DNA of 64,000 nt from Bacteroidota bacterium (GTDB taxonomy: Bacteria > Bacteroidota > Bacteroidia > Bacteroidales > FEN-979). Shown here in pieces: positions 1 through 64,000 of the stretch. Below the pieces are notes generated by a model that did no database searches, was not told the origin of the DNA, and worked only from the letters and a program-made list of their open reading frames with translations. The DNA lies in NCBI GenBank assembly GCA_026391835.1, contig JAPLDF010000075.1, positions 310,001-374,000 on the forward strand. The letters are read 5' to 3'. The translations under genes and the position numbers were made by a program. Position 1 is the stretch's first letter, and each line of letters begins with the position of its first letter.

Positions 1-929
1 TAGTTGTGCAGCACGTTGTACATGGACCGCGAACTGTTGAAGATCATCATGGAGCCGCCGGTAGGTACTCCTTCAAAGCCAATGACCGTGTCCTTGAATT
101 TTTTGCGCGGTACGCAGAAACCTGACGCACCTCCGACCTGTACGGCCTTGGTGTCGCCATCGCCGAATTCATCAACAAAACGATCGAGAGGCATGCCGAG
201 TTCAAGTTCATAAATCCCTGGGATGGGGGTATCGCCAGACACGGAAAAAACCTTTGAACCGCGTGAGTCGGTGGTGCCGAGCTGCTTATATTGATCGGGA
301 CCGAGACGCATGATCATGAGCACATTCACGAATGTTTCTACGTTGTTGATGACCGTGGGTTTTTTCATGAAACCGCTGGTGGTAGGGTAGGGGGGCTTGT
401 TGCGGGGTTCACCGCGTCCGCCTTCCATTGATTCAAACAGGGCACTCTCTTCACCGCAGATATAGGCACCTGAGCCCATCCTGATCTCAATGGGGAAATC
501 GAGGCCAAGCATTTTAGCATGTTCGTGATAAATTGCCAGCTCCTTCATCAACTCGGGAACCATGAACTTGTACTCTCCGCGGAGGTACATCAAACCTTTT
601 TTCGCACCGATCACCCGGCCGCAAATCGCCATTCCCGAAAACACCTTGCGCGGGACCCGTAGTAAAATCTCACGGTCTTTAAAGGTTCCCGGTTCGCCTT
701 CATCGGCATTGCATACTACATATTTTTCATCACCGGGTGTTTCGGCGGTATATTTCCATTTCATGGCTGTCGGAAATCCGGCACCACCGCGGCCGCGAAG
801 GCCTGACTCCAGAATGTCTTTAAGGATTTCCTCGTTGGTCCGCTCAAGTGTGGTAGCTAAAACCTTGTATTTTTCGTTGGAATATTCCCCGAAGATTAAG
901 TCAACTCTTTTAAGGGTTTGTTCTGACAT
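1..929 (-). CDS. nuoF: NuoF/HydB-like NADH-binding flavoprotein subunit (partial)
   Basis: My translation of the minus strand from an ATG at 929 runs open to the window edge, giving about 309 residues of an expected larger protein, so the C-terminus is missing. It shows the FMN/NADH-binding glycine-rich motif GRGGAGFPTAMKW near residues 46-58, the stretch NADEGEPGTFKDR near 72-84, and GSGAYICGEESALFES further on. All are hallmarks of the 51-kDa subunit family, which takes electrons from NADH through FMN. The NuoE-like gene lies 27 bp upstream on the same strand. In Bacteroidales, complex I often lacks the E/F/G module, so the pair may belong to an NAD-dependent or bifurcating [FeFe] hydrogenase. 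That is inference, because the next gene lies outside the window. Confidence 0.9.
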   Translation of the reverse strand, partial: MSEQTLKRVDLIFGEYSNEKYKVLATTLERTNEEILKDILESGLRGRGGAGFPTAMKWKYTAETPGDEKYVVCNADEGEPGTFKDREILLRVPRKVFSGMAICGRVIGAKKGLMYLRGEYKFMVPELMKELAIYHEHAKMLGLDFPIEIRMGSGAYICGEESALFESMEGGRGEPRNKPPYPTTSGFMKKPTVINNVETFVNVLMIMRLGPDQYKQLGTTDSRGSKVFSVSGDTPIPGIYELELGMPLDRFVDEFGDGDTKAVQVGGASGFCVPRKKFKDTVIGFEGVPTGGSMMIFNSSRSMYNVLHN

Positions 930-956
930 GACTGTTTCTCCTATTTTCTATGAATG

Positions 957-1424
957 TTATTTTTTATTGACGTATTCGCTGATGATGTCATGCACCTTTT
1001 CGGGCGTAAGGCCGCTGTATGGCGTGTCGTTGATCAGCATGGCCGGTCCTTCGTGGCACCAGCCCAGGCAGTTGGTCTCAAGAAGGGTGAACCTCTTGTT
1101 TGGCGTGGTTTCTCCTACCTTGATTTTCAGCATGTCTTCAAGGGTTTGAATGATGGTTTTTTTACCATGCATGTCACAGGTAATTGTTTTGCATACCCTG
1201 ATGACATATTCCCCCCGGGGTTCGGTATCGAGAAAGGAATAAAAGGTAGCTGTTCCGTATACCTGCGCAGCGGAAAGGTCTAACTCTTTGGCAATGTCAG
1301 TCATGCAGGTGTCGGACAGGTAATTGTTTCTTGCGACAACACCTTGCAGAATTGGAAGCAAACTGGCCCTTTCCCGGCCATATTTGTCTGCTAATTCCTG
1401 GATCAATGATTTGCAATCAGTCAT
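957..1424 (-). CDS. nuoE: NuoE-like thioredoxin-fold [2Fe-2S] subunit
   Basis: This 155-residue protein has the usual length of the 24-kDa/NuoE/HydC family. The four [2Fe-2S] cysteine ligands are visible as C78-x4-C83 (CKTITC) and C119-x3-C123 (CLGWC). The N-terminal helical part contains the family signature LDLSAAQVYGTATFYSFL around residues 48-65. It would pass electrons between the FMN subunit encoded just downstream and further Fe-S clusters. It starts the E-F operon. A TAnnTTTG-type -7 box lies about 75 nt upstream of the start. The assignment to the family is firm. Whether the complex is respiratory complex I or a soluble hydrogenase cannot be decided from this window. Confidence 0.93.
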   Translation of the reverse strand: MTDCKSLIQELADKYGRERASLLPILQGVVARNNYLSDTCMTDIAKELDLSAAQVYGTATFYSFLDTEPRGEYVIRVCKTITCDMHGKKTIIQTLEDMLKIKVGETTPNKRFTLLETNCLGWCHEGPAMLINDTPYSGLTPEKVHDIISEYVNKK

Positions 1425-1505
1425 AAAATATATTTTAAATTGTTAATATATAGTGTTTTGTGCTTCGTTTTACGGTCATTGTGAAAACATTAACAAATTT
1501 CCCTG

Positions 1506-1513
1506 CAAATGTA
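1506..1513 (-). promoter_or_regulatory. Probable -7 box for nuoE-nuoF
   Basis: On the minus strand this reads TACATTTG, matching the Bacteroidota -7 consensus TAnnTTTG. It lies about 80 nt upstream of the nuoE start. No clear -33 TTTG was found at the usual spacing, so this rests on one box and position. Confidence 0.45.
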
Positions 1514-1686
1514 TTATTTTTCTTTGTTATTTATTTAACAGGCTCAGGCAATTTATTGCATTTTCATTAATTTATACGTAGTCTAAATTGCTGAATATTC
1601 TATTCCCGCCTACATCAAGGACCTTACCTGTACGTTGCCGTGGTCTGTGTTCCCTGGGTTTCACCCGCGGTTATTGGGATGATGTT

Positions 1687-1805
1687 GTCTTAAAAGTCAA
1701 ATTTCACCGCTAAGACGCCAAGACGCGAAAAATAAAATTATTGATAATCAATTCTTTGCGTCTTGGCGGCTTCGCGGTGAACATAAGGTTTCATGCTTTT
1801 AAGAC
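1687..1805. repeat. REP-like imperfect palindrome (AAGACGCC type)
   Basis: The outer arms are GTCTTAAAAG (1687-1696) and its exact inverse CTTTTAAGAC (1796-1805). Inside them, CACCGCTAAGACGCCAAGAC (from 1705) faces an inverse copy GCGTCTTGGCGG...GCGGTGAA (1758-1781). The AT-rich centre is about 30 bp. The element fills most of the gap between the divergently transcribed nuoE and truA genes. It resembles dispersed REP-like elements of environmental bacteria. No protein is encoded. Confidence 0.8.
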
Positions 1806-1913
1806 AGCCTCTATGTCATACATGATCATCATATTTATTATGAAAAGTTGCACGGAGAGGGGAGCATCTGCCGGATACGTTTTGAGAAGGAATCCGGGAT
1901 GGGCAAATTTTCT

Positions 1914-1921
1914 TACATTTG
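1914..1921 (+). promoter_or_regulatory. Probable -7 box for truA
   Basis: TACATTTG matches TAnnTTTG and ends 20 nt before the chosen truA ATG at 1942. Its placement supports that internal start over the far-upstream in-frame starts, which would lie upstream of the promoter. Confidence 0.5.
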
Positions 1922-1941
1922 CGGGGAACAGCATATTCCGG

Positions 1942-2727
1942 ATGAGCTACCACCGATATTTTCTCCGCCTGGCCTATGACGGGACCCGTTTTCATGGCTG
2001 GCAGCGGCAGCCCAACGCGTCCACCGTCCAGCAAACCCTGGAGGAGGCGATGTCGATGATGTTGCGCATTCCCGTTCAGCTTACCGGCGCCGGCCGCACA
2101 GATACGGGTGTTCATGCAGATGAGTTCTATGCCCATTTTGAGTTGCTCAATCCCCTTGATAAAACCGCATTTGAAAAACTGGTTTTCCGGCTGAATGGAT
2201 ATCTCGGTGGGGAGATTGTACTTTTTGAGATATTCCCGGTGGCGTTCGACGCCCACGCCCGTTTCAGTGCGATCTCACGGACATACCGCTATTGCATTGC
2301 CCTGGTTATGGATCCGTTTCGCAGGGACTATACCCACTTTATCCATGGGCAGCTCGATCGCGAAATCATGAATGCGGGCGCAGCTTTGATCATGGGTTAC
2401 CATGACTTCACCTCCTTTTCAAAGGTCGACACCGACACCATGACCAATATTTGTGCGATCACCCATGCCCGGTGGGAGCAGGAAGGTTCGGAACTTGTTT
2501 TTACCATCACGGCCGACCGCTTCCTGAGGAACATGGTAAGGGCCATCGCCGGAACACTGCTGGCACTGGGCAAAGGCAGGATTTCATTGGAAGATCTGAA
2601 GCAGATCATCGAGAGCAAAAACAGGTCGAATGCCGGGGATTCAGCGCCTGCAAAGGGATTGACGTTGCACAGGATCATTTACCCGGAAGATATCCGGCGA
2701 TCTTTCCCTGCTCCCGGGAGGTTATAG
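1942..2727 (+). CDS. truA: tRNA pseudouridine(38-40) synthase TruA
   Basis: Using the ATG at 1942 gives 261 residues, the usual TruA length. The catalytic motif GRTDTGVHA is present with the nucleophilic Asp at about residue 54, preceded by the family start pattern YDGTRFHGWQRQ (12-23). The enzyme converts U38-U40 in the anticodon arm of many tRNAs to pseudouridine. An open frame continues 67 codons upstream to 1741, but that extension is low-complexity, crosses a palindromic repeat and precedes the promoter box, so I excluded it. The stop codon (2725-2727) directly abuts the stop of the convergent transketolase subunit (2722-2724), so no intergenic terminator exists here. Confidence 0.95.
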   Translation: MSYHRYFLRLAYDGTRFHGWQRQPNASTVQQTLEEAMSMMLRIPVQLTGAGRTDTGVHADEFYAHFELLNPLDKTAFEKLVFRLNGYLGGEIVLFEIFPVAFDAHARFSAISRTYRYCIALVMDPFRRDYTHFIHGQLDREIMNAGAALIMGYHDFTSFSKVDTDTMTNICAITHARWEQEGSELVFTITADRFLRNMVRAIAGTLLALGKGRISLEDLKQIIESKNRSNAGDSAPAKGLTLHRIIYPEDIRRSFPAPGRL

Positions 2728-3678
2728 CGCAAATCTGCGGGCAAGTAACTTTCTTCCGGCCTCAGCAATCGCTTCGGCGGTCATGCCGAATTTCTCCATC
2801 AGCTGCCTCGGGTCGCCCGATTCTCCAAAGCGATCCGGCATTCCCACAAATGCCATGGGCACAGGGTGATGCTGCACCACCACTTCAGCCACGGCACTGC
2901 CAAGTCCGCCGGTTACCTGGTGCTCCTCAGCCGTGACGATCGCCCCGGTCTCCCTTGCAGCGTTGAGGATGGAATCCTTGTCAACAGGTTTTATGGTATG
3001 CATATTGATGACGCGCGCATCAATTCCGCCGGATGCCAGTATCCCGGCGGCCTGCATCGCTTCCCACACCATATGGCCGGTGGCAATGATGGCAAGGTCA
3101 TTCCCCGGCCTGAGAAGTTGTGACTTTCCGATCTCAAAGCCCATGTCAGCGGTGGAGAAATCAGGCATGGCTTCACGCCCGAAACGGATATACACAGGTC
3201 CTTTGCATTGTTCGATGGCAGCGATGGCAGCCAGCCTGGCCTGGGTGGCGTCGCACGGCGAAAGGACGGTCATGTTGGGCAGGACCCTCATCATGGCGAT
3301 GTCTTCAAGTGCCTGGTGGGTGGCCCCGTCGGGACCTACCGAAACACCGGCATGCGCCCCGCCGATCACCACATGCACATTGTTGTAACATACAGATACC
3401 CGCACCTGGTCGGTTGTCCGGAGTGCTGCGAACACGCCATAGGTGGAGAAGACCGGGATTTTGCCCTCCAGGGCAAGCCCCGCGGCGACTCCCATGCAAT
3501 TCTGCTCTGCAATGCCAAGCGAAATAAACCGGTTTGGGAAAGCCTCTGCAAACAAATTGCATCCTACCGAAGTGGTAATATCCGCGCCGAGGCAAACCAC
3601 TTGCGTATTGCGAAGCCCGGCTTCAAGCAGCCCTTCGCCAAAACCAGCTTTCGTCGCCCTGTTCCCCCTGTTCACCAT
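2722..3678 (-). CDS. Transketolase, C-terminal subunit (split type)
   Basis: This protein of 318 residues corresponds to the pyrimidine-binding and C-terminal domains of transketolase. The segment SLGIAEQN carries the TPP-activating glutamate near residue 58, followed by the family pattern FSTYGVFAALRTTDQVR. The C-terminal domain (about 190-318) includes AEEHQVTGGLGSAV. Together with the upstream half-gene it forms the two-chain transketolase of the non-oxidative pentose phosphate pathway. I chose ATG at 3678. A GTG at 3696 lies inside the heptamer array and would add six residues encoded by repeat DNA. Its partner is separated from it by an array that fills the whole intergenic gap. Confidence 0.9.
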   Translation of the reverse strand: MVNRGNRATKAGFGEGLLEAGLRNTQVVCLGADITTSVGCNLFAEAFPNRFISLGIAEQNCMGVAAGLALEGKIPVFSTYGVFAALRTTDQVRVSVCYNNVHVVIGGAHAGVSVGPDGATHQALEDIAMMRVLPNMTVLSPCDATQARLAAIAAIEQCKGPVYIRFGREAMPDFSTADMGFEIGKSQLLRPGNDLAIIATGHMVWEAMQAAGILASGGIDARVINMHTIKPVDKDSILNAARETGAIVTAEEHQVTGGLGSAVAEVVVQHHPVPMAFVGMPDRFGESGDPRQLMEKFGMTAEAIAEAGRKLLARRFAL

Positions 3679-3685
3679 CAATTTT

Positions 3686-3754
3686 GCACTTAACACTTAA
3701 CACTTAACACTTAACACTTAACACTTAACACTTAACACTTAATACTTAACACTT
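3686..3754. repeat. Heptamer tandem array (CACTTAA unit)
   Basis: About ten near-perfect copies of a 7-bp unit (CACTTAA), with one copy altered to TACTTAA, lie directly between the two transketolase half-genes. The array makes up practically the whole 76-bp spacer inside what should be one operon. Confidence 0.95.
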
Positions 3755-4600
3755 CTAATTATCTACTGTTTCGTCAAGTTCCCTCGTAAAATCACCCACC
3801 TGCTCCTTCGCAGGTACTTTGCCATGCCACCTGTAATCACCTTCAATGCTTCGGATCCCTTTTCCCATGATGGTTCGGGCAATAATTACAGATGGTTTGT
3901 TTTTTACAGCTTCTGCCTTTGCAAAGGCATTCAGTATTGCTTCCATATTGTTCCCGTCACATTCAATGACCTCCCACCCGAAAGCTGACCATTTTTCCGG
4001 CAGCGGTTCAAGGTTCATGACATCCTCAGTTCTCCCGTCAATCTGCAGGCCGTTGCGGTCGACAATGGCGGTGAGGTTATCAAGCCGGTGATGTGCGGCC
4101 GACATGGCAGCTTCCCATATCGAGCCCTCCTGCAGCTCCCCGTCGCCGTGGATGCTGAATATCCTGTGGGGTTTGTGATCCATTTTTGCCGCAAGGGCCA
4201 TTCCGACTGCAACCGACAGTCCCTGTCCAAGCGAACCGGCGGATAGTTCAAGTCCCGGCAACCCGTGGTCCCTGCCGGGATGGCCCTGCAGCCTGCTTCC
4301 CAGTTTTCGCAGGGTGGCAAGTTCTTCGACCGGGAAATAACCCGAATGGGCCAGGGTGGCGTACAATACCGGGGCAACATGCCCGATGCTGAGGATCACC
4401 CTGTCGCGGCCCGGGCTGCCGGGGTGGGAGGGATCGTGTGTCAGTACAGAAAAATAAAGTGCTGTGAAGATATCAGCCAGCCCGAGTGAACCGCCAAGAT
4501 GCCCGGACCCGGCTTCGGCAAGACTGGCAACAACCGATTTCCGGATGCGTATGGCAATCTCCCGGAGTTCTTCTGGGTTTGTGGTTTGCCGGGAATGCAT
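3755..4600 (-). CDS. Transketolase, N-terminal (TPP-binding) subunit
   Basis: The 281 residues match the N-terminal half of transketolase. Visible are GSGHLGGSLG (31-40), SIGHVAPVLYA, LSAGSLGQGLSVAVGMA (about 119-134) and the TPP/magnesium motif GDGELQEGS (152-160) with the following asparagine in DRNGLQIDG (181-189). It pairs with the downstream C-terminal subunit in transferring two-carbon units between sugar phosphates. The gene lies two bases downstream of the LolA-like gene on the same strand, so all three may be cotranscribed. Split transketolases are well known in archaea and many anaerobic bacteria. Confidence 0.92.
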   Translation of the reverse strand: MHSRQTTNPEELREIAIRIRKSVVASLAEAGSGHLGGSLGLADIFTALYFSVLTHDPSHPGSPGRDRVILSIGHVAPVLYATLAHSGYFPVEELATLRKLGSRLQGHPGRDHGLPGLELSAGSLGQGLSVAVGMALAAKMDHKPHRIFSIHGDGELQEGSIWEAAMSAAHHRLDNLTAIVDRNGLQIDGRTEDVMNLEPLPEKWSAFGWEVIECDGNNMEAILNAFAKAEAVKNKPSVIIARTIMGKGIRSIEGDYRWHGKVPAKEQVGDFTRELDETVDN

Positions 4601-4602
4601 GG

Positions 4603-5238
4603 TTAACGCATGTCAATGACCTCTACCCCGGGGAATTTCTTCGCATCAAATGTGAAATCGGCATCGGTGACCGGTGTATCCGTCAGGTATGTTTTCACTT
4701 TATAGGTGAAGGTATTCCCGCTTTTATCGTAAAGGGTGAAACTCTTAATTTGCTTTTTTGTTTTGTCGATGCCAAGGATGGCTTTTGTGAAGTTTTTGCT
4801 CGTGTTGGGAATCAGCTCAACCGCTTCTGCCGAAGGATCGGCACTTTTGATGATTTTTGATTTGTAATTTGAGTTGTAGGAAGTAAGCAGTTTCGATGGG
4901 GTAAGCGCATCATCCTTGTTTTCCAGGGCATTCACCTGCACTTCGTTCGACTCCTTGATATAGGTCCAGATCGTTTTTCCGTCGCAGATCACGGTCTGAC
5001 CCGCGGCCGACATCCTGTACTTATCTCCCGAAACCAGCAGCGACACGGTTTTTTCTTCGTTGATGTTTGCCTTTGTGTTCACCATCGAATAGGACAAATC
5101 TACCTTGATGGATTTAAATGATTTTGCCTTTTTACTCACTTCCTCAAGAAGTGCGGAAGCCTTGGTGTCCTTTGCCTGGCTGAAGGCGATGATCGCCGTG
5201 AAAATAAACAGGCTGCCTAAGATGGTTCTCAATTTCAT
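4603..5238 (-). CDS. lolA: LolA-like outer-membrane lipoprotein carrier protein
   Basis: The protein of 211 residues begins at an internal ATG (5238). The upstream 13 codons precede a clean signal peptide, MKLRTILGSLFIFTAIIAFS, and were dropped. The mature part has the LolA-type pattern with SFKSIKVDLSYSM, then ICDGKTIWTYIKESNEVQVN (a beta-barrel strand pair) and the ending FTFDAKKFPGVEVIDMR. LolA ferries lipoproteins across the periplasm in a hydrophobic barrel. The position directly behind ftsK is a common Bacteroidota arrangement. Family membership is by overall pattern rather than catalytic residues. Confidence 0.85.
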   Translation of the reverse strand: MKLRTILGSLFIFTAIIAFSQAKDTKASALLEEVSKKAKSFKSIKVDLSYSMVNTKANINEEKTVSLLVSGDKYRMSAAGQTVICDGKTIWTYIKESNEVQVNALENKDDALTPSKLLTSYNSNYKSKIIKSADPSAEAVELIPNTSKNFTKAILGIDKTKKQIKSFTLYDKSGNTFTYKVKTYLTDTPVTDADFTFDAKKFPGVEVIDMR

Positions 5239-5315
5239 TGTAGCTGGGTTGAATGGAGTGTATTTTATATTTTGCAAATGTCCCCGGGAATCAGCATGAC
5301 CGGGGACGGGTTACT

Positions 5316-7829
5316 TTATTTTTGTCCCAGGATGGAAAGATACTCCTCAAGAGAAGAAAGATCCTTGTACCTGACATCGCGGGCTTTACTTCCCTCGAAC
5401 GGACCGACGATTCCGGCTGCTTCGAGCTGGTCGATGATACGGCCGGCACGGTTGTAGCCAAGTTTGAGCTTGCGCTGGATCAGGGATGTTGATCCGTGCT
5501 GGTGATTCACCACAAGCCGTGCTGCTTCTCCGAAAAACTCATCCTTTTCATTGGCATTGAATTCCTTTGGAGATGAACCGCTCTCCTCGTCGAAATACTC
5601 CGGCAGGGCGAACGCCTCCGGGTAGCCCCGCTGCGATCCGATGAACTCGGTGAGCCTGTCGATCTCAGGGGTGTCCACAAATGCACACTGGATGCGGATA
5701 AGGTCACTTCCCGTCGACAGCAGCATATCACCCCTGCCGATCAGCTGGTCGGCTCCCGAAGAGTCGAGAATCGTGCGGGAGTCAATTTTGGAAATAACCC
5801 GGAATGCGATACGTGCCGGGAAGTTGGCCTTGATGGTACCGGTAATGATGTTCACCGAAGGCCGCTGGGTTGCGATGATAAGATGGATGCCGGTTGCCCG
5901 CGCCAGCTGTGCCAGGCGTGCCAGAGGGGTCTCTATTTCCCGGCCGGCTGTCATGATCAGGTCGGCAAACTCATCGATCACGATCACGATGTACGGCAGG
6001 AACTGGTGCCCGTCGTTCGGGTTGAGCTTGCGTGAAAAGAACTTCTCATTGTACTCCTTGATGTTCCTCACCTGGGCATCACGCAACAGGTCGTAGCGGC
6101 TGTCCATTTCGATGTTCAGGGAGTTGAGCGTCCTGATCACCTTTTTGGTATCGGTGATGATCGCCTCTTCGGCGTCGGGAAGCTTAGCCAGGAAGTGACG
6201 TTCGATCTTGTTGTAGAGTGTGAGTTCAACTTTCTTGGGGTCGATCAGCACAAACTTAACCTGCGACGGGTGCTTCTTGTAGAGCAGTGAGGTGATGATC
6301 GTATTGAGTCCCACCGATTTGCCCTGCCCGGTCGCCCCGGCCATCAGCAGGTGGGGCATCTTTGCCAGGTCGGCGATAAATGTTTCGTTCGAGATGGTTT
6401 TTCCGAGTACGAATGGCAGTTCAAAGGTGGTATTCTTAAATTTGTCGGTTCCCAGGAGTGATTTGATCGAAACGATCTCCGGGTTTTGATTGGGCACTTC
6501 AATGCCGATGGTTCCTTTTCCGGGGATGGGGGCGATGATGCGGATACCCATTGCTGCAAGGCTCAGGGCGATGTCGTCTTCCAGGTTTTTTATCCTTGAA
6601 ATTCGAACGCCTGCTTCCGGAACTATTTCGTAAAGTGTAACGGCGGGCCCTATGGTCGCCTTGATCTTGGCTATTTTAATATCGTAGTTCGAGAGGGTGT
6701 TGACAATTTTGTCCTTGTTGGCTTCGAGCTCTTCTTTGTTGACATTTACCGATTCTCCGCCATAATCGCTGAGCAGGTCGAGCGGGGGATATTTGTAACC
6801 GGAAAGATCGAGGGTAGGATCATAGCGGGTTTCCAGCGTCTGGTGTTCAATGATGCCCGTTGCGGCAGGCTCTTCAGGGGCTGGCTCGATCTGCAGCTCG
6901 AGATCATTCGGAACATCAGGTTTCGGGGCAAACCGTGAAGGTAATTCCAGCTCAATTTCCTTTGTTTCCGGTTCATCGGGTTCCTTCATGAAATTCACAG
7001 GGATGGCTGGTGGCAGGTCGGTCTCAGGCTCAGTTGGCTCCGCGTTTTCGGTGACAGAAGCTGTCGCAGCCAAATTACCCACCGGCACTTCTTTATTCAC
7101 TTTAGCTTTAAACCAGCGAAACGGGATGTTGAAGGACAGGATCAGGAAGCTGAGTGCCGTGAACCCCAGCAGCATGGCCTGGCCTGATGTTCCGAGGAAT
7201 TCGGTAAGCCAGATGTTCAGCTGAAAACCATAGATCCCTGCAAGCAGGTCATTGCCGGGCACCACCAGTGCCAGCAGGATGGGCAGCCAGATAATTCCAA
7301 AAAAACAGTATTCCAGGGTTTTCCAGATCGGGAAGATGGTTATGTGGAAAAAGTGTTTCATCCCCGTGTTGAAGAGGATGATCACAAAGAAATAGGAGGC
7401 AACCCCAAACCATTTTGTGATGAACAGGTAGCCGGTGAGCGCACCGATCTTCCCCATCAGGTTCTCAACCGGGATCTTGTTCTCAAAGAAAGCATCAAAG
7501 GTAAAATGCTTGAATACGGTATCGGTAAAACTGTAATCAGTCTGCCAGGTCAGAATATACGAGGAAAAGGAAAGAAGCAGGTAAAATGAGGTGAGCAGCG
7601 AGAAAAGTCCGAAAACCCGGAAACGCCGCTCAAGACGTGCCTGATCCTGTTCGGTACGCACCTTTTTTTCTTTGGGTGGTTTGGGTACCCGGGCAGGTTT
7701 TTCTTTCTTTTCCCTTGTCTTTTTTACCTTGGTTTCAGGAACAACCGGAAGGTCGACAGACAGGATTTCTTCGTCCTTCGGTTCTCCCTTAAAAGTGTTT
7801 GATCTGGGCGGATTGATTGGTCGGGCCAT
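5316..7829 (-). CDS. ftsK: DNA translocase FtsK/SpoIIIE
   Basis: The 837-residue protein has a basic N-terminal tail, about four or five membrane segments between residues 70 and 240, an acidic proline-rich linker (about 250-340), then the RecA-like motor. Walker A reads GATGQGKSVG near residue 497 and Walker B reads VIVIDEFADL near 612. The C-terminal winged-helix gamma domain contains GSTSLIQRKLKLGYNRAGRI, which in FtsK reads the KOPS polarity sequences. It pumps the chromosome terminus at the division septum and activates XerCD. It sits in a minus-strand run between the DUF4412-like gene and lolA. Confidence 0.97.
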   Translation of the reverse strand: MARPINPPRSNTFKGEPKDEEILSVDLPVVPETKVKKTREKKEKPARVPKPPKEKKVRTEQDQARLERRFRVFGLFSLLTSFYLLLSFSSYILTWQTDYSFTDTVFKHFTFDAFFENKIPVENLMGKIGALTGYLFITKWFGVASYFFVIILFNTGMKHFFHITIFPIWKTLEYCFFGIIWLPILLALVVPGNDLLAGIYGFQLNIWLTEFLGTSGQAMLLGFTALSFLILSFNIPFRWFKAKVNKEVPVGNLAATASVTENAEPTEPETDLPPAIPVNFMKEPDEPETKEIELELPSRFAPKPDVPNDLELQIEPAPEEPAATGIIEHQTLETRYDPTLDLSGYKYPPLDLLSDYGGESVNVNKEELEANKDKIVNTLSNYDIKIAKIKATIGPAVTLYEIVPEAGVRISRIKNLEDDIALSLAAMGIRIIAPIPGKGTIGIEVPNQNPEIVSIKSLLGTDKFKNTTFELPFVLGKTISNETFIADLAKMPHLLMAGATGQGKSVGLNTIITSLLYKKHPSQVKFVLIDPKKVELTLYNKIERHFLAKLPDAEEAIITDTKKVIRTLNSLNIEMDSRYDLLRDAQVRNIKEYNEKFFSRKLNPNDGHQFLPYIVIVIDEFADLIMTAGREIETPLARLAQLARATGIHLIIATQRPSVNIITGTIKANFPARIAFRVISKIDSRTILDSSGADQLIGRGDMLLSTGSDLIRIQCAFVDTPEIDRLTEFIGSQRGYPEAFALPEYFDEESGSSPKEFNANEKDEFFGEAARLVVNHQHGSTSLIQRKLKLGYNRAGRIIDQLEAAGIVGPFEGSKARDVRYKDLSSLEEYLSILGQK

Positions 7830-7834
7830 TTGAA

Positions 7835-8518
7835 TTATTCGTTACCGCCGCCGAACTTGCTTTTCAGTTCATCCTGGGTAGTAAGTGTGTAATCTGAAGG
7901 AATTTCAAAATCTTTTGCAGGCAAACTCTTTTTTTCAACGGAAGTTGCAGTGAATTTCATGCTCACCTCCTGGTTTTTCATCAGGAACTCAAGCAGCGCG
8001 CCATCGATATCCTTATACAGCGGGTTGTTGAAATTTGCCTGCTGTGAACCAAGTTCACTTGTATACCATGCTTCGTAGGTACTTTTAACGCCATCATCAT
8101 TTACGCTGACCACGACTTTTTTGCAGGTATACCCGGCAATTACTTTTGTCTCCTCCAGTTTCTCGACGGTGGTTTTTCCGATCTCGGTATTCTTGGCTTC
8201 AATTTCGGCTGAGGTTTGCTTTATGGCGTATTTCTGCCCCATCATGTTCAGCAGCGATACACTTGTCTTATCTGTGTAGTCTGTGATTTCAATGGTGTTC
8301 ATCCCGCTCATTGAAAGATCTGTCCTGGATTTTGTGCCTTTGACGGAAACCGTGAGCACCTTCGGGAACATCGCCAGCTGGCTTTCTGAAAATTTGCTGT
8401 CGGGGTAGGTGATCTTATAGGTGATGACACCCTCAAATGGTTTGCCTGCCGTTAAGTTAACAGAGTTGCAAAGGATTGCAAACATTAACAAACTGACTGT
8501 TAAAATAGCTTTTCTCAT
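7835..8518 (-). CDS. DUF4412-like periplasmic/outer-membrane protein
   Basis: I use the ATG at 8518, giving 227 residues with a signal peptide (MRKAILTVSLLMFAILCNSV). The body is a beta-rich domain: FEGVITYKITYP opens it, VSVKGTKSRTDLSM follows, and IAGYTCKKVVVSV and YEAWYTSELG come later. This strand pattern fits the DUF4412 / GLPGLI-like group of secreted Bacteroidota proteins of unknown function. It has no catalytic motif that I can identify. The stop lies five bases before the ftsK start, so the two are probably cotranscribed. A -7 box is placed 34 nt upstream. Confidence 0.7.
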   Translation of the reverse strand: MRKAILTVSLLMFAILCNSVNLTAGKPFEGVITYKITYPDSKFSESQLAMFPKVLTVSVKGTKSRTDLSMSGMNTIEITDYTDKTSVSLLNMMGQKYAIKQTSAEIEAKNTEIGKTTVEKLEETKVIAGYTCKKVVVSVNDDGVKSTYEAWYTSELGSQQANFNNPLYKDIDGALLEFLMKNQEVSMKFTATSVEKKSLPAKDFEIPSDYTLTTQDELKSKFGGGNE

Positions 8519-8551
8519 GGTTTCAAGTTTTTGGGTTTTGGGTTGATGCGA

Positions 8552-8559
8552 CAAATTTA
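8552..8559 (-). promoter_or_regulatory. Probable -7 box before the DUF4412-like/ftsK run
   Basis: On the minus strand it reads TAAATTTG (TAnnTTTG), 34 nt upstream of the ATG at 8518. It overlaps the gap and start of the 3' end of lepB. There is no convincing -33 box. Confidence 0.4.
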
Positions 8560-8560
8560 C

Positions 8561-10075
8561 TTATTTTACGATTCTAAGCAGTTTGCTCCAGCGAATTTTT
8601 CCGTCGAATATTGATTTGTTGGAATCCAGCGAGAGCCATACAAATACTGCCTTGCCAACCACGTGGTCCTCAGGCACAAACCCCCAGTAGCGTGAGTCCA
8701 TTGAATTGTGGCGGTTGTCGCCCATCATCCAGTAATAGTTCATCTTAAAGGTATATGACGAGGACTCCTTGCCGTTGATGAAAATCTTGCCGTCCGTTAC
8801 CTGCAGCTTATTTCCTTCAAAAACGCCGATGATCCTTTTGTAGAAGCAGATATTCTGCATGGTCAGGGGGATGGTCACACCTTTTTTTGGTATCCACACC
8901 GGTCCGAAATTGTCGACATTCCAGGGGTAGATGGAATCATAAGGGAAAATATTCGGATCCCGGGTATCCTTTGGAATGACCATTGGTTCGATGGAGACAA
9001 CATTGTCGTATTGTTTCAGTTTTGAAATGGCCTCTTCCGAGAGTGTCAGTTCATAGGTGCCGTTATTGTCCGTGGAAACGGTTTCCGTGATGTCCAGTTT
9101 TTCAAAATTCTTTTGATTGATCGGACTGCCGTTCGTCTTGACGAGATACCTGAACTGCCTGAGTCCCGGGTTTTGTTCCGGTTTGCCGTTGATGTATACC
9201 ACCCTGTCGATGATGCGGATGGAGTCGCCCGCGATCCCGATGCACCGTTTGATGAAATTCTCGCGTTTGTCAACCGGCCTTGCGATGATGTCGCCAAAAT
9301 ATTGCTTGTTGTTCCACACAGCATCCCTGCCATACATCCTCACCATCTGGTAATAATCTACATTGCTTTGCAGTTTGGAGGAAAGGGTGTCGCCATCGGG
9401 GTAGTTGAATACAACCACATCCATGTTTTTTATGGCGGCCATTCCCGGAAAACGGTAGTAGGGCAGTTTGATCCATTCGAGATAAGACTTGGTGCTTTCG
9501 GTGAGCGGCAGTGTGTGATGGACAAACGGGAACGCCAGCGGCGTATTTGGAACTTTTGGCCCGAAACTCAGCTTGCTCACGAAAAGGTAATCGCCCACCA
9601 GCAACGTTTTTTCCATCGACGAGGTGGGGATGGTGTAGGCTTCGATGAGGAAGATGCGGATGATGCTTGCAGCGATCACCGCAAAGATGATGGCATCAAC
9701 CCATTCACGTACAGCTCCTTTGTGAACCGGCGGCTGCTTGGATGGATCGTAATACTGCTCTTTGGGTGAAAATCCCAGCCACGGGAGATAAACAAAAGGG
9801 AACAACACTCCCAGTGCCTGGTCAAGCAGGCCATATTTTTTAAAGCACTTCACCACTTCAACGACCATCAGCAGGATGACGAATACATTGATAAATGGAA
9901 CCAGCAGGAAAATATACCACCACAAAGGTTTCTTGATGATCTGCAACCATACGTACCAGTTATAAAACGGAACCAGGACTTTCCAGCCCTTTTCACCTGC
10001 TTTTTCAAAGATTCCCCACATGCCGGCGACAGAGAGGATGAAAAATATTACGGTCACAATCAAGTAAAGATTCAT
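8561..10075 (-). CDS. lepB: Signal peptidase I (LepB, long Bacteroidota form)
   Basis: This 504-residue S26 peptidase removes signal peptides from exported proteins. Three N-terminal hydrophobic stretches (about 1-110) precede the membrane anchor and the catalytic region TIPTSSMEKTLLVGDYLFV near residues 148-166, holding the nucleophilic Ser. The general base Lys lies in NFIKRCIGIAGDSI near 273. The box-D/E region MMGDNRHNSMDSRYWG is near the C-terminus. The long insert between the catalytic boxes and the extra N-terminal membrane domain explain the length and are typical for Bacteroidales. Adjacent dapB upstream is the usual order. Confidence 0.95.
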   Translation of the reverse strand: MNLYLIVTVIFFILSVAGMWGIFEKAGEKGWKVLVPFYNWYVWLQIIKKPLWWYIFLLVPFINVFVILLMVVEVVKCFKKYGLLDQALGVLFPFVYLPWLGFSPKEQYYDPSKQPPVHKGAVREWVDAIIFAVIAASIIRIFLIEAYTIPTSSMEKTLLVGDYLFVSKLSFGPKVPNTPLAFPFVHHTLPLTESTKSYLEWIKLPYYRFPGMAAIKNMDVVVFNYPDGDTLSSKLQSNVDYYQMVRMYGRDAVWNNKQYFGDIIARPVDKRENFIKRCIGIAGDSIRIIDRVVYINGKPEQNPGLRQFRYLVKTNGSPINQKNFEKLDITETVSTDNNGTYELTLSEEAISKLKQYDNVVSIEPMVIPKDTRDPNIFPYDSIYPWNVDNFGPVWIPKKGVTIPLTMQNICFYKRIIGVFEGNKLQVTDGKIFINGKESSSYTFKMNYYWMMGDNRHNSMDSRYWGFVPEDHVVGKAVFVWLSLDSNKSIFDGKIRWSKLLRIVK

Positions 10076-10122
10076 ATCCTGGTATTTAATTTAGCTCAGT
10101 TAACGTAAAAACAAAGGTTTTC

Positions 10123-10860
10123 TTATTCGTGATTGTTAAATATTTGTTTCTCAAGGAGGTTTTTCATGTCAAAAAAACCTTTTTTCCCGATAATCCATTC
10201 GGCAGCCATGAGTGCGCCCAGGGCAAATCCCCTCCTGCTTTTTGCCGTATGGATTATTTCAATGCAATCTTCCTCCGATTCGTACCTGACGATGTGGGTG
10301 CCGGGAACATTGTCGGTACGGTATGATTTGATACCAAGCTCTTCGGGGCTTTCAACGGTTTCCTGCACCCATTTTTCTTTGTGTTCAGTATTCCTGATGA
10401 TATCGTTCGCAAGCACAATCGCAGTCCCGCTGGGGGCATCCTGCTTGTAGATATGATGTGTCTCTTCGATGGAAACGGTGTAGTCTTCCCATTTCGACAT
10501 GAGCCTTGCCAGGTAACTGTTCAGATCGAAAAAAAGATTTACCCCGATGCTGAAATTGGGTGCAAAAAACAGGCACTGGTTCCTGTCCAGGCAATCCTGC
10601 CGGACTTTTTCAAGATCGTCGAGCCAGCCGGTGGTACCTACTACAACCGGCATGTTAACGTCAAAGCAGTGGTAGATATTTTCGACAATGCTGACGGGTG
10701 TTGAAAAGTCAATGGCAACATCCGCATCCGAAAGCTGGTTTTCATCATTTTCCCAATCTTCGAGACTGTCGAGGATAGCGACAATTTCGTGACCCCTTTT
10801 CAGTGCCAGTTTTTCAATCTCCTGGCCCATTTTGCCATATCCAAGCAGCGCAATCTTCAT
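10123..10860 (-). CDS. dapB: 4-hydroxy-tetrahydrodipicolinate reductase
   Basis: The 245-residue enzyme reduces the product of DapA in lysine and diaminopimelate synthesis. GYGKMGQEIE (7-16) is the dinucleotide-binding loop. The catalytic and substrate-binding motif is THHIYKQDAPSGTA near residues 133-147, and the ending includes SRRGFALGALMAAEWIIGKKG. It lies between lepB and the DUF5683 gene in a conserved Bacteroidota order. It is preceded by an unusually good Shine-Dalgarno sequence, AAGGAGG, at 10867-10873. Confidence 0.96.
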   Translation of the reverse strand: MKIALLGYGKMGQEIEKLALKRGHEIVAILDSLEDWENDENQLSDADVAIDFSTPVSIVENIYHCFDVNMPVVVGTTGWLDDLEKVRQDCLDRNQCLFFAPNFSIGVNLFFDLNSYLARLMSKWEDYTVSIEETHHIYKQDAPSGTAIVLANDIIRNTEHKEKWVQETVESPEELGIKSYRTDNVPGTHIVRYESEEDCIEIIHTAKSRRGFALGALMAAEWIIGKKGFFDMKNLLEKQIFNNHE

Positions 10861-10866
10861 GTTTTT

Positions 10867-10873
10867 TCCTCCT
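10867..10873 (-). promoter_or_regulatory. Perfect Shine-Dalgarno sequence before dapB
   Basis: On the minus strand AAGGAGG ends six bases before the dapB ATG at 10860. Most genes in this window lack such a sequence, as is usual for Bacteroidota, so this one stands out. Confidence 0.6.
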
Positions 10874-10880
10874 TGAGTTA

Positions 10881-11453
10881 TCAGAAATGCAGGCAGAGCT
10901 TCAACCCTCCCGCCGGCTTGTACCCGAATCCGGAAGGCAGCAATGCCGGCTCGACCTTCATCGACAGGTTATCACTGATGTTAAACGTATACAGATGTGC
11001 ATCCACAGTGGCATCAAGAATGTTGAGGGCATACCACACAACCGTAAGCAGGATGCTGATTTCGAGATTTCTCCGGTAATATTCGCGGGTAGTAAGAAGT
11101 TCCTCTGTCGTATATTGATGAACAAGGTCACTATATGAGCCATACAGGGAACCCTGGGCGGATTCAATATAGGCACATTTGAAACTGATATATTTATCGG
11201 CATTGGTATAGATAAAGTAGGTCATGAGCCCGAATCCGGCATAGATAACGGGCACTTTCCAGTACTTCTTGTTATAAACCTGTCCCAAACCGGGTAAACA
11301 TACCGACATGAGGGTTGCTTTGGTGGGGGAGTGTTCCTTTTCGCGGGTGGAGTCGGGTACCTCGGCCGTAGCTTTTTCAGGTTGTGAAAAAACCATGGCA
11401 GGGTGGGCCAGGATGATGATGAAAAATAACGAAAAAGGAAGGAAAGCCTTCAT
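10881..11453 (-). CDS. DUF5683 domain membrane protein
   Basis: This 190-residue protein has a signal peptide (about 1-23), a short charged linker, and the DUF5683 core starting at ATLMSVCLPGLGQVYNKKYW, with two hydrophobic segments (VPVIYAGFGLMTYFIYTN and ISILLTVVWYALNILDATVD). The function of the family is unknown. It is characteristically found between parB and dapB in Bacteroidota, as here. The stop of parB and the start of this gene abut (11454/11453), so translation is probably coupled. Confidence 0.85.
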   Translation of the reverse strand: MKAFLPFSLFFIIILAHPAMVFSQPEKATAEVPDSTREKEHSPTKATLMSVCLPGLGQVYNKKYWKVPVIYAGFGLMTYFIYTNADKYISFKCAYIESAQGSLYGSYSDLVHQYTTEELLTTREYYRRNLEISILLTVVWYALNILDATVDAHLYTFNISDNLSMKVEPALLPSGFGYKPAGGLKLCLHF

Positions 11454-12344
11454 TTAAGAATCAAGTTTGGAGATGATCCTGTCGAAATCCTCAGCCGATT
11501 TGAATTCAATGATGATTGTTCCGGCGCCCCTGCTGTTTATTTTTAAGTCAACTTTTGAAAGAAGCCGTTGATGAAGCGCTGATTTGGCTTTCTCATATTT
11601 AACGGGAAGACCTGCCCCGGGTGATGACGGTGTTTTTTTCTTTCCAAGGTTCCTGACCATCTCTTCAACTTCCCTGACAGATGATTTTCTTTCCAGTATC
11701 TTTTTCAGGATCAAAAGCTGCGACTGCTCCTCCGGCACATTGATGATGGCACGGGCATGGCCCATGGTGATAAGGTTGTCGCGCACGGCTACCTGGATTT
11801 CAGTCGGAAGTTTAAGCAGCCGGATATAGTTTGCAATGGTCGACCTGTCTTTCCCCACCTTCTGGCTCAAATCTTCCTGTTTGATGCGGCACTCTTCGAG
11901 CAGGCGCTGGAAGCTGATGGCAATTTCAAGGGGATTGAGGTCCTCCCGCTGGATGTTTTCAACCAGGGCCATCTCGAGCATCTGTTCGTCGTTGGCAAGC
12001 CGCACATATGCAGGCACCTGTGTCAAACCGGCAATATCGGATGCTTTCAGGCGGCGTTCGCCCGAAATCAGCTGGTATTTATTATGGCCGATCCTGCGGA
12101 TGGTAATGGGCTGAATGATGCCATGTTCGCGGATTGAAGCTGCAAGTTCGCGAAGTTCATTTTCATCGAAATGGGTTCGCGGCTGAAACGGATTGGGTTC
12201 GATCTGTTCAATGCGAATCTGGGCAATATACTCCGCCGTGTATTCTCCGGAAATTTCTTTCTGGGGATTTTCAGTTTCTGGATTATCCAGCAATGCACTG
12301 AGGCCTCGCCCCAAGGCTTTCTTTTTCCCGTGAATGTCAGACAT
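11454..12344 (-). CDS. parB: Chromosome-partitioning protein ParB/Spo0J
   Basis: The 296 residues start with the classic KKALGRGLSALL peptide. They continue into the ParB CTPase domain: RIEQIEPNPFQPRTHFDENE at about 45-64, LISGERRLKASDIAGL near 92-107 and MALVENIQREDLNPLE near 124-139. A helix-turn-helix (QEDLSQKVGKDRSTIANYIR) recognises parS. A C-terminal dimerisation domain follows. With ParA it segregates the replication origin. It overlaps parA by eight bases. Confidence 0.97.
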   Translation of the reverse strand: MSDIHGKKKALGRGLSALLDNPETENPQKEISGEYTAEYIAQIRIEQIEPNPFQPRTHFDENELRELAASIREHGIIQPITIRRIGHNKYQLISGERRLKASDIAGLTQVPAYVRLANDEQMLEMALVENIQREDLNPLEIAISFQRLLEECRIKQEDLSQKVGKDRSTIANYIRLLKLPTEIQVAVRDNLITMGHARAIINVPEEQSQLLILKKILERKSSVREVEEMVRNLGKKKTPSSPGAGLPVKYEKAKSALHQRLLSKVDLKINSRGAGTIIIEFKSAEDFDRIISKLDS

Positions 12345-13140
12345 CGATCTCTTTTTCTTTGTTCGTCAGCCTCGTAAGGTCATTGTTTTGAAGGATTTCC
12401 CGGGCCAGGTTTAAATAGTTGATCGCTCCCGAACTGTTGATATCATGCAGCATGATGGTCAGTCCAAAACTTGGTGCTTCGCCCAGCTTGGTGTTCCGGT
12501 TGATAATCGTCCGGAAAACCATTTGCTGAAAGTGGACTTTCACCTCTTCAACTACCTGTTTTGCAAGACTCAGACGGTTATCAAACATGGTAAGCAGGAT
12601 CCCTTCGATATCGAGGTCGGGATTTAATCTTGATTGAACAATTTTTATGGTGTTCAACAGTTTCCCAAGGCCTTCCAGTGCGAAATATTCACACTGGACA
12701 GGGATGATCACCGAATCGGCAGCCGTGAGGGAGTTGACCGTGATCAGCCCCAGCGAAGGGGAGCAATCTATAATGATGAAATCGTAATCATCTTTGATCC
12801 CTGCAATTACCTTCCGCATCATCTTTTCCCGGTTCGGAAGGTTGATCATTTCGATTTCTGCCCCCACCAGGTCAATATGGGCTGGCAGAAGATCAAGGTA
12901 AGGCGTGGTGGTGTTCAGGATGATATTCTTTGCCTCCACATCATCGATGATGCATTCATAGATGCTGGTTTTGATATTCCTGGGATCAAAACCCACACCG
13001 GATGTGGCATTTGCCTGAGGGTCGGCATCAATGATGAGTGTCTTATGCTCCAGTACGGCAAGTCCCGCAGCCAGGTTAATGGCTGTGGTGGTTTTGCCTA
13101 CACCTCCTTTTTGATTTGCAATCGCAATTACTTTACCCAT
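12337..13140 (-). CDS. parA: Chromosome-partitioning ATPase ParA/Soj
   Basis: This 267-residue ATPase has the deviant Walker A motif KGGVGKTT at 11-18, DADPQANAT near 39-47, and Walker B FIIIDCSPSLGL near 120-131. Its length and the overlapping parB identify the chromosomal type I partition system. A -7 box (TAATTTTG on the minus strand, 13162-13169) lies about 22 nt upstream, and a cluster of REP-like palindromes lies just beyond it. Confidence 0.97.
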   Translation of the reverse strand: MGKVIAIANQKGGVGKTTTAINLAAGLAVLEHKTLIIDADPQANATSGVGFDPRNIKTSIYECIIDDVEAKNIILNTTTPYLDLLPAHIDLVGAEIEMINLPNREKMMRKVIAGIKDDYDFIIIDCSPSLGLITVNSLTAADSVIIPVQCEYFALEGLGKLLNTIKIVQSRLNPDLDIEGILLTMFDNRLSLAKQVVEEVKVHFQQMVFRTIINRNTKLGEAPSFGLTIMLHDINSSGAINYLNLAREILQNNDLTRLTNKEKEIDV

Positions 13141-13161
13141 GTGGTATTTTAAACAAGTTCA

Positions 13162-13169
13162 CAAAATTA
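13162..13169 (-). promoter_or_regulatory. Probable -7 box for parA-parB operon
   Basis: TAATTTTG on the minus strand fits TAnnTTTG and lies 22 nt upstream of the parA ATG. Confidence 0.45.
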
Positions 13170-13257
13170 CACCGAATTGGCAACACCCGGAAAAATGTTG
13201 AAAAGTTTTTAACAATAAAAAAAACTGCCCGGGAGGACAGCTGGTTGAAAAATGGTC

Positions 13258-13432
13258 AGGATACTGAGCGCAACCCGGATACTGAGCGAAGTCGAAGTAT
13301 CCGGAACTTCAGAACGAATCCATTGGCACCCTCCGGGGCCCTTCGGCTCCGCTCAGGGCCCGGTTGGCTCCGCTCAGGGCCCCTAACGTGCACTGAGCGC
13401 AGTCGAAGTGCAAGCCAACGTACCCCAGGTGA
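13258..13432. repeat. Cluster of REP-like palindromes (GAGCGnAGTCGA and GGCTCCGCTCAGGGCCC types)
   Basis: Two hairpin elements share the core GAGCG(A/C)AGTCGA: one at 13277-13302 with 7-bp arms GGATACT/AGTATCC, and one at 13389-13412 with 6-bp arms TGCACT/AGTGCA. A partial third core is at 13264-13272. Between them GGCTCCGCTCAGGGCCC occurs twice (13345-13361 and 13366-13382). The cluster fills the gap between the PUR-like gene and parA. Confidence 0.85.
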
Positions 13433-13816
13433 TCAGTTGCTTTCTGAATCCCCCGACAGATCTTCAAATTCGATAGACCTGGAGGCAGTGATCATACCGT
13501 CCGCATCGACATCATGAATGGTTTCTGCCAGGCTTTCGGGCCGATCAGGGGCCTTGCCGGTACGGATGAATTCAACGACGTCACTCAACCCGTTGGCGAA
13601 TTTGTCAAAGTCCTCCTTGTAAAGAAACAATTTGTGCTTCTCATAAAAAAACTTGCCTTGTTCATTGTTGAACCGTCTTTTGCTTTCCGTTATGGTAATA
13701 TAATACTCTTCACCAACGGTAGCCTTTACATCAAAAAAGTAGGTTCGCTTACCCGCACGTATGGCTCGTGAAAAAATTTCTTCCCGGTCCCGATCTTTAT
13801 TGTCAATTTCTTCCAT
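13433..13816 (-). CDS. PUR-alpha-like DNA/RNA-binding protein (DUF3276)
   Basis: The protein of 127 residues carries the single PUR repeat region REEIFSRAIRAGKRTYFFDV, then EEYYITITESKRRFN and FFYEKHKLFLYKEDFDKF. This is the Bacteroidota DUF3276 family related to eukaryotic Pur-alpha, which binds purine-rich single-stranded nucleic acid. I chose the ATG at 13816 rather than 13855, because a TATTTTTG -7 box at 13867-13874 would leave almost no leader for the earlier start. The C-terminal 30 residues are acidic. Its cellular role is not established. Confidence 0.82.
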   Translation of the reverse strand: MEEIDNKDRDREEIFSRAIRAGKRTYFFDVKATVGEEYYITITESKRRFNNEQGKFFYEKHKLFLYKEDFDKFANGLSDVVEFIRTGKAPDRPESLAETIHDVDADGMITASRSIEFEDLSGDSESN

Positions 13817-13866
13817 CCTGCAGTCTGTTAAATTTAGTGCATCAACATCGTTCATTTCAGCGGAGG

Positions 13867-13874
13867 CAAAAATA
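13867..13874 (-). promoter_or_regulatory. Probable -7 box for the PUR-like gene
   Basis: The minus strand reads TATTTTTG, matching TAnnTTTG. It lies in the divergent gap shared with nusB and supports the shorter PUR-like start. Confidence 0.4.
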
Positions 13875-13912
13875 AAAATATTATTTGAATTAAATTTTAT
13901 TTCTTATTTCCG

Positions 13913-13920
13913 TAGCTTTG
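13913..13920 (+). promoter_or_regulatory. Probable -7 box for nusB
   Basis: TAGCTTTG fits TAnnTTTG, 49 nt before the nusB ATG. A TTTG occurs at 13884-13887 but at a longer spacing (25 bp) than the usual 19 or so. Confidence 0.45.
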
Positions 13921-13969
13921 CAAACGTTATCAAGTCAATTTTATTCATGTTCTTTTTCATATATTTTTA

Positions 13970-14932
13970 ATGCTAGGCAGAAGACATTACCGGATCAAAG
14001 TACTTCAGGCATTGTATGCTTATTTTCAAGGGGGAGAGGCCAGGATAGAGATTGCTGAGAAAAATCTTCTGAACAGCCTTGATAAGGTTTACGAGCTTTA
14101 TTTCCTCCAATTGTCCTTCCTTCTCGAGGTCATTCATTTCTACCGGTTCAGGATGGAGGAGTCCAAGACCAAATTTTATCCCACACCCGACGAAGTCAAC
14201 CCAAGCTATAAGTTATCGGAGAACCGTTTGATCATGCAGTTGCAGCAAAACCTGCAGTTGACAGATCAAATGGTAAACTACAGGATTTCCTGGACCGAAG
14301 AGCAGGAGATGGTCAGGAAGGTATACCAGAAATTGAAGGCAAGCAAGGACCTTGCTGATTACCTCGCTTCCGGGGTGAGTTCCTACCGCGAAGACCAGGA
14401 TTTCCTGGAGAAGTTGTTCCGGAAATTTGTTGCCAAATCCCCTGATTTGCAGTTCTATTTTGAGGAAAGAAATATTTTCTGGGAAGACGATTTTGAGGTG
14501 GCAGCCGTATTTGTCATCAAAACCATCAAACTCATGTCTGAATCATTCGGTGAGCGCGAATCTCTGTCAGGGCTTCTCACGAAAGGCCTTGATGACGACC
14601 CCGACGACGACAGGAGATTTATTCTCGATCTTTTCAGGAAAACGATCATGAACAGCGAAGAGTCCGACAAACTCATCGACGCCCGCACCCGCAACTGGGA
14701 ACTGGAACGGATCGCCCTTACCGACATCCTGCTGATAAAAATGGCCCTGACCGAACTGACCAGTTTTTCCCAGATCCCGGTTAAAGTGACGATGAATGAA
14801 TATATTGAGATCTCAAAGCAATTCAGTTCGCAGAAAAGCAAACTCTTCATCAATGGAATCCTTGACAAACTGGTATCGGATCTGACAGAAGAAAAAAAGA
14901 TCCGCAAAACCGGAAGAGGATTGATGACATAA
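13970..14932 (+). CDS. nusB: Transcription antitermination factor NusB (long form)
   Basis: The 320-residue protein is about twice the length of the E. coli NusB, as usual in Bacteroidota. The start (MLGRRHYRIKVLQALYAYFQ) resembles the canonical NusB N-terminus. The recognisable C-terminal half contains ERIALTDILLIKMALTEL, PVKVTMNEYIEISKQFSSQ and SKLFINGILDKL (about 245-305). NusB with NusE/S10 binds boxA RNA and keeps RNA polymerase in antitermination mode on rRNA operons. The middle helical insert has no match I recognise. An octamer array follows the stop. Confidence 0.93.
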   Translation: MLGRRHYRIKVLQALYAYFQGGEARIEIAEKNLLNSLDKVYELYFLQLSFLLEVIHFYRFRMEESKTKFYPTPDEVNPSYKLSENRLIMQLQQNLQLTDQMVNYRISWTEEQEMVRKVYQKLKASKDLADYLASGVSSYREDQDFLEKLFRKFVAKSPDLQFYFEERNIFWEDDFEVAAVFVIKTIKLMSESFGERESLSGLLTKGLDDDPDDDRRFILDLFRKTIMNSEESDKLIDARTRNWELERIALTDILLIKMALTELTSFSQIPVKVTMNEYIEISKQFSSQKSKLFINGILDKLVSDLTEEKKIRKTGRGLMT

Positions 14933-14933
14933 T

Positions 14934-15016
14934 ACCCTGTCACCCTGTTACCCTGTCACCCTGTTACCCTGTCACCCTGTTACCCTGTCACCCTGTCACC
15001 CTGTTACCCTGTCACC
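14934..15016. repeat. Octamer tandem array (CCCTGTCA/CCCTGTTA)
   Basis: About ten copies of CCCTGTYA, mostly alternating C and T at the seventh position, begin a few bases after the nusB stop and end about 85 bp before porQ. There are no spacers, so this is not a CRISPR array. Confidence 0.95.
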
Positions 15017-15099
15017 TTTTATAATTTCCAACGAATTTTCCCCCGCATCTAAAATAATTCAATTGGTTTTTCGTTAAGAAAATACATAAAAAAACAACC

Positions 15100-16164
15100 G
15101 TGAGCCGCACTCTACGAAAAATCGCTTTCTTTTTTCTTCTGTCAGGACTTTTTATCCTTTCCGCATCAGCACAGATCGGTGGTGACGGAACCTATAAATT
15201 TCTCGGGTATTCCAATTCCGCACGCATTGCCGCACTTGGAGGCAATTTCCTGGCCATTGATGACAATGATGTCACACTGACCCAGGCAAATCCTTCGCTC
15301 ATCAGTCCTGCAATGAACAACAACCTGGCGCTGAGCTATGTGAATACGCCCGGCGGAATAAACTACGGGTTTGTGGCCTACGCCCACGATTTCGGCAAAG
15401 TGGGTTGTTTTGTGGGGAATTTCCAGTTTCTCAACTACGGCACGTTTACGGGCGCGGATGCGGCCGGCAACAAAACCGGCGATTTCTCGGCTGGTGAATA
15501 TGCGCTGAATGTAGGCTGGGGAAGAAGATTGTCACCCGTGTTTTCGATCGGGGCAAACGGGAAGCTGGTCTATTCCCAGCTTGAAACCTACCGGTCATTT
15601 GGCATTGCGGTTGATGTTGCCGGTACCTATACGTCAAAAGACCAAACGTTTACAGCCTCATTGGTTGGCCGCAACATCGGTTCTCAGATCGTACCTTACC
15701 TGCCGGGAAAATATGAGCCTCTTCCGTTTGAACTGCAGATCGGGTTGTCGCAGAAGCTTAAACATATTCCTTTGCGCTTTTCAGAGTTGCTCACCAACCT
15801 GCAAAAATGGGACCTCACCTATTTTGACCCGGGTGATCCCGCCAACACTGCCGACCCCATCTCGGGACAGGTGAAGGAAAAGACAGGTGCGGCAAAGTTC
15901 GCCGACGGGCTGATGCGCCATGTTGTGCTGGGTGCCGAACTCACCATCGCAAAAGTGCTTGCCCTGCGTATCGGTTACAACTACCAGCGCCGCCAGGAAC
16001 TGAAATTGTCAAACAAATCGGGGCTGACCGGCTTCTCCGCCGGGGCAGGCTTGCGGGTTAAAATGTTCAACCTGAGCTATGCCCGTTCCTCCTACACGGC
16101 CGGCATCGCGAAAAATTATATCACTGTCGGGGTAAACCTCCAGGAATTTATTAAAAAACAATAA
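15100..16164 (+). CDS. porQ: Type IX secretion system protein PorQ
   Basis: The 354-residue protein starts at GTG and has a signal peptide ending ASAQ near residue 25. The mature protein begins with the PorQ signature GGDGTYKFLGYSNSARIAAL and continues ALGGNFLAIDDNDVTL, NPSLISPAMNNNLALSYVN and the C-terminal YITVGVNLQEFIKK. It is a predicted outer-membrane beta-barrel of the PorV/PorQ fold, which works with the T9SS attachment machinery. A T9SS-sorted protein is encoded at 56181-58139, consistent with a functional system. The next gene is ispH; the cytidylate kinase gene often found between them is absent. Confidence 0.88.
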   Translation: MSRTLRKIAFFFLLSGLFILSASAQIGGDGTYKFLGYSNSARIAALGGNFLAIDDNDVTLTQANPSLISPAMNNNLALSYVNTPGGINYGFVAYAHDFGKVGCFVGNFQFLNYGTFTGADAAGNKTGDFSAGEYALNVGWGRRLSPVFSIGANGKLVYSQLETYRSFGIAVDVAGTYTSKDQTFTASLVGRNIGSQIVPYLPGKYEPLPFELQIGLSQKLKHIPLRFSELLTNLQKWDLTYFDPGDPANTADPISGQVKEKTGAAKFADGLMRHVVLGAELTIAKVLALRIGYNYQRRQELKLSNKSGLTGFSAGAGLRVKMFNLSYARSSYTAGIAKNYITVGVNLQEFIKKQ

Positions 16165-16166
16165 GG

Positions 16167-17045
16167 TTGCAGGTCACCATCGATTCACATTCCGGCTTTT
16201 GCTTTGGCGTGGTACATGCCATCGAAACCGCCGAACGTGAACTCCTCGAAAAGCCAATACTCTACTGCCTGGGCGACATCGTTCACAACAACATGGAAGT
16301 GAACCGCCTGAAACAAATGGGGCTGGTCATCATCACCCATGAAGAATTTGAAACCCTCCATGATTGCAAGGTGCTGATCCGGGCACACGGGGAACCACCC
16401 GGAACTTATAAAACTGCACTTCAGAACCGCATTACCCTTGTTGATGCCTCCTGTCCGATTGTGCTGACCCTGCAAAACCAGATACACCGCGGTTACCTTG
16501 AAATGCTGCCGAAGAAGGGCCAGATCGTGATCTACGGAAAAGAAGGCCACGCCGAGGTCAATGCCCTGATGGGGCAGACCAAAGACACCGCCATCGTGAT
16601 CGGCGGAACAAACGACCTGGCAAAGATAGACTTCACCCGCCCGGTAAGGCTGTATAGCCAGACCACAAAAAGTGTGGAAGGTCTTCATGAAATAGCCTCA
16701 ATGATCAGGGAACGGATGGAGCAGGTTTCAAATGGCCATCCTGTTGACTTTGAATGGAGTGACAGCATTTGCCGGCAGGTTTCAAACCGGTCGGTTCAGC
16801 TGACGGAGTTTGCGGCCCGTTTTGAGGTGGTTGTATTTGTGAGTGGTTTGAAAAGTTCAAACGGGATGGTGCTTTACAATGTGTGTAAAAGTGTAAACCC
16901 CCTCACATACCTGGTATCCGGTCCCGGCGACGTGGACAGGAAATGGTTTGAAAAGGTGCAAACCGTTGGAATATGCGGTGCAACCTCCACCCCGGGGTGG
17001 CTGATGGAAGAGGTCGCACAGGAAATTCAGAAAATCAATGACTGA
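16167..17045 (+). CDS. ispH: 4-hydroxy-3-methylbut-2-enyl diphosphate reductase
   Basis: The 292-residue enzyme of the non-mevalonate isoprenoid pathway starts at TTG, two bases after the porQ stop. The three [4Fe-4S] cysteine ligands are visible: C12 in SGFCFGV, about C96 in DASCPIV and about C201 in DSICRQVSNRS. The ending GICGATSTPGWLMEEV is typical. It makes IPP and DMAPP. It overlaps recF by eight bases. Confidence 0.96.
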   Translation: MQVTIDSHSGFCFGVVHAIETAERELLEKPILYCLGDIVHNNMEVNRLKQMGLVIITHEEFETLHDCKVLIRAHGEPPGTYKTALQNRITLVDASCPIVLTLQNQIHRGYLEMLPKKGQIVIYGKEGHAEVNALMGQTKDTAIVIGGTNDLAKIDFTRPVRLYSQTTKSVEGLHEIASMIRERMEQVSNGHPVDFEWSDSICRQVSNRSVQLTEFAARFEVVVFVSGLKSSNGMVLYNVCKSVNPLTYLVSGPGDVDRKWFEKVQTVGICGATSTPGWLMEEVAQEIQKIND

Positions 17046-18159
17046 GATGTATCTGCAAAAGCTGATGATCACCGGGTTTAAGAACTATTCCCAGGCCGAA
17101 TTCATCTTCTCGGAGAAGATAAATTGTTTTGTAGGGAACAACGGCGTCGGGAAGACAAACCTGCTCGATGCCATCCACTACCTCTCATTTTGCAAAAGCT
17201 GCTTTACCAGCCTTGATGCGCAGAATATTCAGCATGGCGGGGAGTTCTTCGCAATACACGGAACCTACCAGCGCGGAGACGATTCCCCCGACCTTGTGCA
17301 GTGCATCCAGAAAAAAAACCAGCGGAAACGTTTCCTGATCAACAAAAAGGAGTATGAGCGGCTTGCCGATCATATCGGGAATTTTCCGCTAGTAATGATT
17401 TCACCGTACGACCGCGACCTCATCAACGATGGCAGCGAGTTGCGGCGAAAATATATCGACAGTGTCATTTCACAGTTCGACAAGTTTTACCTTGACGACC
17501 TGATTCAATACAACAAGGCGCTTGTTCAGCGCAATGCGCTGCTGAAATCTTTTGGCGAGCAGCATTATTTCGATGCCGTGGTGCTTGAGACGTGGGATGA
17601 ACAGATGATCCGTCTTGGCGAACAGTTGTTCACGAAACGGAATGCATTCCTGGAGGAGTTCATTCCGCTGTTTCAGCAATATTTCCGTTTTCTCAGCAAC
17701 GGCTCCGAAACGGTCGGTATCAGGTATGTTTCACAAAGTGACGGAAATTCCTACCGGGAAACATTCAAGGCGGCACTTGCCAGGGACCGTGCCGCGCAAT
17801 TCTGCACCATGGGGGTCCACAAGGATGACCTGGAATTTATCCTCGACGACTATCCCGTGAAGAAATTCGGTTCGCAGGGACAGCAAAAATCGTTTGTCAT
17901 TGCAGTTAAGCTGGCGCAATTTGACTATACCCGCAACATCAAGGGTTTTAAGCCGATCCTGCTGCTCGATGATGTGTTTGACAAACTCGATGACCTGCGT
18001 GTGTCGCAATTGATCAAACTGGTGAGCGAGAACAGTTTCGGGCAGGTTTTTATCACCGATACGAGCAGGGAACGGATAAGCTCCATATTTGATTCGATGG
18101 AAATTGAACACAGGATATTCAGTATTCCGGTGGAGGTGAATGAGGCAAATGACAAGTGA
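17038..18159 (+). CDS. recF: DNA replication/repair protein RecF
   Basis: The 373-residue SMC-like ATPase has Walker A GNNGVGKTN (33-41), the RecF pattern SPYDRDLINDGSELRRKYID near 122-141, HKDDLEFILDDYPVKKFGSQGQQKS around the signature region, and Walker B ILLLDDVFDKLDDLR. RecF loads RecA at gaps with RecO and RecR. The last codons and the stop (18157-18159) lie inside a heptamer array, so the repeat has contributed the C-terminal residues. Confidence 0.96.
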   Translation: MTEMYLQKLMITGFKNYSQAEFIFSEKINCFVGNNGVGKTNLLDAIHYLSFCKSCFTSLDAQNIQHGGEFFAIHGTYQRGDDSPDLVQCIQKKNQRKRFLINKKEYERLADHIGNFPLVMISPYDRDLINDGSELRRKYIDSVISQFDKFYLDDLIQYNKALVQRNALLKSFGEQHYFDAVVLETWDEQMIRLGEQLFTKRNAFLEEFIPLFQQYFRFLSNGSETVGIRYVSQSDGNSYRETFKAALARDRAAQFCTMGVHKDDLEFILDDYPVKKFGSQGQQKSFVIAVKLAQFDYTRNIKGFKPILLLDDVFDKLDDLRVSQLIKLVSENSFGQVFITDTSRERISSIFDSMEIEHRIFSIPVEVNEANDK

Positions 18160-18201
18160 CAAATGACAAGTGACTAGTGACAAGTGACAAATGACAAATG
18201 G
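18146..18201. repeat. Heptamer tandem array (CAAGTGA/CAAATGA)
   Basis: Eight copies of the 7-bp unit CAARTGA, one degenerate (CTAGTGA), start inside the last codons of recF and continue through the recF-DciA gap. The unit is the reverse complement of the CTTGTCA-type unit seen at 36310 and 44125, allowing one-base variation. Confidence 0.93.
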
Positions 18202-18227
18202 TGTTCAGATAGTTTAGGGATTGAACG

Positions 18228-18518
18228 ATGAGAAGATCGAATGAAAAGCCGTTGAAGGCTGCAATTGAAGAGTTTCTTGACACCTTCCACCTGCGGGATA
18301 AACTGAACCAGGCAAAGGTAATCCAGGCCTGGGAAAGGGTGGTGGGGGAAATGATTGCCAGGAATACAAGCCAGATCCATATCAGGAACAAGGTGCTTTA
18401 TGTAAAAGTCAATTCGGCGGCCCTTCGCAACGAGTTGATGTTTGCCAGGAACAAGATCATGCTGGCGCTCAACAAAGAGGCAGGGGCAACGGTGATCGAA
18501 GAAATTGTGTTGAATTGA
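18228..18518 (+). CDS. DciA-like protein (DUF721)
   Basis: This protein of 96 residues has the DUF721 pattern: LKAAIEEFLDTFHLRDKLNQ, then VIQAWERVVGEMIARNT and LYVKVNSAALRNELMFARNKI. DciA proteins help load the replicative helicase DnaB in bacteria lacking DnaC, and the family is usually near recF or dnaA, as here. It is the last gene of the nusB-porQ-ispH-recF strand run. Confidence 0.85.
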   Translation: MRRSNEKPLKAAIEEFLDTFHLRDKLNQAKVIQAWERVVGEMIARNTSQIHIRNKVLYVKVNSAALRNELMFARNKIMLALNKEAGATVIEEIVLN

Positions 18519-18541
18519 ATAGGGTGTTTCCTGATTTTTTT

Positions 18542-18628
18542 ACCACTAAGGCACTTAGGGCACTAAGAGGCTACTAAGTCGTGGTAAGCATCCTCAGTGG
18601 TTCTGCGTGTTCTCAGTGCCTAAGTGGT
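18542..18628. repeat. REP-like imperfect palindrome (ACTAAGGCAC type)
   Basis: ACCACTAAGGCAC at 18542-18554 faces GTGCCTAAGTGGT at 18616-18628 with one mismatch. The interior repeats related CACTTAGG/CACTAAGAGG words. It lies in the convergent gap between the DciA-like gene and the FAH-family gene and could fold into a long hairpin in either transcript. Confidence 0.8.
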
Positions 18629-18638
18629 TTTCCTTATT

Positions 18639-19250
18639 TTATTTGATCAGGCAGGAGAGCAGTTTTTCACCTTCGATCCATGCTTCCAGCTTGTCACCGA
18701 CCTTCACCGGGCCAACCCCGGCAGGCGTTCCTGTAAAGATCAGATCACCCGTACGGATTGTCATGAATGTTGAGATTGACGCGATGATATCATCGAAACC
18801 TTGGATCATCATGCCTGAGTTTCCCTGCTGAACGGTAATCCCATTCAAACAGAGGTGAAAAGTGATGTTTTTGACATCGGGGAGTTGAGGTTTCGGCAGA
18901 AACCTGCCGATGGGTGCCGACTGGTCGAATCCTTTGGCTACAGCCCATGGCAGCCCTTTTGTTTTGGCATCGTCCTGCAGGTCGCGGGCGGTCATATCAA
19001 GCCCTATGCCGATTTCGTCGTAGTAGGTGTGGGCAAACCGCTCCTGGATGTTCTTGCCCGTCTTGCAGATCTTCAGCACCAGCTCGGCCTCGTAATGAAT
19101 ATTGGCCGAAAAGGGCGGGTAATAAAACGGGCGGTTGCGGATAAGGAGTGCGGTATCCGGTTTCAGGAAAAAAACGGGTGATGCGGGGGTGCTGTTGTTC
19201 AGCTCCCTGATGTGATCAGCATAATTGCGACCGATGCAGATTATCTTCAT
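18639..19250 (-). CDS. Fumarylacetoacetate hydrolase family protein
   Basis: The 203-residue protein opens with the FAH-family pattern KIICIGRNYADHIREL, followed by PVFFLKPDTALL. The metal-binding glutamates lie in IHYEAELVLKI, with the aspartate in GLDMTARDLQ. KGFDQSAPIG and FTGTPAGVGPVKVGD complete the FAH fold. Its size matches the short FAHD1/YcgM group, whose members act as acylpyruvate hydrolases or oxaloacetate decarboxylases. The actual substrate is not determinable here. Confidence 0.9.
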   Translation of the reverse strand: MKIICIGRNYADHIRELNNSTPASPVFFLKPDTALLIRNRPFYYPPFSANIHYEAELVLKICKTGKNIQERFAHTYYDEIGIGLDMTARDLQDDAKTKGLPWAVAKGFDQSAPIGRFLPKPQLPDVKNITFHLCLNGITVQQGNSGMMIQGFDDIIASISTFMTIRTGDLIFTGTPAGVGPVKVGDKLEAWIEGEKLLSCLIK

Positions 19251-19268
19251 GTGAATTGCACCAAAATT

Positions 19269-20099
19269 TCAGAACAGGTCAAGTTTAACGGAGGCATTGG
19301 TGTTGCTCCTGAGTTTCAGGGCGGTCAGCACCTTCTTGGTTGAAAGCGGAAATTCCCCTTTCATCATCCAGCTGTAATACGACGGCTCATCGTTGAGGAC
19401 CTGTGTAACAGCCTTTCCCTTGTGCTTGCCAAAGTTGAAAACCTCGACATTCTTGTCGTTGTATACGATATGGCCGATCAGGTCGACCGCTTTGTTGGCA
19501 TAGGTGAATTCACTGAGCGCCTTTACATCATTGATGACAGGCCGTACCAGGTTTCCTTTTTTGTCCTTGATGGCAACATCCGCATAACGGTCCAGCTGGG
19601 CTTTCAGGATCTCGTACGTGGCGATGGTATCCGCTTCGGCACTGTGCGCATTCACCAGGTCTTTGGAACAATAGAATTTATAAGCTGCGCTAAGGTTCCT
19701 TGGTTCCATTTTATGGAAGATGTTCTGAACATCCACAAACCGCCTGCCTTTCAGGTCAAAATCGACATCAGCCCTGAGGAACTCTTCAACCAGGAGCGGG
19801 ATGTCAAAATGGTTGGAATTGTACCCTGCAAGGTCGCAGTTGTCAAGAAACCTTGCAAGTTCATGGGCCACCTGTTTGAAGGTCGGGCAATCTTTGACAT
19901 CTTCATCGGTAATTCCATGTATTTCAGTAACCTCGGGCGGAATCGGCATTTCAGGGTTGATCCGCATTGTCTTTATCTTCGTGGTACCATCAACCTGCTG
20001 GCGGACGATTCCTATTTCGATGATGCGGTCGGTGGCAACTTTGATTCCTGTGGTTTCAAGATCAAAAAATGCGATGGGTTTGGTGAGGATCAGTTCCAT
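19269..20099 (-). CDS. DEDDh 3'-5' exonuclease (DnaQ-like)
   Basis: In this 276-residue protein exonuclease motif I is FFDLETTGI with D13 and E15, motif II includes GYNSNHFDIPLL near 94-105, and motif III contains the catalytic His in NAHSAEADT. This is a proofreading-type exonuclease domain (about 1-175). The C-terminal 100 residues include FNFGKHKGKAVTQVLNDEPS and SYYSWMMKGEFP, a domain found in other DnaQ-like proteins. It could be a Pol III epsilon homologue or a stand-alone exonuclease. The ATG overlaps the stop of the E2 gene (TAATG). Confidence 0.9.
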   Translation of the reverse strand: MELILTKPIAFFDLETTGIKVATDRIIEIGIVRQQVDGTTKIKTMRINPEMPIPPEVTEIHGITDEDVKDCPTFKQVAHELARFLDNCDLAGYNSNHFDIPLLVEEFLRADVDFDLKGRRFVDVQNIFHKMEPRNLSAAYKFYCSKDLVNAHSAEADTIATYEILKAQLDRYADVAIKDKKGNLVRPVINDVKALSEFTYANKAVDLIGHIVYNDKNVEVFNFGKHKGKAVTQVLNDEPSYYSWMMKGEFPLSTKKVLTALKLRSNTNASVKLDLF

Positions 20100-21439
20100 T
20101 AAATGGGTTGGTTATTGTCAAAGGTTTCGAGATGCTGTACAAGGCTGTTCAGGAACTGGCCGCCGAGCGCACCATCAATTACCCGGTGATCGTAGGTTAC
20201 CGACATCATCATGATGGGTCGGATTGCAATGGTATCGCCATCGGGGGTTTCAATCACAACCGCCCGCTTTTTGATGGCTCCTACTGCAACGATGGCCGTT
20301 TGCGGCTGGTTGATGATCGGGGTACCCATCAGGGTGCCAAATGACCCAAGGTTGGTGAGCGATACGGTGCCGCCGGTAATTTCATCAGGAACCAGTTTGC
20401 TGATCCGTGCGCGGCGCGCAAGGTCATTTACCGACTTGACAATCCCCAGCAGGCTTTTTTCATGGGCATTGCGGATTACCGGGACGATCAGGTTGAAGTT
20501 CGGGAGGGAGACCGCCATGCCAATGTTGACATTTTTATGGATGATCACCTTGGTGCCGTCGACCGAAACATTCACCAGCGGGAAGTCCCTGACCGCTTTG
20601 GCGATGGCTTCAATGAACACCGGTGTGAATGTAAGTTTTTCATTTTCACGCTTGAGGAACGCCTCTTTGTTTTTTTCGCGCCACTGCACAACTCTCGTCA
20701 TGTCGACTTCCTGGAAGGAGGTGACATGTGCAGAAGTCTGTACCGATTTCACCATATGGCCGGCGATGAGCTGCCTGATGCGGTCCATCTCCACAATGCG
20801 GTCTTCGCCGGGGATGATTTGCTGAACAGTTTGCGGCGCAACAACGGGCGCTGCTGCAGCAACAGCCTGTTCAAAGTTTTCAACAGGTTTGACCCCCTGT
20901 TGGCGGTCTTTGAGATAGCTGAGCAGGTCCTGCTTGGTAAGCCTGTCATCTTTTCCTGTTCCTGAAATGCTGTCAAGCTCGCCAAACGATATATTTTCCT
21001 GGAGGGCGATGCTGCGGACAAGCGGCGAATAAAAACGCGTTCCTGAAGCAGATTCGGGTTCCTGGTGGGTATGGGTTTCGGACTGTGAAATCAATTCCGG
21101 ATTTGCTGATAATGCTGGAATTGTCGGCTCTGCCTTGCAGGTATCGGCAGGCTGCTCCTCGGGGGCGGGTATGGCAGCGGTGGCAGCTCCGGCGGCACCG
21201 GCAGTGTCAATGATGGCAAACACGGCTCCTACGGGAACAAGGTCCCCTTCGGCGAATAACTTTTTTACCAGTCTGCCTGAAACCAGCGAAGGAATTTCAG
21301 AATCAACCTTGTCGGTTGCAATTTCCACGATGGAATCATCTTCCTGGATCATATCCCCTTCGTTCTTCAACCATTTGGTGATGGTCGCTTCGATGACACT
21401 CTCTCCTAGTTTTGGGATAACTGCCTCATAATTTGCCAT
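20099..21439 (-). CDS. Dihydrolipoyl acyltransferase (E2) of a 2-oxoacid dehydrogenase complex
   Basis: The 446-residue enzyme has a lipoyl domain (1-78) with the lipoyl-lysine K44 in EIATDKVDSEIPS. An Ala/Pro-rich linker and a peripheral-subunit-binding domain (FYSPLVRSIALQENISFGEL, about 132-165) follow, then the acyltransferase core with the active site SVTYDHRVIDGALGG near H418. No E1 or E3 gene is adjacent, so the complex (pyruvate, branched-chain or other) cannot be named. A -7 box (TATCTTTG) lies upstream. Confidence 0.92.
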   Translation of the reverse strand: MANYEAVIPKLGESVIEATITKWLKNEGDMIQEDDSIVEIATDKVDSEIPSLVSGRLVKKLFAEGDLVPVGAVFAIIDTAGAAGAATAAIPAPEEQPADTCKAEPTIPALSANPELISQSETHTHQEPESASGTRFYSPLVRSIALQENISFGELDSISGTGKDDRLTKQDLLSYLKDRQQGVKPVENFEQAVAAAAPVVAPQTVQQIIPGEDRIVEMDRIRQLIAGHMVKSVQTSAHVTSFQEVDMTRVVQWREKNKEAFLKRENEKLTFTPVFIEAIAKAVRDFPLVNVSVDGTKVIIHKNVNIGMAVSLPNFNLIVPVIRNAHEKSLLGIVKSVNDLARRARISKLVPDEITGGTVSLTNLGSFGTLMGTPIINQPQTAIVAVGAIKKRAVVIETPDGDTIAIRPIMMMSVTYDHRVIDGALGGQFLNSLVQHLETFDNNQPI

Positions 21440-21464
21440 ATACAGATGCCTTAGTTGTTTGATG

Positions 21465-21472
21465 CAAAGATA
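21465..21472 (-). promoter_or_regulatory. Probable -7 box for the E2 gene
   Basis: The minus strand reads TATCTTTG (TAnnTTTG), 26 nt upstream of the E2 start. A TTTG lies further upstream, but at about 25 bp spacing. Confidence 0.4.
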
Positions 21473-21513
21473 ACGCTTTTTCTTATTTTGAACGGTTCAA
21501 AATAAAATTACTT

Positions 21514-23481
21514 TCAGATGCGGCCCAGGTTCCTGAACCCTTTGATGATAATGTTCAAATCGTTGGTAAGTTTATAATCACGGGCGTACAGGAGGTCGAG
21601 CCGGGCGGTGGTCTCCTCCGGAACGTTTTTATTCTGGAAGGCGTCGAGCGGATTCAATACCCCGGGTTTTATCTCCGGAAGCCTGCTCGCTTCGTGCTCG
21701 GAGTGGGAGGTGAACCCGATCCACGATTTAAACCCGGTCATCACCGAGAAGATGTTTCTCAGCAACCCCACCGGGTTCCTCACAAGGAACAGGGCAACCG
21801 GGTAGAGCACCAGCAGCGTGAGCGAAACCAGGAAATCGAGCATGCGCTTGTTCCTCCGGTTCGATCTCTTGACGATGGCATTGATGTCGATCACATACAG
21901 GTCGCCCGAGGTGTTGATCGAATTGCTGCCGATGATCGAAAGGCTTTCGGGGGGGGCTATCTTGTAATCAACCTGTTCATTTTTCAGCTCCGACATCATA
22001 TCGATGATCACCTGCGCGGGCACATCTTTTGCACAGAAAATTATTTCATTGATTTTGTGAATGTTAATGATCTCTTTGATTTGTCCCAGGTGGCCGATAA
22101 AACCGTTGGAATTATTCCTGTGATGGTGATAGCTCACAAGCCCTGTGAAGGAAGGGTTCATCCCGGTTTGCTGGAGAAGTTCCGAAACCCGTTCCGATTC
22201 ATCCTTTTCCCCGATGATCACAAACCGCTTGTTCTTTTCGGAATTGAGCTTATACCCGTTGATGTTGAAATAGTGAAGGATAAACCGCTCAGCCAGCATG
22301 ATCAGGGTGCCCCAGGCGGCTCCAAGGATGATCAGGGCCCTTGAAAACCGGTAGCTTTCGTTCAGAAGGGAGTAGACCACCAGGATGATGATGGTACCGG
22401 CCACCATCCCCTGGATGAGGCGCCGCAACCTGATCGGCTTGTCATACCCCCCGCTAAGGTAAATGCATAATAGCCAGGTTGCAAGATAGATAGGTACTGC
22501 TATATGAATGAAAGCATAAGGATAATGCCCGCCATCTGGAAAAATAAAATGGCTTTCCCAATAGGACTTGATGAAAAAGATGCCGGCAAATATCAGCAAT
22601 GCGTCAAGCAGCGGCAGCATGATTTTGTTGAAGAACCGGGTAAGGATTGAAATAAAGGCCCGGAAATAGATGGCAATGTTGATCATCACCGAAAATGCGC
22701 GGGCATTCTCTTTTGAGAAATGCTTCCTGGCAAAGACGATCATGGCATTGTAAAAGACAAATACATAATTGAGGCTGCCTTTCTTGGTACTCTCGCCCTT
22801 ATAATGAATGATCCGCGTTCCCGGGTAATAATAGTTCTTGTAACCGGCTTTGGTGATCCGGTAACTGAGGTCGATGTCTTCGCCGTACATGAAGAACTCC
22901 TCGTCGAGCAGGCCAATCTTGTCAAGTACCTTTTTCCGGAGCAGCATAAAGGCGCCGGCCAGCACGTCGACAACATGTGTCTTGTCTTTATCAAGGTACC
23001 CGAGGTGATAGGTGCTGAAGAGCTTTGACTTCGGGAACAGTGTTGACAACCCGAACACCTTGAAGAAGGCTACCGACGGATAGGGGAGGCCGCGCTTGCT
23101 TTCGGGAAGGAATTTCCCTTTCCCGTCAAGCATCTTCACCCCAAGCCCTCCTGAATCAGGGTGCTGGTCCATGAAATCGACCACCTTGCGAAGGGTGTCA
23201 TCCTCAACAATGGTGTCGGGATTGAGCAGCAGCACATATTCTCCCTTTGATTTGCGGATGGCCTGGTTGTTGGCGGATGAGAACCCCTTGTTTTCCTTGT
23301 TTTCGATCAGGTGAACTTCAGGAAATTTATCTTTCACCATTTTTACCGAACCGTCTACGGAATCGTTGTCCACAACAAATATTTCGGCATCAATCCCGGC
23401 ACAGGCATTTTGAACCGAATGCAGGCATTGCTCCAGGAAATACTTGACGTTGTAGTTAACAATGACGATGGATAGCTTCAT
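21514..23481 (-). CDS. GT2 glycosyltransferase fused to a membrane sugar-phosphotransferase-like region
   Basis: In this 655-residue protein the N-terminal 250 residues are a GT-A family 2 glycosyltransferase: SIVIVNYNVKYFLEQCL, VVDNDSVDGS, ENKGFSSANNQAI, LLNPDTIVE and GEDIDLSYRITKAGY. Several membrane segments follow (about 265-410), then a Rossmann-like region (KRFVIIGEKDESERVSELLQ, about 430-545). The end resembles part of the polyprenyl-phosphate sugar-phosphotransferase family (LDLLYARDYKLTNDLNIIIKGFRNLG). The classic phosphotransferase catalytic core is not evident, so the second half may be regulatory or structural. Likely role: surface polysaccharide synthesis. Confidence 0.8.
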   Translation of the reverse strand: MKLSIVIVNYNVKYFLEQCLHSVQNACAGIDAEIFVVDNDSVDGSVKMVKDKFPEVHLIENKENKGFSSANNQAIRKSKGEYVLLLNPDTIVEDDTLRKVVDFMDQHPDSGGLGVKMLDGKGKFLPESKRGLPYPSVAFFKVFGLSTLFPKSKLFSTYHLGYLDKDKTHVVDVLAGAFMLLRKKVLDKIGLLDEEFFMYGEDIDLSYRITKAGYKNYYYPGTRIIHYKGESTKKGSLNYVFVFYNAMIVFARKHFSKENARAFSVMINIAIYFRAFISILTRFFNKIMLPLLDALLIFAGIFFIKSYWESHFIFPDGGHYPYAFIHIAVPIYLATWLLCIYLSGGYDKPIRLRRLIQGMVAGTIIILVVYSLLNESYRFSRALIILGAAWGTLIMLAERFILHYFNINGYKLNSEKNKRFVIIGEKDESERVSELLQQTGMNPSFTGLVSYHHHRNNSNGFIGHLGQIKEIINIHKINEIIFCAKDVPAQVIIDMMSELKNEQVDYKIAPPESLSIIGSNSINTSGDLYVIDINAIVKRSNRRNKRMLDFLVSLTLLVLYPVALFLVRNPVGLLRNIFSVMTGFKSWIGFTSHSEHEASRLPEIKPGVLNPLDAFQNKNVPEETTARLDLLYARDYKLTNDLNIIIKGFRNLGRI

Positions 23482-23535
23482 CTGGGTTTCCGTGATTCGT
23501 CTGTAAAGTTATGGTTATTCAATCAATGTTAAAAA

Positions 23536-24120
23536 CTAAATTGCACCGGCCTCGATCATCAGGACAATCTGTTCGATTGCCTGGTCACTGCCGCCGGGGT
23601 CATAATCGGCCTTCAGGTCATATCCGAAAAGCCTTGCCAGTGTTTGCCAGATAAACGCGGTGAACTTGCCCCGCAGCTGCCTGACAATGTCGAAGGTTGA
23701 GTTCCCGGTTTCACGGTAAATGAGCTTGATCAGGATTTTTCCCTGTGAAAAGGTGAGGTCCTTCAGTTCGTCGCCAAACTTTAACTCCAGCTCTTTTTCC
23801 GCCTTCTTCATGAATATTTTCCGCGCGTTTTCAGTCGGTATCGTATCGAGGATTGTTTTATAAATCGCCAGTTGTTTCCCGGCCAGCTTTGCATAGGGGT
23901 AAACTTTTTTTACGTTGTAAACCAGTTTGTCATAGCGGGCGGATGCCCGTTTGTTCGACATCACCACCGGCGGGAATATGACGACAGGTCTCACATCGAC
24001 CGATGCAATGGTATCGCCATCAATGATTTGTGTGGATTGAACCGCCTTTGTAGTATCCTGCGACAGGGCAGATATCCGGCATGCCAGCAATAAAGCAAAG
24101 ATCAGGATTCCTGTACGCAT
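23536..24120 (-). CDS. DUF4294 secreted protein
   Basis: I use the ATG at 24120, giving 194 residues with a signal peptide ending about SALSQ. The mature part contains the DUF4294 pattern: ARYDKLVYNVKKVYPYAKLAG, then LELKFGDELKDLTFSQGKILIKL and YRETGNSTFDIVRQLRG. The function is unknown. The family is widespread in Bacteroidota and predicted periplasmic. It lies just downstream of clpX on the same strand. Confidence 0.85.
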   Translation of the reverse strand: MRTGILIFALLLACRISALSQDTTKAVQSTQIIDGDTIASVDVRPVVIFPPVVMSNKRASARYDKLVYNVKKVYPYAKLAGKQLAIYKTILDTIPTENARKIFMKKAEKELELKFGDELKDLTFSQGKILIKLIYRETGNSTFDIVRQLRGKFTAFIWQTLARLFGYDLKADYDPGGSDQAIEQIVLMIEAGAI

Positions 24121-24174
24121 TGGTTTTCCGGTTGAAAAGATCATTCGGTAAACGAAAAAATGCCGTGTTTGGTA

Positions 24175-25410
24175 TCAGGCAACCTTTAACCGGGCCATAC
24201 TTGTTTTCCTGAACTTCTCCTCAACAAATGCCGCGGTGACGTGAAATGGTTTGGCGGTAGTTTTCGAAGGTAGTTCATACATGGCATCGTTCATGATCCC
24301 TTCGAGGATCGATCGCAGCCCGCGGGCCCCCAGCTTAAATTCTATCGCTTTGTCGACGATAAAGTTCAGGGCATCCTCCTCGAAGGTCACCTTGATTTTA
24401 TCCAGTTCAAAAAGCTTGGTATACTGCTTTATGAGTGAATTTTTCGGCTCGGTGAGGATCCTCCTGAGGGTGTCGTGGTCAAGGGTGTGCATGAAGGTGA
24501 CGATCGGCAACCTGCCGACAAGTTCGGGGATCAGGCCAAATGATTTCAGGTCGACAGGGGTGATGTATTCGAGGATGTTCTCCTTGTCGATGTTTTCATG
24601 CTTCCGGTCAGCCTTGTAACCAATTTTGTTTGTCTGCAGGCGGTTGGCGATCTTCTTCTCAATTCCGTCAAATGCTCCGCCGGTTATAAAAAGAATGTTC
24701 TGGGTATTGATCTGGATCATTTTCTGTTCAGGGTGTTTCCTGCCTCCCTGCGGCGGTACATTGACAATGGCGCCTTCGAGCATTTTCAGCAGGGCCTGCT
24801 GAACCCCTTCACCGCTCACATCCCTTGTGATCGAAGGATTGTCTCCCTTGCGGGCGATCTTGTCGATCTCATCAATGAAAATAATGCCGCGTTCGGCCGC
24901 CTCAACATTGTAATCGGCCACCTGCAGCAGCCGCGAAAGGATGCTTTCAACATCTTCGCCGACATAGCCTGCTTCGGTAAGTGCCGTGGCATCTGCAATA
25001 CAAAACGGGACATTGAGCATTTTGGCAACCGTGCGGGCCAGCAGGGTTTTCCCCGTGCCGGTTTCGCCGACAATCACGATGTTCGATTTTTCGATCTCCA
25101 CATCGCCTTCCTTGGCTTCTTTTGCATGGGCCAGGCGTTTGTAGTGGTTGTAAACGGCAACGGCAAGCACCTTTTTAGCCTCATCCTGGCCGATCACGAA
25201 CTGATCGAGGTATTTTTTGATCTCGATCGGTTTCAGCAGTAAAAAATCGGGAAGTTCTTTCCGCTTGTCATTTGCCAGCTCTTCGGTAAGGATGACCTGG
25301 GCCTGCTGAATACAATTGTCGCAGATATGGCCTTCAAGGCCGGCAACCAGTATCCTGGACTCCCGCCTTGTCCGGCCGCAAAAAGAGCACCTGTCGGCTG
25401 ATTTTGCCAT
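24175..25410 (-). CDS. clpX: ATP-dependent Clp protease ATP-binding subunit ClpX
   Basis: The 411-residue protein has an N-terminal zinc finger with C8, C11, C30 and C33. Walker A is [17 protein letters not shown] near 115-131 and Walker B is [14 protein letters not shown]. The sensor and arginine-finger regions include [14 protein letters not shown] and [15 protein letters not shown]. ClpX unfolds substrates and feeds them to ClpP. ClpP is encoded one base upstream on the same strand. Confidence 0.98.
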
Positions 25411-25411
25411 A

Positions 25412-26086
25412 TTAACTGTCTTTTTTTGAACGCACCAGGATCTCGTCGATCATCCCGTATTCACGTGCCTCTTCGCTTGTCATCCAGTAATCGCGGTCGG
25501 CATCCTTTAGGATCCGCTTGTATGGCTGTCCCGAATGAAGGGAAATAATTTCATACAGCTCTTTCTTGAGTTTCTGGATTTCCCGGGCTGTGATGTCAAT
25601 GTCGGAAGCCTGTCCTTCGGCGCTGCCCATCGGCTGGTGGATCAGGATGCGTGAATGTTTCAGCGCTGTCCGTTTGCCTTTTTCGCCGGCGCACAGCAGG
25701 ATCGCACCCATCGAGGCGGCCATGCCTGTACAGATCGTGGCAACATGCGGGTTGATATACTGCATGGTGTCGTAAATGCCCAGGCCTGCATATACCGAGC
25801 CACCCGGTGTGTTCAGGTAGATCTGGATGTCTTTGCGTGAGTCAACTGATTCAAGAAAAAGGAGTTGTGCCTGGATGATGTTGGCAACATAATCATCGAT
25901 GGGAACCCCGAGGAAAATGATCCGGTCCATCATCAGCCGCGAAAAAACATCCATGGTGGCAACATTCAGCTGCCTCTCTTCAATAATCGTAGGTGAAATA
26001 TAGTTGGAAGATATGGATTTGTATTTTGCAAGGCTCAGGCTGCTGATGCCTTTGTGCCCGATGGCATATTTTGAAAATTCGTCCAT
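25412..26086 (-). CDS. clpP: ATP-dependent Clp protease proteolytic subunit ClpP
   Basis: The 224-residue serine peptidase has the nucleophile S125 in [12 protein letters not shown] and H150 in ILIHQPMG. The catalytic Asp is expected near [13 protein letters not shown]. The family pattern [20 protein letters not shown] is at 89-108. It lies between tig and clpX in the common tig-clpP-clpX order, which couples ribosome-associated folding with protein quality control. Confidence 0.98.
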
Positions 26087-26111
26087 AATTTTGTGAATTT
26101 AGTTGAAATTA

Positions 26112-27359
26112 TCAATGTTGGTGATCGTGGCCGTGATCGTGGCCGTGATCGTGGTCGTGATCGTGGTCGTGGCCATGTTCATGATCGTGGTCATGTTCAT
26201 GATCATGTTCGTGATCATGCCCGTGACTGGCGGCGGCAAGCTTGATGTAGTCGTCGTATGAGATCTCTTTGGGATGGAACTGCAGGGCCGATTTGAAGAA
26301 ATCCATCATTTTTGCATTGTAGAGCTGGTCATTGATCCGCTGCACCTGTTCTTTGTTTTGCATAAAAGTGTCAACGATCGATTCGTAGCGCTTCTGCATT
26401 TCAGGATCCATGTCGGCCATGTTGATCTGGCGCAGCATATAGGTCCTGATATAATTCCGGATATCTTCATCCTTAACCTCGATGCCGTTTTCCTTGATCA
26501 GCTTGTTTTCAATGAGCTGCCATTTCATGGATTCGGCAAATGAATCGTAGTTTTTTTCAATCTCTTCCGGGGTGTATTTCCCTTCGTTGTTTTCGAGGAG
26601 CCACCGTTTCAGGAACTCGTCAGGCAGCGGGAGTTCGGTATTTTTTACCAGTGCGTTGGTGATGTCGTTGAACAGGAGTTTATCTGTTTCTGCAGCAAAA
26701 CTCATGGAGGCGTCTTTCCTTACCTGCTCTTTGAAGTCCTCTTCCGTTTGCAGGTCAAGCCCGGGATAGACCATGTTGAAGAATTCGGGATTCATCTCAG
26801 CAGGTTCAACTTCGGGCGCTGCAGGTTCCGACGGTTTATCATCACCCTCAGCGGCAACAACAGGCTCCTCCGGGGCTGATTCAACAACCACCGGTTTGCC
26901 AAACCGCTTGCGCGTGTCTTCAATATATTTTTCAACCATCACATCATCAACGGTGATGATGTGTTTTTCAATCTGCAGGTCCTGGTCCAGGGGAATGGTG
27001 AATTCGGGCGCAAGGCCAAGGTCGAAATAGAATTCAAAAGATTCCTGGCTCTCAAAATCGATCTCGGAGTTTTTCTCCATGTTTGGCAACGGGTTGCCCA
27101 GGATGTCAAGCTGTTCATCCCTGATATAGTTCATCAGGCTGTCGGAGATCAGTTTGTTCACTTCATCGGCAAGGATGGCCTTCCCGTACATTTTTTTAAT
27201 CAGGCCGGTGGGAATGTGGCCGGGCCTGAACCCGGGAATGTTCGCCTTACGCTTGTAGTCGGCAATTTGTTTTTCTACGGATGCAGCATAATCAGCCGGA
27301 GCGATTTCGATCCTGAGCAGGGCTGTGAGTGCCCCGGTACTTTCTTTGGTGACGTTCAT
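26112..27359 (-). CDS. tig: Trigger factor with a histidine-rich tail
   Basis: Starting at ATG 27359 gives 415 residues. An upstream in-frame extension to 27437 runs through the tRNA-Leu gene and was excluded. The ribosome-binding domain has the signature AYKRK-like YKRKANIPGFRPGHIPTGLI near 38-57. A weakly conserved PPIase-like segment and the long helical C-domain follow. An Ala/Pro-rich acidic insert (about 172-196) interrupts the middle. The last 35 or so residues are almost only His, Asp, Glu and Gly (HDHEHDHEHDHDHEHGHDHD and onward), a probable metal-binding tail encoded by tandemly repeated DNA. Confidence 0.93.
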   Translation of the reverse strand: MNVTKESTGALTALLRIEIAPADYAASVEKQIADYKRKANIPGFRPGHIPTGLIKKMYGKAILADEVNKLISDSLMNYIRDEQLDILGNPLPNMEKNSEIDFESQESFEFYFDLGLAPEFTIPLDQDLQIEKHIITVDDVMVEKYIEDTRKRFGKPVVVESAPEEPVVAAEGDDKPSEPAAPEVEPAEMNPEFFNMVYPGLDLQTEEDFKEQVRKDASMSFAAETDKLLFNDITNALVKNTELPLPDEFLKRWLLENNEGKYTPEEIEKNYDSFAESMKWQLIENKLIKENGIEVKDEDIRNYIRTYMLRQINMADMDPEMQKRYESIVDTFMQNKEQVQRINDQLYNAKMMDFFKSALQFHPKEISYDDYIKLAAASHGHDHEHDHEHDHDHEHGHDHDHDHDHGHDHGHDHQH

Positions 27360-27396
27360 GAAAATGGTCTTGTATTGGTTGATATAACAATTATTG

Positions 27397-27478
27397 TGCG
27401 GATGAAGGGACTCGAACCCCCACGCCCGAAGGCACAAGATCCTAAGTCTTGCGCGGCTACCAATTACGCCACACCCGC
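27397..27478 (-). tRNA. tRNA-Leu (anticodon UAG)
   Basis: The minus strand folds as a cloverleaf of 82 nt. The acceptor stem is GCGGGTG/CATCCGC, the anticodon stem is CAAGA/TCTTG with loop CTTAGGA giving anticodon TAG, there is a class II variable arm, and the T arm is GGGGG-TTCGAGT-CCCTT with one G-T pair. CCA is not encoded. It lies immediately upstream of tig. Confidence 0.95.
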
Positions 27479-27505
27479 ATCGAGGATCCTTTTTAAAACG
27501 GAGTG

Positions 27506-27513
27506 CAAAGGTA
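27506..27513 (-). promoter_or_regulatory. Probable -7 box for tRNA-Leu
   Basis: The minus strand reads TACCTTTG (TAnnTTTG), about 27 nt before the tRNA 5' end. Confidence 0.4.
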
Positions 27514-27530
27514 CGAATTAATTCAATCCG

Positions 27531-28031
27531 TTATTTTAATGACGCCAAAGCCGCTTCGTAATTTGGCTCCTGCACGATGTCGGGTACCTGCTCGCTGTAA
27601 ATGACAATGCCATTTTCATCGGCGATCACCACCGCCCTTGATAACAAACCTGCCAGCGGTCCGTCGATGATCAGCACGCCGTAGTTGTTGCCGAAGTTGC
27701 TGTTTCTCAGTTCTGATGCCGGAACAACATTTTTAAGCCCCTCTGCTGCGCAAAAACGTGCATGTGCGAAAGGGAGGTCTTTTGAAACGCACAAAACCAC
27801 CGTGTCAGGATGTTTTTCGGCTTCAGCGTTGAACTTCCTTACCGAAGTTGCGCATACGCTTGTGTCGAGGCTGGGGAAAATGTTGAAAACAATTTTTTTC
27901 CCTTTGAACCCGGACAACGAAATGTCCGAAAGATCTGTCTTTGTTAACAGGAAGTCGGGAACAGGTTTACCGGTTTCTGGAAGTAACCCGATCGTGTGAA
28001 TTGGAGTTCCGTTCAATGCAATAGTTGCCAT
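27531..28031 (-). CDS. tpx: Thiol peroxidase Tpx
   Basis: This 166-residue atypical 2-Cys peroxiredoxin has the peroxidatic Cys C60 in PSLDTSVCATSVRKF and the resolving Cys C94 in ARFCAAEGL, with the usual 33-residue spacing. It reduces hydroperoxides using thioredoxin, which fits oxidative-stress protection in an anaerobe or facultative organism. A -7 box (TAATTTTG on the minus strand, 28056-28063) lies 25 nt upstream. Confidence 0.96.
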   Translation of the reverse strand: MATIALNGTPIHTIGLLPETGKPVPDFLLTKTDLSDISLSGFKGKKIVFNIFPSLDTSVCATSVRKFNAEAEKHPDTVVLCVSKDLPFAHARFCAAEGLKNVVPASELRNSNFGNNYGVLIIDGPLAGLLSRAVVIADENGIVIYSEQVPDIVQEPNYEAALASLK

Positions 28032-28055
28032 AGGTCGTTTTTTTTAATTTGACTG

Positions 28056-28063
28056 CAAAATTA
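28056..28063 (-). promoter_or_regulatory. Probable -7 box for tpx
   Basis: TAATTTTG on the minus strand, 24 nt before the tpx ATG; it matches TAnnTTTG. Confidence 0.45.
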
Positions 28064-28165
28064 GTAAATTGTAATATTCATGTACCCTTTTCGTTAAAAG
28101 ATTATCAGCGATTGCAATTGCCATACTACCTGATGATCCTCTCCTGCTGAATTAAGACCGCTTCA

Positions 28166-29656
28166 ATGAAGAATAACCGTTTAATTGCTTTTTTATTTCT
28201 TTTACTGGTTTCAGGAGTCCCGGCTTCGGCGCAGGATATGCTCGGAACCACCCTGGGCAATTATTCGGGAGTGAACAGTATCCAGTTGAACCCCAGCGCA
28301 CTTCACAATTCCAAACCCTATCTTGATATTCAACTCCTCGGGCTGGATGTGTTTGTTCAGAACAACTACCTGTACATGAAAAAGTCTGACTACCGGTTCA
28401 GCAATTTTTTTAAATCCGGCTATCAATGGCCTACCCACAGCGAAGACTATGGAACGGAGGAGCGGAATTTTTATCACTACCTGAACGAGAACCACAAGAA
28501 TGCCTTCATCCAGACAAGGATCAACGGGCCGGGAGCGATGCTGATCTGGGGCAACCATGCTTTCGCCCTGACGACTGCGGTCAGAACGGTGGTTTCGGGA
28601 GACTATATCCCTTACGAGATGGCGAATTTTATCTATCTCGGCCTGAACTATCAGCCCCAGCACAATATCATCTACCACGACAATGGCCCCATCAGGGCAT
28701 CCGGCATGGCCTGGGGAGAAATCGGGCTTACCTACAGCAATACCTTCTATGCACGGGGGTTCAATGTGCTGTCGGCCGGAATTTCGGTCAAACGCCTGCT
28801 CGGCATCGGCGGCATGTACATGAATGTCAAAAAGCTGGATTACAACGTATTGAATGATTCAACCATCGACGTGAAAAACCTGGATGCCGAAATGGGGCTG
28901 TCCATCCCGGTTGCCTACAATGTCAATGAAGCCCTGACCTCTCCCATATTCAAAGGCGGCGGGTTTGGGCTTGACCTGGGGATCACTTATACCCGGCTCG
29001 CACATTACCATCAAAACCAGTATTTCAACTCGTTGTGTGCCCAGCCTTACGAAGATTATCTTTACCGGGTAGGGGTGGCCCTCATCGATTTCGGCGGCAT
29101 TAACTTCAGGAACAATGCCACTAAAATGAGGATCGACAACAGGAGTGCTTACTGGGAGAATGTTACCAGCATGAAGTTCACCACCATCCAGCAGTTTCTT
29201 GATACGATCAGTTATAAATTTTACGGCAACAATACCGAGGCATTTGCCGGCGATAAATTCACGCTCTGGCTTCCCGCCGCGCTGAGTGTCCAGTTCGATT
29301 ATCATATTCAGCAAAACTGGTATGTCAATGCCAGCCTCATCTATGGTTTTGCAATCTCCAGGTCGGCCATTACCCGGCCAGCCGAAATTTCGGTCACCCC
29401 GCGTTACGAAACCAGCTGGTTTGAAGCCAGCCTGCCGGTCTCATTGTACAACTGGCAACTGCCCAGGGTTGGCATTGCCTTGCGCTGTTACGGGGTAACC
29501 ATCGGGACCGATAAACTGGGCGGTTTCTTTCATTTCAGCGATTTTACCGGGCTCGATTTTTACATGTCGGTCAAAATGTTTTTCAACAAGGGCAATTGCC
29601 GGAACAAAGGCCCTGTGCATTGCGGCAACAATGAAACCAAAAAAGTCAAGTATTGA
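28166..29656 (+). CDS. DUF5723 family outer-membrane protein
   Basis: The 496-residue protein has a signal peptide ending in PASAQ at about residue 23, then the family-typical start DMLGTTLGNYSGVNSIQLNP. The rest alternates short amphipathic strands and ends FSDFTGLDFYMSVKMFFNKG, which suggests an outer-membrane beta-barrel with a PorP/SprF-like or FadL-like appearance. The basic tail after the last strand is unusual for a barrel. Function unknown. It is followed by carbonic anhydrase on the same strand. Confidence 0.75.
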   Translation: MKNNRLIAFLFLLLVSGVPASAQDMLGTTLGNYSGVNSIQLNPSALHNSKPYLDIQLLGLDVFVQNNYLYMKKSDYRFSNFFKSGYQWPTHSEDYGTEERNFYHYLNENHKNAFIQTRINGPGAMLIWGNHAFALTTAVRTVVSGDYIPYEMANFIYLGLNYQPQHNIIYHDNGPIRASGMAWGEIGLTYSNTFYARGFNVLSAGISVKRLLGIGGMYMNVKKLDYNVLNDSTIDVKNLDAEMGLSIPVAYNVNEALTSPIFKGGGFGLDLGITYTRLAHYHQNQYFNSLCAQPYEDYLYRVGVALIDFGGINFRNNATKMRIDNRSAYWENVTSMKFTTIQQFLDTISYKFYGNNTEAFAGDKFTLWLPAALSVQFDYHIQQNWYVNASLIYGFAISRSAITRPAEISVTPRYETSWFEASLPVSLYNWQLPRVGIALRCYGVTIGTDKLGGFFHFSDFTGLDFYMSVKMFFNKGNCRNKGPVHCGNNETKKVKY

Positions 29657-29714
29657 TTGGCGCTGTTGAACGGCAATACAAGTTTTGTATCTTTAATCCC
29701 CAATATTTCATTCC

Positions 29715-30359
29715 ATGGACGACTATCTTCAGATATTTGAAAACAACAAGGCGTGGGTGCAAAGCAAGCTGGCAACCGACAAGCACTTTTTTGAAAACCT
29801 GGCCACCGATCAGAAACCCCACTACCTTTACATAGGTTGTTCCGACAGCCGGGTTCCGGCCAATGTGATCATGGGCCTTGATGAAGGCGAAGTGTTTGTG
29901 CACCGCAACATCGCCAACCTTGTGGTGGGTGGCGACAGCAACATCAATGCCGTGATCCAGTATGCCGTTGAATACCTGGGAATTGAGCACATCATCGTGT
30001 GCGGCCATTATGGCTGCGGGGGGGTAAAAGCAGCGCTGCACCCCACCGACATGGGGCAGCTGAACAGCTGGCTCCAGGCCATCCGTGATGTATACAGGAT
30101 CCATCAGCTGGAACTTGACGCGATCGGCGATCCGCACCTGAGATATAACAGGCTTGTTGAACTGAATGTAATCGAGCAATGTGTAAACGTAGCCAAGATC
30201 GACCATGTTCAGCGCAAATGGAACCAGACCGGTTTCCCGCAAATCCATGCCTGGGTGTATGACCTGCACAAAGGGCTCCTGGAGGAGCTTGACGTGAATC
30301 TCCAGGCCTATTTCTCAAGCATCCGGAGCATTTATGAATTGAAGATAACCGATGATTGA
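29715..30359 (+). CDS. can: Beta-class carbonic anhydrase
   Basis: In this 214-residue enzyme the zinc ligands and catalytic dyad are in GCSDSRVPAN (C42, D44, R46) and CGHYGCGGVKAAL (H98, C101). It interconverts carbon dioxide and bicarbonate in the cytoplasm; there is no signal peptide. It sits alone between the DUF5723 gene and the convergent lipoprotein gene. Confidence 0.96.
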   Translation: MDDYLQIFENNKAWVQSKLATDKHFFENLATDQKPHYLYIGCSDSRVPANVIMGLDEGEVFVHRNIANLVVGGDSNINAVIQYAVEYLGIEHIIVCGHYGCGGVKAALHPTDMGQLNSWLQAIRDVYRIHQLELDAIGDPHLRYNRLVELNVIEQCVNVAKIDHVQRKWNQTGFPQIHAWVYDLHKGLLEELDVNLQAYFSSIRSIYELKITDD

Positions 30360-30390
30360 GCTAATTTGCAACCTTGTATGATGGATTGAA

Positions 30391-31131
30391 CTATTGTACC
30401 AGTTTACGCAGGGCGATCTTCATCCCGATGAAAGGACTTGTGATGGTGATTTTCAGTGGGATACCATTTGCATAATTGCCATAGGCAATGATCACCGGAT
30501 CGGCAATCGTTGATTTGGCAGCCGTGATAAGCAGCGTGTCGCCTGTTTGCGAATAGGTTTGCCAGGTTTCGTACCTGCCTGTGGACCCGGAAACAACCAG
30601 CTGACCGGTGCTTTCCTGCCTGTATGTTTTTCCCGGTTCAATTGCCCCGCTGCCCAGCAGCATCCTGAAATCGGTCTCAAAGATATCCATCAACACTTTT
30701 TTGTGCATTGGCTCAAAGCACGAGATTACCTTGAAACTGCCGGCCTGCAGTTCCAGGTCGAACAAGGTCATCCCCGCCTCATTCATGAGTACGATCCTGT
30801 AAATGGCCGATTCATCCACCCTTCCAGGTCCTGATGGGGCGGTAGGTGCGGTATCTGTCCGTTTGATGCCAAGGAGCCCGCTGATATGCTTGTTTTTCAC
30901 ATCCAGGGTGGCCCTGAAAAGATGGCTGGCATCAGGAGGGAGGTAACATGCGGCATGTGACACGGCAGTTGCTCCGGGCTGCCTTTCACGCCTGAGATGT
31001 TCCGGCTTCACAGATATGCAACCGGAAATGAAGGTGAGGAGTATGACCATGGACCAAAATCCTGTAAACCGGAATGGCTGGAATACATGCTGCGTCGCAT
31101 ACCGGGATGCGGTAAAGCTGTTATCCTGCAT
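30391..31131 (-). CDS. Putative lipoprotein of the KAS operon
   Basis: The 246-residue protein has a short hydrophobic segment (SMVILLTFISGC) ending in a lipobox-like ISGC near residue 38, so it is probably lipidated. The body is strand-rich, with YRIVLMNEAGMTLFDLELQ and MDIFETDFRMLLGSGAI. It resembles LolA/LolB-fold lipoproteins that accompany aryl-polyene-type loci, but I cannot confirm the family. The start overlaps the end of the deacetylase gene by 11 bp, implying cotranslation. Confidence 0.6.
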   Translation of the reverse strand: MQDNSFTASRYATQHVFQPFRFTGFWSMVILLTFISGCISVKPEHLRRERQPGATAVSHAACYLPPDASHLFRATLDVKNKHISGLLGIKRTDTAPTAPSGPGRVDESAIYRIVLMNEAGMTLFDLELQAGSFKVISCFEPMHKKVLMDIFETDFRMLLGSGAIEPGKTYRQESTGQLVVSGSTGRYETWQTYSQTGDTLLITAAKSTIADPVIIAYGNYANGIPLKITITSPFIGMKIALRKLVQ

Positions 31132-31924
31132 AGGCCGGGAGTTTCAGCAATGAATCGAGGGGCACAACTTTGTAGCCTGCATCGGCAATCGCCGAAAGCA
31201 GCTCATCAAGGTGATGCGCTGTGAACGTGGTGGCATCGTGCAGCAGGATGATTGATCCGGGTTGCAGGCGCCGAAGGATTTTGTGTTTGATTTTCTGCGG
31301 ATCAGGATTCATGGTGTCGAATGAACGGATGTCCCAGCAAACCGCCTGCCAGTGCATGTTTTTAAGTGCCCTGCTTACCATCGGGTTCACCACGCCAAAT
31401 GGCGGCCGGAAAAAGCACGGGGTCTTCCCTGTGATCTCGCTGATCATGCGGTCGGTTTCGAGCAGTTCGGCCCTTATTTTGTCGGCTGAGAAAAGATCGA
31501 ACCACCTTGAGTGGGAAAAAGAGTGGTTGCCTGGCAGGTGCCCCTCAGCGATCATCTTTTTCAGCAGGGTTTCATTTCCGGCCAGGTTCCCGCCAATGCA
31601 GAAAAAGGTCGCCCTGGCACCATGCTTTTTAAGAACCTCAAGGATCACCGGGGTTTTCACCGGGTCGGGGCCGTCATCAAAGGTAATTGAAACTGATTTT
31701 TCACCTGTCCGGCCGCGGCAGATCACCGGGTGATGAAAGTTGGAACACGGCAGGAAGGCCATGGCGAAGGAGATGCCCAAATAACCGGCAACCAACAGCC
31801 CGTTTAATACCAATGCCTGGCAAAGGGGAAACCCTCCGGTGCCCCTTGCTGCCAATAAAATCCATAGGTTCAAACCCGGCAGAATGATGAGGAATATAAG
31901 GGTGAACCGTCGGAAAGTCAGCAT
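31121..31924 (-). CDS. Polysaccharide deacetylase (NodB-like)
   Basis: This 267-residue protein has two N-terminal membrane segments (about 6-62), then a NodB domain. SITFDDGPDPVKTPVILEVL carries the catalytic Asp pair, GNHSFSH the metal histidines, FFRPPFG motif 3, and SIILLHDAT the final His. All catalytic motifs look intact. Known members remove acyl groups from peptidoglycan or chitin-like polymers. In this operon the substrate is unknown. Its ATG directly abuts the stop of the CLF-like gene. Confidence 0.9.
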   Translation of the reverse strand: MLTFRRFTLIFLIILPGLNLWILLAARGTGGFPLCQALVLNGLLVAGYLGISFAMAFLPCSNFHHPVICRGRTGEKSVSITFDDGPDPVKTPVILEVLKKHGARATFFCIGGNLAGNETLLKKMIAEGHLPGNHSFSHSRWFDLFSADKIRAELLETDRMISEITGKTPCFFRPPFGVVNPMVSRALKNMHWQAVCWDIRSFDTMNPDPQKIKHKILRRLQPGSIILLHDATTFTAHHLDELLSAIADAGYKVVPLDSLLKLPAYAG

Positions 31925-33049
31925 TTAAAGGCGGCTTAGCAGGATGAATGCATGGTTGTTATCCTGGAAATGGTTGTAGATGAGCACATGTTCAAGCGGG
32001 GCGGAGGGTTCATTGAAATTGACACGGACGATTTCGGGAACCGACTGCGTTTTCAGGACCATCGCTGCCAGCCAGGTTGCAAATGCCGAAGCAGTGTGGT
32101 ATTCCCCGCAGAGATGTTTGAAATAGGCCAGGGAGGTGTTTTGAAAATCGGTTTCAACCAGGTTGTGGTAAACAAGATCGGTTCGCGGATCCCCGTTCAG
32201 CCCCAGGATGACCAGCCCCACATCGCCGGCCGTCAGCCCGAAGGATGACAGGAACGCATGGAGCCGTTCGATGATTTCGGCAGGTGATGCGGGTTTCAAA
32301 AAGGTAGTCACCCCCGCCAGCCTGGCATAGCTGTAAACATTCATTTCGTTCTCGAGGAAGAAAAAGGAGGCCCCTTCCCCTGCAATGGTCCCGCGCTGGT
32401 GATCATCGAGGAGGTTCAGCGTTTCAACCGGTTTCCGTTTCCAGTATCCCAGCCGCGACATGATGGCAAAGGAATTTGCCGTGAGTTCATCGGAGCCGCC
32501 CACCAGCACGTTTGAGCATTCACCCGTTTGAACCTGCATCATGGCATCGGTGAGGGCGCTTTCAAATGAAATTCCGCGGTGAACATAGGTAAAGTTGTAC
32601 CCATGGCATTTGAGCAGCAGCGCGATCTGCCCTGCAACGGTATTGTGTGTGCTCTGGATAAAAGAAGTGGGGGTGAGGAACTCTTCATTGTTTTTGATCA
32701 TGGAGGCGAGGAATTTCTCGGTATCTTCAATGCATCCAAGCCCGGTACCCGTGATGATCGCATCAGGCGTGACCGCCCTCCCGCCGGTGGCGGCATCACC
32801 GGCCCCGGCATCCCTCAGGCACAGTTTGGAGGCAGCAACGCCCATTTTGATGATGCGCCCCATCCTCCTGATCATCTCAGCCGGTATGAACTCCTTGTAT
32901 CCCGGGTCGATGCACCTGAGCTGGCTGGCATGGAATGACAACGGTTCTTCAAGAAATGTGGTGGCACGGTGGCCGGGGGGACTGCTGTCATTGGTTTTTT
33001 GCGGCGAAACGTTGCCCAGGCCGTTGATGTATACTGGAATGTTTGTCAT
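31925..33049 (-). CDS. KAS-fold protein lacking the active-site Cys (chain-length-factor-like)
   Basis: The 374-residue beta-ketoacyl synthase fold is recognisable from EMIRRMGRIIKMGVAASKLC, IITGTGLGCIEDTEKFL, NVLVGGSDELTANSFAIM and GEGASFFFLENE. Where active enzymes have a TACSSS-type nucleophile, this protein reads YVHRGISFESAL, so the catalytic cysteine is missing. That is the pattern of chain-length factors and of the inactive KAS partner. It probably pairs with the active KAS encoded upstream. An octamer array fills the 93-bp gap between them. Confidence 0.85.
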   Translation of the reverse strand: MTNIPVYINGLGNVSPQKTNDSSPPGHRATTFLEEPLSFHASQLRCIDPGYKEFIPAEMIRRMGRIIKMGVAASKLCLRDAGAGDAATGGRAVTPDAIITGTGLGCIEDTEKFLASMIKNNEEFLTPTSFIQSTHNTVAGQIALLLKCHGYNFTYVHRGISFESALTDAMMQVQTGECSNVLVGGSDELTANSFAIMSRLGYWKRKPVETLNLLDDHQRGTIAGEGASFFFLENEMNVYSYARLAGVTTFLKPASPAEIIERLHAFLSSFGLTAGDVGLVILGLNGDPRTDLVYHNLVETDFQNTSLAYFKHLCGEYHTASAFATWLAAMVLKTQSVPEIVRVNFNEPSAPLEHVLIYNHFQDNNHAFILLSRL

Positions 33050-33061
33050 TTGATTGATGTT

Positions 33062-33136
33062 GGTGAACGGGTAAACGGGTGAACGGGTGAACGGGTAAAC
33101 AGGTGAACGGGTGAACGGGTAAACGGGTGAACGGGT
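33062..33136. repeat. Octamer tandem array (GGTGAACG/GGTAAACG)
   Basis: About nine copies of an 8-bp unit GGTRAACG fill nearly the whole gap between the two KAS-type genes of one operon. Variation is mainly G/A at one position. Confidence 0.95.
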
Positions 33137-33142
33137 TTGTAT

Positions 33143-34357
33143 TTAAACTTTTGATAAAACAATGGCGGAATTGTTGCCGCCGAAGCCGAAGGAGTTGGAT
33201 AAAATATGGCGTATCGGCAGCGACGGATCACGGGGCGTTACGGCAACCACGGGCCTGATGTGCAGCTCCTTCATCGGGGTTGAAAAATTCAGGTTGGGAA
33301 AGATCGTCTGGTGCAGGATTGTCAGGACGGAGATCACCGCCTCCACTGCGCCTGCCGCCCCGAGCGTATGGCCGGTATAGCCCTTGGTGGAGCTGAAGGG
33401 CGGAACATCATTCCCGAAGATGCGTTCCATGGCCACTCCTTCCGAAAGGTCGTTGTTCTGCGTGCCGGTGCCATGTACGTTGACATAGTCGATATCGCCG
33501 GGCTGAAGACCGCTCATGGCAATTGCCTTCAACATGGCCAGGAAGGCGCCGGTACCGTCGGGCGATGAAGCGGTCTGGTGGTATGCGTCATTGGCATTTC
33601 CATACCCCGACACTTCCGCCAGGATGGGTTTGTGTTCTTTCCCGACAACCTCTTCAGATTCCAGCACCAGGAAGGCTGAACCTTCACCCAGTGTCAGCCC
33701 CGCACGGTTTTCATCAAACGGGTGGCACCCGGTTTTGTCAAGGATCATCAGGGTGTTGAACCCGTTGAGCGTGAATTTCGTAACTGAATCGTTGCCACCC
33801 ACCACCACCCGGTCGAGTTGTCCTGTTTTGATGAGGTTGGCGCCGAACATGATGGCATTCACCGAGGAGGAGCAGGCGGTGCTGATTGTGGTGACAAAAT
33901 CGGTGATGCCAAGGTGGGAAGCAACACGTTCGGTACTGTCGCCGCAGTCGTGGTTTACAACATCGGTCATCCGGCCCTTTGCAGGATCAGCAAGGTAGGA
34001 GGCATAAAAACCTTCGCTCCGGTCCATGCCGCCGACGGTGGTGGCGGAGATCAGCCCGGTCCTGTAGGCCCTGATGTCATGGATCCCTGCCGACAAAAGC
34101 GCTTCCCGGGCCGCTTTCATCCCAAGCAAGGCAGTCCGGGTGAGGTCGTTCCTGCCTTCATTTCCCGTTTCCTTCAGCAGGTCGCTGGTGGTGAGTTTTA
34201 CCTCGGCCATGGGGATGATCCCCTTGTGCATGGTGGGGAACTGGGTGATTTCTCCTATTCCCGATCTCTCAGCCAGCAACGAATGAAGGGTTTGTTCCAC
34301 ATTGTTGCCGATGGCACAGATGATCCCGATGCCTGTAATATAGACGCGTTTTGACAT
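33143..34357 (-). CDS. Beta-ketoacyl-ACP synthase II-type (catalytically complete)
   Basis: Starting at ATG 34357 gives 404 residues. A longer open frame upstream overlaps the ABC permease gene and was rejected. The nucleophile lies in TISTACSSSVNAIMFGANLI, the two histidines in VNVHGTGTQNNDLSE and KGYTGHTLGAAGAVE, and the end is SNSFGFGGNNSAIVL. It condenses malonyl-ACP onto acyl chains. Being next to an inactive KAS partner it is probably part of a KAS/CLF pair rather than the housekeeping FabF. Confidence 0.93.
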   Translation of the reverse strand: MSKRVYITGIGIICAIGNNVEQTLHSLLAERSGIGEITQFPTMHKGIIPMAEVKLTTSDLLKETGNEGRNDLTRTALLGMKAAREALLSAGIHDIRAYRTGLISATTVGGMDRSEGFYASYLADPAKGRMTDVVNHDCGDSTERVASHLGITDFVTTISTACSSSVNAIMFGANLIKTGQLDRVVVGGNDSVTKFTLNGFNTLMILDKTGCHPFDENRAGLTLGEGSAFLVLESEEVVGKEHKPILAEVSGYGNANDAYHQTASSPDGTGAFLAMLKAIAMSGLQPGDIDYVNVHGTGTQNNDLSEGVAMERIFGNDVPPFSSTKGYTGHTLGAAGAVEAVISVLTILHQTIFPNLNFSTPMKELHIRPVVAVTPRDPSLPIRHILSNSFGFGGNNSAIVLSKV

Positions 34358-34431
34358 TATTTCCCTTATGGATGAAGGTGCAAAAATAGCAGAAAAAAAA
34401 TTCACAGGAGCGCCGGCGGCGCGAATCGGTG

Positions 34432-35538
34432 TTAAACCTCCGACATTCTTACGTCGAGGGCGTCGCGCAGGGCATTGCCCATAAGCATGAACGCCAGCAC
34501 CATCAGCATGATGGCGAAGCCCGGCAGGATGGCAAGGTAGGCGTAGTCGAGCACGATGTACCCGTAATTTTCCTTGATCATGGAGCCCCACGATGGTATC
34601 GGCGGCTGCACCCCCAGCCCGAGAAAACTCAACCCGGCTTCCATCAGGATGGCGGAGGCGAAGTTGGCTGCAGATATGACGATCACGGCAGCCATCACAT
34701 TCGGCAGGATATGGTGGAAGATGATCCTGAAGTCGGAATAACCCAGCGCCCTGGCAGCTTCCACGTACTCCTTTTCACGGATGCCCAGGATCTGGCCGCG
34801 GACCACCCGCGCAACTTCCACCCACATGGTGAGCCCTACCGCAATAAACACCTGCCAGAACCCTTTCCCCAGCGCAAACGTGATGGCGATCACCAGCAGC
34901 AGGGTAGGGATGGACCAGACCACGTTGATGAGCCACATGATAAAATTGTCGACCCACCCGCGGTAATAGCCGCCGATCGCCCCGATGAAGATGCCGATGA
35001 CCAGTGATATCAGCACGGATATCATACCCACCGACAGGCTTACGCGCGTGCCGATCATCAGTTCGCTGAGGTAATCACGGCCGAAACGGTCGGTGCCGAT
35101 CAGGAAGGTCTTTGTTACCGGCGCCTCCACTGCGTTCAATGGCAGGAATTTAACCATGGAAGCGTCGGCAAGTGCCCCGAATTCAATATATAAAATATGG
35201 TTACCCCTGGCCGACCAGGCGCGGATGGGAATGTTCAGGGTATTGGCCCTTTTCCCCGAAATCATCGTGGTTATAAAATTGTCGCCGGTGCGGGGAAGGT
35301 TATTCTTTACAGGCAGCATGGTAACTGAAAAGCCCGGTTTCTTCAGCCCAAGTTCAAGGTACTGGTCGTTGGCATACGGGGTGGAGTCCGGCGTGACCAG
35401 GTAACCCAGGCAGGCAACCACTGTGGCAAACCCGATAAACAGGAGCGAGCCGAAGCCAAGACGGTTCTTTTTGAACTTTTTCCAGGCAAGGGAACTGAGT
35501 GAACCGGAAGAGATGATGACCCGCTTTTTAAAAATCAC
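34432..35538 (-). CDS. ABC transporter permease, DppC/OppC family
   Basis: The 368-residue protein starts at GTG (35538). The N-terminal membrane segment (about 28-48) is followed by a periplasmic insert, then GTDRFGRDYLSELMIGTRVS, which is diagnostic for OppC/DppC. Five membrane segments follow, with the EAA-type motif EYVEAARALGYSDFRIIFHHILPN contacting the ATPase. It should import peptides or similar solutes together with a DppB-like partner, but no binding protein, partner permease or ATPase gene is adjacent. Confidence 0.93.
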   Translation of the reverse strand: MIFKKRVIISSGSLSSLAWKKFKKNRLGFGSLLFIGFATVVACLGYLVTPDSTPYANDQYLELGLKKPGFSVTMLPVKNNLPRTGDNFITTMISGKRANTLNIPIRAWSARGNHILYIEFGALADASMVKFLPLNAVEAPVTKTFLIGTDRFGRDYLSELMIGTRVSLSVGMISVLISLVIGIFIGAIGGYYRGWVDNFIMWLINVVWSIPTLLLVIAITFALGKGFWQVFIAVGLTMWVEVARVVRGQILGIREKEYVEAARALGYSDFRIIFHHILPNVMAAVIVISAANFASAILMEAGLSFLGLGVQPPIPSWGSMIKENYGYIVLDYAYLAILPGFAIMLMVLAFMLMGNALRDALDVRMSEV

Positions 35539-35558
35539 GTGAAGAATACAAATTGTGG

Positions 35559-35588
35559 TTTGTCAGAAACATTTTTTGTGTACTTTTG
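35559..35588 (+). promoter_or_regulatory. Bacteroidota promoter for tRNA-His
   Basis: TTTG at 35559-35562 and TACTTTTG at 35581-35588 are separated by 18 bp, close to the TTTG-N19-TAnnTTTG consensus. The tRNA starts 14 nt downstream. Confidence 0.75.
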
Positions 35589-35601
35589 CAAAATCAAACA
35601 T

Positions 35602-35676
35602 GGTGGTCGTAGCTCAGTTGGTTAGAGCGATAGATTGTGGATCTATAGGTCGTGGGTTCAAGCCCCATCTTCCACC
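35602..35676 (+). tRNA. tRNA-His (anticodon GUG)
   Basis: The cloverleaf has D stem GCTC/GAGC, anticodon stem ATAGA/TCTAT with loop TTGTGGA (anticodon GTG), and T arm GTGGG/CCCAT. An extra G at -1 (35602) faces C73, as in histidine tRNAs. The acceptor stem GTGGTCG/CTTCCAC has two non-pairs (T5-T68 and C6-T67), which is odd. CCA is not encoded. It is followed by a strong terminator. Confidence 0.88.
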
Positions 35677-35680
35677 CCTG

Positions 35681-35709
35681 AAAAAGGCTGCATTCGCAGC
35701 CTTTTTTTT
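35681..35709. terminator. Strong bidirectional rho-independent terminator
   Basis: AAAAAGGCTGC-ATTC-GCAGCCTTTTT forms a perfect hairpin with A and T tracts on both sides. It serves tRNA-His on the plus strand and the thioredoxin-fold gene on the minus strand, whose stop is at its edge. Confidence 0.9.
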
Positions 35710-36274
35710 ATTTCACCTCTCCCTTGAAATTCGCTCTGAACTCTTCCCATGGTGTTTTCAGGTAGGCGTCATCGCCATAAAAGGCGATAATTCCTTCAAA
35801 CTCCCTGGCCTGCTGGTACCCTGAAATAACATCAAGTTTCTGGCTCTTTTCACTCAGGATCACATACGATGGATAGGATAGTTTGCCCTTTAACAGGTCA
35901 ACGGCAAGTTTGTGGGTGCTGCGGCTGCTGTTGGGGTTCGGGTTCACAAACACCTGGCCGTCAAGAACGATGGTATCCTTGCGTTCCGCATTGAATTTGA
36001 CGCAGTAAAAATGGTCGTTCATGTATTTGGCAATGACCTGGTTCGCAAAAGTTTCCGCGTCCATCTTCTTACACCAGCCGCACCAGTCGGTGTATACATC
36101 GATAAAAATTTTCTTCGGTTTCTTTTTGTTCAGTTTGTATGCATCCTCGAAGGAGTACCATTTTATGGCCGCCACTTTCCCCGAAGACTTCTGCTTTTCC
36201 TGCGCATTAACAACACCGGGAAGATAAAAAGCAAATGAAAATATCAATATCAAAATCAAATTTCTCTTGTTCAT
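35708..36274 (-). CDS. Secreted thioredoxin-fold protein
   Basis: I use the ATG at 36274, giving 188 residues with a signal peptide ending about VVNAQ. The thioredoxin-like domain has the redox motif CGWC (C65, C68) in FIDVYTDWCGWCKKM. LSYPSYVIL supplies a cis-Pro region with S before P. It is a DUF255/thioredoxin_7-type disulfide reductase of the periplasm. An array of heptamers lies between it and smpB. Confidence 0.88.
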   Translation of the reverse strand: MNKRNLILILIFSFAFYLPGVVNAQEKQKSSGKVAAIKWYSFEDAYKLNKKKPKKIFIDVYTDWCGWCKKMDAETFANQVIAKYMNDHFYCVKFNAERKDTIVLDGQVFVNPNPNSSRSTHKLAVDLLKGKLSYPSYVILSEKSQKLDVISGYQQAREFEGIIAFYGDDAYLKTPWEEFRANFKGEVK

Positions 36275-36309
36275 AAAAAAAATATTAAGTGTAATTAATT
36301 CATTAATCA

Positions 36310-36375
36310 CTTGTCACTCGTCACTTGTCAATTGTCACTTGTCATTCGTAAATCGTAAATCGTAAATCGAAAATC
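36310..36375. repeat. Heptamer tandem arrays (CTTGTCA then ATCGTAA)
   Basis: Five CTTGTCA-like heptamers are followed without a break by about four ATCGTAA-like heptamers, ending at the smpB stop codon. Two different units adjoin here, both with period 7. Confidence 0.92.
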
Positions 36376-36816
36376 TCATCCCCTCTCCATCTCCCTCTTA
36401 TGGTCCTTCTGCTTCAGCGTCTCCCTTTTATCGTAGGAGTGCTTGCCGCGGGCCAGGGCGATGGTGACTTTTGCAAGCCCCTTTTCGTTGATGAATAAAA
36501 GAACAGGGATGATGGTAAATCCCCGTTCCTTTACTTTCACCAGCAGTTTTTTCAGTTCCCTTTTTGTAAGGAGCAGTTTGCGGTCGCGTTTTGGTTCATG
36601 GTTGTAATGCGTGCCGAACGAATATTCGGCGATATGCATGGCGCGTACAAAAAGTTCACCCCCGGTAAACGTGCAGTAGGCATCGGCAATTGAGGCCGTT
36701 CCATCGCGGATCGACTTGATCTCGGTGCCTGTCAGCTGGATGCCGGCAGTAAACTCCTGGATCAGAAAGTACTCATGCGAAGCTCGTTTATTCCGGATGT
36801 TGATTGTTTTCTCCAT
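36376..36816 (-). CDS. smpB: SsrA-binding protein SmpB
   Basis: The 146-residue protein has the usual length and pattern: [58 protein letters not shown] and the basic tail [20 protein letters not shown]. It binds tmRNA and rescues stalled ribosomes. The stop codon adjoins a heptamer array, and the start adjoins the stop of the upstream M16 peptidase gene (36817). Confidence 0.97.
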
Positions 36817-39639
36817 CTATTTTTTTTCAGGCATCAGCACGACCCGCACATAATGGTCGGGTTTGAGGAACGTGGATGCGGCAATTTTAAGATCTTCAAT
36901 GGTAATCGCGTTCACCCTGTCTTTAAAGGTGGTGATGCTGTTCTGCGGATCATGGTTGAAATAGATCGACTCGAGTTTCCTGAGCCAGAACTCATTCTTT
37001 TCAAGGTCGGTTTCCCTTGCGCGGATCATGGCTTCCTGGGCTTTTTTCAGGTCGACGGCTGTCGGGCCGCTTTTCCTGATCTTCTTGATTTCGCCGAAGA
37101 CAGCCTTGGTAAGTTTATCGCTGGTTTTAGGGGAGCATCCGAACATGACCATGAGCGAAACGGTTGGTTTGGGATACTGGTCCATGTTGACCATTACCTG
37201 GGGGGAGTATACCCCGCTCATCTTCTCACGGATTACCTCCACCAGTTTGATTCCCATGATCTCCTTGACCATATTCATGCAAAGGACATTCTTTTCATTC
37301 CATACAAACTCTTCCGGCATCACCAGTCCAACCATGCCCTGCGGGTCGGTTCCCTTGTAAACAGTGAGGTTTGTTATTCCGGCGGCAGGTTTTGGCGAGG
37401 TATCTTTCCATGTTTCGTTGCGGTTCAGGCCCGGGAGGCTTCCGAAATACTGTTCAACCAGGGGTGAAATCGAATCGACCGAGAAGTTCCCTGCCAGGAA
37501 AAACCTGAAGTCGCTCGCATCTGCAAACCGGTCCCGGTAAATTTTGAATGCCTCATCGAGGTTCACTTCAGCCAGCTGGGTGGCCGACGGGAAGATGATC
37601 ATGCGCTTGTAGCCTGGATAAACCACTTTAAACAGGGTGTCGTAGAATGTCATGACCGGGCTGCTCTTCATAAATTTCATCTGGTTCTCCATCTGCGACA
37701 TAAAAGCCTTGAAAGCCGTGGTATCCTTGCGGGGCTGGTCGAAGTAGAGATACACCAGCTGCATCATGGTCTCGAAGTCCTTCGGGGTGGTTTTGCCCCT
37801 GAAACCCTCCTTTACGTCATCGATATACGGGCTGATCTCGATCGTTTTTCCTTTCAGCTTTTTCTCGAGTTCAACATTGTCGAAGTTGCCGGCACCGCTC
37901 ATGTCGATGATCTGTGTGGCATAATTGGCCGACATGAATTCCTTGTCGGGTACCAGTGAATTTCCGCCGGGACTGTATGCAGAGAGGAGGATCTCATCGT
38001 TTTTGAAGTTGGTTGGCTTGAGCACGACCGTCACGCCGTTGGATAAGGTAAGTTCGGTAAAGCCATTCTCCTTGTTCTCCTTGCTGCCGGTGATTTTACC
38101 GGGCTTTATGGTTCCCTGCACAAGCGGTTCCGCCCTGAAATTGTCAACATAGGCAGTCAGCGGGTTCGTTTTCGAGTCACGGATGATCGCCAGGATCTCC
38201 TCCTGGGTAGGAACTTTCACCCCGGCTTTTTCGGGCGCCATCACTACCAGGCCGAGGTTGTTGTCGGTAACCCATTGTTTTGCAAGGTCGTTGATCTCAG
38301 CCAGTTTGATATCCGGAAGCAGGTTTTTGAGGTATTTGAATTTCTTCTGGGCCCCGGGAATGGCATCCTGGGAAAGGTAATTGCTTACATATTCGGAACA
38401 GAAGGCATTCGACTCTGTTTTGTCAAACTCCTTGGCATTCTTTTCGTACTGGCTTGAAAGTTCTTCTTTTTGCCTGTCAAGCTCGGTCTGGGTAAACCCG
38501 AAGCGCTTCACCCGCTCATTCTCGGCCAGCAGCACTTCAAGACTTTTGTTGATCTGGTTCTCCTTGGTCATGGCGTTGATCATGAAGGCATCCTTGTTCC
38601 TGGAGAGGAACCTGCCATAGCCGCCCCCTGCAAAAACATAGGGAGCTTCGGGTTTCTGAGAAATCTCGTTGAACCGGTTGTTGAGCATGCCGGTGTAGAG
38701 GTCGGCCATGATTTTATCGCGGAAATCGCCAAGTGTTTTATCCGGGCTGAGCGTGTGTTTGTAAAATACCAGGACGAAATTGTCGGTGGCTTCCTTGTCG
38801 GTGGTGATGGCAATAAGCGGTTCGGTATTGTCGGGGATATCGAAATTGGTGCGTTCCCTGGGATTTGCCGGGTTCTGCATGCCCCCGAAGTGGGCTTTGA
38901 TCTGCGCTTCGGCTTTTGCAAGGTCCAGGTCGCCGACAAGGATCACAGCCTGCAGGTTAGGACGATACCAGTCATGGTAAAAATCTTTCAGCACCTGGTG
39001 TTTGAATCCCTCGATCACTTCAATTTTACCGATGGGTACGCGGTCGGCATATTTCGATCCCTTGAAAATAATCGGGAAGAATTTTTTCATCATCCTGTCC
39101 TGGGCGCCCAGTCCGAGCCGCCACTCCTCGGTGATCACGCCGCGTTCCTTGTCAATCTCCTTGTCGTCGAGCACCGCGTAATGGGCCCAGTCCTCGAGCA
39201 CCTTGTAGCCGCTTTCGACCAGGGTCGTGTCGTCGGTGGGAAGTTGCAGCATGTAAACCGTTTCATCAAAACTTGTATATGCGTTGATGTCGGCACCAAA
39301 ACGTACACCGGTCTTTTGCAGGAAATCAATCAGCTCATTTTTAGGAAAAGTCCTGGTCCCGTTGAAATTCATATGCTCCATAAAGTGAGCAAGCCCCTGC
39401 TGGTCATCATTTTCAAGGATTGAGCCCGCATTGACCACAAGCCGCAGTTCCAGGCGTTTTTCAGGTTTTTTATTGTAACGGATGTAATACACAAGGCCAT
39501 TGTCTAGCTTGCCAATCCGTACATTGGGATCCACCGATAAGGGTGTTGTAAGGTCAACAACCGGCTGCTGGCTGAAAACTGAAAAGGCAATGAGCATTAA
39601 AGCTGTCATTGCCAGCGATTTAATGATGGTGTTTTTCAT
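36817..39639 (-). CDS. M16 family zinc metallopeptidase (two-domain, secreted)
   Basis: This 940-residue protein has a signal peptide ending FSQ near residue 24. The inverted zinc motif HFMEH (H85, E88, H89) lies in LAHFMEHMNFNGT, and the distal glutamate is expected in ERGVITEEWR. The remaining domains (EQ-like and inactive half) are clear from PTNFKNDEILLSAYSPGGNS and the ending VRVVLMPEKK. It should degrade peptides in the periplasm. It overlaps no neighbour and may be cotranscribed with smpB. Confidence 0.94.
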   Translation of the reverse strand: MKNTIIKSLAMTALMLIAFSVFSQQPVVDLTTPLSVDPNVRIGKLDNGLVYYIRYNKKPEKRLELRLVVNAGSILENDDQQGLAHFMEHMNFNGTRTFPKNELIDFLQKTGVRFGADINAYTSFDETVYMLQLPTDDTTLVESGYKVLEDWAHYAVLDDKEIDKERGVITEEWRLGLGAQDRMMKKFFPIIFKGSKYADRVPIGKIEVIEGFKHQVLKDFYHDWYRPNLQAVILVGDLDLAKAEAQIKAHFGGMQNPANPRERTNFDIPDNTEPLIAITTDKEATDNFVLVFYKHTLSPDKTLGDFRDKIMADLYTGMLNNRFNEISQKPEAPYVFAGGGYGRFLSRNKDAFMINAMTKENQINKSLEVLLAENERVKRFGFTQTELDRQKEELSSQYEKNAKEFDKTESNAFCSEYVSNYLSQDAIPGAQKKFKYLKNLLPDIKLAEINDLAKQWVTDNNLGLVVMAPEKAGVKVPTQEEILAIIRDSKTNPLTAYVDNFRAEPLVQGTIKPGKITGSKENKENGFTELTLSNGVTVVLKPTNFKNDEILLSAYSPGGNSLVPDKEFMSANYATQIIDMSGAGNFDNVELEKKLKGKTIEISPYIDDVKEGFRGKTTPKDFETMMQLVYLYFDQPRKDTTAFKAFMSQMENQMKFMKSSPVMTFYDTLFKVVYPGYKRMIIFPSATQLAEVNLDEAFKIYRDRFADASDFRFFLAGNFSVDSISPLVEQYFGSLPGLNRNETWKDTSPKPAAGITNLTVYKGTDPQGMVGLVMPEEFVWNEKNVLCMNMVKEIMGIKLVEVIREKMSGVYSPQVMVNMDQYPKPTVSLMVMFGCSPKTSDKLTKAVFGEIKKIRKSGPTAVDLKKAQEAMIRARETDLEKNEFWLRKLESIYFNHDPQNSITTFKDRVNAITIEDLKIAASTFLKPDHYVRVVLMPEKK

Positions 39640-39717
39640 ATGAAGGGTTTTTAAGGTACCTCAATTGGAATTCCAATGCAATTTTAACATTTTTTTTGTT
39701 AAAACCCAAGATTTATA

Positions 39718-39852
39718 TTACACGAAGGTACACGAAGGAGCCTCTAAGGTCCACCAAGGACAAGTAATTCTTTTTTTTTAAATGAACACCTGCAGTTTCA
39801 AAACCATTATTCTTCGTGTCTCTTCGTGCCTCCTTCGCGGCCCTTCGTGTAA
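39718..39852. repeat. REP-like imperfect palindrome (CACGAAGG type)
   Basis: TTACACGAAGG at 39718-39728 is the exact inverse of CCTTCGTGTAA at 39842-39852. Inside, ACACGAAGG (39730) and CTTCGTGTCTCTTCGTGCC (39812-39830) repeat the same word. It fills the gap between the M16 gene and the TonB receptor gene. Confidence 0.85.
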
Positions 39853-39862
39853 CTAAAACCAA

Positions 39863-42325
39863 CTAAATTTTCACCGATATCCCAAACAGGAAATTGATCA
39901 GCGCCTGCGGAAAGTAACCATTTGCCTCATTGTAGGTGCTTCCCACATAGTACGGATAAACCCATGCATTTGTCTCATATTTCCTGTTGAAAAGGTTGTT
40001 GATGGCAAGGTTGAACCCGACTTCCCCGAAAATTTTCGTCTTTACCGTGTACGTCGCACCAAAGCCATGTACCAGGTATCCTTCCAGGGAACGACTGGCA
40101 TTTGAAGAGTTGTCGATGTACTGCGGGCCCACATATTTTGAGTTCAGGCTGAATGAGAGTCCTACGAGCGGTTTATAGGTTAAAACGCCGCCCAGGATCA
40201 CGTTTGGTGAAAAGGAGAGATCCGTTTCTCCAAGATAGATGGTATCCTGCCCCTGGGGAGTCCACGTTGTATCATACTGATCGATATACTGGGTAAAATC
40301 CCTTATCCTGTTCCTGCTCAGGGTTGCATTGACGGTCAGCAACAGCTTTTTCCTGAAAAATCCTGCACTTGCAGAAATCTCAAGGCCCGCCCGGTAGCTG
40401 TGGGGGACATTCACCATCACCGCTTCGCCAACATTGTTGATCTCGCCGGTGAGGACGAGCTGATCCCTATACGCCATGTAATAGAGGTTGGCCGTTGCCG
40501 TAAAGTTTGAAAGTTTGCAGGAATACCCCAGTTCATAGTCAAACAGGGTCTCATTTGTCGGCATTTTCCCCGGGTCGGCATCCTTGTAGTTATTCCGGCT
40601 CGGTTCGCGGTTTGCCACTCCAAGCGAGAAAAAAAGATCATGTTGTTTGTTCAGTTCGACAAAGATGCCGCCTTTTGGGTTGAAAAAATTAAAGAGGTGA
40701 TCCTGGTCGAGCGTCAGCAGGTTGTCAAGCGTCCCCTCCATTTTATAACGCACTTGACGGTACTGGAGATCGGCAAAAAGAGAGACTTTTTTGAAAAGCC
40801 TTAAATTTGCCTTCCCGTAGATGTTAAAATCCTTCTTCAAACCGGTGTTGTAATACCAGTTCCGGTCATTGTCGCCGGTTGAAGCGTATTCCGCCCAGGT
40901 CACCTTGCCGAAATGGTGCCCCGAATACCGGTTCCAGGCCCCTCCGAGTGTTAATTTCAGCTTGTCGGGGACGGTATAGTTGCTTGAAAATGTCATCCCG
41001 TAAAAGTCGTTGTCCATCATCTTGCGGTTCACCAGGTCGGTTGAGGTGATGGTGCTGTCGCCGATCGTGACATCCGGCAGACTGTAACCGGAGAATGATG
41101 CCCCCTGGTCGTAATTCTCGTAGTACCCTTTCCCTTTGGTATAATGAACGGCCAGGTTGAAATTCCAGTTTTTCGCAAGCAGCTGGGAAAACAGGACCTG
41201 GTAATGGTCCTGCTGGTAATTGTCCGTCTGGTTGTTATAGTAGGCCGTGGCGCCGCTTTTCAGCGTGTATTCGCCCGCCGGGTTGTACGTCCGGTTGGTT
41301 GCAAGTGAGTCTTTCGGCACACCTTCCCATGCCTGGTATGTACGTTCAAAACCCGAGAAGGTGATCAGCTTGACGGTGGTGTGAGTGCCATAATATCCTC
41401 CCGATAAATAGTACGATTTCAGGTTTGAAAAGGCCCGGTCGATGTAGCCGTCGGAATGGATATACGAGAACCGGCCGTCGACGCTGAATTTGTTGGCCAG
41501 CAGTCCTGTCCCGAACCGGAGGGTCGATTTAAAGGTGTTGTAAGAGCCGCCCGAAACGTCCAGTTCGCCATAAGGGTCCTGGTGCAGGTCGGAGGTCATG
41601 AAGTTGATGGATGCCCCGAATGCCCCGGCGCCATTGGTGGAGGTTCCCACCCCGCGCTGTATCTGGATGTTTTCCGTTGAGGATGCCATGTCGGGCAGGT
41701 CGACGAACCAGACCCCCTGCGATTCGGCATCGTTCAGGGGGATGGAGTTCACGGTCACGTTGATCCGGGTAAGGTCGGTTCCGCGAATGCTGAAGCTTGA
41801 ATATCCCACGCCGTTGCCCGCATCGGATGTAACAACAGTTGACGGGCTTCCCTGGATCAGGTAGGGGATGTCCTTCCCGAGGTTTGCCGTTTTGATCTCC
41901 TTGTTTGAGATGGAGGAATAGGCTGTCGGGTATTTGCCCTGTGCCCGCGTGGCAACGATGTTGACCTCTTCACCCAGCAGGGGGCTGCCCTCCAGTTCAA
42001 TGCGAAGTGTGGTGTCGCGGATTACCGCCACCATCCCGGTGAATGTTTTATAGCCCACATAGGAACCCTTAACGGAGATACTACCCGCCTTGACCCTGGT
42101 AAACTGAAACCGGCCGTCGGCGTCGGATACAGCTGGCAACGTGTTGTTCCCGATCGTAATGTGCGCCCCCGTGAGGGGTATCCCGGTTTTTTTATCCATA
42201 ACAACCCCTGTTACAGTCACCTGGGCGCGCGCCGTGCCGGCAAACCACACCATTGCTGAAATCATCATTGCGGCAATAATTCCATGCCGCAGGCATGCAT
42301 TGAATTTTGTCTTCATGGTTTTCAT
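39863..42325 (-). CDS. TonB-dependent outer-membrane receptor (TPP-regulated, likely thiamin-related uptake)
   Basis: The 820-residue receptor has a signal peptide (ending about ARAQ near 35), a CarboxypepD-reg-like domain (VTVTGVVMDKKTGIPLTGAH, about 36-112), a plug (KTANLGKDIPYLIQGSPSTV, then YSSFSIRGTDLTRINVTVN and ADLP-like patterns, about 120-245) and a large barrel ending NGYFPQALINFLFGISVKI. A TPP riboswitch is directly upstream, so the probable substrate is thiamin or a thiamin precursor. That is inferred from the riboswitch, not from the barrel. Confidence 0.9.
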   Translation of the reverse strand: MKTMKTKFNACLRHGIIAAMMISAMVWFAGTARAQVTVTGVVMDKKTGIPLTGAHITIGNNTLPAVSDADGRFQFTRVKAGSISVKGSYVGYKTFTGMVAVIRDTTLRIELEGSPLLGEEVNIVATRAQGKYPTAYSSISNKEIKTANLGKDIPYLIQGSPSTVVTSDAGNGVGYSSFSIRGTDLTRINVTVNSIPLNDAESQGVWFVDLPDMASSTENIQIQRGVGTSTNGAGAFGASINFMTSDLHQDPYGELDVSGGSYNTFKSTLRFGTGLLANKFSVDGRFSYIHSDGYIDRAFSNLKSYYLSGGYYGTHTTVKLITFSGFERTYQAWEGVPKDSLATNRTYNPAGEYTLKSGATAYYNNQTDNYQQDHYQVLFSQLLAKNWNFNLAVHYTKGKGYYENYDQGASFSGYSLPDVTIGDSTITSTDLVNRKMMDNDFYGMTFSSNYTVPDKLKLTLGGAWNRYSGHHFGKVTWAEYASTGDNDRNWYYNTGLKKDFNIYGKANLRLFKKVSLFADLQYRQVRYKMEGTLDNLLTLDQDHLFNFFNPKGGIFVELNKQHDLFFSLGVANREPSRNNYKDADPGKMPTNETLFDYELGYSCKLSNFTATANLYYMAYRDQLVLTGEINNVGEAVMVNVPHSYRAGLEISASAGFFRKKLLLTVNATLSRNRIRDFTQYIDQYDTTWTPQGQDTIYLGETDLSFSPNVILGGVLTYKPLVGLSFSLNSKYVGPQYIDNSSNASRSLEGYLVHGFGATYTVKTKIFGEVGFNLAINNLFNRKYETNAWVYPYYVGSTYNEANGYFPQALINFLFGISVKI

Positions 42326-42328
42326 TTT

Positions 42329-42405
42329 TCCTACGCCGGCATTACCCGGATCAGGTTATTGGGGTATAATCTCAGCCCTTGTATTGAGGCACCCCCTGCG
42401 GAGAA
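42329..42405 (-). promoter_or_regulatory. TPP (THI-box) riboswitch
   Basis: Read on the minus strand, the conserved elements occur in order: GGGGTGCC (near 42388-42395), GGCTGAGA followed by ATACCC, then AACCTGATCCGGGTAATGCC and CGTAGG at the 3' side. These are the conserved thi-box core of the TPP aptamer. The first ATG of the TonB receptor follows the aptamer within a few bases, which suggests that ligand binding blocks translation initiation. No terminator is visible between them. Confidence 0.92.
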
Positions 42406-42450
42406 TAATTCCTGCAAAAATAATAAATTTCCCGTTCTCACCAACTACAA

Positions 42451-42588
42451 TGTCCGCCTGTCCGCCCGTCCGCCTGTCCGCCCGTCCGCCTGTCCGCCCG
42501 TCCGCCTGTCCGCCCGTCCGCCTGTCCGCCCGTCCGCCTGTCCGCCCGTCCGCCCGTCCGCCTGTCCGCCCGTCCGCCTGTCCGCTTT
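42451..42588. repeat. Octamer tandem array (CGCCTGTC/CGCCCGTC)
   Basis: About seventeen copies of the 8-bp unit CGCCYGTC run without spacers up to about 30 bp before aroQ. It is the longest octamer array in the window and lies between the riboswitch leader and aroQ. Confidence 0.95.
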
Positions 42589-42619
42589 TTTTTTACCTTT
42601 GTATATCAAACCAGATCCC

Positions 42620-43045
42620 ATGAAACTATTAATCATAAACGGTCCCAACCTGAACCTCATCGGCAACAGGGAGCCTGAGGTGTACGGAACCCAGAGTTTT
42701 GAAGCATACCTGAAAAAGCTCAGAAAGCAATACCATGATGTTATGCTTGAATATTTCCAGAGCAACATCGAAGGGGAGATCATCAACGCGCTGCAAAATG
42801 CCGGGTTCCTGTACGACGGCATCATCCTCAATGCCGGGGGCTATACGCATACCTCCGTGGCCATTGCCGATGCGGTAAAGGCGATAAAAACACCCGTGGT
42901 GGAGGTGCATATATCCAATACCTTCGCGCGGGAATCATTTCGCCACACCTCATTCCTGGCGGCATACGTGAAAGGCAGTATCATCGGGTTCGGGTTGGAG
43001 TCGTACCGGCTTGCCATTGAAAGCCTGGTCACGAAAACAGGGTAG
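42620..43045 (+). CDS. aroQ: 3-dehydroquinate dehydratase, type II
   Basis: The correct ATG is at 42620, giving 141 residues. A longer open frame to 42284 merely reads through the octamer array. The motifs are LIINGPNLNLIGNREPEVYG (3-23), ILNAGGYTHTSVAI with N71 and H77, and VEVHISNTFARESFR with H97 and R104. It dehydrates 3-dehydroquinate in the shikimate pathway. It is convergent with the GT2 gene at 43051, five bases apart. Confidence 0.95.
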   Translation: MKLLIINGPNLNLIGNREPEVYGTQSFEAYLKKLRKQYHDVMLEYFQSNIEGEIINALQNAGFLYDGIILNAGGYTHTSVAIADAVKAIKTPVVEVHISNTFARESFRHTSFLAAYVKGSIIGFGLESYRLAIESLVTKTG

Positions 43046-43050
43046 GGGAG

Positions 43051-44073
43051 TTACGTGGTGAAGAACTTCTTCATGTTCAGCTGGGAAAATTTCCGCTTCC
43101 CTTTCAGGTAATATTCTACCACGATGGTCCTGCCATACACATCCTGCATGGAGCCATGTTTCAATAATTTCCGCTTCTGCTTGGTCTTTCCGAAAGACCT
43201 GTAGAAGCTGAGGTGCGCGCGGGTTACCGCCCAGAAATCCCTGAACCCTGCCTGGAACAGGAATTTGAATGCGGCGATGGTATCGAGCATGTAACGCACC
43301 GCAAAAACCCTCACCAGGCGGTCCTCGGGGAGGTTTTTATAGAGCAGGAAGAAGTTGTTCCGGAAATTCAGGTAGGTCTTGCGCCAGGAGGCCTTGGGCA
43401 ACGTACCCCCGCCAATGTGAAACACGGTGGAGGCAGGGCAGTACATGATCTTATAGCCGTTGTTTTTCAGCCGCCAGCAAAAATCGATCTCCTCCATGTG
43501 GGCGAAAAAATCCTCATCCAGTCCCCCGAATTTATGAAACAGGCTGGCCTTCACAAACATGCAGGCACCTGTGGCCCAGAAAATCTCGCATACGTCATCG
43601 TACTGGCCGTGATCCTCCTCGATGGATAAAAAGATGCGGCCGCGGCAGAAGGGATAACCATATTTGTCAATGAAACCGCCGGCAGCCCCGGCATACTCAA
43701 ATTTCTTCGGTTCAAGGTAGGAGCGGATCTTCGGCTGGCATGCCGCGATGCGTTCATCCTGTTCCATCAGGCCGATCACCGGCATGATCCAGTTTTCGGT
43801 AACTTCAATGTCGGAATTCAGCAGGATATAATAGTCGGCTTCCACCTGTGCAAGCGCCAGGTTGTAACCCCTTGCGAAGCCGCCGTTGTCGGGGTTCCGG
43901 ATGATGCGGATGTTGGGATAGGCAGATTTTAGAAACTCAACGGAATCGTCCGATGATGCATTGTCGGCCACGATGATCTCCGCATCATCTTTGCTGTACT
44001 GAATAAGGGTGGGAAGGAACTGCTGCAGATATTTCCTCCCGTTCCAATTCAAGATGATAACAGCAATACGCAT
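43051..44073 (-). CDS. GT2 family glycosyltransferase (rhamnosyl/galactofuranosyl-like)
   Basis: The 340-residue enzyme has the GT-A pattern: VIILNWNGRKYLQQFLPTL, ADNASSDDSVEFL, NGGFARGYNLALAQ, ILLNSDIEVTENW, ATGACMFVKASLF, and HMEEIDFCWRLKNNGYKI. A basic C-terminal tail follows two hydrophobic stretches (about 255-285). Members of this subgroup add rhamnose or galactofuranose to surface glycans. The acceptor is unknown. A heptamer-array region separates it from the GWxTD gene. Confidence 0.9.
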   Translation of the reverse strand: MRIAVIILNWNGRKYLQQFLPTLIQYSKDDAEIIVADNASSDDSVEFLKSAYPNIRIIRNPDNGGFARGYNLALAQVEADYYILLNSDIEVTENWIMPVIGLMEQDERIAACQPKIRSYLEPKKFEYAGAAGGFIDKYGYPFCRGRIFLSIEEDHGQYDDVCEIFWATGACMFVKASLFHKFGGLDEDFFAHMEEIDFCWRLKNNGYKIMYCPASTVFHIGGGTLPKASWRKTYLNFRNNFFLLYKNLPEDRLVRVFAVRYMLDTIAAFKFLFQAGFRDFWAVTRAHLSFYRSFGKTKQKRKLLKHGSMQDVYGRTIVVEYYLKGKRKFSQLNMKKFFTT

Positions 44074-44087
44074 GAAAAAAAATTAGG

Positions 44088-44222
44088 AATTAAAAATTAA
44101 AAATTACGGTCCAACCTCCCTACACTTGTCATTTGTCACTTGTCACTTGTCACTTCTCACCTCTTCTCCGCCGTAAAAGTACAAATAAAGACCTGGTAAT
44201 TCTTAATTTTTAATTTTTAATT
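44088..44222. repeat. Three adjoining heptamer arrays (AATTAAA, CTTGTCA, TAATTTT)
   Basis: AATTAAA repeats (44088-44106) are matched by an exact 19-bp inverse copy (44204-44222) that touches the stop codon of the GWxTD gene. Between them a CTTGTCA-type heptamer array lies at 44125-44159. All three arrays have period 7. The inverted AT-rich arms could fold into a hairpin. Confidence 0.85.
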
Positions 44223-45690
44223 AATTCGGCAGTTCCCAGTAATCCGACTCCATATCCCCCCAGGCGTTGATTACCTGCGTTTCCTGCAGGTCGAGGGTGT
44301 TGTAGATGCGGTTGCGCAGGTCAATTTTCCACCTGGGATTCATTATCTCGCCGGTGGCATCGGAGTGCAGCAGCTGGAAGTCGCTGGTAACCATATCCTG
44401 CGAATAAAAAACGAATTTCCTGTTACGCTGGTTGTTGTTGAGGGTATAATACTGCCATATTTCGTAAGGATAATTGCTGGGCTCGTTGTACTGGGTGCTC
44501 CTGGTATTGGGAGGGCCGTACTGGAGGTAAACCCTGCCGCGGTCGGTCTGGTATCCTTTTTTGACGGGGGTTCCAAAGTTGACCTCCACCTTGTACACCT
44601 GCGCCTTGTATAAGTTCCAGGCCAGTTCCGGGTTTTTCGGATCATGGTTGACCCAGAAGCTGTAGAGGAACTGCTGCATGGTTTTTACATCCGCACTCTT
44701 CAGGGCGTCGCGGATGAACGCTTTTTCAAGGCCTGTGCCAATGGGATAGGTGCTGTTGATAAACTCCTTCAGCGAATCCTTGCTGGTTATTTTTTCGGCG
44801 AAGGTGTTGCCGATCTCTGTAGCACCCAGGTCGGCCAGCCCGATCATTGCTTTTGGATTCATCCGCTGGAAGAAGATCTTTTTGGAGGCGACCAGTTCAT
44901 TCTGCTGATCCCTGGCCTCCAGCACCAGGTTGTAGTTCCCCGAAGGCAGGTTGTCGATGGAGATCTCGGTAAGAAACACATTGACCTCCTTCGAACTCTC
45001 CTTTTTTGCCCTGAAATAGGCATTCAGTTTCACATTGCTTTCAAATGATTCGAGGTAATACGACAACAGGAATTTCTGATCGGGCCCTGCCGCTTTGCCC
45101 ATGCCGTATAATTCGCTGTAAAAAATCAGTTTCGGTTCGCTCTCCGGGTAAAAATTATAGGTATAGGGTACCAGGTCATAACCGCTCTTTGTGAGTGTGC
45201 CGGGTATGGCGGCTTTCGCATAGGATTTGACGAGTTCGATGCCCGAGAAGGAAGGCTTATCTGCCGGGAAATCGATTACAACGTTCTGGTTGTATGGCAT
45301 TGCCGTGGCGGTTTTGTTGTGGTCGGCAAGCTGGATCTCAAAATCATAGGTGCCATTCGGAACGGCAAAACGCTGCTGGTCGATAAAATTAAAATTTGTA
45401 TTCAGGGTATCTTCAAGTTCAGAGGAATTCAGTTCGTATTTTTTAAAGGCTTTTATCTCATTTCCCTGTTTAAAGGTCATCAGGATGTTGACCGTTGCCT
45501 GGTACTTCCCGTTTTCCTTTTTAACAAATTTCACGCTGTTCGCGGCAACAGTGAGGTAGGTCTCTATATATGGGCCTTCGGGTGAATTGAACGAGGAATA
45601 GCTCAGGAAAGCCCACAGGTTCCTTGCCTGGATGACGGTTCCGGATGTTGCAAAAATCAGGACGACCAACAATGGAAATATCTTTTTCAT
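44221..45690 (-). CDS. GWxTD domain-containing secreted protein
   Basis: The 489-residue protein has a signal peptide (MKKIFPLLVVLIFATSGTV). A beta-rich body precedes the C-terminal GWxTD region, recognisable by FGTPVKKGYQTDRGRVYLQY, then YGPPNTRSTQYNEPSNYPYE and YEIWQYYTLNN. The GWxTD motif itself appears degenerate here as GYQTD. Function unknown; the family is common in Bacteroidota and predicted periplasmic or outer-membrane attached. Confidence 0.85.
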   Translation of the reverse strand: MKKIFPLLVVLIFATSGTVIQARNLWAFLSYSSFNSPEGPYIETYLTVAANSVKFVKKENGKYQATVNILMTFKQGNEIKAFKKYELNSSELEDTLNTNFNFIDQQRFAVPNGTYDFEIQLADHNKTATAMPYNQNVVIDFPADKPSFSGIELVKSYAKAAIPGTLTKSGYDLVPYTYNFYPESEPKLIFYSELYGMGKAAGPDQKFLLSYYLESFESNVKLNAYFRAKKESSKEVNVFLTEISIDNLPSGNYNLVLEARDQQNELVASKKIFFQRMNPKAMIGLADLGATEIGNTFAEKITSKDSLKEFINSTYPIGTGLEKAFIRDALKSADVKTMQQFLYSFWVNHDPKNPELAWNLYKAQVYKVEVNFGTPVKKGYQTDRGRVYLQYGPPNTRSTQYNEPSNYPYEIWQYYTLNNNQRNRKFVFYSQDMVTSDFQLLHSDATGEIMNPRWKIDLRNRIYNTLDLQETQVINAWGDMESDYWELPN

Positions 45691-45821
45691 ATGATTATAT
45701 GTTAGGATCAGTTAGCTGAAATCGTTTACAAAGATAGGGCTGGTGCGCCGAAATTGCAAGGGAAATCGGTCAACCGGGCATTTCGTGGGATGAAAGGCCC
45801 CGCCGAAAAGGATGTTGAATA

Positions 45822-45852
45822 TTTGGCAGTCTCCGAAATAGTTGTAATTTTG
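45822..45852 (+). promoter_or_regulatory. Bacteroidota promoter for tRNA-Ser
   Basis: TTTG at 45822-45825 and TAATTTTG at 45845-45852 are separated by exactly 19 bp, the consensus spacing. The tRNA begins five bases after the -7 box, close to the expected start site. Confidence 0.8.
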
Positions 45853-45857
45853 CCCAC

Positions 45858-45945
<88 letters not shown>

Positions 45946-45947
45946 GC

Positions 45948-45990
45948 AACCTTCGCTTATGCCTTTAAATAAAGGATTGGCGAAGGTTTT
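45948..45990 (+). terminator. Terminator hairpin after tRNA-Ser
   Basis: AACCTTCGC (45948-45956) pairs exactly with GCGAAGGTT (45980-45988), followed by TTTG. The loop contains a smaller CCTTTAAATAAAGG palindrome. The U-tract is short. Confidence 0.7.
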
Positions 45991-46107
45991 TGCTTTCGAT
46001 ACACACACACACACATTTATCGGATCAATCGGAATTTCTGGGGGGAAGTCTATTTATCCTGAAACTTAGTAATCGTACTTTAAATCTTGGTGCTGAAAGA
46101 CATATGT

Positions 46108-46899
46108 TCAGTCCTTGTAGTACGCTTTCTTCAAAAAGTCATCCACAGACTTGGCAATCCTGGTCCTTGCCGCTATCCCAACATGGATCGACTCCACATC
46201 AATACGTTCGTCAGCATTGCAGATGTGGTCGTCATACATATTATCTGTACTGGCCCTCTTCCCATGGGAATAAGTAAACCTTTCAAAGGTATTGTCTACC
46301 CGCAGTAATATCGTATCTATCTGCCCTGCGGTATTGCGGCAAGGAAGAAGGATCTCGGTCCAGGCATGGTTGTCGGGAGCGACCACCCTGGCATCGAATT
46401 TCATGATGGACAGCAGACATGCAAAGGCCATCTCCCGCTCGGAGCACCATCCGAAGCTTGCAAACGGTTCGATACCTGGGTAGCCATACTTTTCAGTACT
46501 CCCAACCATGTCACCCAGGAATCTGCAGGGGATACGCAAGCCCCCGGTGGCATAACGATTAAGTTCACCATTCACGGTGATCTTCATTCGGGGGTTCGGG
46601 TTGTTGTAATTCCAAAAATAGGGTATGTTCAGAATAGCCCCCCTGACCCCGTCTTTGCAGGTACCCACGGTAAACAGCTTGTGCATAAGAATAAGGGTGA
46701 AGAAATCGGCTTTGGTTGCCGAATCCTGTGCGCGTAGATCAAGTTGAGTCAGGAAATCCTTATACTGGTATTCATACCTGGCCGCTATCTGCGGCAGGCG
46801 GGTGCTGCAAAGATTCATAAAAAAAATGTCAATCGAAGGATCCTGGGCCTGGCAAGTTAAGGCCAGGACGGTAAAAGCGATGATTAGGACTTTTTTCAT
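46108..46899 (-). CDS. Secreted transglutaminase-like protein (Cys-His-Asp triad candidate)
   Basis: The 263-residue protein has a signal peptide ending LTCQAQ near residue 19. I see a transglutaminase/papain-like order of residues: C152 in SFGWCSEREMAFACLL, H178 in APDNHAWTEILL, and D202 in LLRVDNTFERF, which fits a Cys-His-Asp triad of a transglutaminase-like domain. Related folds act as peptidases or amidases. The remaining N-terminal 130 residues have no match I recognise. It is divergent from the hypothetical gene at 47148. Not a named family that I can verify. Confidence 0.6.
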   Translation of the reverse strand: MKKVLIIAFTVLALTCQAQDPSIDIFFMNLCSTRLPQIAARYEYQYKDFLTQLDLRAQDSATKADFFTLILMHKLFTVGTCKDGVRGAILNIPYFWNYNNPNPRMKITVNGELNRYATGGLRIPCRFLGDMVGSTEKYGYPGIEPFASFGWCSEREMAFACLLSIMKFDARVVAPDNHAWTEILLPCRNTAGQIDTILLRVDNTFERFTYSHGKRASTDNMYDDHICNADERIDVESIHVGIAARTRIAKSVDDFLKKAYYKD

Positions 46900-47046
46900 G
46901 GCAGCAGGTTTATTGAAAAACGCTTTATTTTATGGATATTGTTGCCAGGACATAATGCATTTTGTCTTGTAAGGGAGAAATTTCAGAATAAGACTTCCCT
47001 CTGTCACACTCATAAGTCGCCAGGGTCTTAATAAAATAGCACCAAA

Positions 47047-47054
47047 TACATTTG
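47047..47054 (+). promoter_or_regulatory. Possible -7 box for the gene at 47148
   Basis: TACATTTG (TAnnTTTG) lies 93 nt before the ATG. No -33 box was seen. Confidence 0.3.
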
Positions 47055-47147
47055 CAAATTGCAATTATTCCTTTTATTGTCCGTTATCAATAAAACCCCG
47101 CTTATGGCATGAGTCTACTTTTTTGAACCATCAAAAAAGCATCTTTT

Positions 47148-47840
47148 ATGAACACTCATCCATCGGTTGCTATCTTGCCATTTCTCCTCTTTTTGGTTGC
47201 GGCAACCACTGGTTTCGGCCAGCCATCTTCAAAAGAACAAATTTCCACCCCCGACTCGGGAACCTTTTTCCTGTATGTCAATTATTGCGGGAACCATTAT
47301 AACCGGGTCACCCGGGGGAATGAAATGGTCATTAATATCTTAAAACTCCCCGGGAACCTGCTGGAAAAGATGCCACGCCTGGAAGACGACGGGCAATATT
47401 CATCCAGGAACCGCAAGATCTCCATGAAACAGCAGAAGATCATCCGGAAGGTTAACGGAGAGAGAATGATGGTCCGGGTAAACAGGAATAAGTTCAATGT
47501 CTTTTACCCGAAGGGTCTGAAAAGAGGGTTTATCATTGAAAGTGATGAATTCAACCGCTGGAACTTCCAGGAAAAAGAACCGCCGGTTTTAGCTCCCCCG
47601 AATAACCCTGAACGTAATAATATAGACTGGTATTGGTATGAAGCCGATCTGGTAATGGAAGACCTTGCTCCCATGGGACTTTATGTGGAGAATGGCAGGC
47701 AGTTGCGGCAAATGAACACCCGAAAAGGTAAGACCAATTTTACTTGTGATATTATACGCCCTTACCATGCTGATGGGATCCTGTTCAGTCAACGCTCCGG
47801 TGGAATCTGCCAGCCAAAACGAAAAAGATACATTGGCTGA
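47148..47840 (+). CDS. Hypothetical secreted protein
   Basis: This 230-residue protein has a signal peptide (about 1-24, ending TTGFGQ). The mature part is basic and hydrophilic, with FLYVNYCGNHYNRVTRGNEM, IIRKVNGERMMVRVN and DWYWYEADLVMEDLAPMGLY. I recognise no family. The last 32 codons overlap the start of the next open frame in a different phase, so the natural C-terminus could be shorter if a frameshift is present. Codon use otherwise looks ordinary. Confidence 0.55.
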   Translation: MNTHPSVAILPFLLFLVAATTGFGQPSSKEQISTPDSGTFFLYVNYCGNHYNRVTRGNEMVINILKLPGNLLEKMPRLEDDGQYSSRNRKISMKQQKIIRKVNGERMMVRVNRNKFNVFYPKGLKRGFIIESDEFNRWNFQEKEPPVLAPPNNPERNNIDWYWYEADLVMEDLAPMGLYVENGRQLRQMNTRKGKTNFTCDIIRPYHADGILFSQRSGGICQPKRKRYIG

Positions 47841-48319
47841 AAGCCCTGGCAACACCAAAGATGGATCGGATGGATATGCAATCAACATTGTATCACCTGA
47901 TGTAATCTTATTACGGAAGTATAGTTATGTCGAAGCAAACAGCAGGGAGGATGCCGCTGATGGATATCCGGCATATGCCAATTATATCAAACGGTATCTA
48001 AAGGCAGACACGATCATTGGCGATTTTAACGGGGATGGGAAATTGGAAAAAGCATGGTTTAAAACATTAATCCCAATTCCTGTAATGATTGCCTGGAGCA
48101 TATGGACAAGAAATCATGCAAAGGGATCATTCAGTTTTCAGAAAAGCGTATCCTGCTCCAATTGAAAAGGACACCGCCAGGAAAGGGGACACCATTATAC
48201 GGGAATCTATGCTGGGATACACTGATACAAACCCAAACCATAAAACACCACCGGAATATACAAATTTATCCTCTTGTTCATCAGGGAATGTGGTTGAATA
48301 TCAGGTGAAATTGAAGTGA
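47746..48319 (+). pseudogene. Decayed lipoprotein gene with frameshifts
   Basis: The first frame begins with a lipoprotein signal, MILYALTMLMGSCSVN, with the lipobox Cys at about residue 13. It continues to VIGDFNGDGK-like IIGDFNGDGKLEKAW and then degenerates. A second frame picks up a plausible continuation near 48078 (CNDCLEHMDKKSCKGIIQ, then FSEKR), and a third near 48150 ends SSGNVVEYQVKLK. The shifting of plausible peptide among frames suggests a pseudogene or sequencing errors. The start overlaps the end of the preceding gene. Confidence 0.5.
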
Positions 48320-48535
48320 AAATTCACCCCCCATCTAATTATTGAATATCAATAATATATGATAGTCAACAGAAATAGGCTGAGAGCGGTCTGTGCTCCG
48401 ATTTTACACCTGAACGACTCTCCGGAAACATTCCATTGATTTTTACCCCTCGAGCTGGCAAATCTACATGACAGTCTGAGCATGGACGAATCATGGTCCT
48501 TACTTGGGCCTTATATGGAGGATAAACGGTAAAAC

Positions 48536-48650
48536 CATGGTGAGAGGATGGAAAAGCATGGTAACAGGATGGAAAAGCATGGTAAAAGGATGGAAAAGCA
48601 TGGTAACAGGATGGAGAAGCATGGTGAAAACATGGAGAAGCATGGTGAAC
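48536..48650. repeat. 21-bp minisatellite, 5.5 copies
   Basis: The unit is CATGGTAACAGGATGGAAAAG with variants. Five full copies plus a half copy are present. The matching array in copy B (50097-50190) has only 4.5 copies. Confidence 0.93.
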
Positions 48651-48708
48651 CACCAGCCTTATCCCCCCGTGCCGGGCCATGCAATAATGGTGCAGGGAAT
48701 GTCATTTT

Positions 48709-48736
48709 GTAGGGACACGCCATGGCGTGTCCCCAC
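48709..48736. repeat. GTAGGG palindrome (copy A)
   Basis: GTAGGGACACGCCATGGCGT plus GTCCCCAC forms a near-perfect inverted repeat around CCATGG. It is followed by short GTGTCCCCACCA-type repeats (to about 48790). Confidence 0.85.
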
Positions 48737-48991
48737 ACCATATGTGTCCCCACCAACAGGCATATTCCCACCAACAGGCATATTCCCACGGTTACCATCA
48801 CCGAAAATCCCAATGCGATCACCCGCAAATAGTATGTTTTAACGATCACATCCAATCGGAAGTGCCGGTACAATCATTTTTTTCATGACCGGCAGATTGC
48901 AGGATTTGTAAGATACCCGGGATGATTTTATTCAATTGGTATAAAAGTATAACTTTTTCATTACTTCTTATAAAAATGTCGTTGATATGTG

Positions 48992-48999
48992 TATATTTG
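48992..48999 (+). promoter_or_regulatory. Probable -7 box for the gene at 49086
   Basis: TATATTTG (TAnnTTTG) lies 86 nt before the start codon; the same box occurs at the equivalent place in copy B. Confidence 0.5.
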
Positions 49000-49085
49000 C
49001 TACATATAACTGATATTGAGTCTATTGTGTTATGTGAAAGCCATAACTTATAACCGTTAATAAATTCACAAATAAATCATTAGCC

Positions 49086-49826
49086 ATGAAAAGAAGTATT
49101 GTATTCCTAATCGCCCTGATGATCGCTGGTATCCATACGATTGCCCAGGTGGCCATTAATGCCGACAACAGCGCACCGGATAATTCGGCGATGCTGGATG
49201 TGAAATCTACGAGTAAAGGTTTTTTGCCTCCAAGAATGACCACCACCCAGCGCGATGCAATTACCCAGCAAGCAGCAGGTCTTACCATTTACAATACCAC
49301 CAAAAACTGCAATGAAACCTATAATGGTTCCTCCTGGGTTTGCAATACGCATTACATTGGTGAAAGCTATGGCGGTGGCATCGTGTTTTATGTATATGAT
49401 AACGGACAGCACGGGTTAATTGCAGCAACGGCCAATCAAAGTCAAAGTATGCAGTGGTACAATGGAACATATAGAACTACGGGTACTGCCGGCGACGGGG
49501 TAAATGCTGGTACCATGAATACGGCAATGATTGTTGCTACACAAATGGCAGATAACCAATCTGGTGATTTTGCTGCGAAAATTTGTGCAGATTATTCAGT
49601 AACGGTTGGTGGTGTTACCTATGGCGATTGGTACTTACCTTCAAAGTATGAACTGAATTTATTGTATATACAAAGAACTGTAGTTGGCGGTTTTGATATT
49701 AGCGACTATTGGAGTTCCTCTGAGTACAATTCTATCGTGGCGTCTTACAAGGACTTTCTCAATGGCGACCAGGACTATCTCAGTAAGAACTTCGGATGCG
49801 CGGTACGGGCTATTCGGGCTTTTTAA
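49086..49826 (+). CDS. Secreted Lcl C-terminal (DUF1566-like) protein
   Basis: The 246-residue protein has a signal peptide ending HTIAQ at residue 21. It has the Bacteroidota fibre-like N-terminal segment AINADNSAPDNSAMLDVKST and GFLPPRMTTTQRDAI. The C-terminal domain contains YGGGIVFYVYDNGQHGLIAA, DWYLPSKYELNLLY, then SDYWSSSEYN and VRAIRAF. This Lcl/DUF1566 pattern (DWYLPS, YWSSSE, VRAIR) relates to carbohydrate-binding or lectin-like folds. The first 42 residues are almost identical to those of the 50710 protein. There is no T9SS sorting domain. Confidence 0.8.
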   Translation: MKRSIVFLIALMIAGIHTIAQVAINADNSAPDNSAMLDVKSTSKGFLPPRMTTTQRDAITQQAAGLTIYNTTKNCNETYNGSSWVCNTHYIGESYGGGIVFYVYDNGQHGLIAATANQSQSMQWYNGTYRTTGTAGDGVNAGTMNTAMIVATQMADNQSGDFAAKICADYSVTVGGVTYGDWYLPSKYELNLLYIQRTVVGGFDISDYWSSSEYNSIVASYKDFLNGDQDYLSKNFGCAVRAIRAF

Positions 49827-50096
49827 CAATTTATAAATTATTGCATAACTGGAAAAACGCTCACCTTTTCCTATCTTCGCCGGAGCGATCCTCCACCATC
49901 TAATTGTTGAATGTCATTAATATATGATACTCAGCAGAAACAGGCAGAGAGCGGTCCGTGGCCCCGTTTTTACACCTGAACGATTCTCCCGAAACATTCC
50001 ATTGATTTTTACCCGTCGAGCTAATTACATGACAGTCTGAGCATGGACGAATCATGGTCCTTACTTGGGCCTTATATGGAGGATAAACGGTAAAAC

Positions 50097-50190
50097 CATG
50101 GTGAGAGGATGGAAAAGCATGGTAACAGGATGGAAAAGCATGGTAACAGGATGGAGAAGCATGGTGAAAATATGGAGAAGCATGGTGAAC
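50097..50190. repeat. 21-bp minisatellite, 4.5 copies
   Basis: It has the same unit as at 48536, with four full copies plus a half. Confidence 0.93.
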
Positions 50191-50248
50191 CACCGGCCTT
50201 ATCCCCCCGTTCCGGGCCATGCAATAATGGTGCAGGGAATGTCATTTT

Positions 50249-50275
50249 GTAGGGCCATGCCATGGCATGGCCTAC
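50249..50275. repeat. Extra GTAGGG palindrome present only in copy B
   Basis: GTAGGGCCATGCCATGGCAT plus GGCCTAC reads nearly the same on both strands. It occurs where copy A has a single different palindrome, so it looks like an inserted REP-like unit. Confidence 0.85.
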
Positions 50276-50295
50276 CGGCAACCGGTAATAATCCG

Positions 50296-50323
50296 GTAGG
50301 GACACGCCATGGCGTGTCCCCAC
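50296..50323. repeat. GTAGGG palindrome shared with copy A
   Basis: GTAGGGACACGCCATGGCGT plus GTCCCCAC is identical to 48709-48736. It is followed by 18-bp CACCATnTGTGTCCCCAC repeats, three copies against one in copy A. Confidence 0.85.
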
Positions 50324-50616
50324 ACCATATGTGTCCCCACCACCATGTGTGTCCCCACCACCATCTGTGTCCCCACCAACAGGCATATTCCCGCCATCAT
50401 CCATTTCCTCCCAATTACCCTCACCGAAAATTCCAATGCGATCACCCGCAATTGGTATTTTTTAACGATCAAATCCAACCAGAAGTGCCGGTATAATCAA
50501 TTTTTTTCATACCCGCCATATAGCAGGTGTTATGAGGTCCCCAGAATGATTTTATTGAATTAGTATAAAATATATAACTTTTTCATTACTTCTTATAAAA
50601 ATGGCGTTTATATGTG

Positions 50617-50624
50617 TATATTTG
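50617..50624 (+). promoter_or_regulatory. Probable -7 box for the gene at 50710
   Basis: TATATTTG (TAnnTTTG) lies 86 nt before the ATG, at the same distance as in copy A. Confidence 0.5.
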
Positions 50625-50709
50625 CTATGTAACTGATATTGAGCTTATTGTGTTATGTGAAAGCCATAACTTAAAAGCCGTTAATAAATTCACAAATAAC
50701 TGATTAGCC

Positions 50710-53700
50710 ATGAAAAGAAGTGTTGTATTCCTGTTCGCACTGATGATCGCTGGTATCCATACGTTTGCCCAGGTGGCCATTAATGCCGACAACAGCGCGC
50801 CGGATAATTCGGCGATGCTGGATGTGAAATCTACAGAAAGGGGATTGCTGCCTCCCCGTATGACGCATGCCCAGATGAATGCCATTGCAAACCCGGCAAG
50901 CGGACTGATCATCTATTGCACCGATTGCAGTAACTCCGGTAGCGGGGCGCTGGCCATGTTTGTCATCGACAAATGGTACATATTCGCCCCCACCTGCCTG
51001 TTGCCGCTCTTCCCGTCGGCTGGCATTCATGTTCCTGCACCTGCCGCGATTACCTGGAACTGGAACCCGGTGACGGATGCCACCGGTTACAGGTGGAATA
51101 CGGCCAATGATTACGCCACGGCCTCCGACATCGGCAGTGCCACAACCAAAACTGAAACAGGACTTGCCTGCAATACGGCCTACACACGCTTTGTATGGTC
51201 TTATAATAATTGCGGGTATTCGTCGCCCGCACTGCTCACGCAAACTACTCCACTGGAACCTCCATCAACCCCCGCCGCCGGAACCCATGTTGCATTGGGA
51301 ACACAGATCACATGGAACTGGGACACGGTTGCAGGCGCCATGGGCTATAAATGGAACACAACGAATAACTATGCTGCGGCCATCGATATGGATACGGTTA
51401 CCACCTGGATCGAAACCGGGCTCACCTGCAACACGGCTTACACCCGTTTTGTATGGGCATACGGCGCTTGCGGGTACTCCGCACCTGTGATCCTCACAGC
51501 ATCCACTACCATGATCCAGCCACCCTTGCCGGTACCGGGAACCCATGTAGCCTCACCGAATGCAATTGTGTGGAACTGGCAGCCCTACAGCAATATTACC
51601 GGGTTTAAATGGAATACGTCAAATGATTACAATACTGCCATTGATATGGGACTGGCTACAACCAGATCCGAATCCGGACTGGTATGCAATACCGCCTATT
51701 CACGGTTTTTATGGTCCTACAACAACTGCGGTGTGTCACTGCCTGTTACATTGACACAATCAACCACCGGTACTGTTGTATATGCCCCGGCAGCAGGCAT
51801 ACATATTGCATCTTCCTACCAGGTCGTGTGGAACTGGGATACCGTTCCGGGCGCAGCAGGATATAAATGGGGCGCCACGAACGATTACACTTCGGCCACC
51901 AACATGGACACTGCAACAACCAGAACCGAAACCGGGCTGGCCTGCAACACGGCTTACACCCGCTATGCATGGGCTTACAACAACTGCGGCAATTCGCCCC
52001 CTGTGGTCCTGACCCAGGCAACCACCGTTTGCCCGGTTACCTGCGGTGCTTCCATCACCATCAGCCATGTGGCCGGACTCGTGGCCCCTGTAACCAAAAC
52101 CGTCACTTACGGGATTGTAACGAATATCCCGGGAGAACCGGCAAAATGCTGGATTTCAAGCAACCTGGGCGCCGACCACCAGGCAACTTCGGTTTCAGAT
52201 GCTACCGAGCCATCTGCAGGCTGGTACTGGCAGTTTAACCACAAACAGGGATACAAGCATACCGGTTCAGTCAGAACGCCCAATAGTACCTGGATATATC
52301 CCATCGATGAAAATCTCAACTGGCAGGCTGCAAACGACCCGTGTACCATTGAACTTGGAAGTGGCTGGCGTATCCCGACTTCCACCGAGTGGACCAACGT
52401 GGATACCATTGGCAACTGGACCAATTGGAATGGCCCTTATGCCTCTGCGTTAAAACTCCATGTGGCCGGAATGCTGGACTATAACACTGGTTCGCTCATA
52501 GCCCGGGGCTCTTATGGTTACTACTGGAGTAATGAACAGGATGGTACCAATGCAGGTTGGTATTGGTTTTTTTATAATACCTCCAGCTATATAATAGGCA
52601 GCGTCAAGTCGTATGCTTTTTCAGTTCGCTGCATCAAAGAACCCTGTTCTTCTGTGCCGAATGATCCAACTCCGGGTACGCAAATGCCTTCTGCAACCCA
52701 GATCATCTGGAACTGGAGCACTGTTGCCGGTGCTACCGGATATAAATGGAATATGACCAATGATTTTGGTACTGCGACCGACATGGGAAATGTGACAACT
52801 AAAACTGAGGCAGGGTTGACCTGCAATACGGCTTATACACGGTATTTATGGGCTTACAATGAATGCGGCAATTCCACTCCCGTAGTCCTGAACCAGGCAA
52901 CCGCTGTTTGCCCGGTAACCTGCGATGCTTCCATCACCATCAACCATGTGGCTGGAAACGTAGCCCCGGTTGCCAAAACCGTCACTTACGGGATTGTTAC
53001 AAATGTCGCGGGAGAACCGACAAAATGCTGGATTTCAAGCAACCTTGGCGCCGACCACCAGGCAACCTCGGTTTCTGATGCGACAGAACCATCGGCTGGC
53101 TGGTACTGGCAGTTTAACCGCAAACAGGGGTACAAACATACCGGTTCGCTCAGGACACCCAACAGCACCTGGATCTACCCGATAAGTGAAGACCATACCT
53201 GGGAAGTTGCCAACGATCCATGCACCATAGAACTTGGAGGCGGCTGGCGGATTCCAACCAATACCGAATGGACCAATGTAAAGACAGGTGGAAACTGGAC
53301 AAACTGGAACGGCCCTTATGGCTCTGCGTTAAAACTCCATGCATCCGGCTACCTATACTATAGCAATGGTTCATTGCAGTATCGCGGCTCTGGTGGCTAC
53401 TATTGGAGCAGGACGCAATACGACGCCACCCAGGGCGATTTCTTCGTGTTCAACAGCACCTCCTGCGATGCGGGCCCCAACTTCAAGGCGCTCGGTTTTC
53501 CCTTGCGCTGCATCAGGGAAACCTGTTCTTCGGCAACGGTTGCCCCGACTTCCGGCACGCATACGCCATCACAAACGCAGGTTACATGGAACTGGAATGC
53601 TGTGACGGAGGCCATCGGGTATAAATGGAATACGACCAATGATGTTGGTTCTGCGACCGACCTGGGCACCGCCACAACCAAAACCGAAACCGGGCTGACC

Positions 53701-54408
53701 TGCAATACGGCGTATACCCGGTATGTTTGGGCATACAACGGCTGTGGCAACTCCACCGCGCTCGTATTGAACCAGTCAACTTCGGCTTGCCCGGTTCCCT
53801 GTGGCTCTTCCGTCACCATCAACCATACGGCCGGAACCGTGGCTCCTGTAACCAAAACTGTCACATACGGGATTGTTACAAACATCGCGGGTGAACCCAC
53901 AAAATGCTGGATTTCAAGCAACCTTGGCGCCGACCACCAGGCTGTTGCCAAAAGCGACACCAGCGAACCATCTGCAGGATGGTACTGGCAGTTTAACCGC
54001 AAGCAAGGGTACAAGGTTGTTGGTACAACCCGCACGCCCAATACCCCCTGGATAAACCCGATAACTGAAAACCTTAGCTGGCAGGCTGCCAACGATCCCT
54101 GCACGCTGGAGCTTGGCGGTGGCTGGAGGATCCCGACCGCTACGGAATGGACAAACGTGGATGCAAGCGGAAACTGGAATGACTGGAACGGTCCATGGAA
54201 CTCCGGGTTAAAAATGCACGCGGCCGGGATCCTTGCCGACACCGATGGTTCACTGCTCCTGCGCGGCACTGGCGGTTATTATTGGACCGGTTCGACGAAC
54301 AATGAAACGTACGGCTGGAATTTTGTCTTCAGCGTCGGAGGCAGTTTAATGCGCGACAATTGCCTGAAAGCATACGGGTTGCCGGTTCGCTGCATCAGAA
54401 ACTTATGA
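50710..54408 (+). CDS. Large secreted modular FISUMP protein with Fn3-like repeats
   Basis: The 1232-residue protein begins with a signal peptide (ending HTFAQ) and the shared 42-residue N-terminus. Four Fn3-like units follow (each about 85 residues, with WNWN, GYKWNT, TETGL and CNTAYTRFVW), then three composite units, each a further Fn3-like unit plus a FISUMP-type domain (GEPTKCWISSNLGADHQA, GWYWQFNRKQGYK, NDPCTIELGGGWRIPT). The composite units lie about 51775-52650, 52651-53529 and 53530-54408 and look recently amplified. No T9SS sorting domain is visible. A surface or secreted role is inferred. Confidence 0.82.
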   Translation: MKRSVVFLFALMIAGIHTFAQVAINADNSAPDNSAMLDVKSTERGLLPPRMTHAQMNAIANPASGLIIYCTDCSNSGSGALAMFVIDKWYIFAPTCLLPLFPSAGIHVPAPAAITWNWNPVTDATGYRWNTANDYATASDIGSATTKTETGLACNTAYTRFVWSYNNCGYSSPALLTQTTPLEPPSTPAAGTHVALGTQITWNWDTVAGAMGYKWNTTNNYAAAIDMDTVTTWIETGLTCNTAYTRFVWAYGACGYSAPVILTASTTMIQPPLPVPGTHVASPNAIVWNWQPYSNITGFKWNTSNDYNTAIDMGLATTRSESGLVCNTAYSRFLWSYNNCGVSLPVTLTQSTTGTVVYAPAAGIHIASSYQVVWNWDTVPGAAGYKWGATNDYTSATNMDTATTRTETGLACNTAYTRYAWAYNNCGNSPPVVLTQATTVCPVTCGASITISHVAGLVAPVTKTVTYGIVTNIPGEPAKCWISSNLGADHQATSVSDATEPSAGWYWQFNHKQGYKHTGSVRTPNSTWIYPIDENLNWQAANDPCTIELGSGWRIPTSTEWTNVDTIGNWTNWNGPYASALKLHVAGMLDYNTGSLIARGSYGYYWSNEQDGTNAGWYWFFYNTSSYIIGSVKSYAFSVRCIKEPCSSVPNDPTPGTQMPSATQIIWNWSTVAGATGYKWNMTNDFGTATDMGNVTTKTEAGLTCNTAYTRYLWAYNECGNSTPVVLNQATAVCPVTCDASITINHVAGNVAPVAKTVTYGIVTNVAGEPTKCWISSNLGADHQATSVSDATEPSAGWYWQFNRKQGYKHTGSLRTPNSTWIYPISEDHTWEVANDPCTIELGGGWRIPTNTEWTNVKTGGNWTNWNGPYGSALKLHASGYLYYSNGSLQYRGSGGYYWSRTQYDATQGDFFVFNSTSCDAGPNFKALGFPLRCIRETCSSATVAPTSGTHTPSQTQVTWNWNAVTEAIGYKWNTTNDVGSATDLGTATTKTETGLTCNTAYTRYVWAYNGCGNSTALVLNQSTSACPVPCGSSVTINHTAGTVAPVTKTVTYGIVTNIAGEPTKCWISSNLGADHQAVAKSDTSEPSAGWYWQFNRKQGYKVVGTTRTPNTPWINPITENLSWQAANDPCTLELGGGWRIPTATEWTNVDASGNWNDWNGPWNSGLKMHAAGILADTDGSLLLRGTGGYYWTGSTNNETYGWNFVFSVGGSLMRDNCLKAYGLPVRCIRNL
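51778..54408 (+). repeat. Three tandem composite Fn3+FISUMP coding units
   Basis: Each unit is about 880 bp, beginning at the Fn3-like TGGAACTGG-type words and ending with the VRCI-type FISUMP end. The first and second are very similar at the DNA level over much of their length; the third is more diverged. Confidence 0.85.
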
Positions 54409-54539
54409 GATGCCTGGTCGGGGTAATTTGCTGATGGATTCAATTATTGTGTAAATTTGAACAGCAAAGCAAAAATGCTGTCTCAAAAGCCTGAAACCCG
54501 GTTTTTGCAACAGCCTTCATACACAGGGAACAGGTTATT

Positions 54540-56162
54540 ATGAACAGCCAGCGGGTACCCGTCAGGAACAAGATACCGGGAATAATACTATTATTGATAA
54601 TCATGGTGGCCGGCGCATTCTACATGCGTTATACCTATGTGAAATTCGAAACCGACCAGGCCGATGATGTCATGGTGGTGGTCAGATCCATTGAAGCAAC
54701 CTTTCCCAAAGACGATTTAAAAGCACTTGAAGCAGCCCCGGGTGATACCGGAAAACCACAATACAGGCATATAAAGAGCATTCTCAGGGAGGTGATCCGT
54801 GTGAATGGGGAAGCACGATTTGCATATGTCATCCTTGAGCGGAACGGGAAAGTCTATTTTATCGCCGACTCGGAACCTGACAGCTCAAAGGACTGTTCAC
54901 CTCCGGGGCAGGAATACACCGAAGCCAAGGCAGAAGACAAACAGCCTTTCAGGGACGGGAAAGCGATCATTACGCATCCGTCCGCCGACAGGTGGGGGAC
55001 CTGGGTGAGCGCCCTGATCCCGATGAAGGATAAGACAACAGGGAGTACCATCGCCGTATTCGGCATGGATTACAGCGTAAAGACCTGGCACAGAATCATA
55101 TTGTTTGAAGTCGCCGAATCGGGCATGCTGGTCCTGCTGTTGCTGGTTGCTGCACTTTTTATTTTCAGGATCAGGGTGAAGAACAAATCCCTCCTCTATG
55201 AAATAGAAGAGCGTAAAAGGGCGGAGGATGAATTAATTGACCAGGAACACCGGTTCCGCCACCTGGTTGAATACTCTTCCGATATCCTTGTCTTCCTTGA
55301 TAAAGACGGGTTTCAACGGTATATAAGCCCTTCGGCCGAAAAAATCACCGGTTTCAAAGTTGAAGAACTTCAGAAATCATTTTTACAGGTTGTGCACCCC
55401 GATGATGCCGGGCGGGTTAAGCTCGCTTTCGAGGAACTGCTTATGAACCCCGATGGGATCCTGAAGGGGGAGTACAGGCATCAGCATAAAAACGGGGGTT
55501 TTCTCCATTTTGAAGCAGTAGGCCGGAATTTCCTGGGCGATCCGAATCTGAGAGGGCTGGTGGTCAATATCCGGGATGTTACCGAACGCAGGAAGGTGGA
55601 AGAATCCCTGTGGGAAAGTGAAGAAAAATACCGTACCATTGTTTCAAACACGTTTTCAATGATTTCAATGTTGGATATTGAAGGCAAATATATTTTTTGC
55701 AACCAGGCATATACCGACATTTTAGGTTACAGCCAGGATGAACTGATCGGTTTGCTTGCTTTCGATATCGTTCACCCTGATGAAAAGGAGTCGATAATTA
55801 AGTATTATCAGGATGCAATCCTGAATAATACCCTTGAAATTCCGGTCACTTTCAGGCTGGTCTGCAAGGACGGAAGTATAAAAATAGTGAATCACCGGGC
55901 CAAATTTTTGATTAACCAGGAACAAAAAGCGGATAAAATATTGCTGATTGCACAGGATATCACGGAACAGCGGAAAGCGGAGGAGAAACTGCAGCAAAGT
56001 GAAGCATTGTTCGTGGACGCACTGATAAAGAAATCACGCGAACTCCAGCATTTCAATGACCTGATGATCGGCAGGGAGATCCGCATGGTTGATCTTAAAA
56101 AGGAGGTCAACGAACTCCTGAAAAAGGCCGGTGAAGATGAAAAATATACCGTTCATTCATGA
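54540..56162 (+). CDS. Membrane PAS-PAS sensor without an output domain
   Basis: In this 540-residue protein one N-terminal membrane helix (about 13-31) and a second (about 194-215) enclose a 160-residue extracytoplasmic sensor. Two PAS domains follow: ILVFLDKDGFQRYISPSAEK near 259-278, with YRHQHKNGGFLHFEAVGRNF, and MISMLDIEGKYIFCNQAYTD near 376-395. The end is a coiled coil (LQHFNDLMIGREIRMVDLKK) that normally precedes a histidine kinase or GGDEF domain, but the gene stops shortly after it. No kinase or cyclase motif is present. Confidence 0.85.
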   Translation: MNSQRVPVRNKIPGIILLLIIMVAGAFYMRYTYVKFETDQADDVMVVVRSIEATFPKDDLKALEAAPGDTGKPQYRHIKSILREVIRVNGEARFAYVILERNGKVYFIADSEPDSSKDCSPPGQEYTEAKAEDKQPFRDGKAIITHPSADRWGTWVSALIPMKDKTTGSTIAVFGMDYSVKTWHRIILFEVAESGMLVLLLLVAALFIFRIRVKNKSLLYEIEERKRAEDELIDQEHRFRHLVEYSSDILVFLDKDGFQRYISPSAEKITGFKVEELQKSFLQVVHPDDAGRVKLAFEELLMNPDGILKGEYRHQHKNGGFLHFEAVGRNFLGDPNLRGLVVNIRDVTERRKVEESLWESEEKYRTIVSNTFSMISMLDIEGKYIFCNQAYTDILGYSQDELIGLLAFDIVHPDEKESIIKYYQDAILNNTLEIPVTFRLVCKDGSIKIVNHRAKFLINQEQKADKILLIAQDITEQRKAEEKLQQSEALFVDALIKKSRELQHFNDLMIGREIRMVDLKKEVNELLKKAGEDEKYTVHS

Positions 56163-56180
56163 TGCCGGCTGTTGCCCCGA

Positions 56181-58139
56181 TCAGTATTTCAAAATCTTGC
56201 AGCTCCGCTCCTTATTTCCTGATACCACCCTTATGAAATACAAGCCTGCCGGATGATTGGTAAGATTGAAGGTATGGCTGTCCTGGTTTATCAATTCCAT
56301 TTTTGTGATCAGTTTTCCCTGCATCCCAAAAAGTTCAACAATTGCTGGCGCTCCCTCTGTCATGCTGGTCATTTCCATTGTGAACATCCCTGCAGTGGGG
56401 TTCGGGAAGACCTTGAAAAGATCATTCCCCGTCACGCTGGCAGATGGTGGGAGGAAGGCGGTGGAATCGGCCGGGCTCGCTGCCGGTGCGCTTTTCGGAG
56501 CGGTGCAATAGAGACAGTCGGTGGCAATGTAGGCATGCAGGTAACCTCCGTTCTGTACGGTGGCCCCGGGATAAAAAATGATGTTCTGTCCCGCAACAAG
56601 ATGGGAAATACCCCCTGCGGAAACAATGAACGTAGTGCCGCCACCGGCCACATAGATGGTCTGCAGGGCATCGGCGCACACCGACTGGCCATCTGCCACC
56701 ACGATGTTGTTCAGGTTGCGCTGGAGCACCGGAAGAGGCGATATGGTGACACTCCGTGTGGCCGGTGCCGCACCCGTGCAAAGGTTGCCATTGGTGTAGT
56801 TTACCGAGACGGTGCCTGTTCCGACGGCTCCCCAGGTAACCGTGATGGAATTTGTCCCGGTTCCCGAGGTGATGATTCCCCCGCTAACATTCCACATGTA
56901 GCCTGTCATCGAAGCCTCTGTTGAATAGTTTATCCCGGTGGCACCCGTACAAATTGACACAGGGCCGGTGATCGCCGGCACCGGAAGGCTGTTGACCACT
57001 AGCGGAGCGTTGGCAACTGCCGCACACCCGAATGAATTTGTTACTGTCAGTGCATAGTTGCCCGAAGCGAGGGTTGTCGCATTGGCGATCGAAGGGTTTT
57101 GCAGTGTTGAAGTGAAGCCATTCACCCCCGACCACGAATAGCTCACCATGGATGCAGGGCTTCCGATGAGGGTAAGGGTTGTTCCGCTGCAAACGGGGCT
57201 GTTGCTGGCAATGACCGGTATGGGAGAGGGGTTCATCAGTACCATGACACTGTTGAGCATGGCGGAAGTCCCATTCACATTCGTCCCGGTCACGGTGTAG
57301 TTGCCAGCTGCCTGGTTCCCGGGAAAATTTATAGCTGTTCCTGTTCCTGAAATCACCGGGCCGGTCTGCATGTCATTCCTGTAAAGGGTGTAGTTAGTAC
57401 CCGCCTGCGAATTTGCCAGTCCCACAGGGAGTCCGCCACTGTTGTCGCAGCAGGTGCCCCCCCCGGTTACGGCATATGCGAGCGGAAAGGCGGTGTTCAG
57501 CTGCGGATTTTCCAGAGCCAGGGCGTTTGACCCGGGGATTATGTTAAGCTGTGTGTTGATGCCCGCCTGGTACATTGCAACCCTGGTGGCATAGGAGGGC
57601 ACGATGGCTGTAGCTGGAGTAAATGCAAGGTTCGCATATGAATTGGCCGGAAAGGCCACGGTTGAAGTGAGTTTTATCCTGACGATCCTGGTTCCGGGGC
57701 TTACCGATGAAATGACAGTTCCGCCGCCGCTCCCGGCTGCCGCGGTCGCTGAAAGCCTGACGAGGTTGGCTCCCTCCCCGGTGGTATAGGTAACGCTTAC
57801 AGGCACCTGGGCCGGGTTCAGCCCCGAAGTTCCCGCAACAAGGGAAGCCGAAAACGTACCGCCGGTATAGATAGCCGGGTTTACGGTCAATCCGCATTGA
57901 ACCGAGGCAAGTTCAAAAGCCTGTGCCGGATCGGTATCGAGGAGGTAGATGTCGAATTCAAAGGTTCTGTCGCTTGTCTGGGTTACATTTTTAACCGAAA
58001 TCGAAAAGTCCTGACCCACAGGCGGGGGAGGTGCTGCTCCTGACATTTTTGGTGAAAAAACTGTTAATAGCAGGAAGAGTGACAGGGTTTGTATCATGTT
58101 GGATGTTAAAGCTTTCATGGTATACTTGTTTATTTTCAT
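56181..58139 (-). CDS. T9SS-sorted surface protein with cohesin-like N-terminal and Ig-like domains
   Basis: The 652-residue protein has a signal peptide ending SGAAP near residue 36. A beta-rich N-terminal domain (TFEFDIYLLDTDPAQAFELA to FPANSYANLAF, about 55-170) has a cohesin-like look. Ig-like or PKD-type repeats follow (ENPQLNTAFPLAYAVTGG, VVNSLPVPAITGPVSIC, ATRSVTISPLPVLQRNL). The C-terminus has the type A T9SS sorting signature FKVFPNPTAGMFTMEM and GLYFIRVVSGNKERSCKIL, so it should be exported by T9SS and anchored. Confidence 0.85.
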   Translation of the reverse strand: MKINKYTMKALTSNMIQTLSLFLLLTVFSPKMSGAAPPPPVGQDFSISVKNVTQTSDRTFEFDIYLLDTDPAQAFELASVQCGLTVNPAIYTGGTFSASLVAGTSGLNPAQVPVSVTYTTGEGANLVRLSATAAAGSGGGTVISSVSPGTRIVRIKLTSTVAFPANSYANLAFTPATAIVPSYATRVAMYQAGINTQLNIIPGSNALALENPQLNTAFPLAYAVTGGGTCCDNSGGLPVGLANSQAGTNYTLYRNDMQTGPVISGTGTAINFPGNQAAGNYTVTGTNVNGTSAMLNSVMVLMNPSPIPVIASNSPVCSGTTLTLIGSPASMVSYSWSGVNGFTSTLQNPSIANATTLASGNYALTVTNSFGCAAVANAPLVVNSLPVPAITGPVSICTGATGINYSTEASMTGYMWNVSGGIITSGTGTNSITVTWGAVGTGTVSVNYTNGNLCTGAAPATRSVTISPLPVLQRNLNNIVVADGQSVCADALQTIYVAGGGTTFIVSAGGISHLVAGQNIIFYPGATVQNGGYLHAYIATDCLYCTAPKSAPAASPADSTAFLPPSASVTGNDLFKVFPNPTAGMFTMEMTSMTEGAPAIVELFGMQGKLITKMELINQDSHTFNLTNHPAGLYFIRVVSGNKERSCKILKY

Positions 58140-58209
58140 TGTTGGATTATCGATTCTGATATGAGCGGATGATTAAAAGGAACAGTCTTTCATGGGTTCA
58201 CGCAGATCA

Positions 58210-61200
58210 TCATGGAGTGGATGCTGTAATTCCGGCTGCACGGTTGTTATCAACGATGGTCATGTCGGCAGAATCCACGGTGCCGTCGCCGTTCACATCG
58301 GCGCTGACGTATCCTGAGGCAAACCCATTGGAACCTGTTCCATTTAGAAACATATCACTGTTGTTTATCTGACCATCCTGGTTGATATCCCCGCTGTAGA
58401 TCCCGTAACCCCCGCCCGGCAGTAAAACCAGTTTGTTGCCAAACGCTTTTGCCGGTGCATCAAAGGAATAGGAGATGGAAACCCCGGCAAATGAAACCGG
58501 CGTGGCGCTTACCGTAGGAAGCCCGTTGCGGTGCCTGATGGTGATATAGTAGGTGCCTGAATATCCTGCCGGGATAAAGGCGGATGCTACGCCTGATGTG
58601 CCCAGGACAACATCCGCGGCGGTATAGATGATGGTTGCGTAATTTCCCGGCGTTGCATCGTGCAGTTCAATGGAAATGTGGTCGGCAATTGAGGCGCCCC
58701 AGTGCGGACCGGTATTGTCCCAGGCCGCCTTCATGGTGCCTCCCCCGTTGAACAGTCCCTGGAGAAGCAGGTTTATCGTCAGTGTTTTGGTCAGTGCCGG
58801 TACCATCTCCCAGGCCCCGATCGTTGTTGAAGATCCCCGGGGATGCCCGGCAATGTCATCATCCACGATACCGGGACAGGGAAGGCCCGCACCAATGGCT
58901 GGTGATCCAGCCTGGGGGATCAGGTTCGTGACGGAAGTGTACAGCGGGTCGGCAAACTGCGACTGTGCATCCTGGCCTGTAAAAGTCCTCCAGGAGGCAA
59001 GATTCATGCTGCTCACCGGGGGGGTCACAACGGCATTCAGGCCCACGAAGTTGTTGTCAAAATTGCTGGTGAAGTAGAGGTTGTTATCGATCGAGGCGAA
59101 CGGAGATACGGCGACTTTGCAGTAAACCGAATAACCCCAGGAGGTGAGCGATGCGCCCGTATCCTCACCGATGCTGTTTTGCAGGATGTTGTTTTTCAAT
59201 GTCACACCTGAGATGCCCGACCCGATTTCGAGGGCGGTAAACCATTCATTGTTGAAGAAAATGCCGTTGATAGCATCCCTGGTCAGGTAAACCGAATTGT
59301 TGTATACGCTGATCCCCGAAGTTGCCGAACCAAAAAGCTTTATTCCTGCAGGGATATTGTTGTTATCGCCGGCGTTCGGACTGTAACCCATTCCCGACAT
59401 ATGCCTGATGAAGTTATTCCTGATCATTACATTTGGTGAAGCACTGAGGGATTTAAAGGTAATGGCACTTGAACCGCCATAGCTGCTGCCATTGTATACG
59501 ACATCGTGTATGTCGTTTTTCTCGATGAGGCTGTTGGTGATCGCTTCAGCATAAATTCCCATGGGATTAAGGTTGCTGATAATGTTAAATACCTGGTTTT
59601 TACTGATCTGTAAATTGTCCTGGTACAGAATATACATCCCATGTTCGTATATGTAATTTGAAACAGTCGCCGATCCGATGACATTCCCGGTGATGATATT
59701 CCCTGATCCCAGTCCCCAGTAGGTCGAGTTCATATACAGCCCCCAATTGGCCTTGAAAATTGAATCACCCCGGATGATATTGTTGTTGCCTTGTCCCGTA
59801 AAGTAAAGTCCGTAATTGTATGAATAGCTGTTCATTCCGGTGGTCAGAGCACAACTGTCAATGACATTGCCGTTGCACCCGCCGCTGAATCCGATGGCAA
59901 CCGAAGTATAGAGATTTGTGTTGTTTATCAATAACCTGCCTTTGCCATTTAAAGTAACATTATCCGCCCCGTTGAAACGGATGAGTGCCCCGGTATATGG
60001 ACCGGAAATTTTGTGGTAGGCGCCACTGTTCTGAATGGTCAGGTGGTATGAAGGATCTTCCGTATTGATCTCATTCAATGCGTTTGCTCCGTCTTCGGTG
60101 GTGTTGCCGACGATGTTGACTGTCAGGTTACCGCTCAGGGATTTCTTGTTGATATCGGCAAACAGCCCGGAAGCGCCGGTGATATTCGGGTAATCACCCG
60201 GGATGTTTTTCACACCGCTCAGCGCTGCAACGATGGTATATGACGATGGACTGGCGGGAGGAGTTGCGCAGGCGGGTGGGTTAGATGTAAATCCCGAGGC
60301 ACCTGAATTCGGAGTAGCCCCTGTATTCGGCGTTCCCATATCATCCTGGCAAACAATGAAATAACTGACAGTGTTGCCCAGGGCCACCCAGTTCCCGAAG
60401 GTGAACTGGTAGGTGTTGCCGCTGAGCCACACACCCGTAACTACACTGTATGGGTTGCCGTTTATTCTCCAGTAAAGCCTTGGGAGGCCCGGTCCTGCTG
60501 TCGGAACGGTCGTGTAATAGTCCTTGATGGTGACCGTCAGCGTTCGTGCAGTAAGTGAATGCGTATTGTAAAAAGGGATATAAGTGACAACCGGCGGCGT
60601 AACGTCGTTGCCGGGTTCATAGGCCCCCATGGAGGTTGGCGCCGTCCTGGCAGCGCCGTTGAAATCGTCGGTGACGGTCAGCAAAGGGCACCTGTCGAGG
60701 ACAATTGACCCGGGATAAGGGATCAGGACAGACTGCGAATTGAAATTCGGATCGACCGAAATGGAATTGGCATCTTTTACGCTGGCAGCCTGCCATGCCG
60801 CCAGGGTCGTCTTATCGGTGCCGTTGTATGAAGCAAGAACCCCTTCATAGCCGCTTACGCGGTAATCGTTGTAGTCAAGTGTTGTAAACGGTGTGGCAGT
60901 CCCGGAACAATACATGGCATAGGCTTTTGAATCACCGGTGATGTTTTCGATCGAATTGGAAAAAATATTGTTCCTGATATCGAGCTGGGTTGCTGATGAT
61001 CCAATATAGATTGCAGCGCTTGCATCGGATGTTGCACCGGAACGGTTTATATTGCCTGAGATACTGACGCTGTTGTAGTAAATTTTAACGTTGGTGCTGA
61101 ATCCCAGGATCTTCATACCGGTAATGCCGTATGAACCAAGGTTGGATGAACCGTCGCCTGTGATGTCATAAATCAGGTTGTTGGCTATGGTTACGTTGTT

Positions 61201-64000
61201 CCCCGGGCTCGCAAGGTCAACCACAAGTCCGCTTCCCCCGTTGCTGTTGGCGGTACCTTTGATTGAATGAATGTCATTCTTTGAAAAGAGGGCATTTTTC
61301 ACCCCGGGTCCGATATAAAGGCCCCATGTGGATATCGCGGAGGATATGACACCTTTGATGACATTGTTGCTGAACGTGCATTGTGAGTTGCTCAGCCAGG
61401 CACCAGTATTCCCGATATATAAGGCAGGGTTGTCGGAACCGATGGTATTGCCGGTCACAGTTAGATTATCCTGCACCCCCGAGGTATTTGCCCCGATGTA
61501 CAAGCCAAAATAGGCGCGGCTGAATTCATTGTTGTCGATGGTCATAAAGTCATTGTCGCTGCCGGTGGATCCAACTCCCGAGCCCGACGAAAGCGCATAT
61601 GTGTAACTGCTGGTAGCGCCGGGTGAACCTCCCCTGATGATGCAGTTCTTTATGGTACAGTATGTTGCACCGGCCAGGTCTCCCAGGGAAGTGATCTGGA
61701 TCCCCGCGGTCCAGTTGGCAATACTTGTATTCTCAATAGTCAGGTTCCGTGAGGCCCCTGCATTCGATCCGTTGATGATAAAGTAATCGGTCCCTTTGAG
61801 GTTGATGATGGAGGAGGCGGATGACCCGGTAATGACAGGAGAAACACCGGCAGCCGGTTGTATTGTGGTGGTGTTTGTAGAGGATGCCAGCGGAATTATC
61901 CCGACGGTTATGGGGAAGACTTCCCCGACTGCAGCATTGTAGGGCACACCTGTAGCATTTGTAAGGCTTAAAGTTACAGCGGCCCCTGCTCCCCGGTGGT
62001 TGAGATGGTTGATGGCATCGGTAAGGGTGGCGAAATTCGGGGATACATTTCCTGCACCTACAAGATAAGTACCGCTCATGGGTCCCAGTATCGATAGGTT
62101 TCCGGCCGGGGATGTAACTGATGGTACTTTGGCAACCCCGCCAATGGTTGCGCTGAGGCATTGGCCATCAATAAGATGACCGGTCTGGGCGGTTTGAATA
62201 ACGTCGGCCACCAGCCAGAAATAGTTATCTCCCGGAGTCAGAACCTGTGACCCGGAAATGGTATAATTTGCCAGGGTGGCTGTTGTTGAGCCGAAAAGCA
62301 GTCCCGGACCATAAACCGGGGAGTTGCCGGTAAAATAGATTTTTGAAGGCGTTGCATTGATATCGGTGATGGCAGTTGTTCCGGAGGCATTGCAGGTGAA
62401 TTGGGTGACATTCATGGCAGATGGTGCGCCCGTCACCGAAATTTTCATCCGCAGCACTGACTGGGTTGTGGTTCCCGAGAAAGTATTCCCTGTTACCTGG
62501 TCGGTTGTAAATGCCTGGAATGCCATGGCTGAAACAGGGGTGAAGTTGCCCTCGTCAGCACCAGGATCGGTGCCTGTTCCCGAACCGGGATATCCTGCTT
62601 CGCCCCAGCGGATGTCGGTATCATAATCATCTGCAATGGCAGCAGGCGTGATGATCCTGGTTCCGGAGCTTTCGACCTGGGTCGGAACCAGCGGTAAAAT
62701 ATGCAGGTTGTGATTTGCAGCATCAGCAAATGGTGGCAATTCCGAAAAGGAAAGGGTTTCACGGGGTGTCATTCTTGCCTTATAGAGGCTGATGGACTGG
62801 TCGGCGTTTGTACCGTCGAAATAGACGAGGTTGTTTGCCCCGGGTGTACCTGCATAAAAGCAGTTGTTATTTGACGTTGCTGCATAGTTTGATATTGAAG
62901 TGCTGCTTCTCATATAGGCTACAGTATAGGCAGGGGCTGAATTGAAAACAGGGATTGAGTTGTTGATGATGATGTTGTTTTTTAATTCTGCGGTGTAAGA
63001 AGAATTCAGATAGATCCCGCTGCTTCCGAAGGTTGTGGTTGAACTGCTTGCTGCATTCAGGTAGATCGTATTGTAACAGAGGCTGATCGGGTTTGGATTA
63101 AAGGTGTAGATACCGCAAACGGCATTGGTCCCGGTTGATGCAGGTGTTTTCAGGTCACTGATGTAATTGTTGTAACCGAAGGCACTGCTTCCGCTGTAAA
63201 AATAAATTCCATATACCTGCCCTGAAGAAGCCGTGGAGGTCAGGTCGTAAATTTTGTTTTTATAAACCGTAGCAGTGCTGCCGCCGTGGTACATCCCGTA
63301 AACCGTTCCTCCGTTTGCAGAAAAACCATAGATGGTATTTGAATAGCATTGTCTTGTTCCCGGGGTGGTGTTCAGGAGCATCCCGTAAACAGCCCCGTTG
63401 CCGTTGTGATGAAAATTGTAAAATGAATTGTTATAGTAGCTTTCAATCACAGGATATCCATATTCATATAGTCCGCATAAAGTATTGCTTCCTGAAGTGA
63501 TGGCAAGATCATGAACTACATTGTCATGCACGGAGGTTGTCCCTGTCCAGCCCCTGACGGCATTTATATAGCCTGATCCTGTTTGTGACAAGTTGTAGAG
63601 TGTGTTGTTGCTGATGTTGATATTGAGGGCTGCGCCGGCATCGATCCCGGTGAGGTAACCTGTACCACCCAGCGTGATGTCGTGGATAACATTGTTGGTT
63701 ACGTTGATTGTTCCCGGGCCGTTGTTGACCAGGTTGTTATATATGCCATAACAGGATGCCGACGTGTGGTTGATACAGGTGCAACTTTGAATGGTGTTGT
63801 TTGAAATGGTAAGTACATTGCCGGTTCCGGAGTTCCCGAATTGCGTGTAAATACAATAGACTCCCGAAGAACCGCCATTCGCAGACAGGCTGAAGTTAAG
63901 GGTGTTGTTGCTGATGGCGGCATTTGATTGTATTCCCCCGGTCAGGCTTATTCCGTAGACACTTAAAGAACTTATTGCATTCAGACCGCTGGAAATGCTG
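58210..64000 (-). CDS. Giant secreted parallel beta-helix protein with a dockerin-like end (partial)
   Basis: The open frame runs from the stop at 58210 through the right window edge, at least 1930 residues, so the N-terminus and signal are outside. I translated 63592 to 63810 and found it in frame without a stop. It is dominated by short SNNTI/IYDI-type beta-helix repeats. A BNR-associated-N-like region lies near 62100-62530. A likely Ig-like segment is at about 60230-60600. The C-terminal dockerin-like pair reads GDINQDGQINNSDMF and ADVNGDGTVDSADM near 58250-58400. No T9SS tail is present. Confidence 0.82.
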   Translation of the reverse strand, partial: SISSGLNAISSLSVYGISLTGGIQSNAAISNNTLNFSLSANGGSSGVYCIYTQFGNSGTGNVLTISNNTIQSCTCINHTSASCYGIYNNLVNNGPGTINVTNNVIHDITLGGTGYLTGIDAGAALNINISNNTLYNLSQTGSGYINAVRGWTGTTSVHDNVVHDLAITSGSNTLCGLYEYGYPVIESYYNNSFYNFHHNGNGAVYGMLLNTTPGTRQCYSNTIYGFSANGGTVYGMYHGGSTATVYKNKIYDLTSTASSGQVYGIYFYSGSSAFGYNNYISDLKTPASTGTNAVCGIYTFNPNPISLCYNTIYLNAASSSTTTFGSSGIYLNSSYTAELKNNIIINNSIPVFNSAPAYTVAYMRSSTSISNYAATSNNNCFYAGTPGANNLVYFDGTNADQSISLYKARMTPRETLSFSELPPFADAANHNLHILPLVPTQVESSGTRIITPAAIADDYDTDIRWGEAGYPGSGTGTDPGADEGNFTPVSAMAFQAFTTDQVTGNTFSGTTTQSVLRMKISVTGAPSAMNVTQFTCNASGTTAITDINATPSKIYFTGNSPVYGPGLLFGSTTATLANYTISGSQVLTPGDNYFWLVADVIQTAQTGHLIDGQCLSATIGGVAKVPSVTSPAGNLSILGPMSGTYLVGAGNVSPNFATLTDAINHLNHRGAGAAVTLSLTNATGVPYNAAVGEVFPITVGIIPLASSTNTTTIQPAAGVSPVITGSSASSIINLKGTDYFIINGSNAGASRNLTIENTSIANWTAGIQITSLGDLAGATYCTIKNCIIRGGSPGATSSYTYALSSGSGVGSTGSDNDFMTIDNNEFSRAYFGLYIGANTSGVQDNLTVTGNTIGSDNPALYIGNTGAWLSNSQCTFSNNVIKGVISSAISTWGLYIGPGVKNALFSKNDIHSIKGTANSNGGSGLVVDLASPGNNVTIANNLIYDITGDGSSNLGSYGITGMKILGFSTNVKIYYNSVSISGNINRSGATSDASAAIYIGSSATQLDIRNNIFSNSIENITGDSKAYAMYCSGTATPFTTLDYNDYRVSGYEGVLASYNGTDKTTLAAWQAASVKDANSISVDPNFNSQSVLIPYPGSIVLDRCPLLTVTDDFNGAARTAPTSMGAYEPGNDVTPPVVTYIPFYNTHSLTARTLTVTIKDYYTTVPTAGPGLPRLYWRINGNPYSVVTGVWLSGNTYQFTFGNWVALGNTVSYFIVCQDDMGTPNTGATPNSGASGFTSNPPACATPPASPSSYTIVAALSGVKNIPGDYPNITGASGLFADINKKSLSGNLTVNIVGNTTEDGANALNEINTEDPSYHLTIQNSGAYHKISGPYTGALIRFNGADNVTLNGKGRLLINNTNLYTSVAIGFSGGCNGNVIDSCALTTGMNSYSYNYGLYFTGQGNNNIIRGDSIFKANWGLYMNSTYWGLGSGNIITGNVIGSATVSNYIYEHGMYILYQDNLQISKNQVFNIISNLNPMGIYAEAITNSLIEKNDIHDVVYNGSSYGGSSAITFKSLSASPNVMIRNNFIRHMSGMGYSPNAGDNNNIPAGIKLFGSATSGISVYNNSVYLTRDAINGIFFNNEWFTALEIGSGISGVTLKNNILQNSIGEDTGASLTSWGYSVYCKVAVSPFASIDNNLYFTSNFDNNFVGLNAVVTPPVSSMNLASWRTFTGQDAQSQFADPLYTSVTNLIPQAGSPAIGAGLPCPGIVDDDIAGHPRGSSTTIGAWEMVPALTKTLTINLLLQGLFNGGGTMKAAWDNTGPHWGASIADHISIELHDATPGNYATIIYTAADVVLGTSGVASAFIPAGYSGTYYITIRHRNGLPTVSATPVSFAGVSISYSFDAPAKAFGNKLVLLPGGGYGIYSGDINQDGQINNSDMFLNGTGSNGFASGYVSADVNGDGTVDSADMTIVDNNRAAGITASTP
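58235..58400 (-). other. Dockerin-type calcium-loop pair at the C-terminus
   Basis: Two EF-hand-like loops occur 31 residues apart (DINQDGQINNSD and DVNGDGTVDSAD), as in dockerin type I domains and in a widespread Bacteroidota C-terminal motif. No sorting domain follows; only about 20 residues remain. Confidence 0.7.

Follow-up and report, generated by a model that had tools for sequence, protein, structure and literature searches.

How did two adjacent genes come to carry closely similar 5' ends in front of different bodies? Genes A and B lie head-to-tail within a 64,000-nt stretch of genome (C86:310001-374000, hereafter the window) from an uncultured Bacteroidales-type member of the Bacteroidota, and the features described here are on the forward strand of the window, the palindromes being unstranded. 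Alignment of copy A (48331-49210) with copy B (49896-50834) gave 82% identity end to end over 880 nt. The coordinates proposed for the two copies in a preliminary description of this DNA were thus right, and the common parts it had listed (leader, minisatellite, palindrome, promoter box, signal peptide and residues 1-42) were all found. By this alignment the non-coding 5' unit, comprising leader, minisatellite, palindrome array, promoter region and 5' UTR, spans 48328-49085 in A and 49893-50709 in B. Codons 1-42, delimited by alignment and break mapping, continue the shared unit at 49086-49211 in A and 50710-50835 in B, with the joint at their 3' end (LDVKST). Identity was uneven along the unit: a minisatellite-bearing block (48463-48703), present in four copies in the genome, was 98.2% identical to B, and the other non-coding parts were 83.6-93.7% identical, a divergence of about 11% outside the block.

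The 21-nt minisatellite is present in 5.5 copies in A and 4.6 in B. Both units contain the palindrome GGGACACGCCATGGCGTGTCCC, a perfect 22-nt palindrome in A (48712-48733) that sequence search located at seven sites in the genome, five of them exact; its copy in B lies at 50299-50320. A promoter-like box, TATATTTG, was matched at 48992-48999 in A and 50617-50624 in B and resembles TAnnTTTG, which we take to be the Bacteroidota promoter consensus. The palindrome arrays folded better than shuffled sequences (z -2.5 and -2.4), and the 5' UTRs and minisatellite flank showed no such advantage (z -0.38, -0.59 and -0.06). A leader RNA was considered and rejected: the one Rfam match at E <=1 in 47000-51000 scored far under the gathering score and belongs to a human-type family.

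A and B probably encode surface proteins. Profile and structure matches assign to gene A (49086-49826, 246 aa) a signal peptide, an N-terminal module and an Lcl_C/DUF1566-like C-terminal domain, and profile matches assign to gene B (50710-54408, 1232 aa) a signal peptide, the N-terminal module, Fn3-like repeats and FISUMP domains. Residues 158-244 of A matched Lcl_C/DUF1566 (PF07603) at 25.8 bits, below the Pfam cut-off of 34.9, while the predicted model of A matched the solved Lcl_C example 8q4e well (Foldseek E 4e-10); on the two results together, the body of A is Lcl_C-like only. B exceeded the FISUMP cut-offs of both TIGR02145 (48.7 bits vs 41.65) and PF09603. Its three FISUMP repeats (52018-52659, 52897-53538 and 53776-54405, together 52018-54405), of which the profile search reported one as a stretch, have boundaries that we set ourselves; repeats 2 and 3 are 72% and 64% identical to repeat 1. 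The two bodies gave no blastp match to each other. Both proteins depart from the families that their domains belong to, as the N-terminal module of A lies outside the Lcl_C/DUF1566 family and B adds this module and Fn3-like repeats to what is found in FISUMP proteins (TIGR02145/PF09603).

Identity between A and B fell to about 55% after GATGTGAAATCTAC. The complete divergence described earlier therefore held as a drop in identity but not as a loss of all relationship: residues 43-85 of A and B can still be aligned as protein (SKGFLPPRMTTTQRDAI vs ERGLLPPRMTHAQMNAI) and form part of a single N-terminal module, and a weak relationship (hhalign probability 73%) links the final ~54 residues of the Lcl-type body to those of a FISUMP domain. 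The likelihood-best break lay 4 nt before codon 44 (position -4, with codon 44 at 0), with 93% identity to its left and 43% to its right. Upstream, the likeness of A and B is far beyond chance: in the two 100-nt segments preceding the start codon the pair was 80% and 90% identical, the extreme of 1770 pairs among 60 family genes, for which the means were 47% and 49% (sd about 4). As judged from these alignments, the intergenic region, signal peptide and residues 1-42 of A and B are shown to share a later common ancestor than does the remainder of the two genes.

Beyond the joint, residues 43-85, the second half of the module, matched Lcl-bodied relatives in A (49212-49340) and B-type relatives in B (50836-50964). 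In an ungapped comparison around residues 63-80, nine different A-type relatives (from 11 rows, as two genes appear twice) were 69-88% identical to A and 35-47% to B, and eight B-type relatives were 49-76% identical to B and 35-49% to A. Since from residue 43 on the two proteins fall into separate sub-families, one of the two genes is a chimera, with its joint inside the LDVKST codons. As in a mosaic of paralogues, neighbouring segments of one gene had different nearest relatives, and identity changed sharply between them. Across the 39 family genes with an Lcl or FISUMP body (the other 21 of 60 being left out), the nearest neighbour by residues 43-85 had the same body class in 32 genes (P 0.006), and that by residues 1-42 in 26 (P 0.30); the latter failure may reflect a lack of signal, as these residues include the fast-changing signal peptide. 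Mean identity in the family peaked at 0.75 over positions -20 to -8, inside the motif, and the joint sits in DNA that is among the most similar across the family.

These data bear on the simplest account, a plain whole-gene tandem duplication, in which a single ancestral gene gave rise to both bodies, selection drove these apart rapidly, the 5' ends changed little and the sub-families exchanged nothing. The adjacent, head-to-tail arrangement of A and B is what such a duplication would leave, and ordinary duplicates do occur in the family (the C5 pair and the L313 pairs). However, non-coding DNA was conserved whereas coding sequence after codon 42 was at family background, identity fell abruptly at the joint, and each body has relatives of its own that carry other 5' ends; we consider this account improbable.

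The best explanation, to which we give a probability of roughly three in four, is that homologous recombination within a tandem surface-protein family made A or B a chimera. Adjoining or ectopic family members would have recombined: either the 5' end underwent gene conversion, or a tandem duplication arose and one of the bodies was later replaced. The exchanged tract would start just past the stop codon of the upstream gene and end in the conserved LDVKST codons, so that promoter, leader and export signal are retained while the putative ligand-binding body changes. Gene conversion and segmental duplication had both been offered in the preliminary description, and one or other of them is favoured. 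The event appears old and is not obviously continuing. An attempt to date it by synteny with the adjoining PAS gene was abandoned, as the best matches in relatives were 33-55% identical and no common locus was established.

An active antigen- or phase-variation locus, in which a 5' expression unit is repeatedly joined to different bodies, was also suggested earlier. One promoter type does precede two bodies in a large family, and recent conversion could account for the 98%-identical block, set in non-coding sequence of 89% identity. However, A and B each have a complete 5' unit and an open frame, and outside the block the copies have diverged. Furthermore, there was no Phage_integrase (PF00589) match in the window, the nearest on the contig lying about 85 kb before it, no inverted repeat of at least 30 nt was present at 46000-56000, and the only reverse transcriptases found in the genome are of group II intron type. 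The suggestion thus found no support, and we rate such a locus as less probable still than simple duplication.

The whole 880-bp unit occurred in the genome only as A and B, and was absent among the matches listed in 60 relatives (6 candidates per genome scored), and a dispersed 880-bp cassette was rejected for this unit. Non-coding fragments of the unit were present at three further places, C32, C41 and C72, and isolated palindromes occurred at other sites. The C41 fragment stops 66 nt 5' of an ORF whose start looks like that of an exported protein. These fragments, the one preceding an ORF and the seven palindrome sites would suit a mobile or repetitive element inserting ahead of genes. Against this, the shared segment runs into codons 1-42, which are absent from every fragment, those at C72 and C32 are flanked on both sides by the 3' ends of genes, and only two whole copies exist; such an element seems slightly less probable again than a variation locus. 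A diversity-generating retroelement (DGR) is very improbable: the body domain types of A and B are known among DGR targets, DUF1566 and Fib_succ_major being reported in one paper (PMC4159848) and DUF1566 likewise in another (PMC6642488), but both RVT_1 matches in the genome (96.74% complete) were above the group II intron RT/maturase cut-off, no DGR reverse transcriptase was found, and the mechanism would not swap 5' ends. The reverse transcriptase adjoining a FISUMP gene on C32, considered as a DGR enzyme, proved to be of group II intron type, and the 3' end of A had no high-identity second copy among the own-genome matches listed.

Recombination between family members is also suggested by other genes. 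The N-terminal module of ~85 residues is widespread, with about 71 matches in this genome and a family of about 60 genes that carry it on differing bodies. The promoter, leader and signal of L220, a gene from the same genus, are related (66-75%) and precede a different arrangement of domains, FISUMP and Fn3 among them; L220 was the sole relative found with a related 5' end. A further match (G016:C165, query 735-932, 70%) likewise extends upstream of codon 1. The sister species G013 and a further genome, G014, were selected for good matches. In G013 (regions from 98 listed matches, giving 65 ORFs, 63 anchored), two further adjacent tandem pairs each shared a 5' unit of other sequence and switched at the same codons: L320 (97% in the signal and 92% in the motif, falling to 51% and 46%; break at -7) and L347 (83% in the signal and 79% in the motif, falling to 56% and 43%; break at -10). 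Their bodies are less clean than those of A and B, being 36% identical over 407 aa in L320 and 56% over 930 aa in L347. The shared tracts of the only three strong pairs begin 66, 16-20 and about 15 nt past the upstream stop codon, and their joints, which come from two species, lie no more than 6 nt apart. Upstream identity of at least 75%, a threshold picked after viewing the data, was enriched in adjacent genes (3/52 adjacent pairs vs 3/4434 others, P 2.9e-5). Weaker 5'-sharing pairs broke elsewhere or at an uncertain position: L130/L134 at -53 or +83 and L325/L340 at +6 or -54 (two mappings each), L321/L343 at +27 and L321/L340 at +26. G014 (regions from 49 listed matches, giving 40 ORFs, 39 anchored) had no 5'-shared, joint-switching case among 741 pairs. 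Among pairs sharing the 3' part, many breaks lay at -30 to -73 and others near the start codon; these were excluded as evidence, since conservation of the motif alone can put a break there. The C41 fragment ahead of an ORF, L220 and the G013 pairs together indicate that 5' ends and bodies do recombine in the family. Thus, of the portable cassette originally proposed, dispersal of the 880-bp unit was nearly refuted, while the joining of one 5' end to different bodies stands.

Within the recombination reading, the 5' unit more probably came from B, because similarity to the C41 fragment begins about 40 nt earlier in B, at 49853, than in A, and because L220 has FISUMP and Fn3 domains. Interlocus gene conversion gives mosaic paralogues in tandem gene families, and A and B resemble its products in their patchwise identity, adjacency and junction within conserved DNA. 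Unlike in the usual case, it is the promoter-leader-signal head, not the body, that would be exchanged, and the three strong junctions lie so close together in two species. The literature that we searched held no account of such 5'-sharing, which does not prove its absence. We regard it as a tentative and rather unlikely extension that in these Bacteroidales the LDVKST codons are a standing recombination joint, the motif DNA being alike in tens of genes partly because tandem neighbours repeatedly swap heads and lectin-like bodies; if true, recombination needing no dedicated recombinase would be generating a varied set of exported binders.

The fronts and bodies of this large exported-protein family, with tens of genes per genome, have separate histories, and orthology or annotation based on promoters or N-termini will mislead in it. 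Should the joint hold genus-wide, genome sequences alone would suffice to measure the swapping of binding bodies downstream of an unchanging head for expression and export. The module also extends to phages: phage proteins (phrog_1325; nine phage records, three of them one phage) matched parts of residues 10-98 at 40-61% identity, and for three module-bearing phage records the annotated product is a tail or tail-fibre-like protein.

Units A (48331-49210) and B (49896-50834), the 5' ends of two neighbouring genes, could be aligned across the full 880 nt at 82% identity, which bears out the shared 5' unit of the preliminary description. At ungapped aligned positions, A and B were 88% identical in the leader, 98.2% in the block of minisatellite and flank (48463-48703), 89% in the palindrome and array, 84% in the middle part, 94% in the promoter and 5' UTR, and 95% over codons 1-42, after which identity fell to 55% over codons 43-85. 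Differences were significantly rarer in the 48463-48703 block (4/219) than in the other non-coding parts (58/508; Fisher P 4e-6). No inverted repeats of at least 30 nt were found at 46000-56000. Directly upstream of unit A (47148-48319) lie two overlapping ORFs in different frames and without Pfam match (47148-47840 and 47746-48165), possibly one broken gene. The window has many tandem arrays, including the 21-nt array shared by A and B; others, with 7-8 nt periods, lie at 3687-3754, 14934-15016, 33062-33136 and 42451-42585, and most arrays of these periods are inside or border inter-ORF gaps.

Gene A encodes 246 aa with an Lcl_C-like body, and gene B 1232 aa with Fn3-like repeats and three FISUMP repeats. 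The two proteins had been proposed to diverge completely after a shared word into unrelated bodies. The drop in identity and the difference in body type stand, but a single N-terminal module runs on through residues 43-85 of both proteins, and a weak relationship (hhalign probability 73%) links the two body types over their final ~54 residues, in agreement with a statement in a section of PMC4159848 that DUF1566 and Fib_succ_major are similar by HHsearch. Structure prediction for A gave a model with a mean pLDDT of 73 (below 50 at residues 15-47), which resembles 8q4e, the Lcl C-terminal domain (E 4e-10), and 4eps, a fimbrial protein (E 9e-4).

In the 100 nt preceding the start codon, 1770 pairs from 60 genes averaged 49% identity (sd 3.9), while A and B reached 90%. 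Beyond A-B, identity was at least 75% only between a gene on another contig (C29:68369) and two genes of contig C42 (82% and 78%), pairs with bodies that are 64-67% identical. Past residue 42, A-type relatives (nine distinct genes in eleven rows, two genes being listed twice) were 69-88% identical to A and 35-47% to B around residues 63-80, and eight genes related to B over its first 300 residues were 49-76% identical to B and 35-49% to A. The signal-peptide segment was 24-60% identical to A and B in 17 comparable relative rows. Thus, the extreme upstream identity of A and B, together with its reversal after residue 42, indicates that one of the genes is a chimera. For 39 genes bearing an Lcl or FISUMP body, body class agreed with that of the nearest neighbour in 32 when neighbours were defined by residues 43-85 (shuffle P 0.006) and in 26 when they were defined by residues 1-42 (shuffle P 0.30); the low concordance of the latter could alternatively reflect weak signal, since the segment includes the fast-changing signal peptide.

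The window's genome belongs to the same genus as two others surveyed, G013 (a sister species) and G014. In G013, two further adjacent pairs, L320 and L347, showed the A-B layout with other 5' sequence. Identity in L320 was 79% upstream, 97% in the signal and 92% in the LDVKST motif, then 51% and 46%; in L347 it was 85%, 83% and 79%, then 56% and 43%. Relative to codon 44 as 0, the breaks fell at -4 (A-B), -7 (L320) and -10 (L347), and the shared tract started 66 nt, 16-20 nt and ~15 nt, respectively, after the upstream gene's stop codon. L320 and L347 are less clean than A-B because their bodies are still 36% (over 407 aa) and 56% (over 930 aa) identical. In weaker 5'-shared pairs the break fell at other places or was ambiguous: L130/L134 at -53 or +83, L325/L340 at +6 or -54, L321/L343 at +27 and L321/L340 at +26. 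Among 741 pairs in G014, none was 5'-shared with this layout. With the three genomes pooled, upstream identity of at least 75%, a threshold set after the data were seen, occurred in 3/52 adjacent versus 3/4434 other pairs (P 2.9e-5). Furthermore, each of the three genomes showed a synonymous codon bias at many, though not all, motif positions when compared with the bodies of the same genes; at Ser34, for instance, TCG had a frequency of 0.42-0.54 in the motif versus 0.10-0.13 in bodies.

A dispersed 880-bp cassette, as first envisaged, did not emerge: in the genome sequence examined, whole units were found only at A and B, and elsewhere there are non-coding fragments. Contig C41 carries one of ~320 nt, ending 66 nt upstream of an ORF with an exported-protein-like start, and those on C72 and C32 each lie between 3' ends of ORFs. 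The palindrome occurs at 7 sites in the 5.35-Mb genome (5 exact). The minisatellite block has four genomic copies (48463-48703; also C41 and C72), and 2 of 40 relatives matched it weakly; the copies are 88-96% identical, above the conservation of the A/B flanks, which may reflect constraint or recent spread. A 5' end akin to that of A and B was seen in one relative, the gene L220 of the same genus: it shares 66-68% identity with A and B in the 100 nt preceding the start codon and 71-75% in the signal segment, and its protein has FISUMP (61%) and Fn3-like (53%) domains. At L220 4001-6727, repeats that read as phage-fibre-like are followed by a second module, Fn3-like and FISUMP domains, with promoter, leader and signal related to those of A/B.

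The mechanism we prefer is homologous recombination among members of the family, chiefly adjacent ones, with the tract terminating in the conserved codons. Gene conversion could have copied one neighbour's 5' end onto the other, or, after a tandem duplication, one of the bodies could have been replaced by that of a different family member; both forms fit. The C41 similarity extends ~40 nt further upstream in B than in A, and this, with the FISUMP body of L220, suggests B as the source. The event appears old, given ~11% substitutions in non-coding parts outside the 98% block, which may itself stem from a later conversion or be under constraint. Involvement of RecA would be presumptive, and any benefit of the exchange is likewise conjectural. 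Phage_integrase had no match in the window; of its 13 matches in the genome, the closest on the window's contig lies ~85 kb before the window. A Pfam scan of nine neighbouring ORFs found no recombinase. The genome's two RVT_1 matches are both reverse transcriptases/maturases of the group II intron type; one such ORF, on C32 (L131 6853-8103), lies directly downstream of a FISUMP gene (L131 8696-9616) bearing the same N-terminal module.

This module had 73 matches in the window's genome (E up to 10), of which 71 had an E of 1.1e-4 or lower; in the fetched regions, 73 domains were counted in 61 ORFs. In public genomes it occurs at no fewer than 77 loci; among the matches listed, 76 are titled Bacteroidota, to which we take the genera named in the titles to belong, and one Alphaproteobacteria. 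It was also found in 6 viral contigs and 9 phage records. Another module gene on the window's contig (G000:C86:230291-230527) carries an in-frame TAG within the module.
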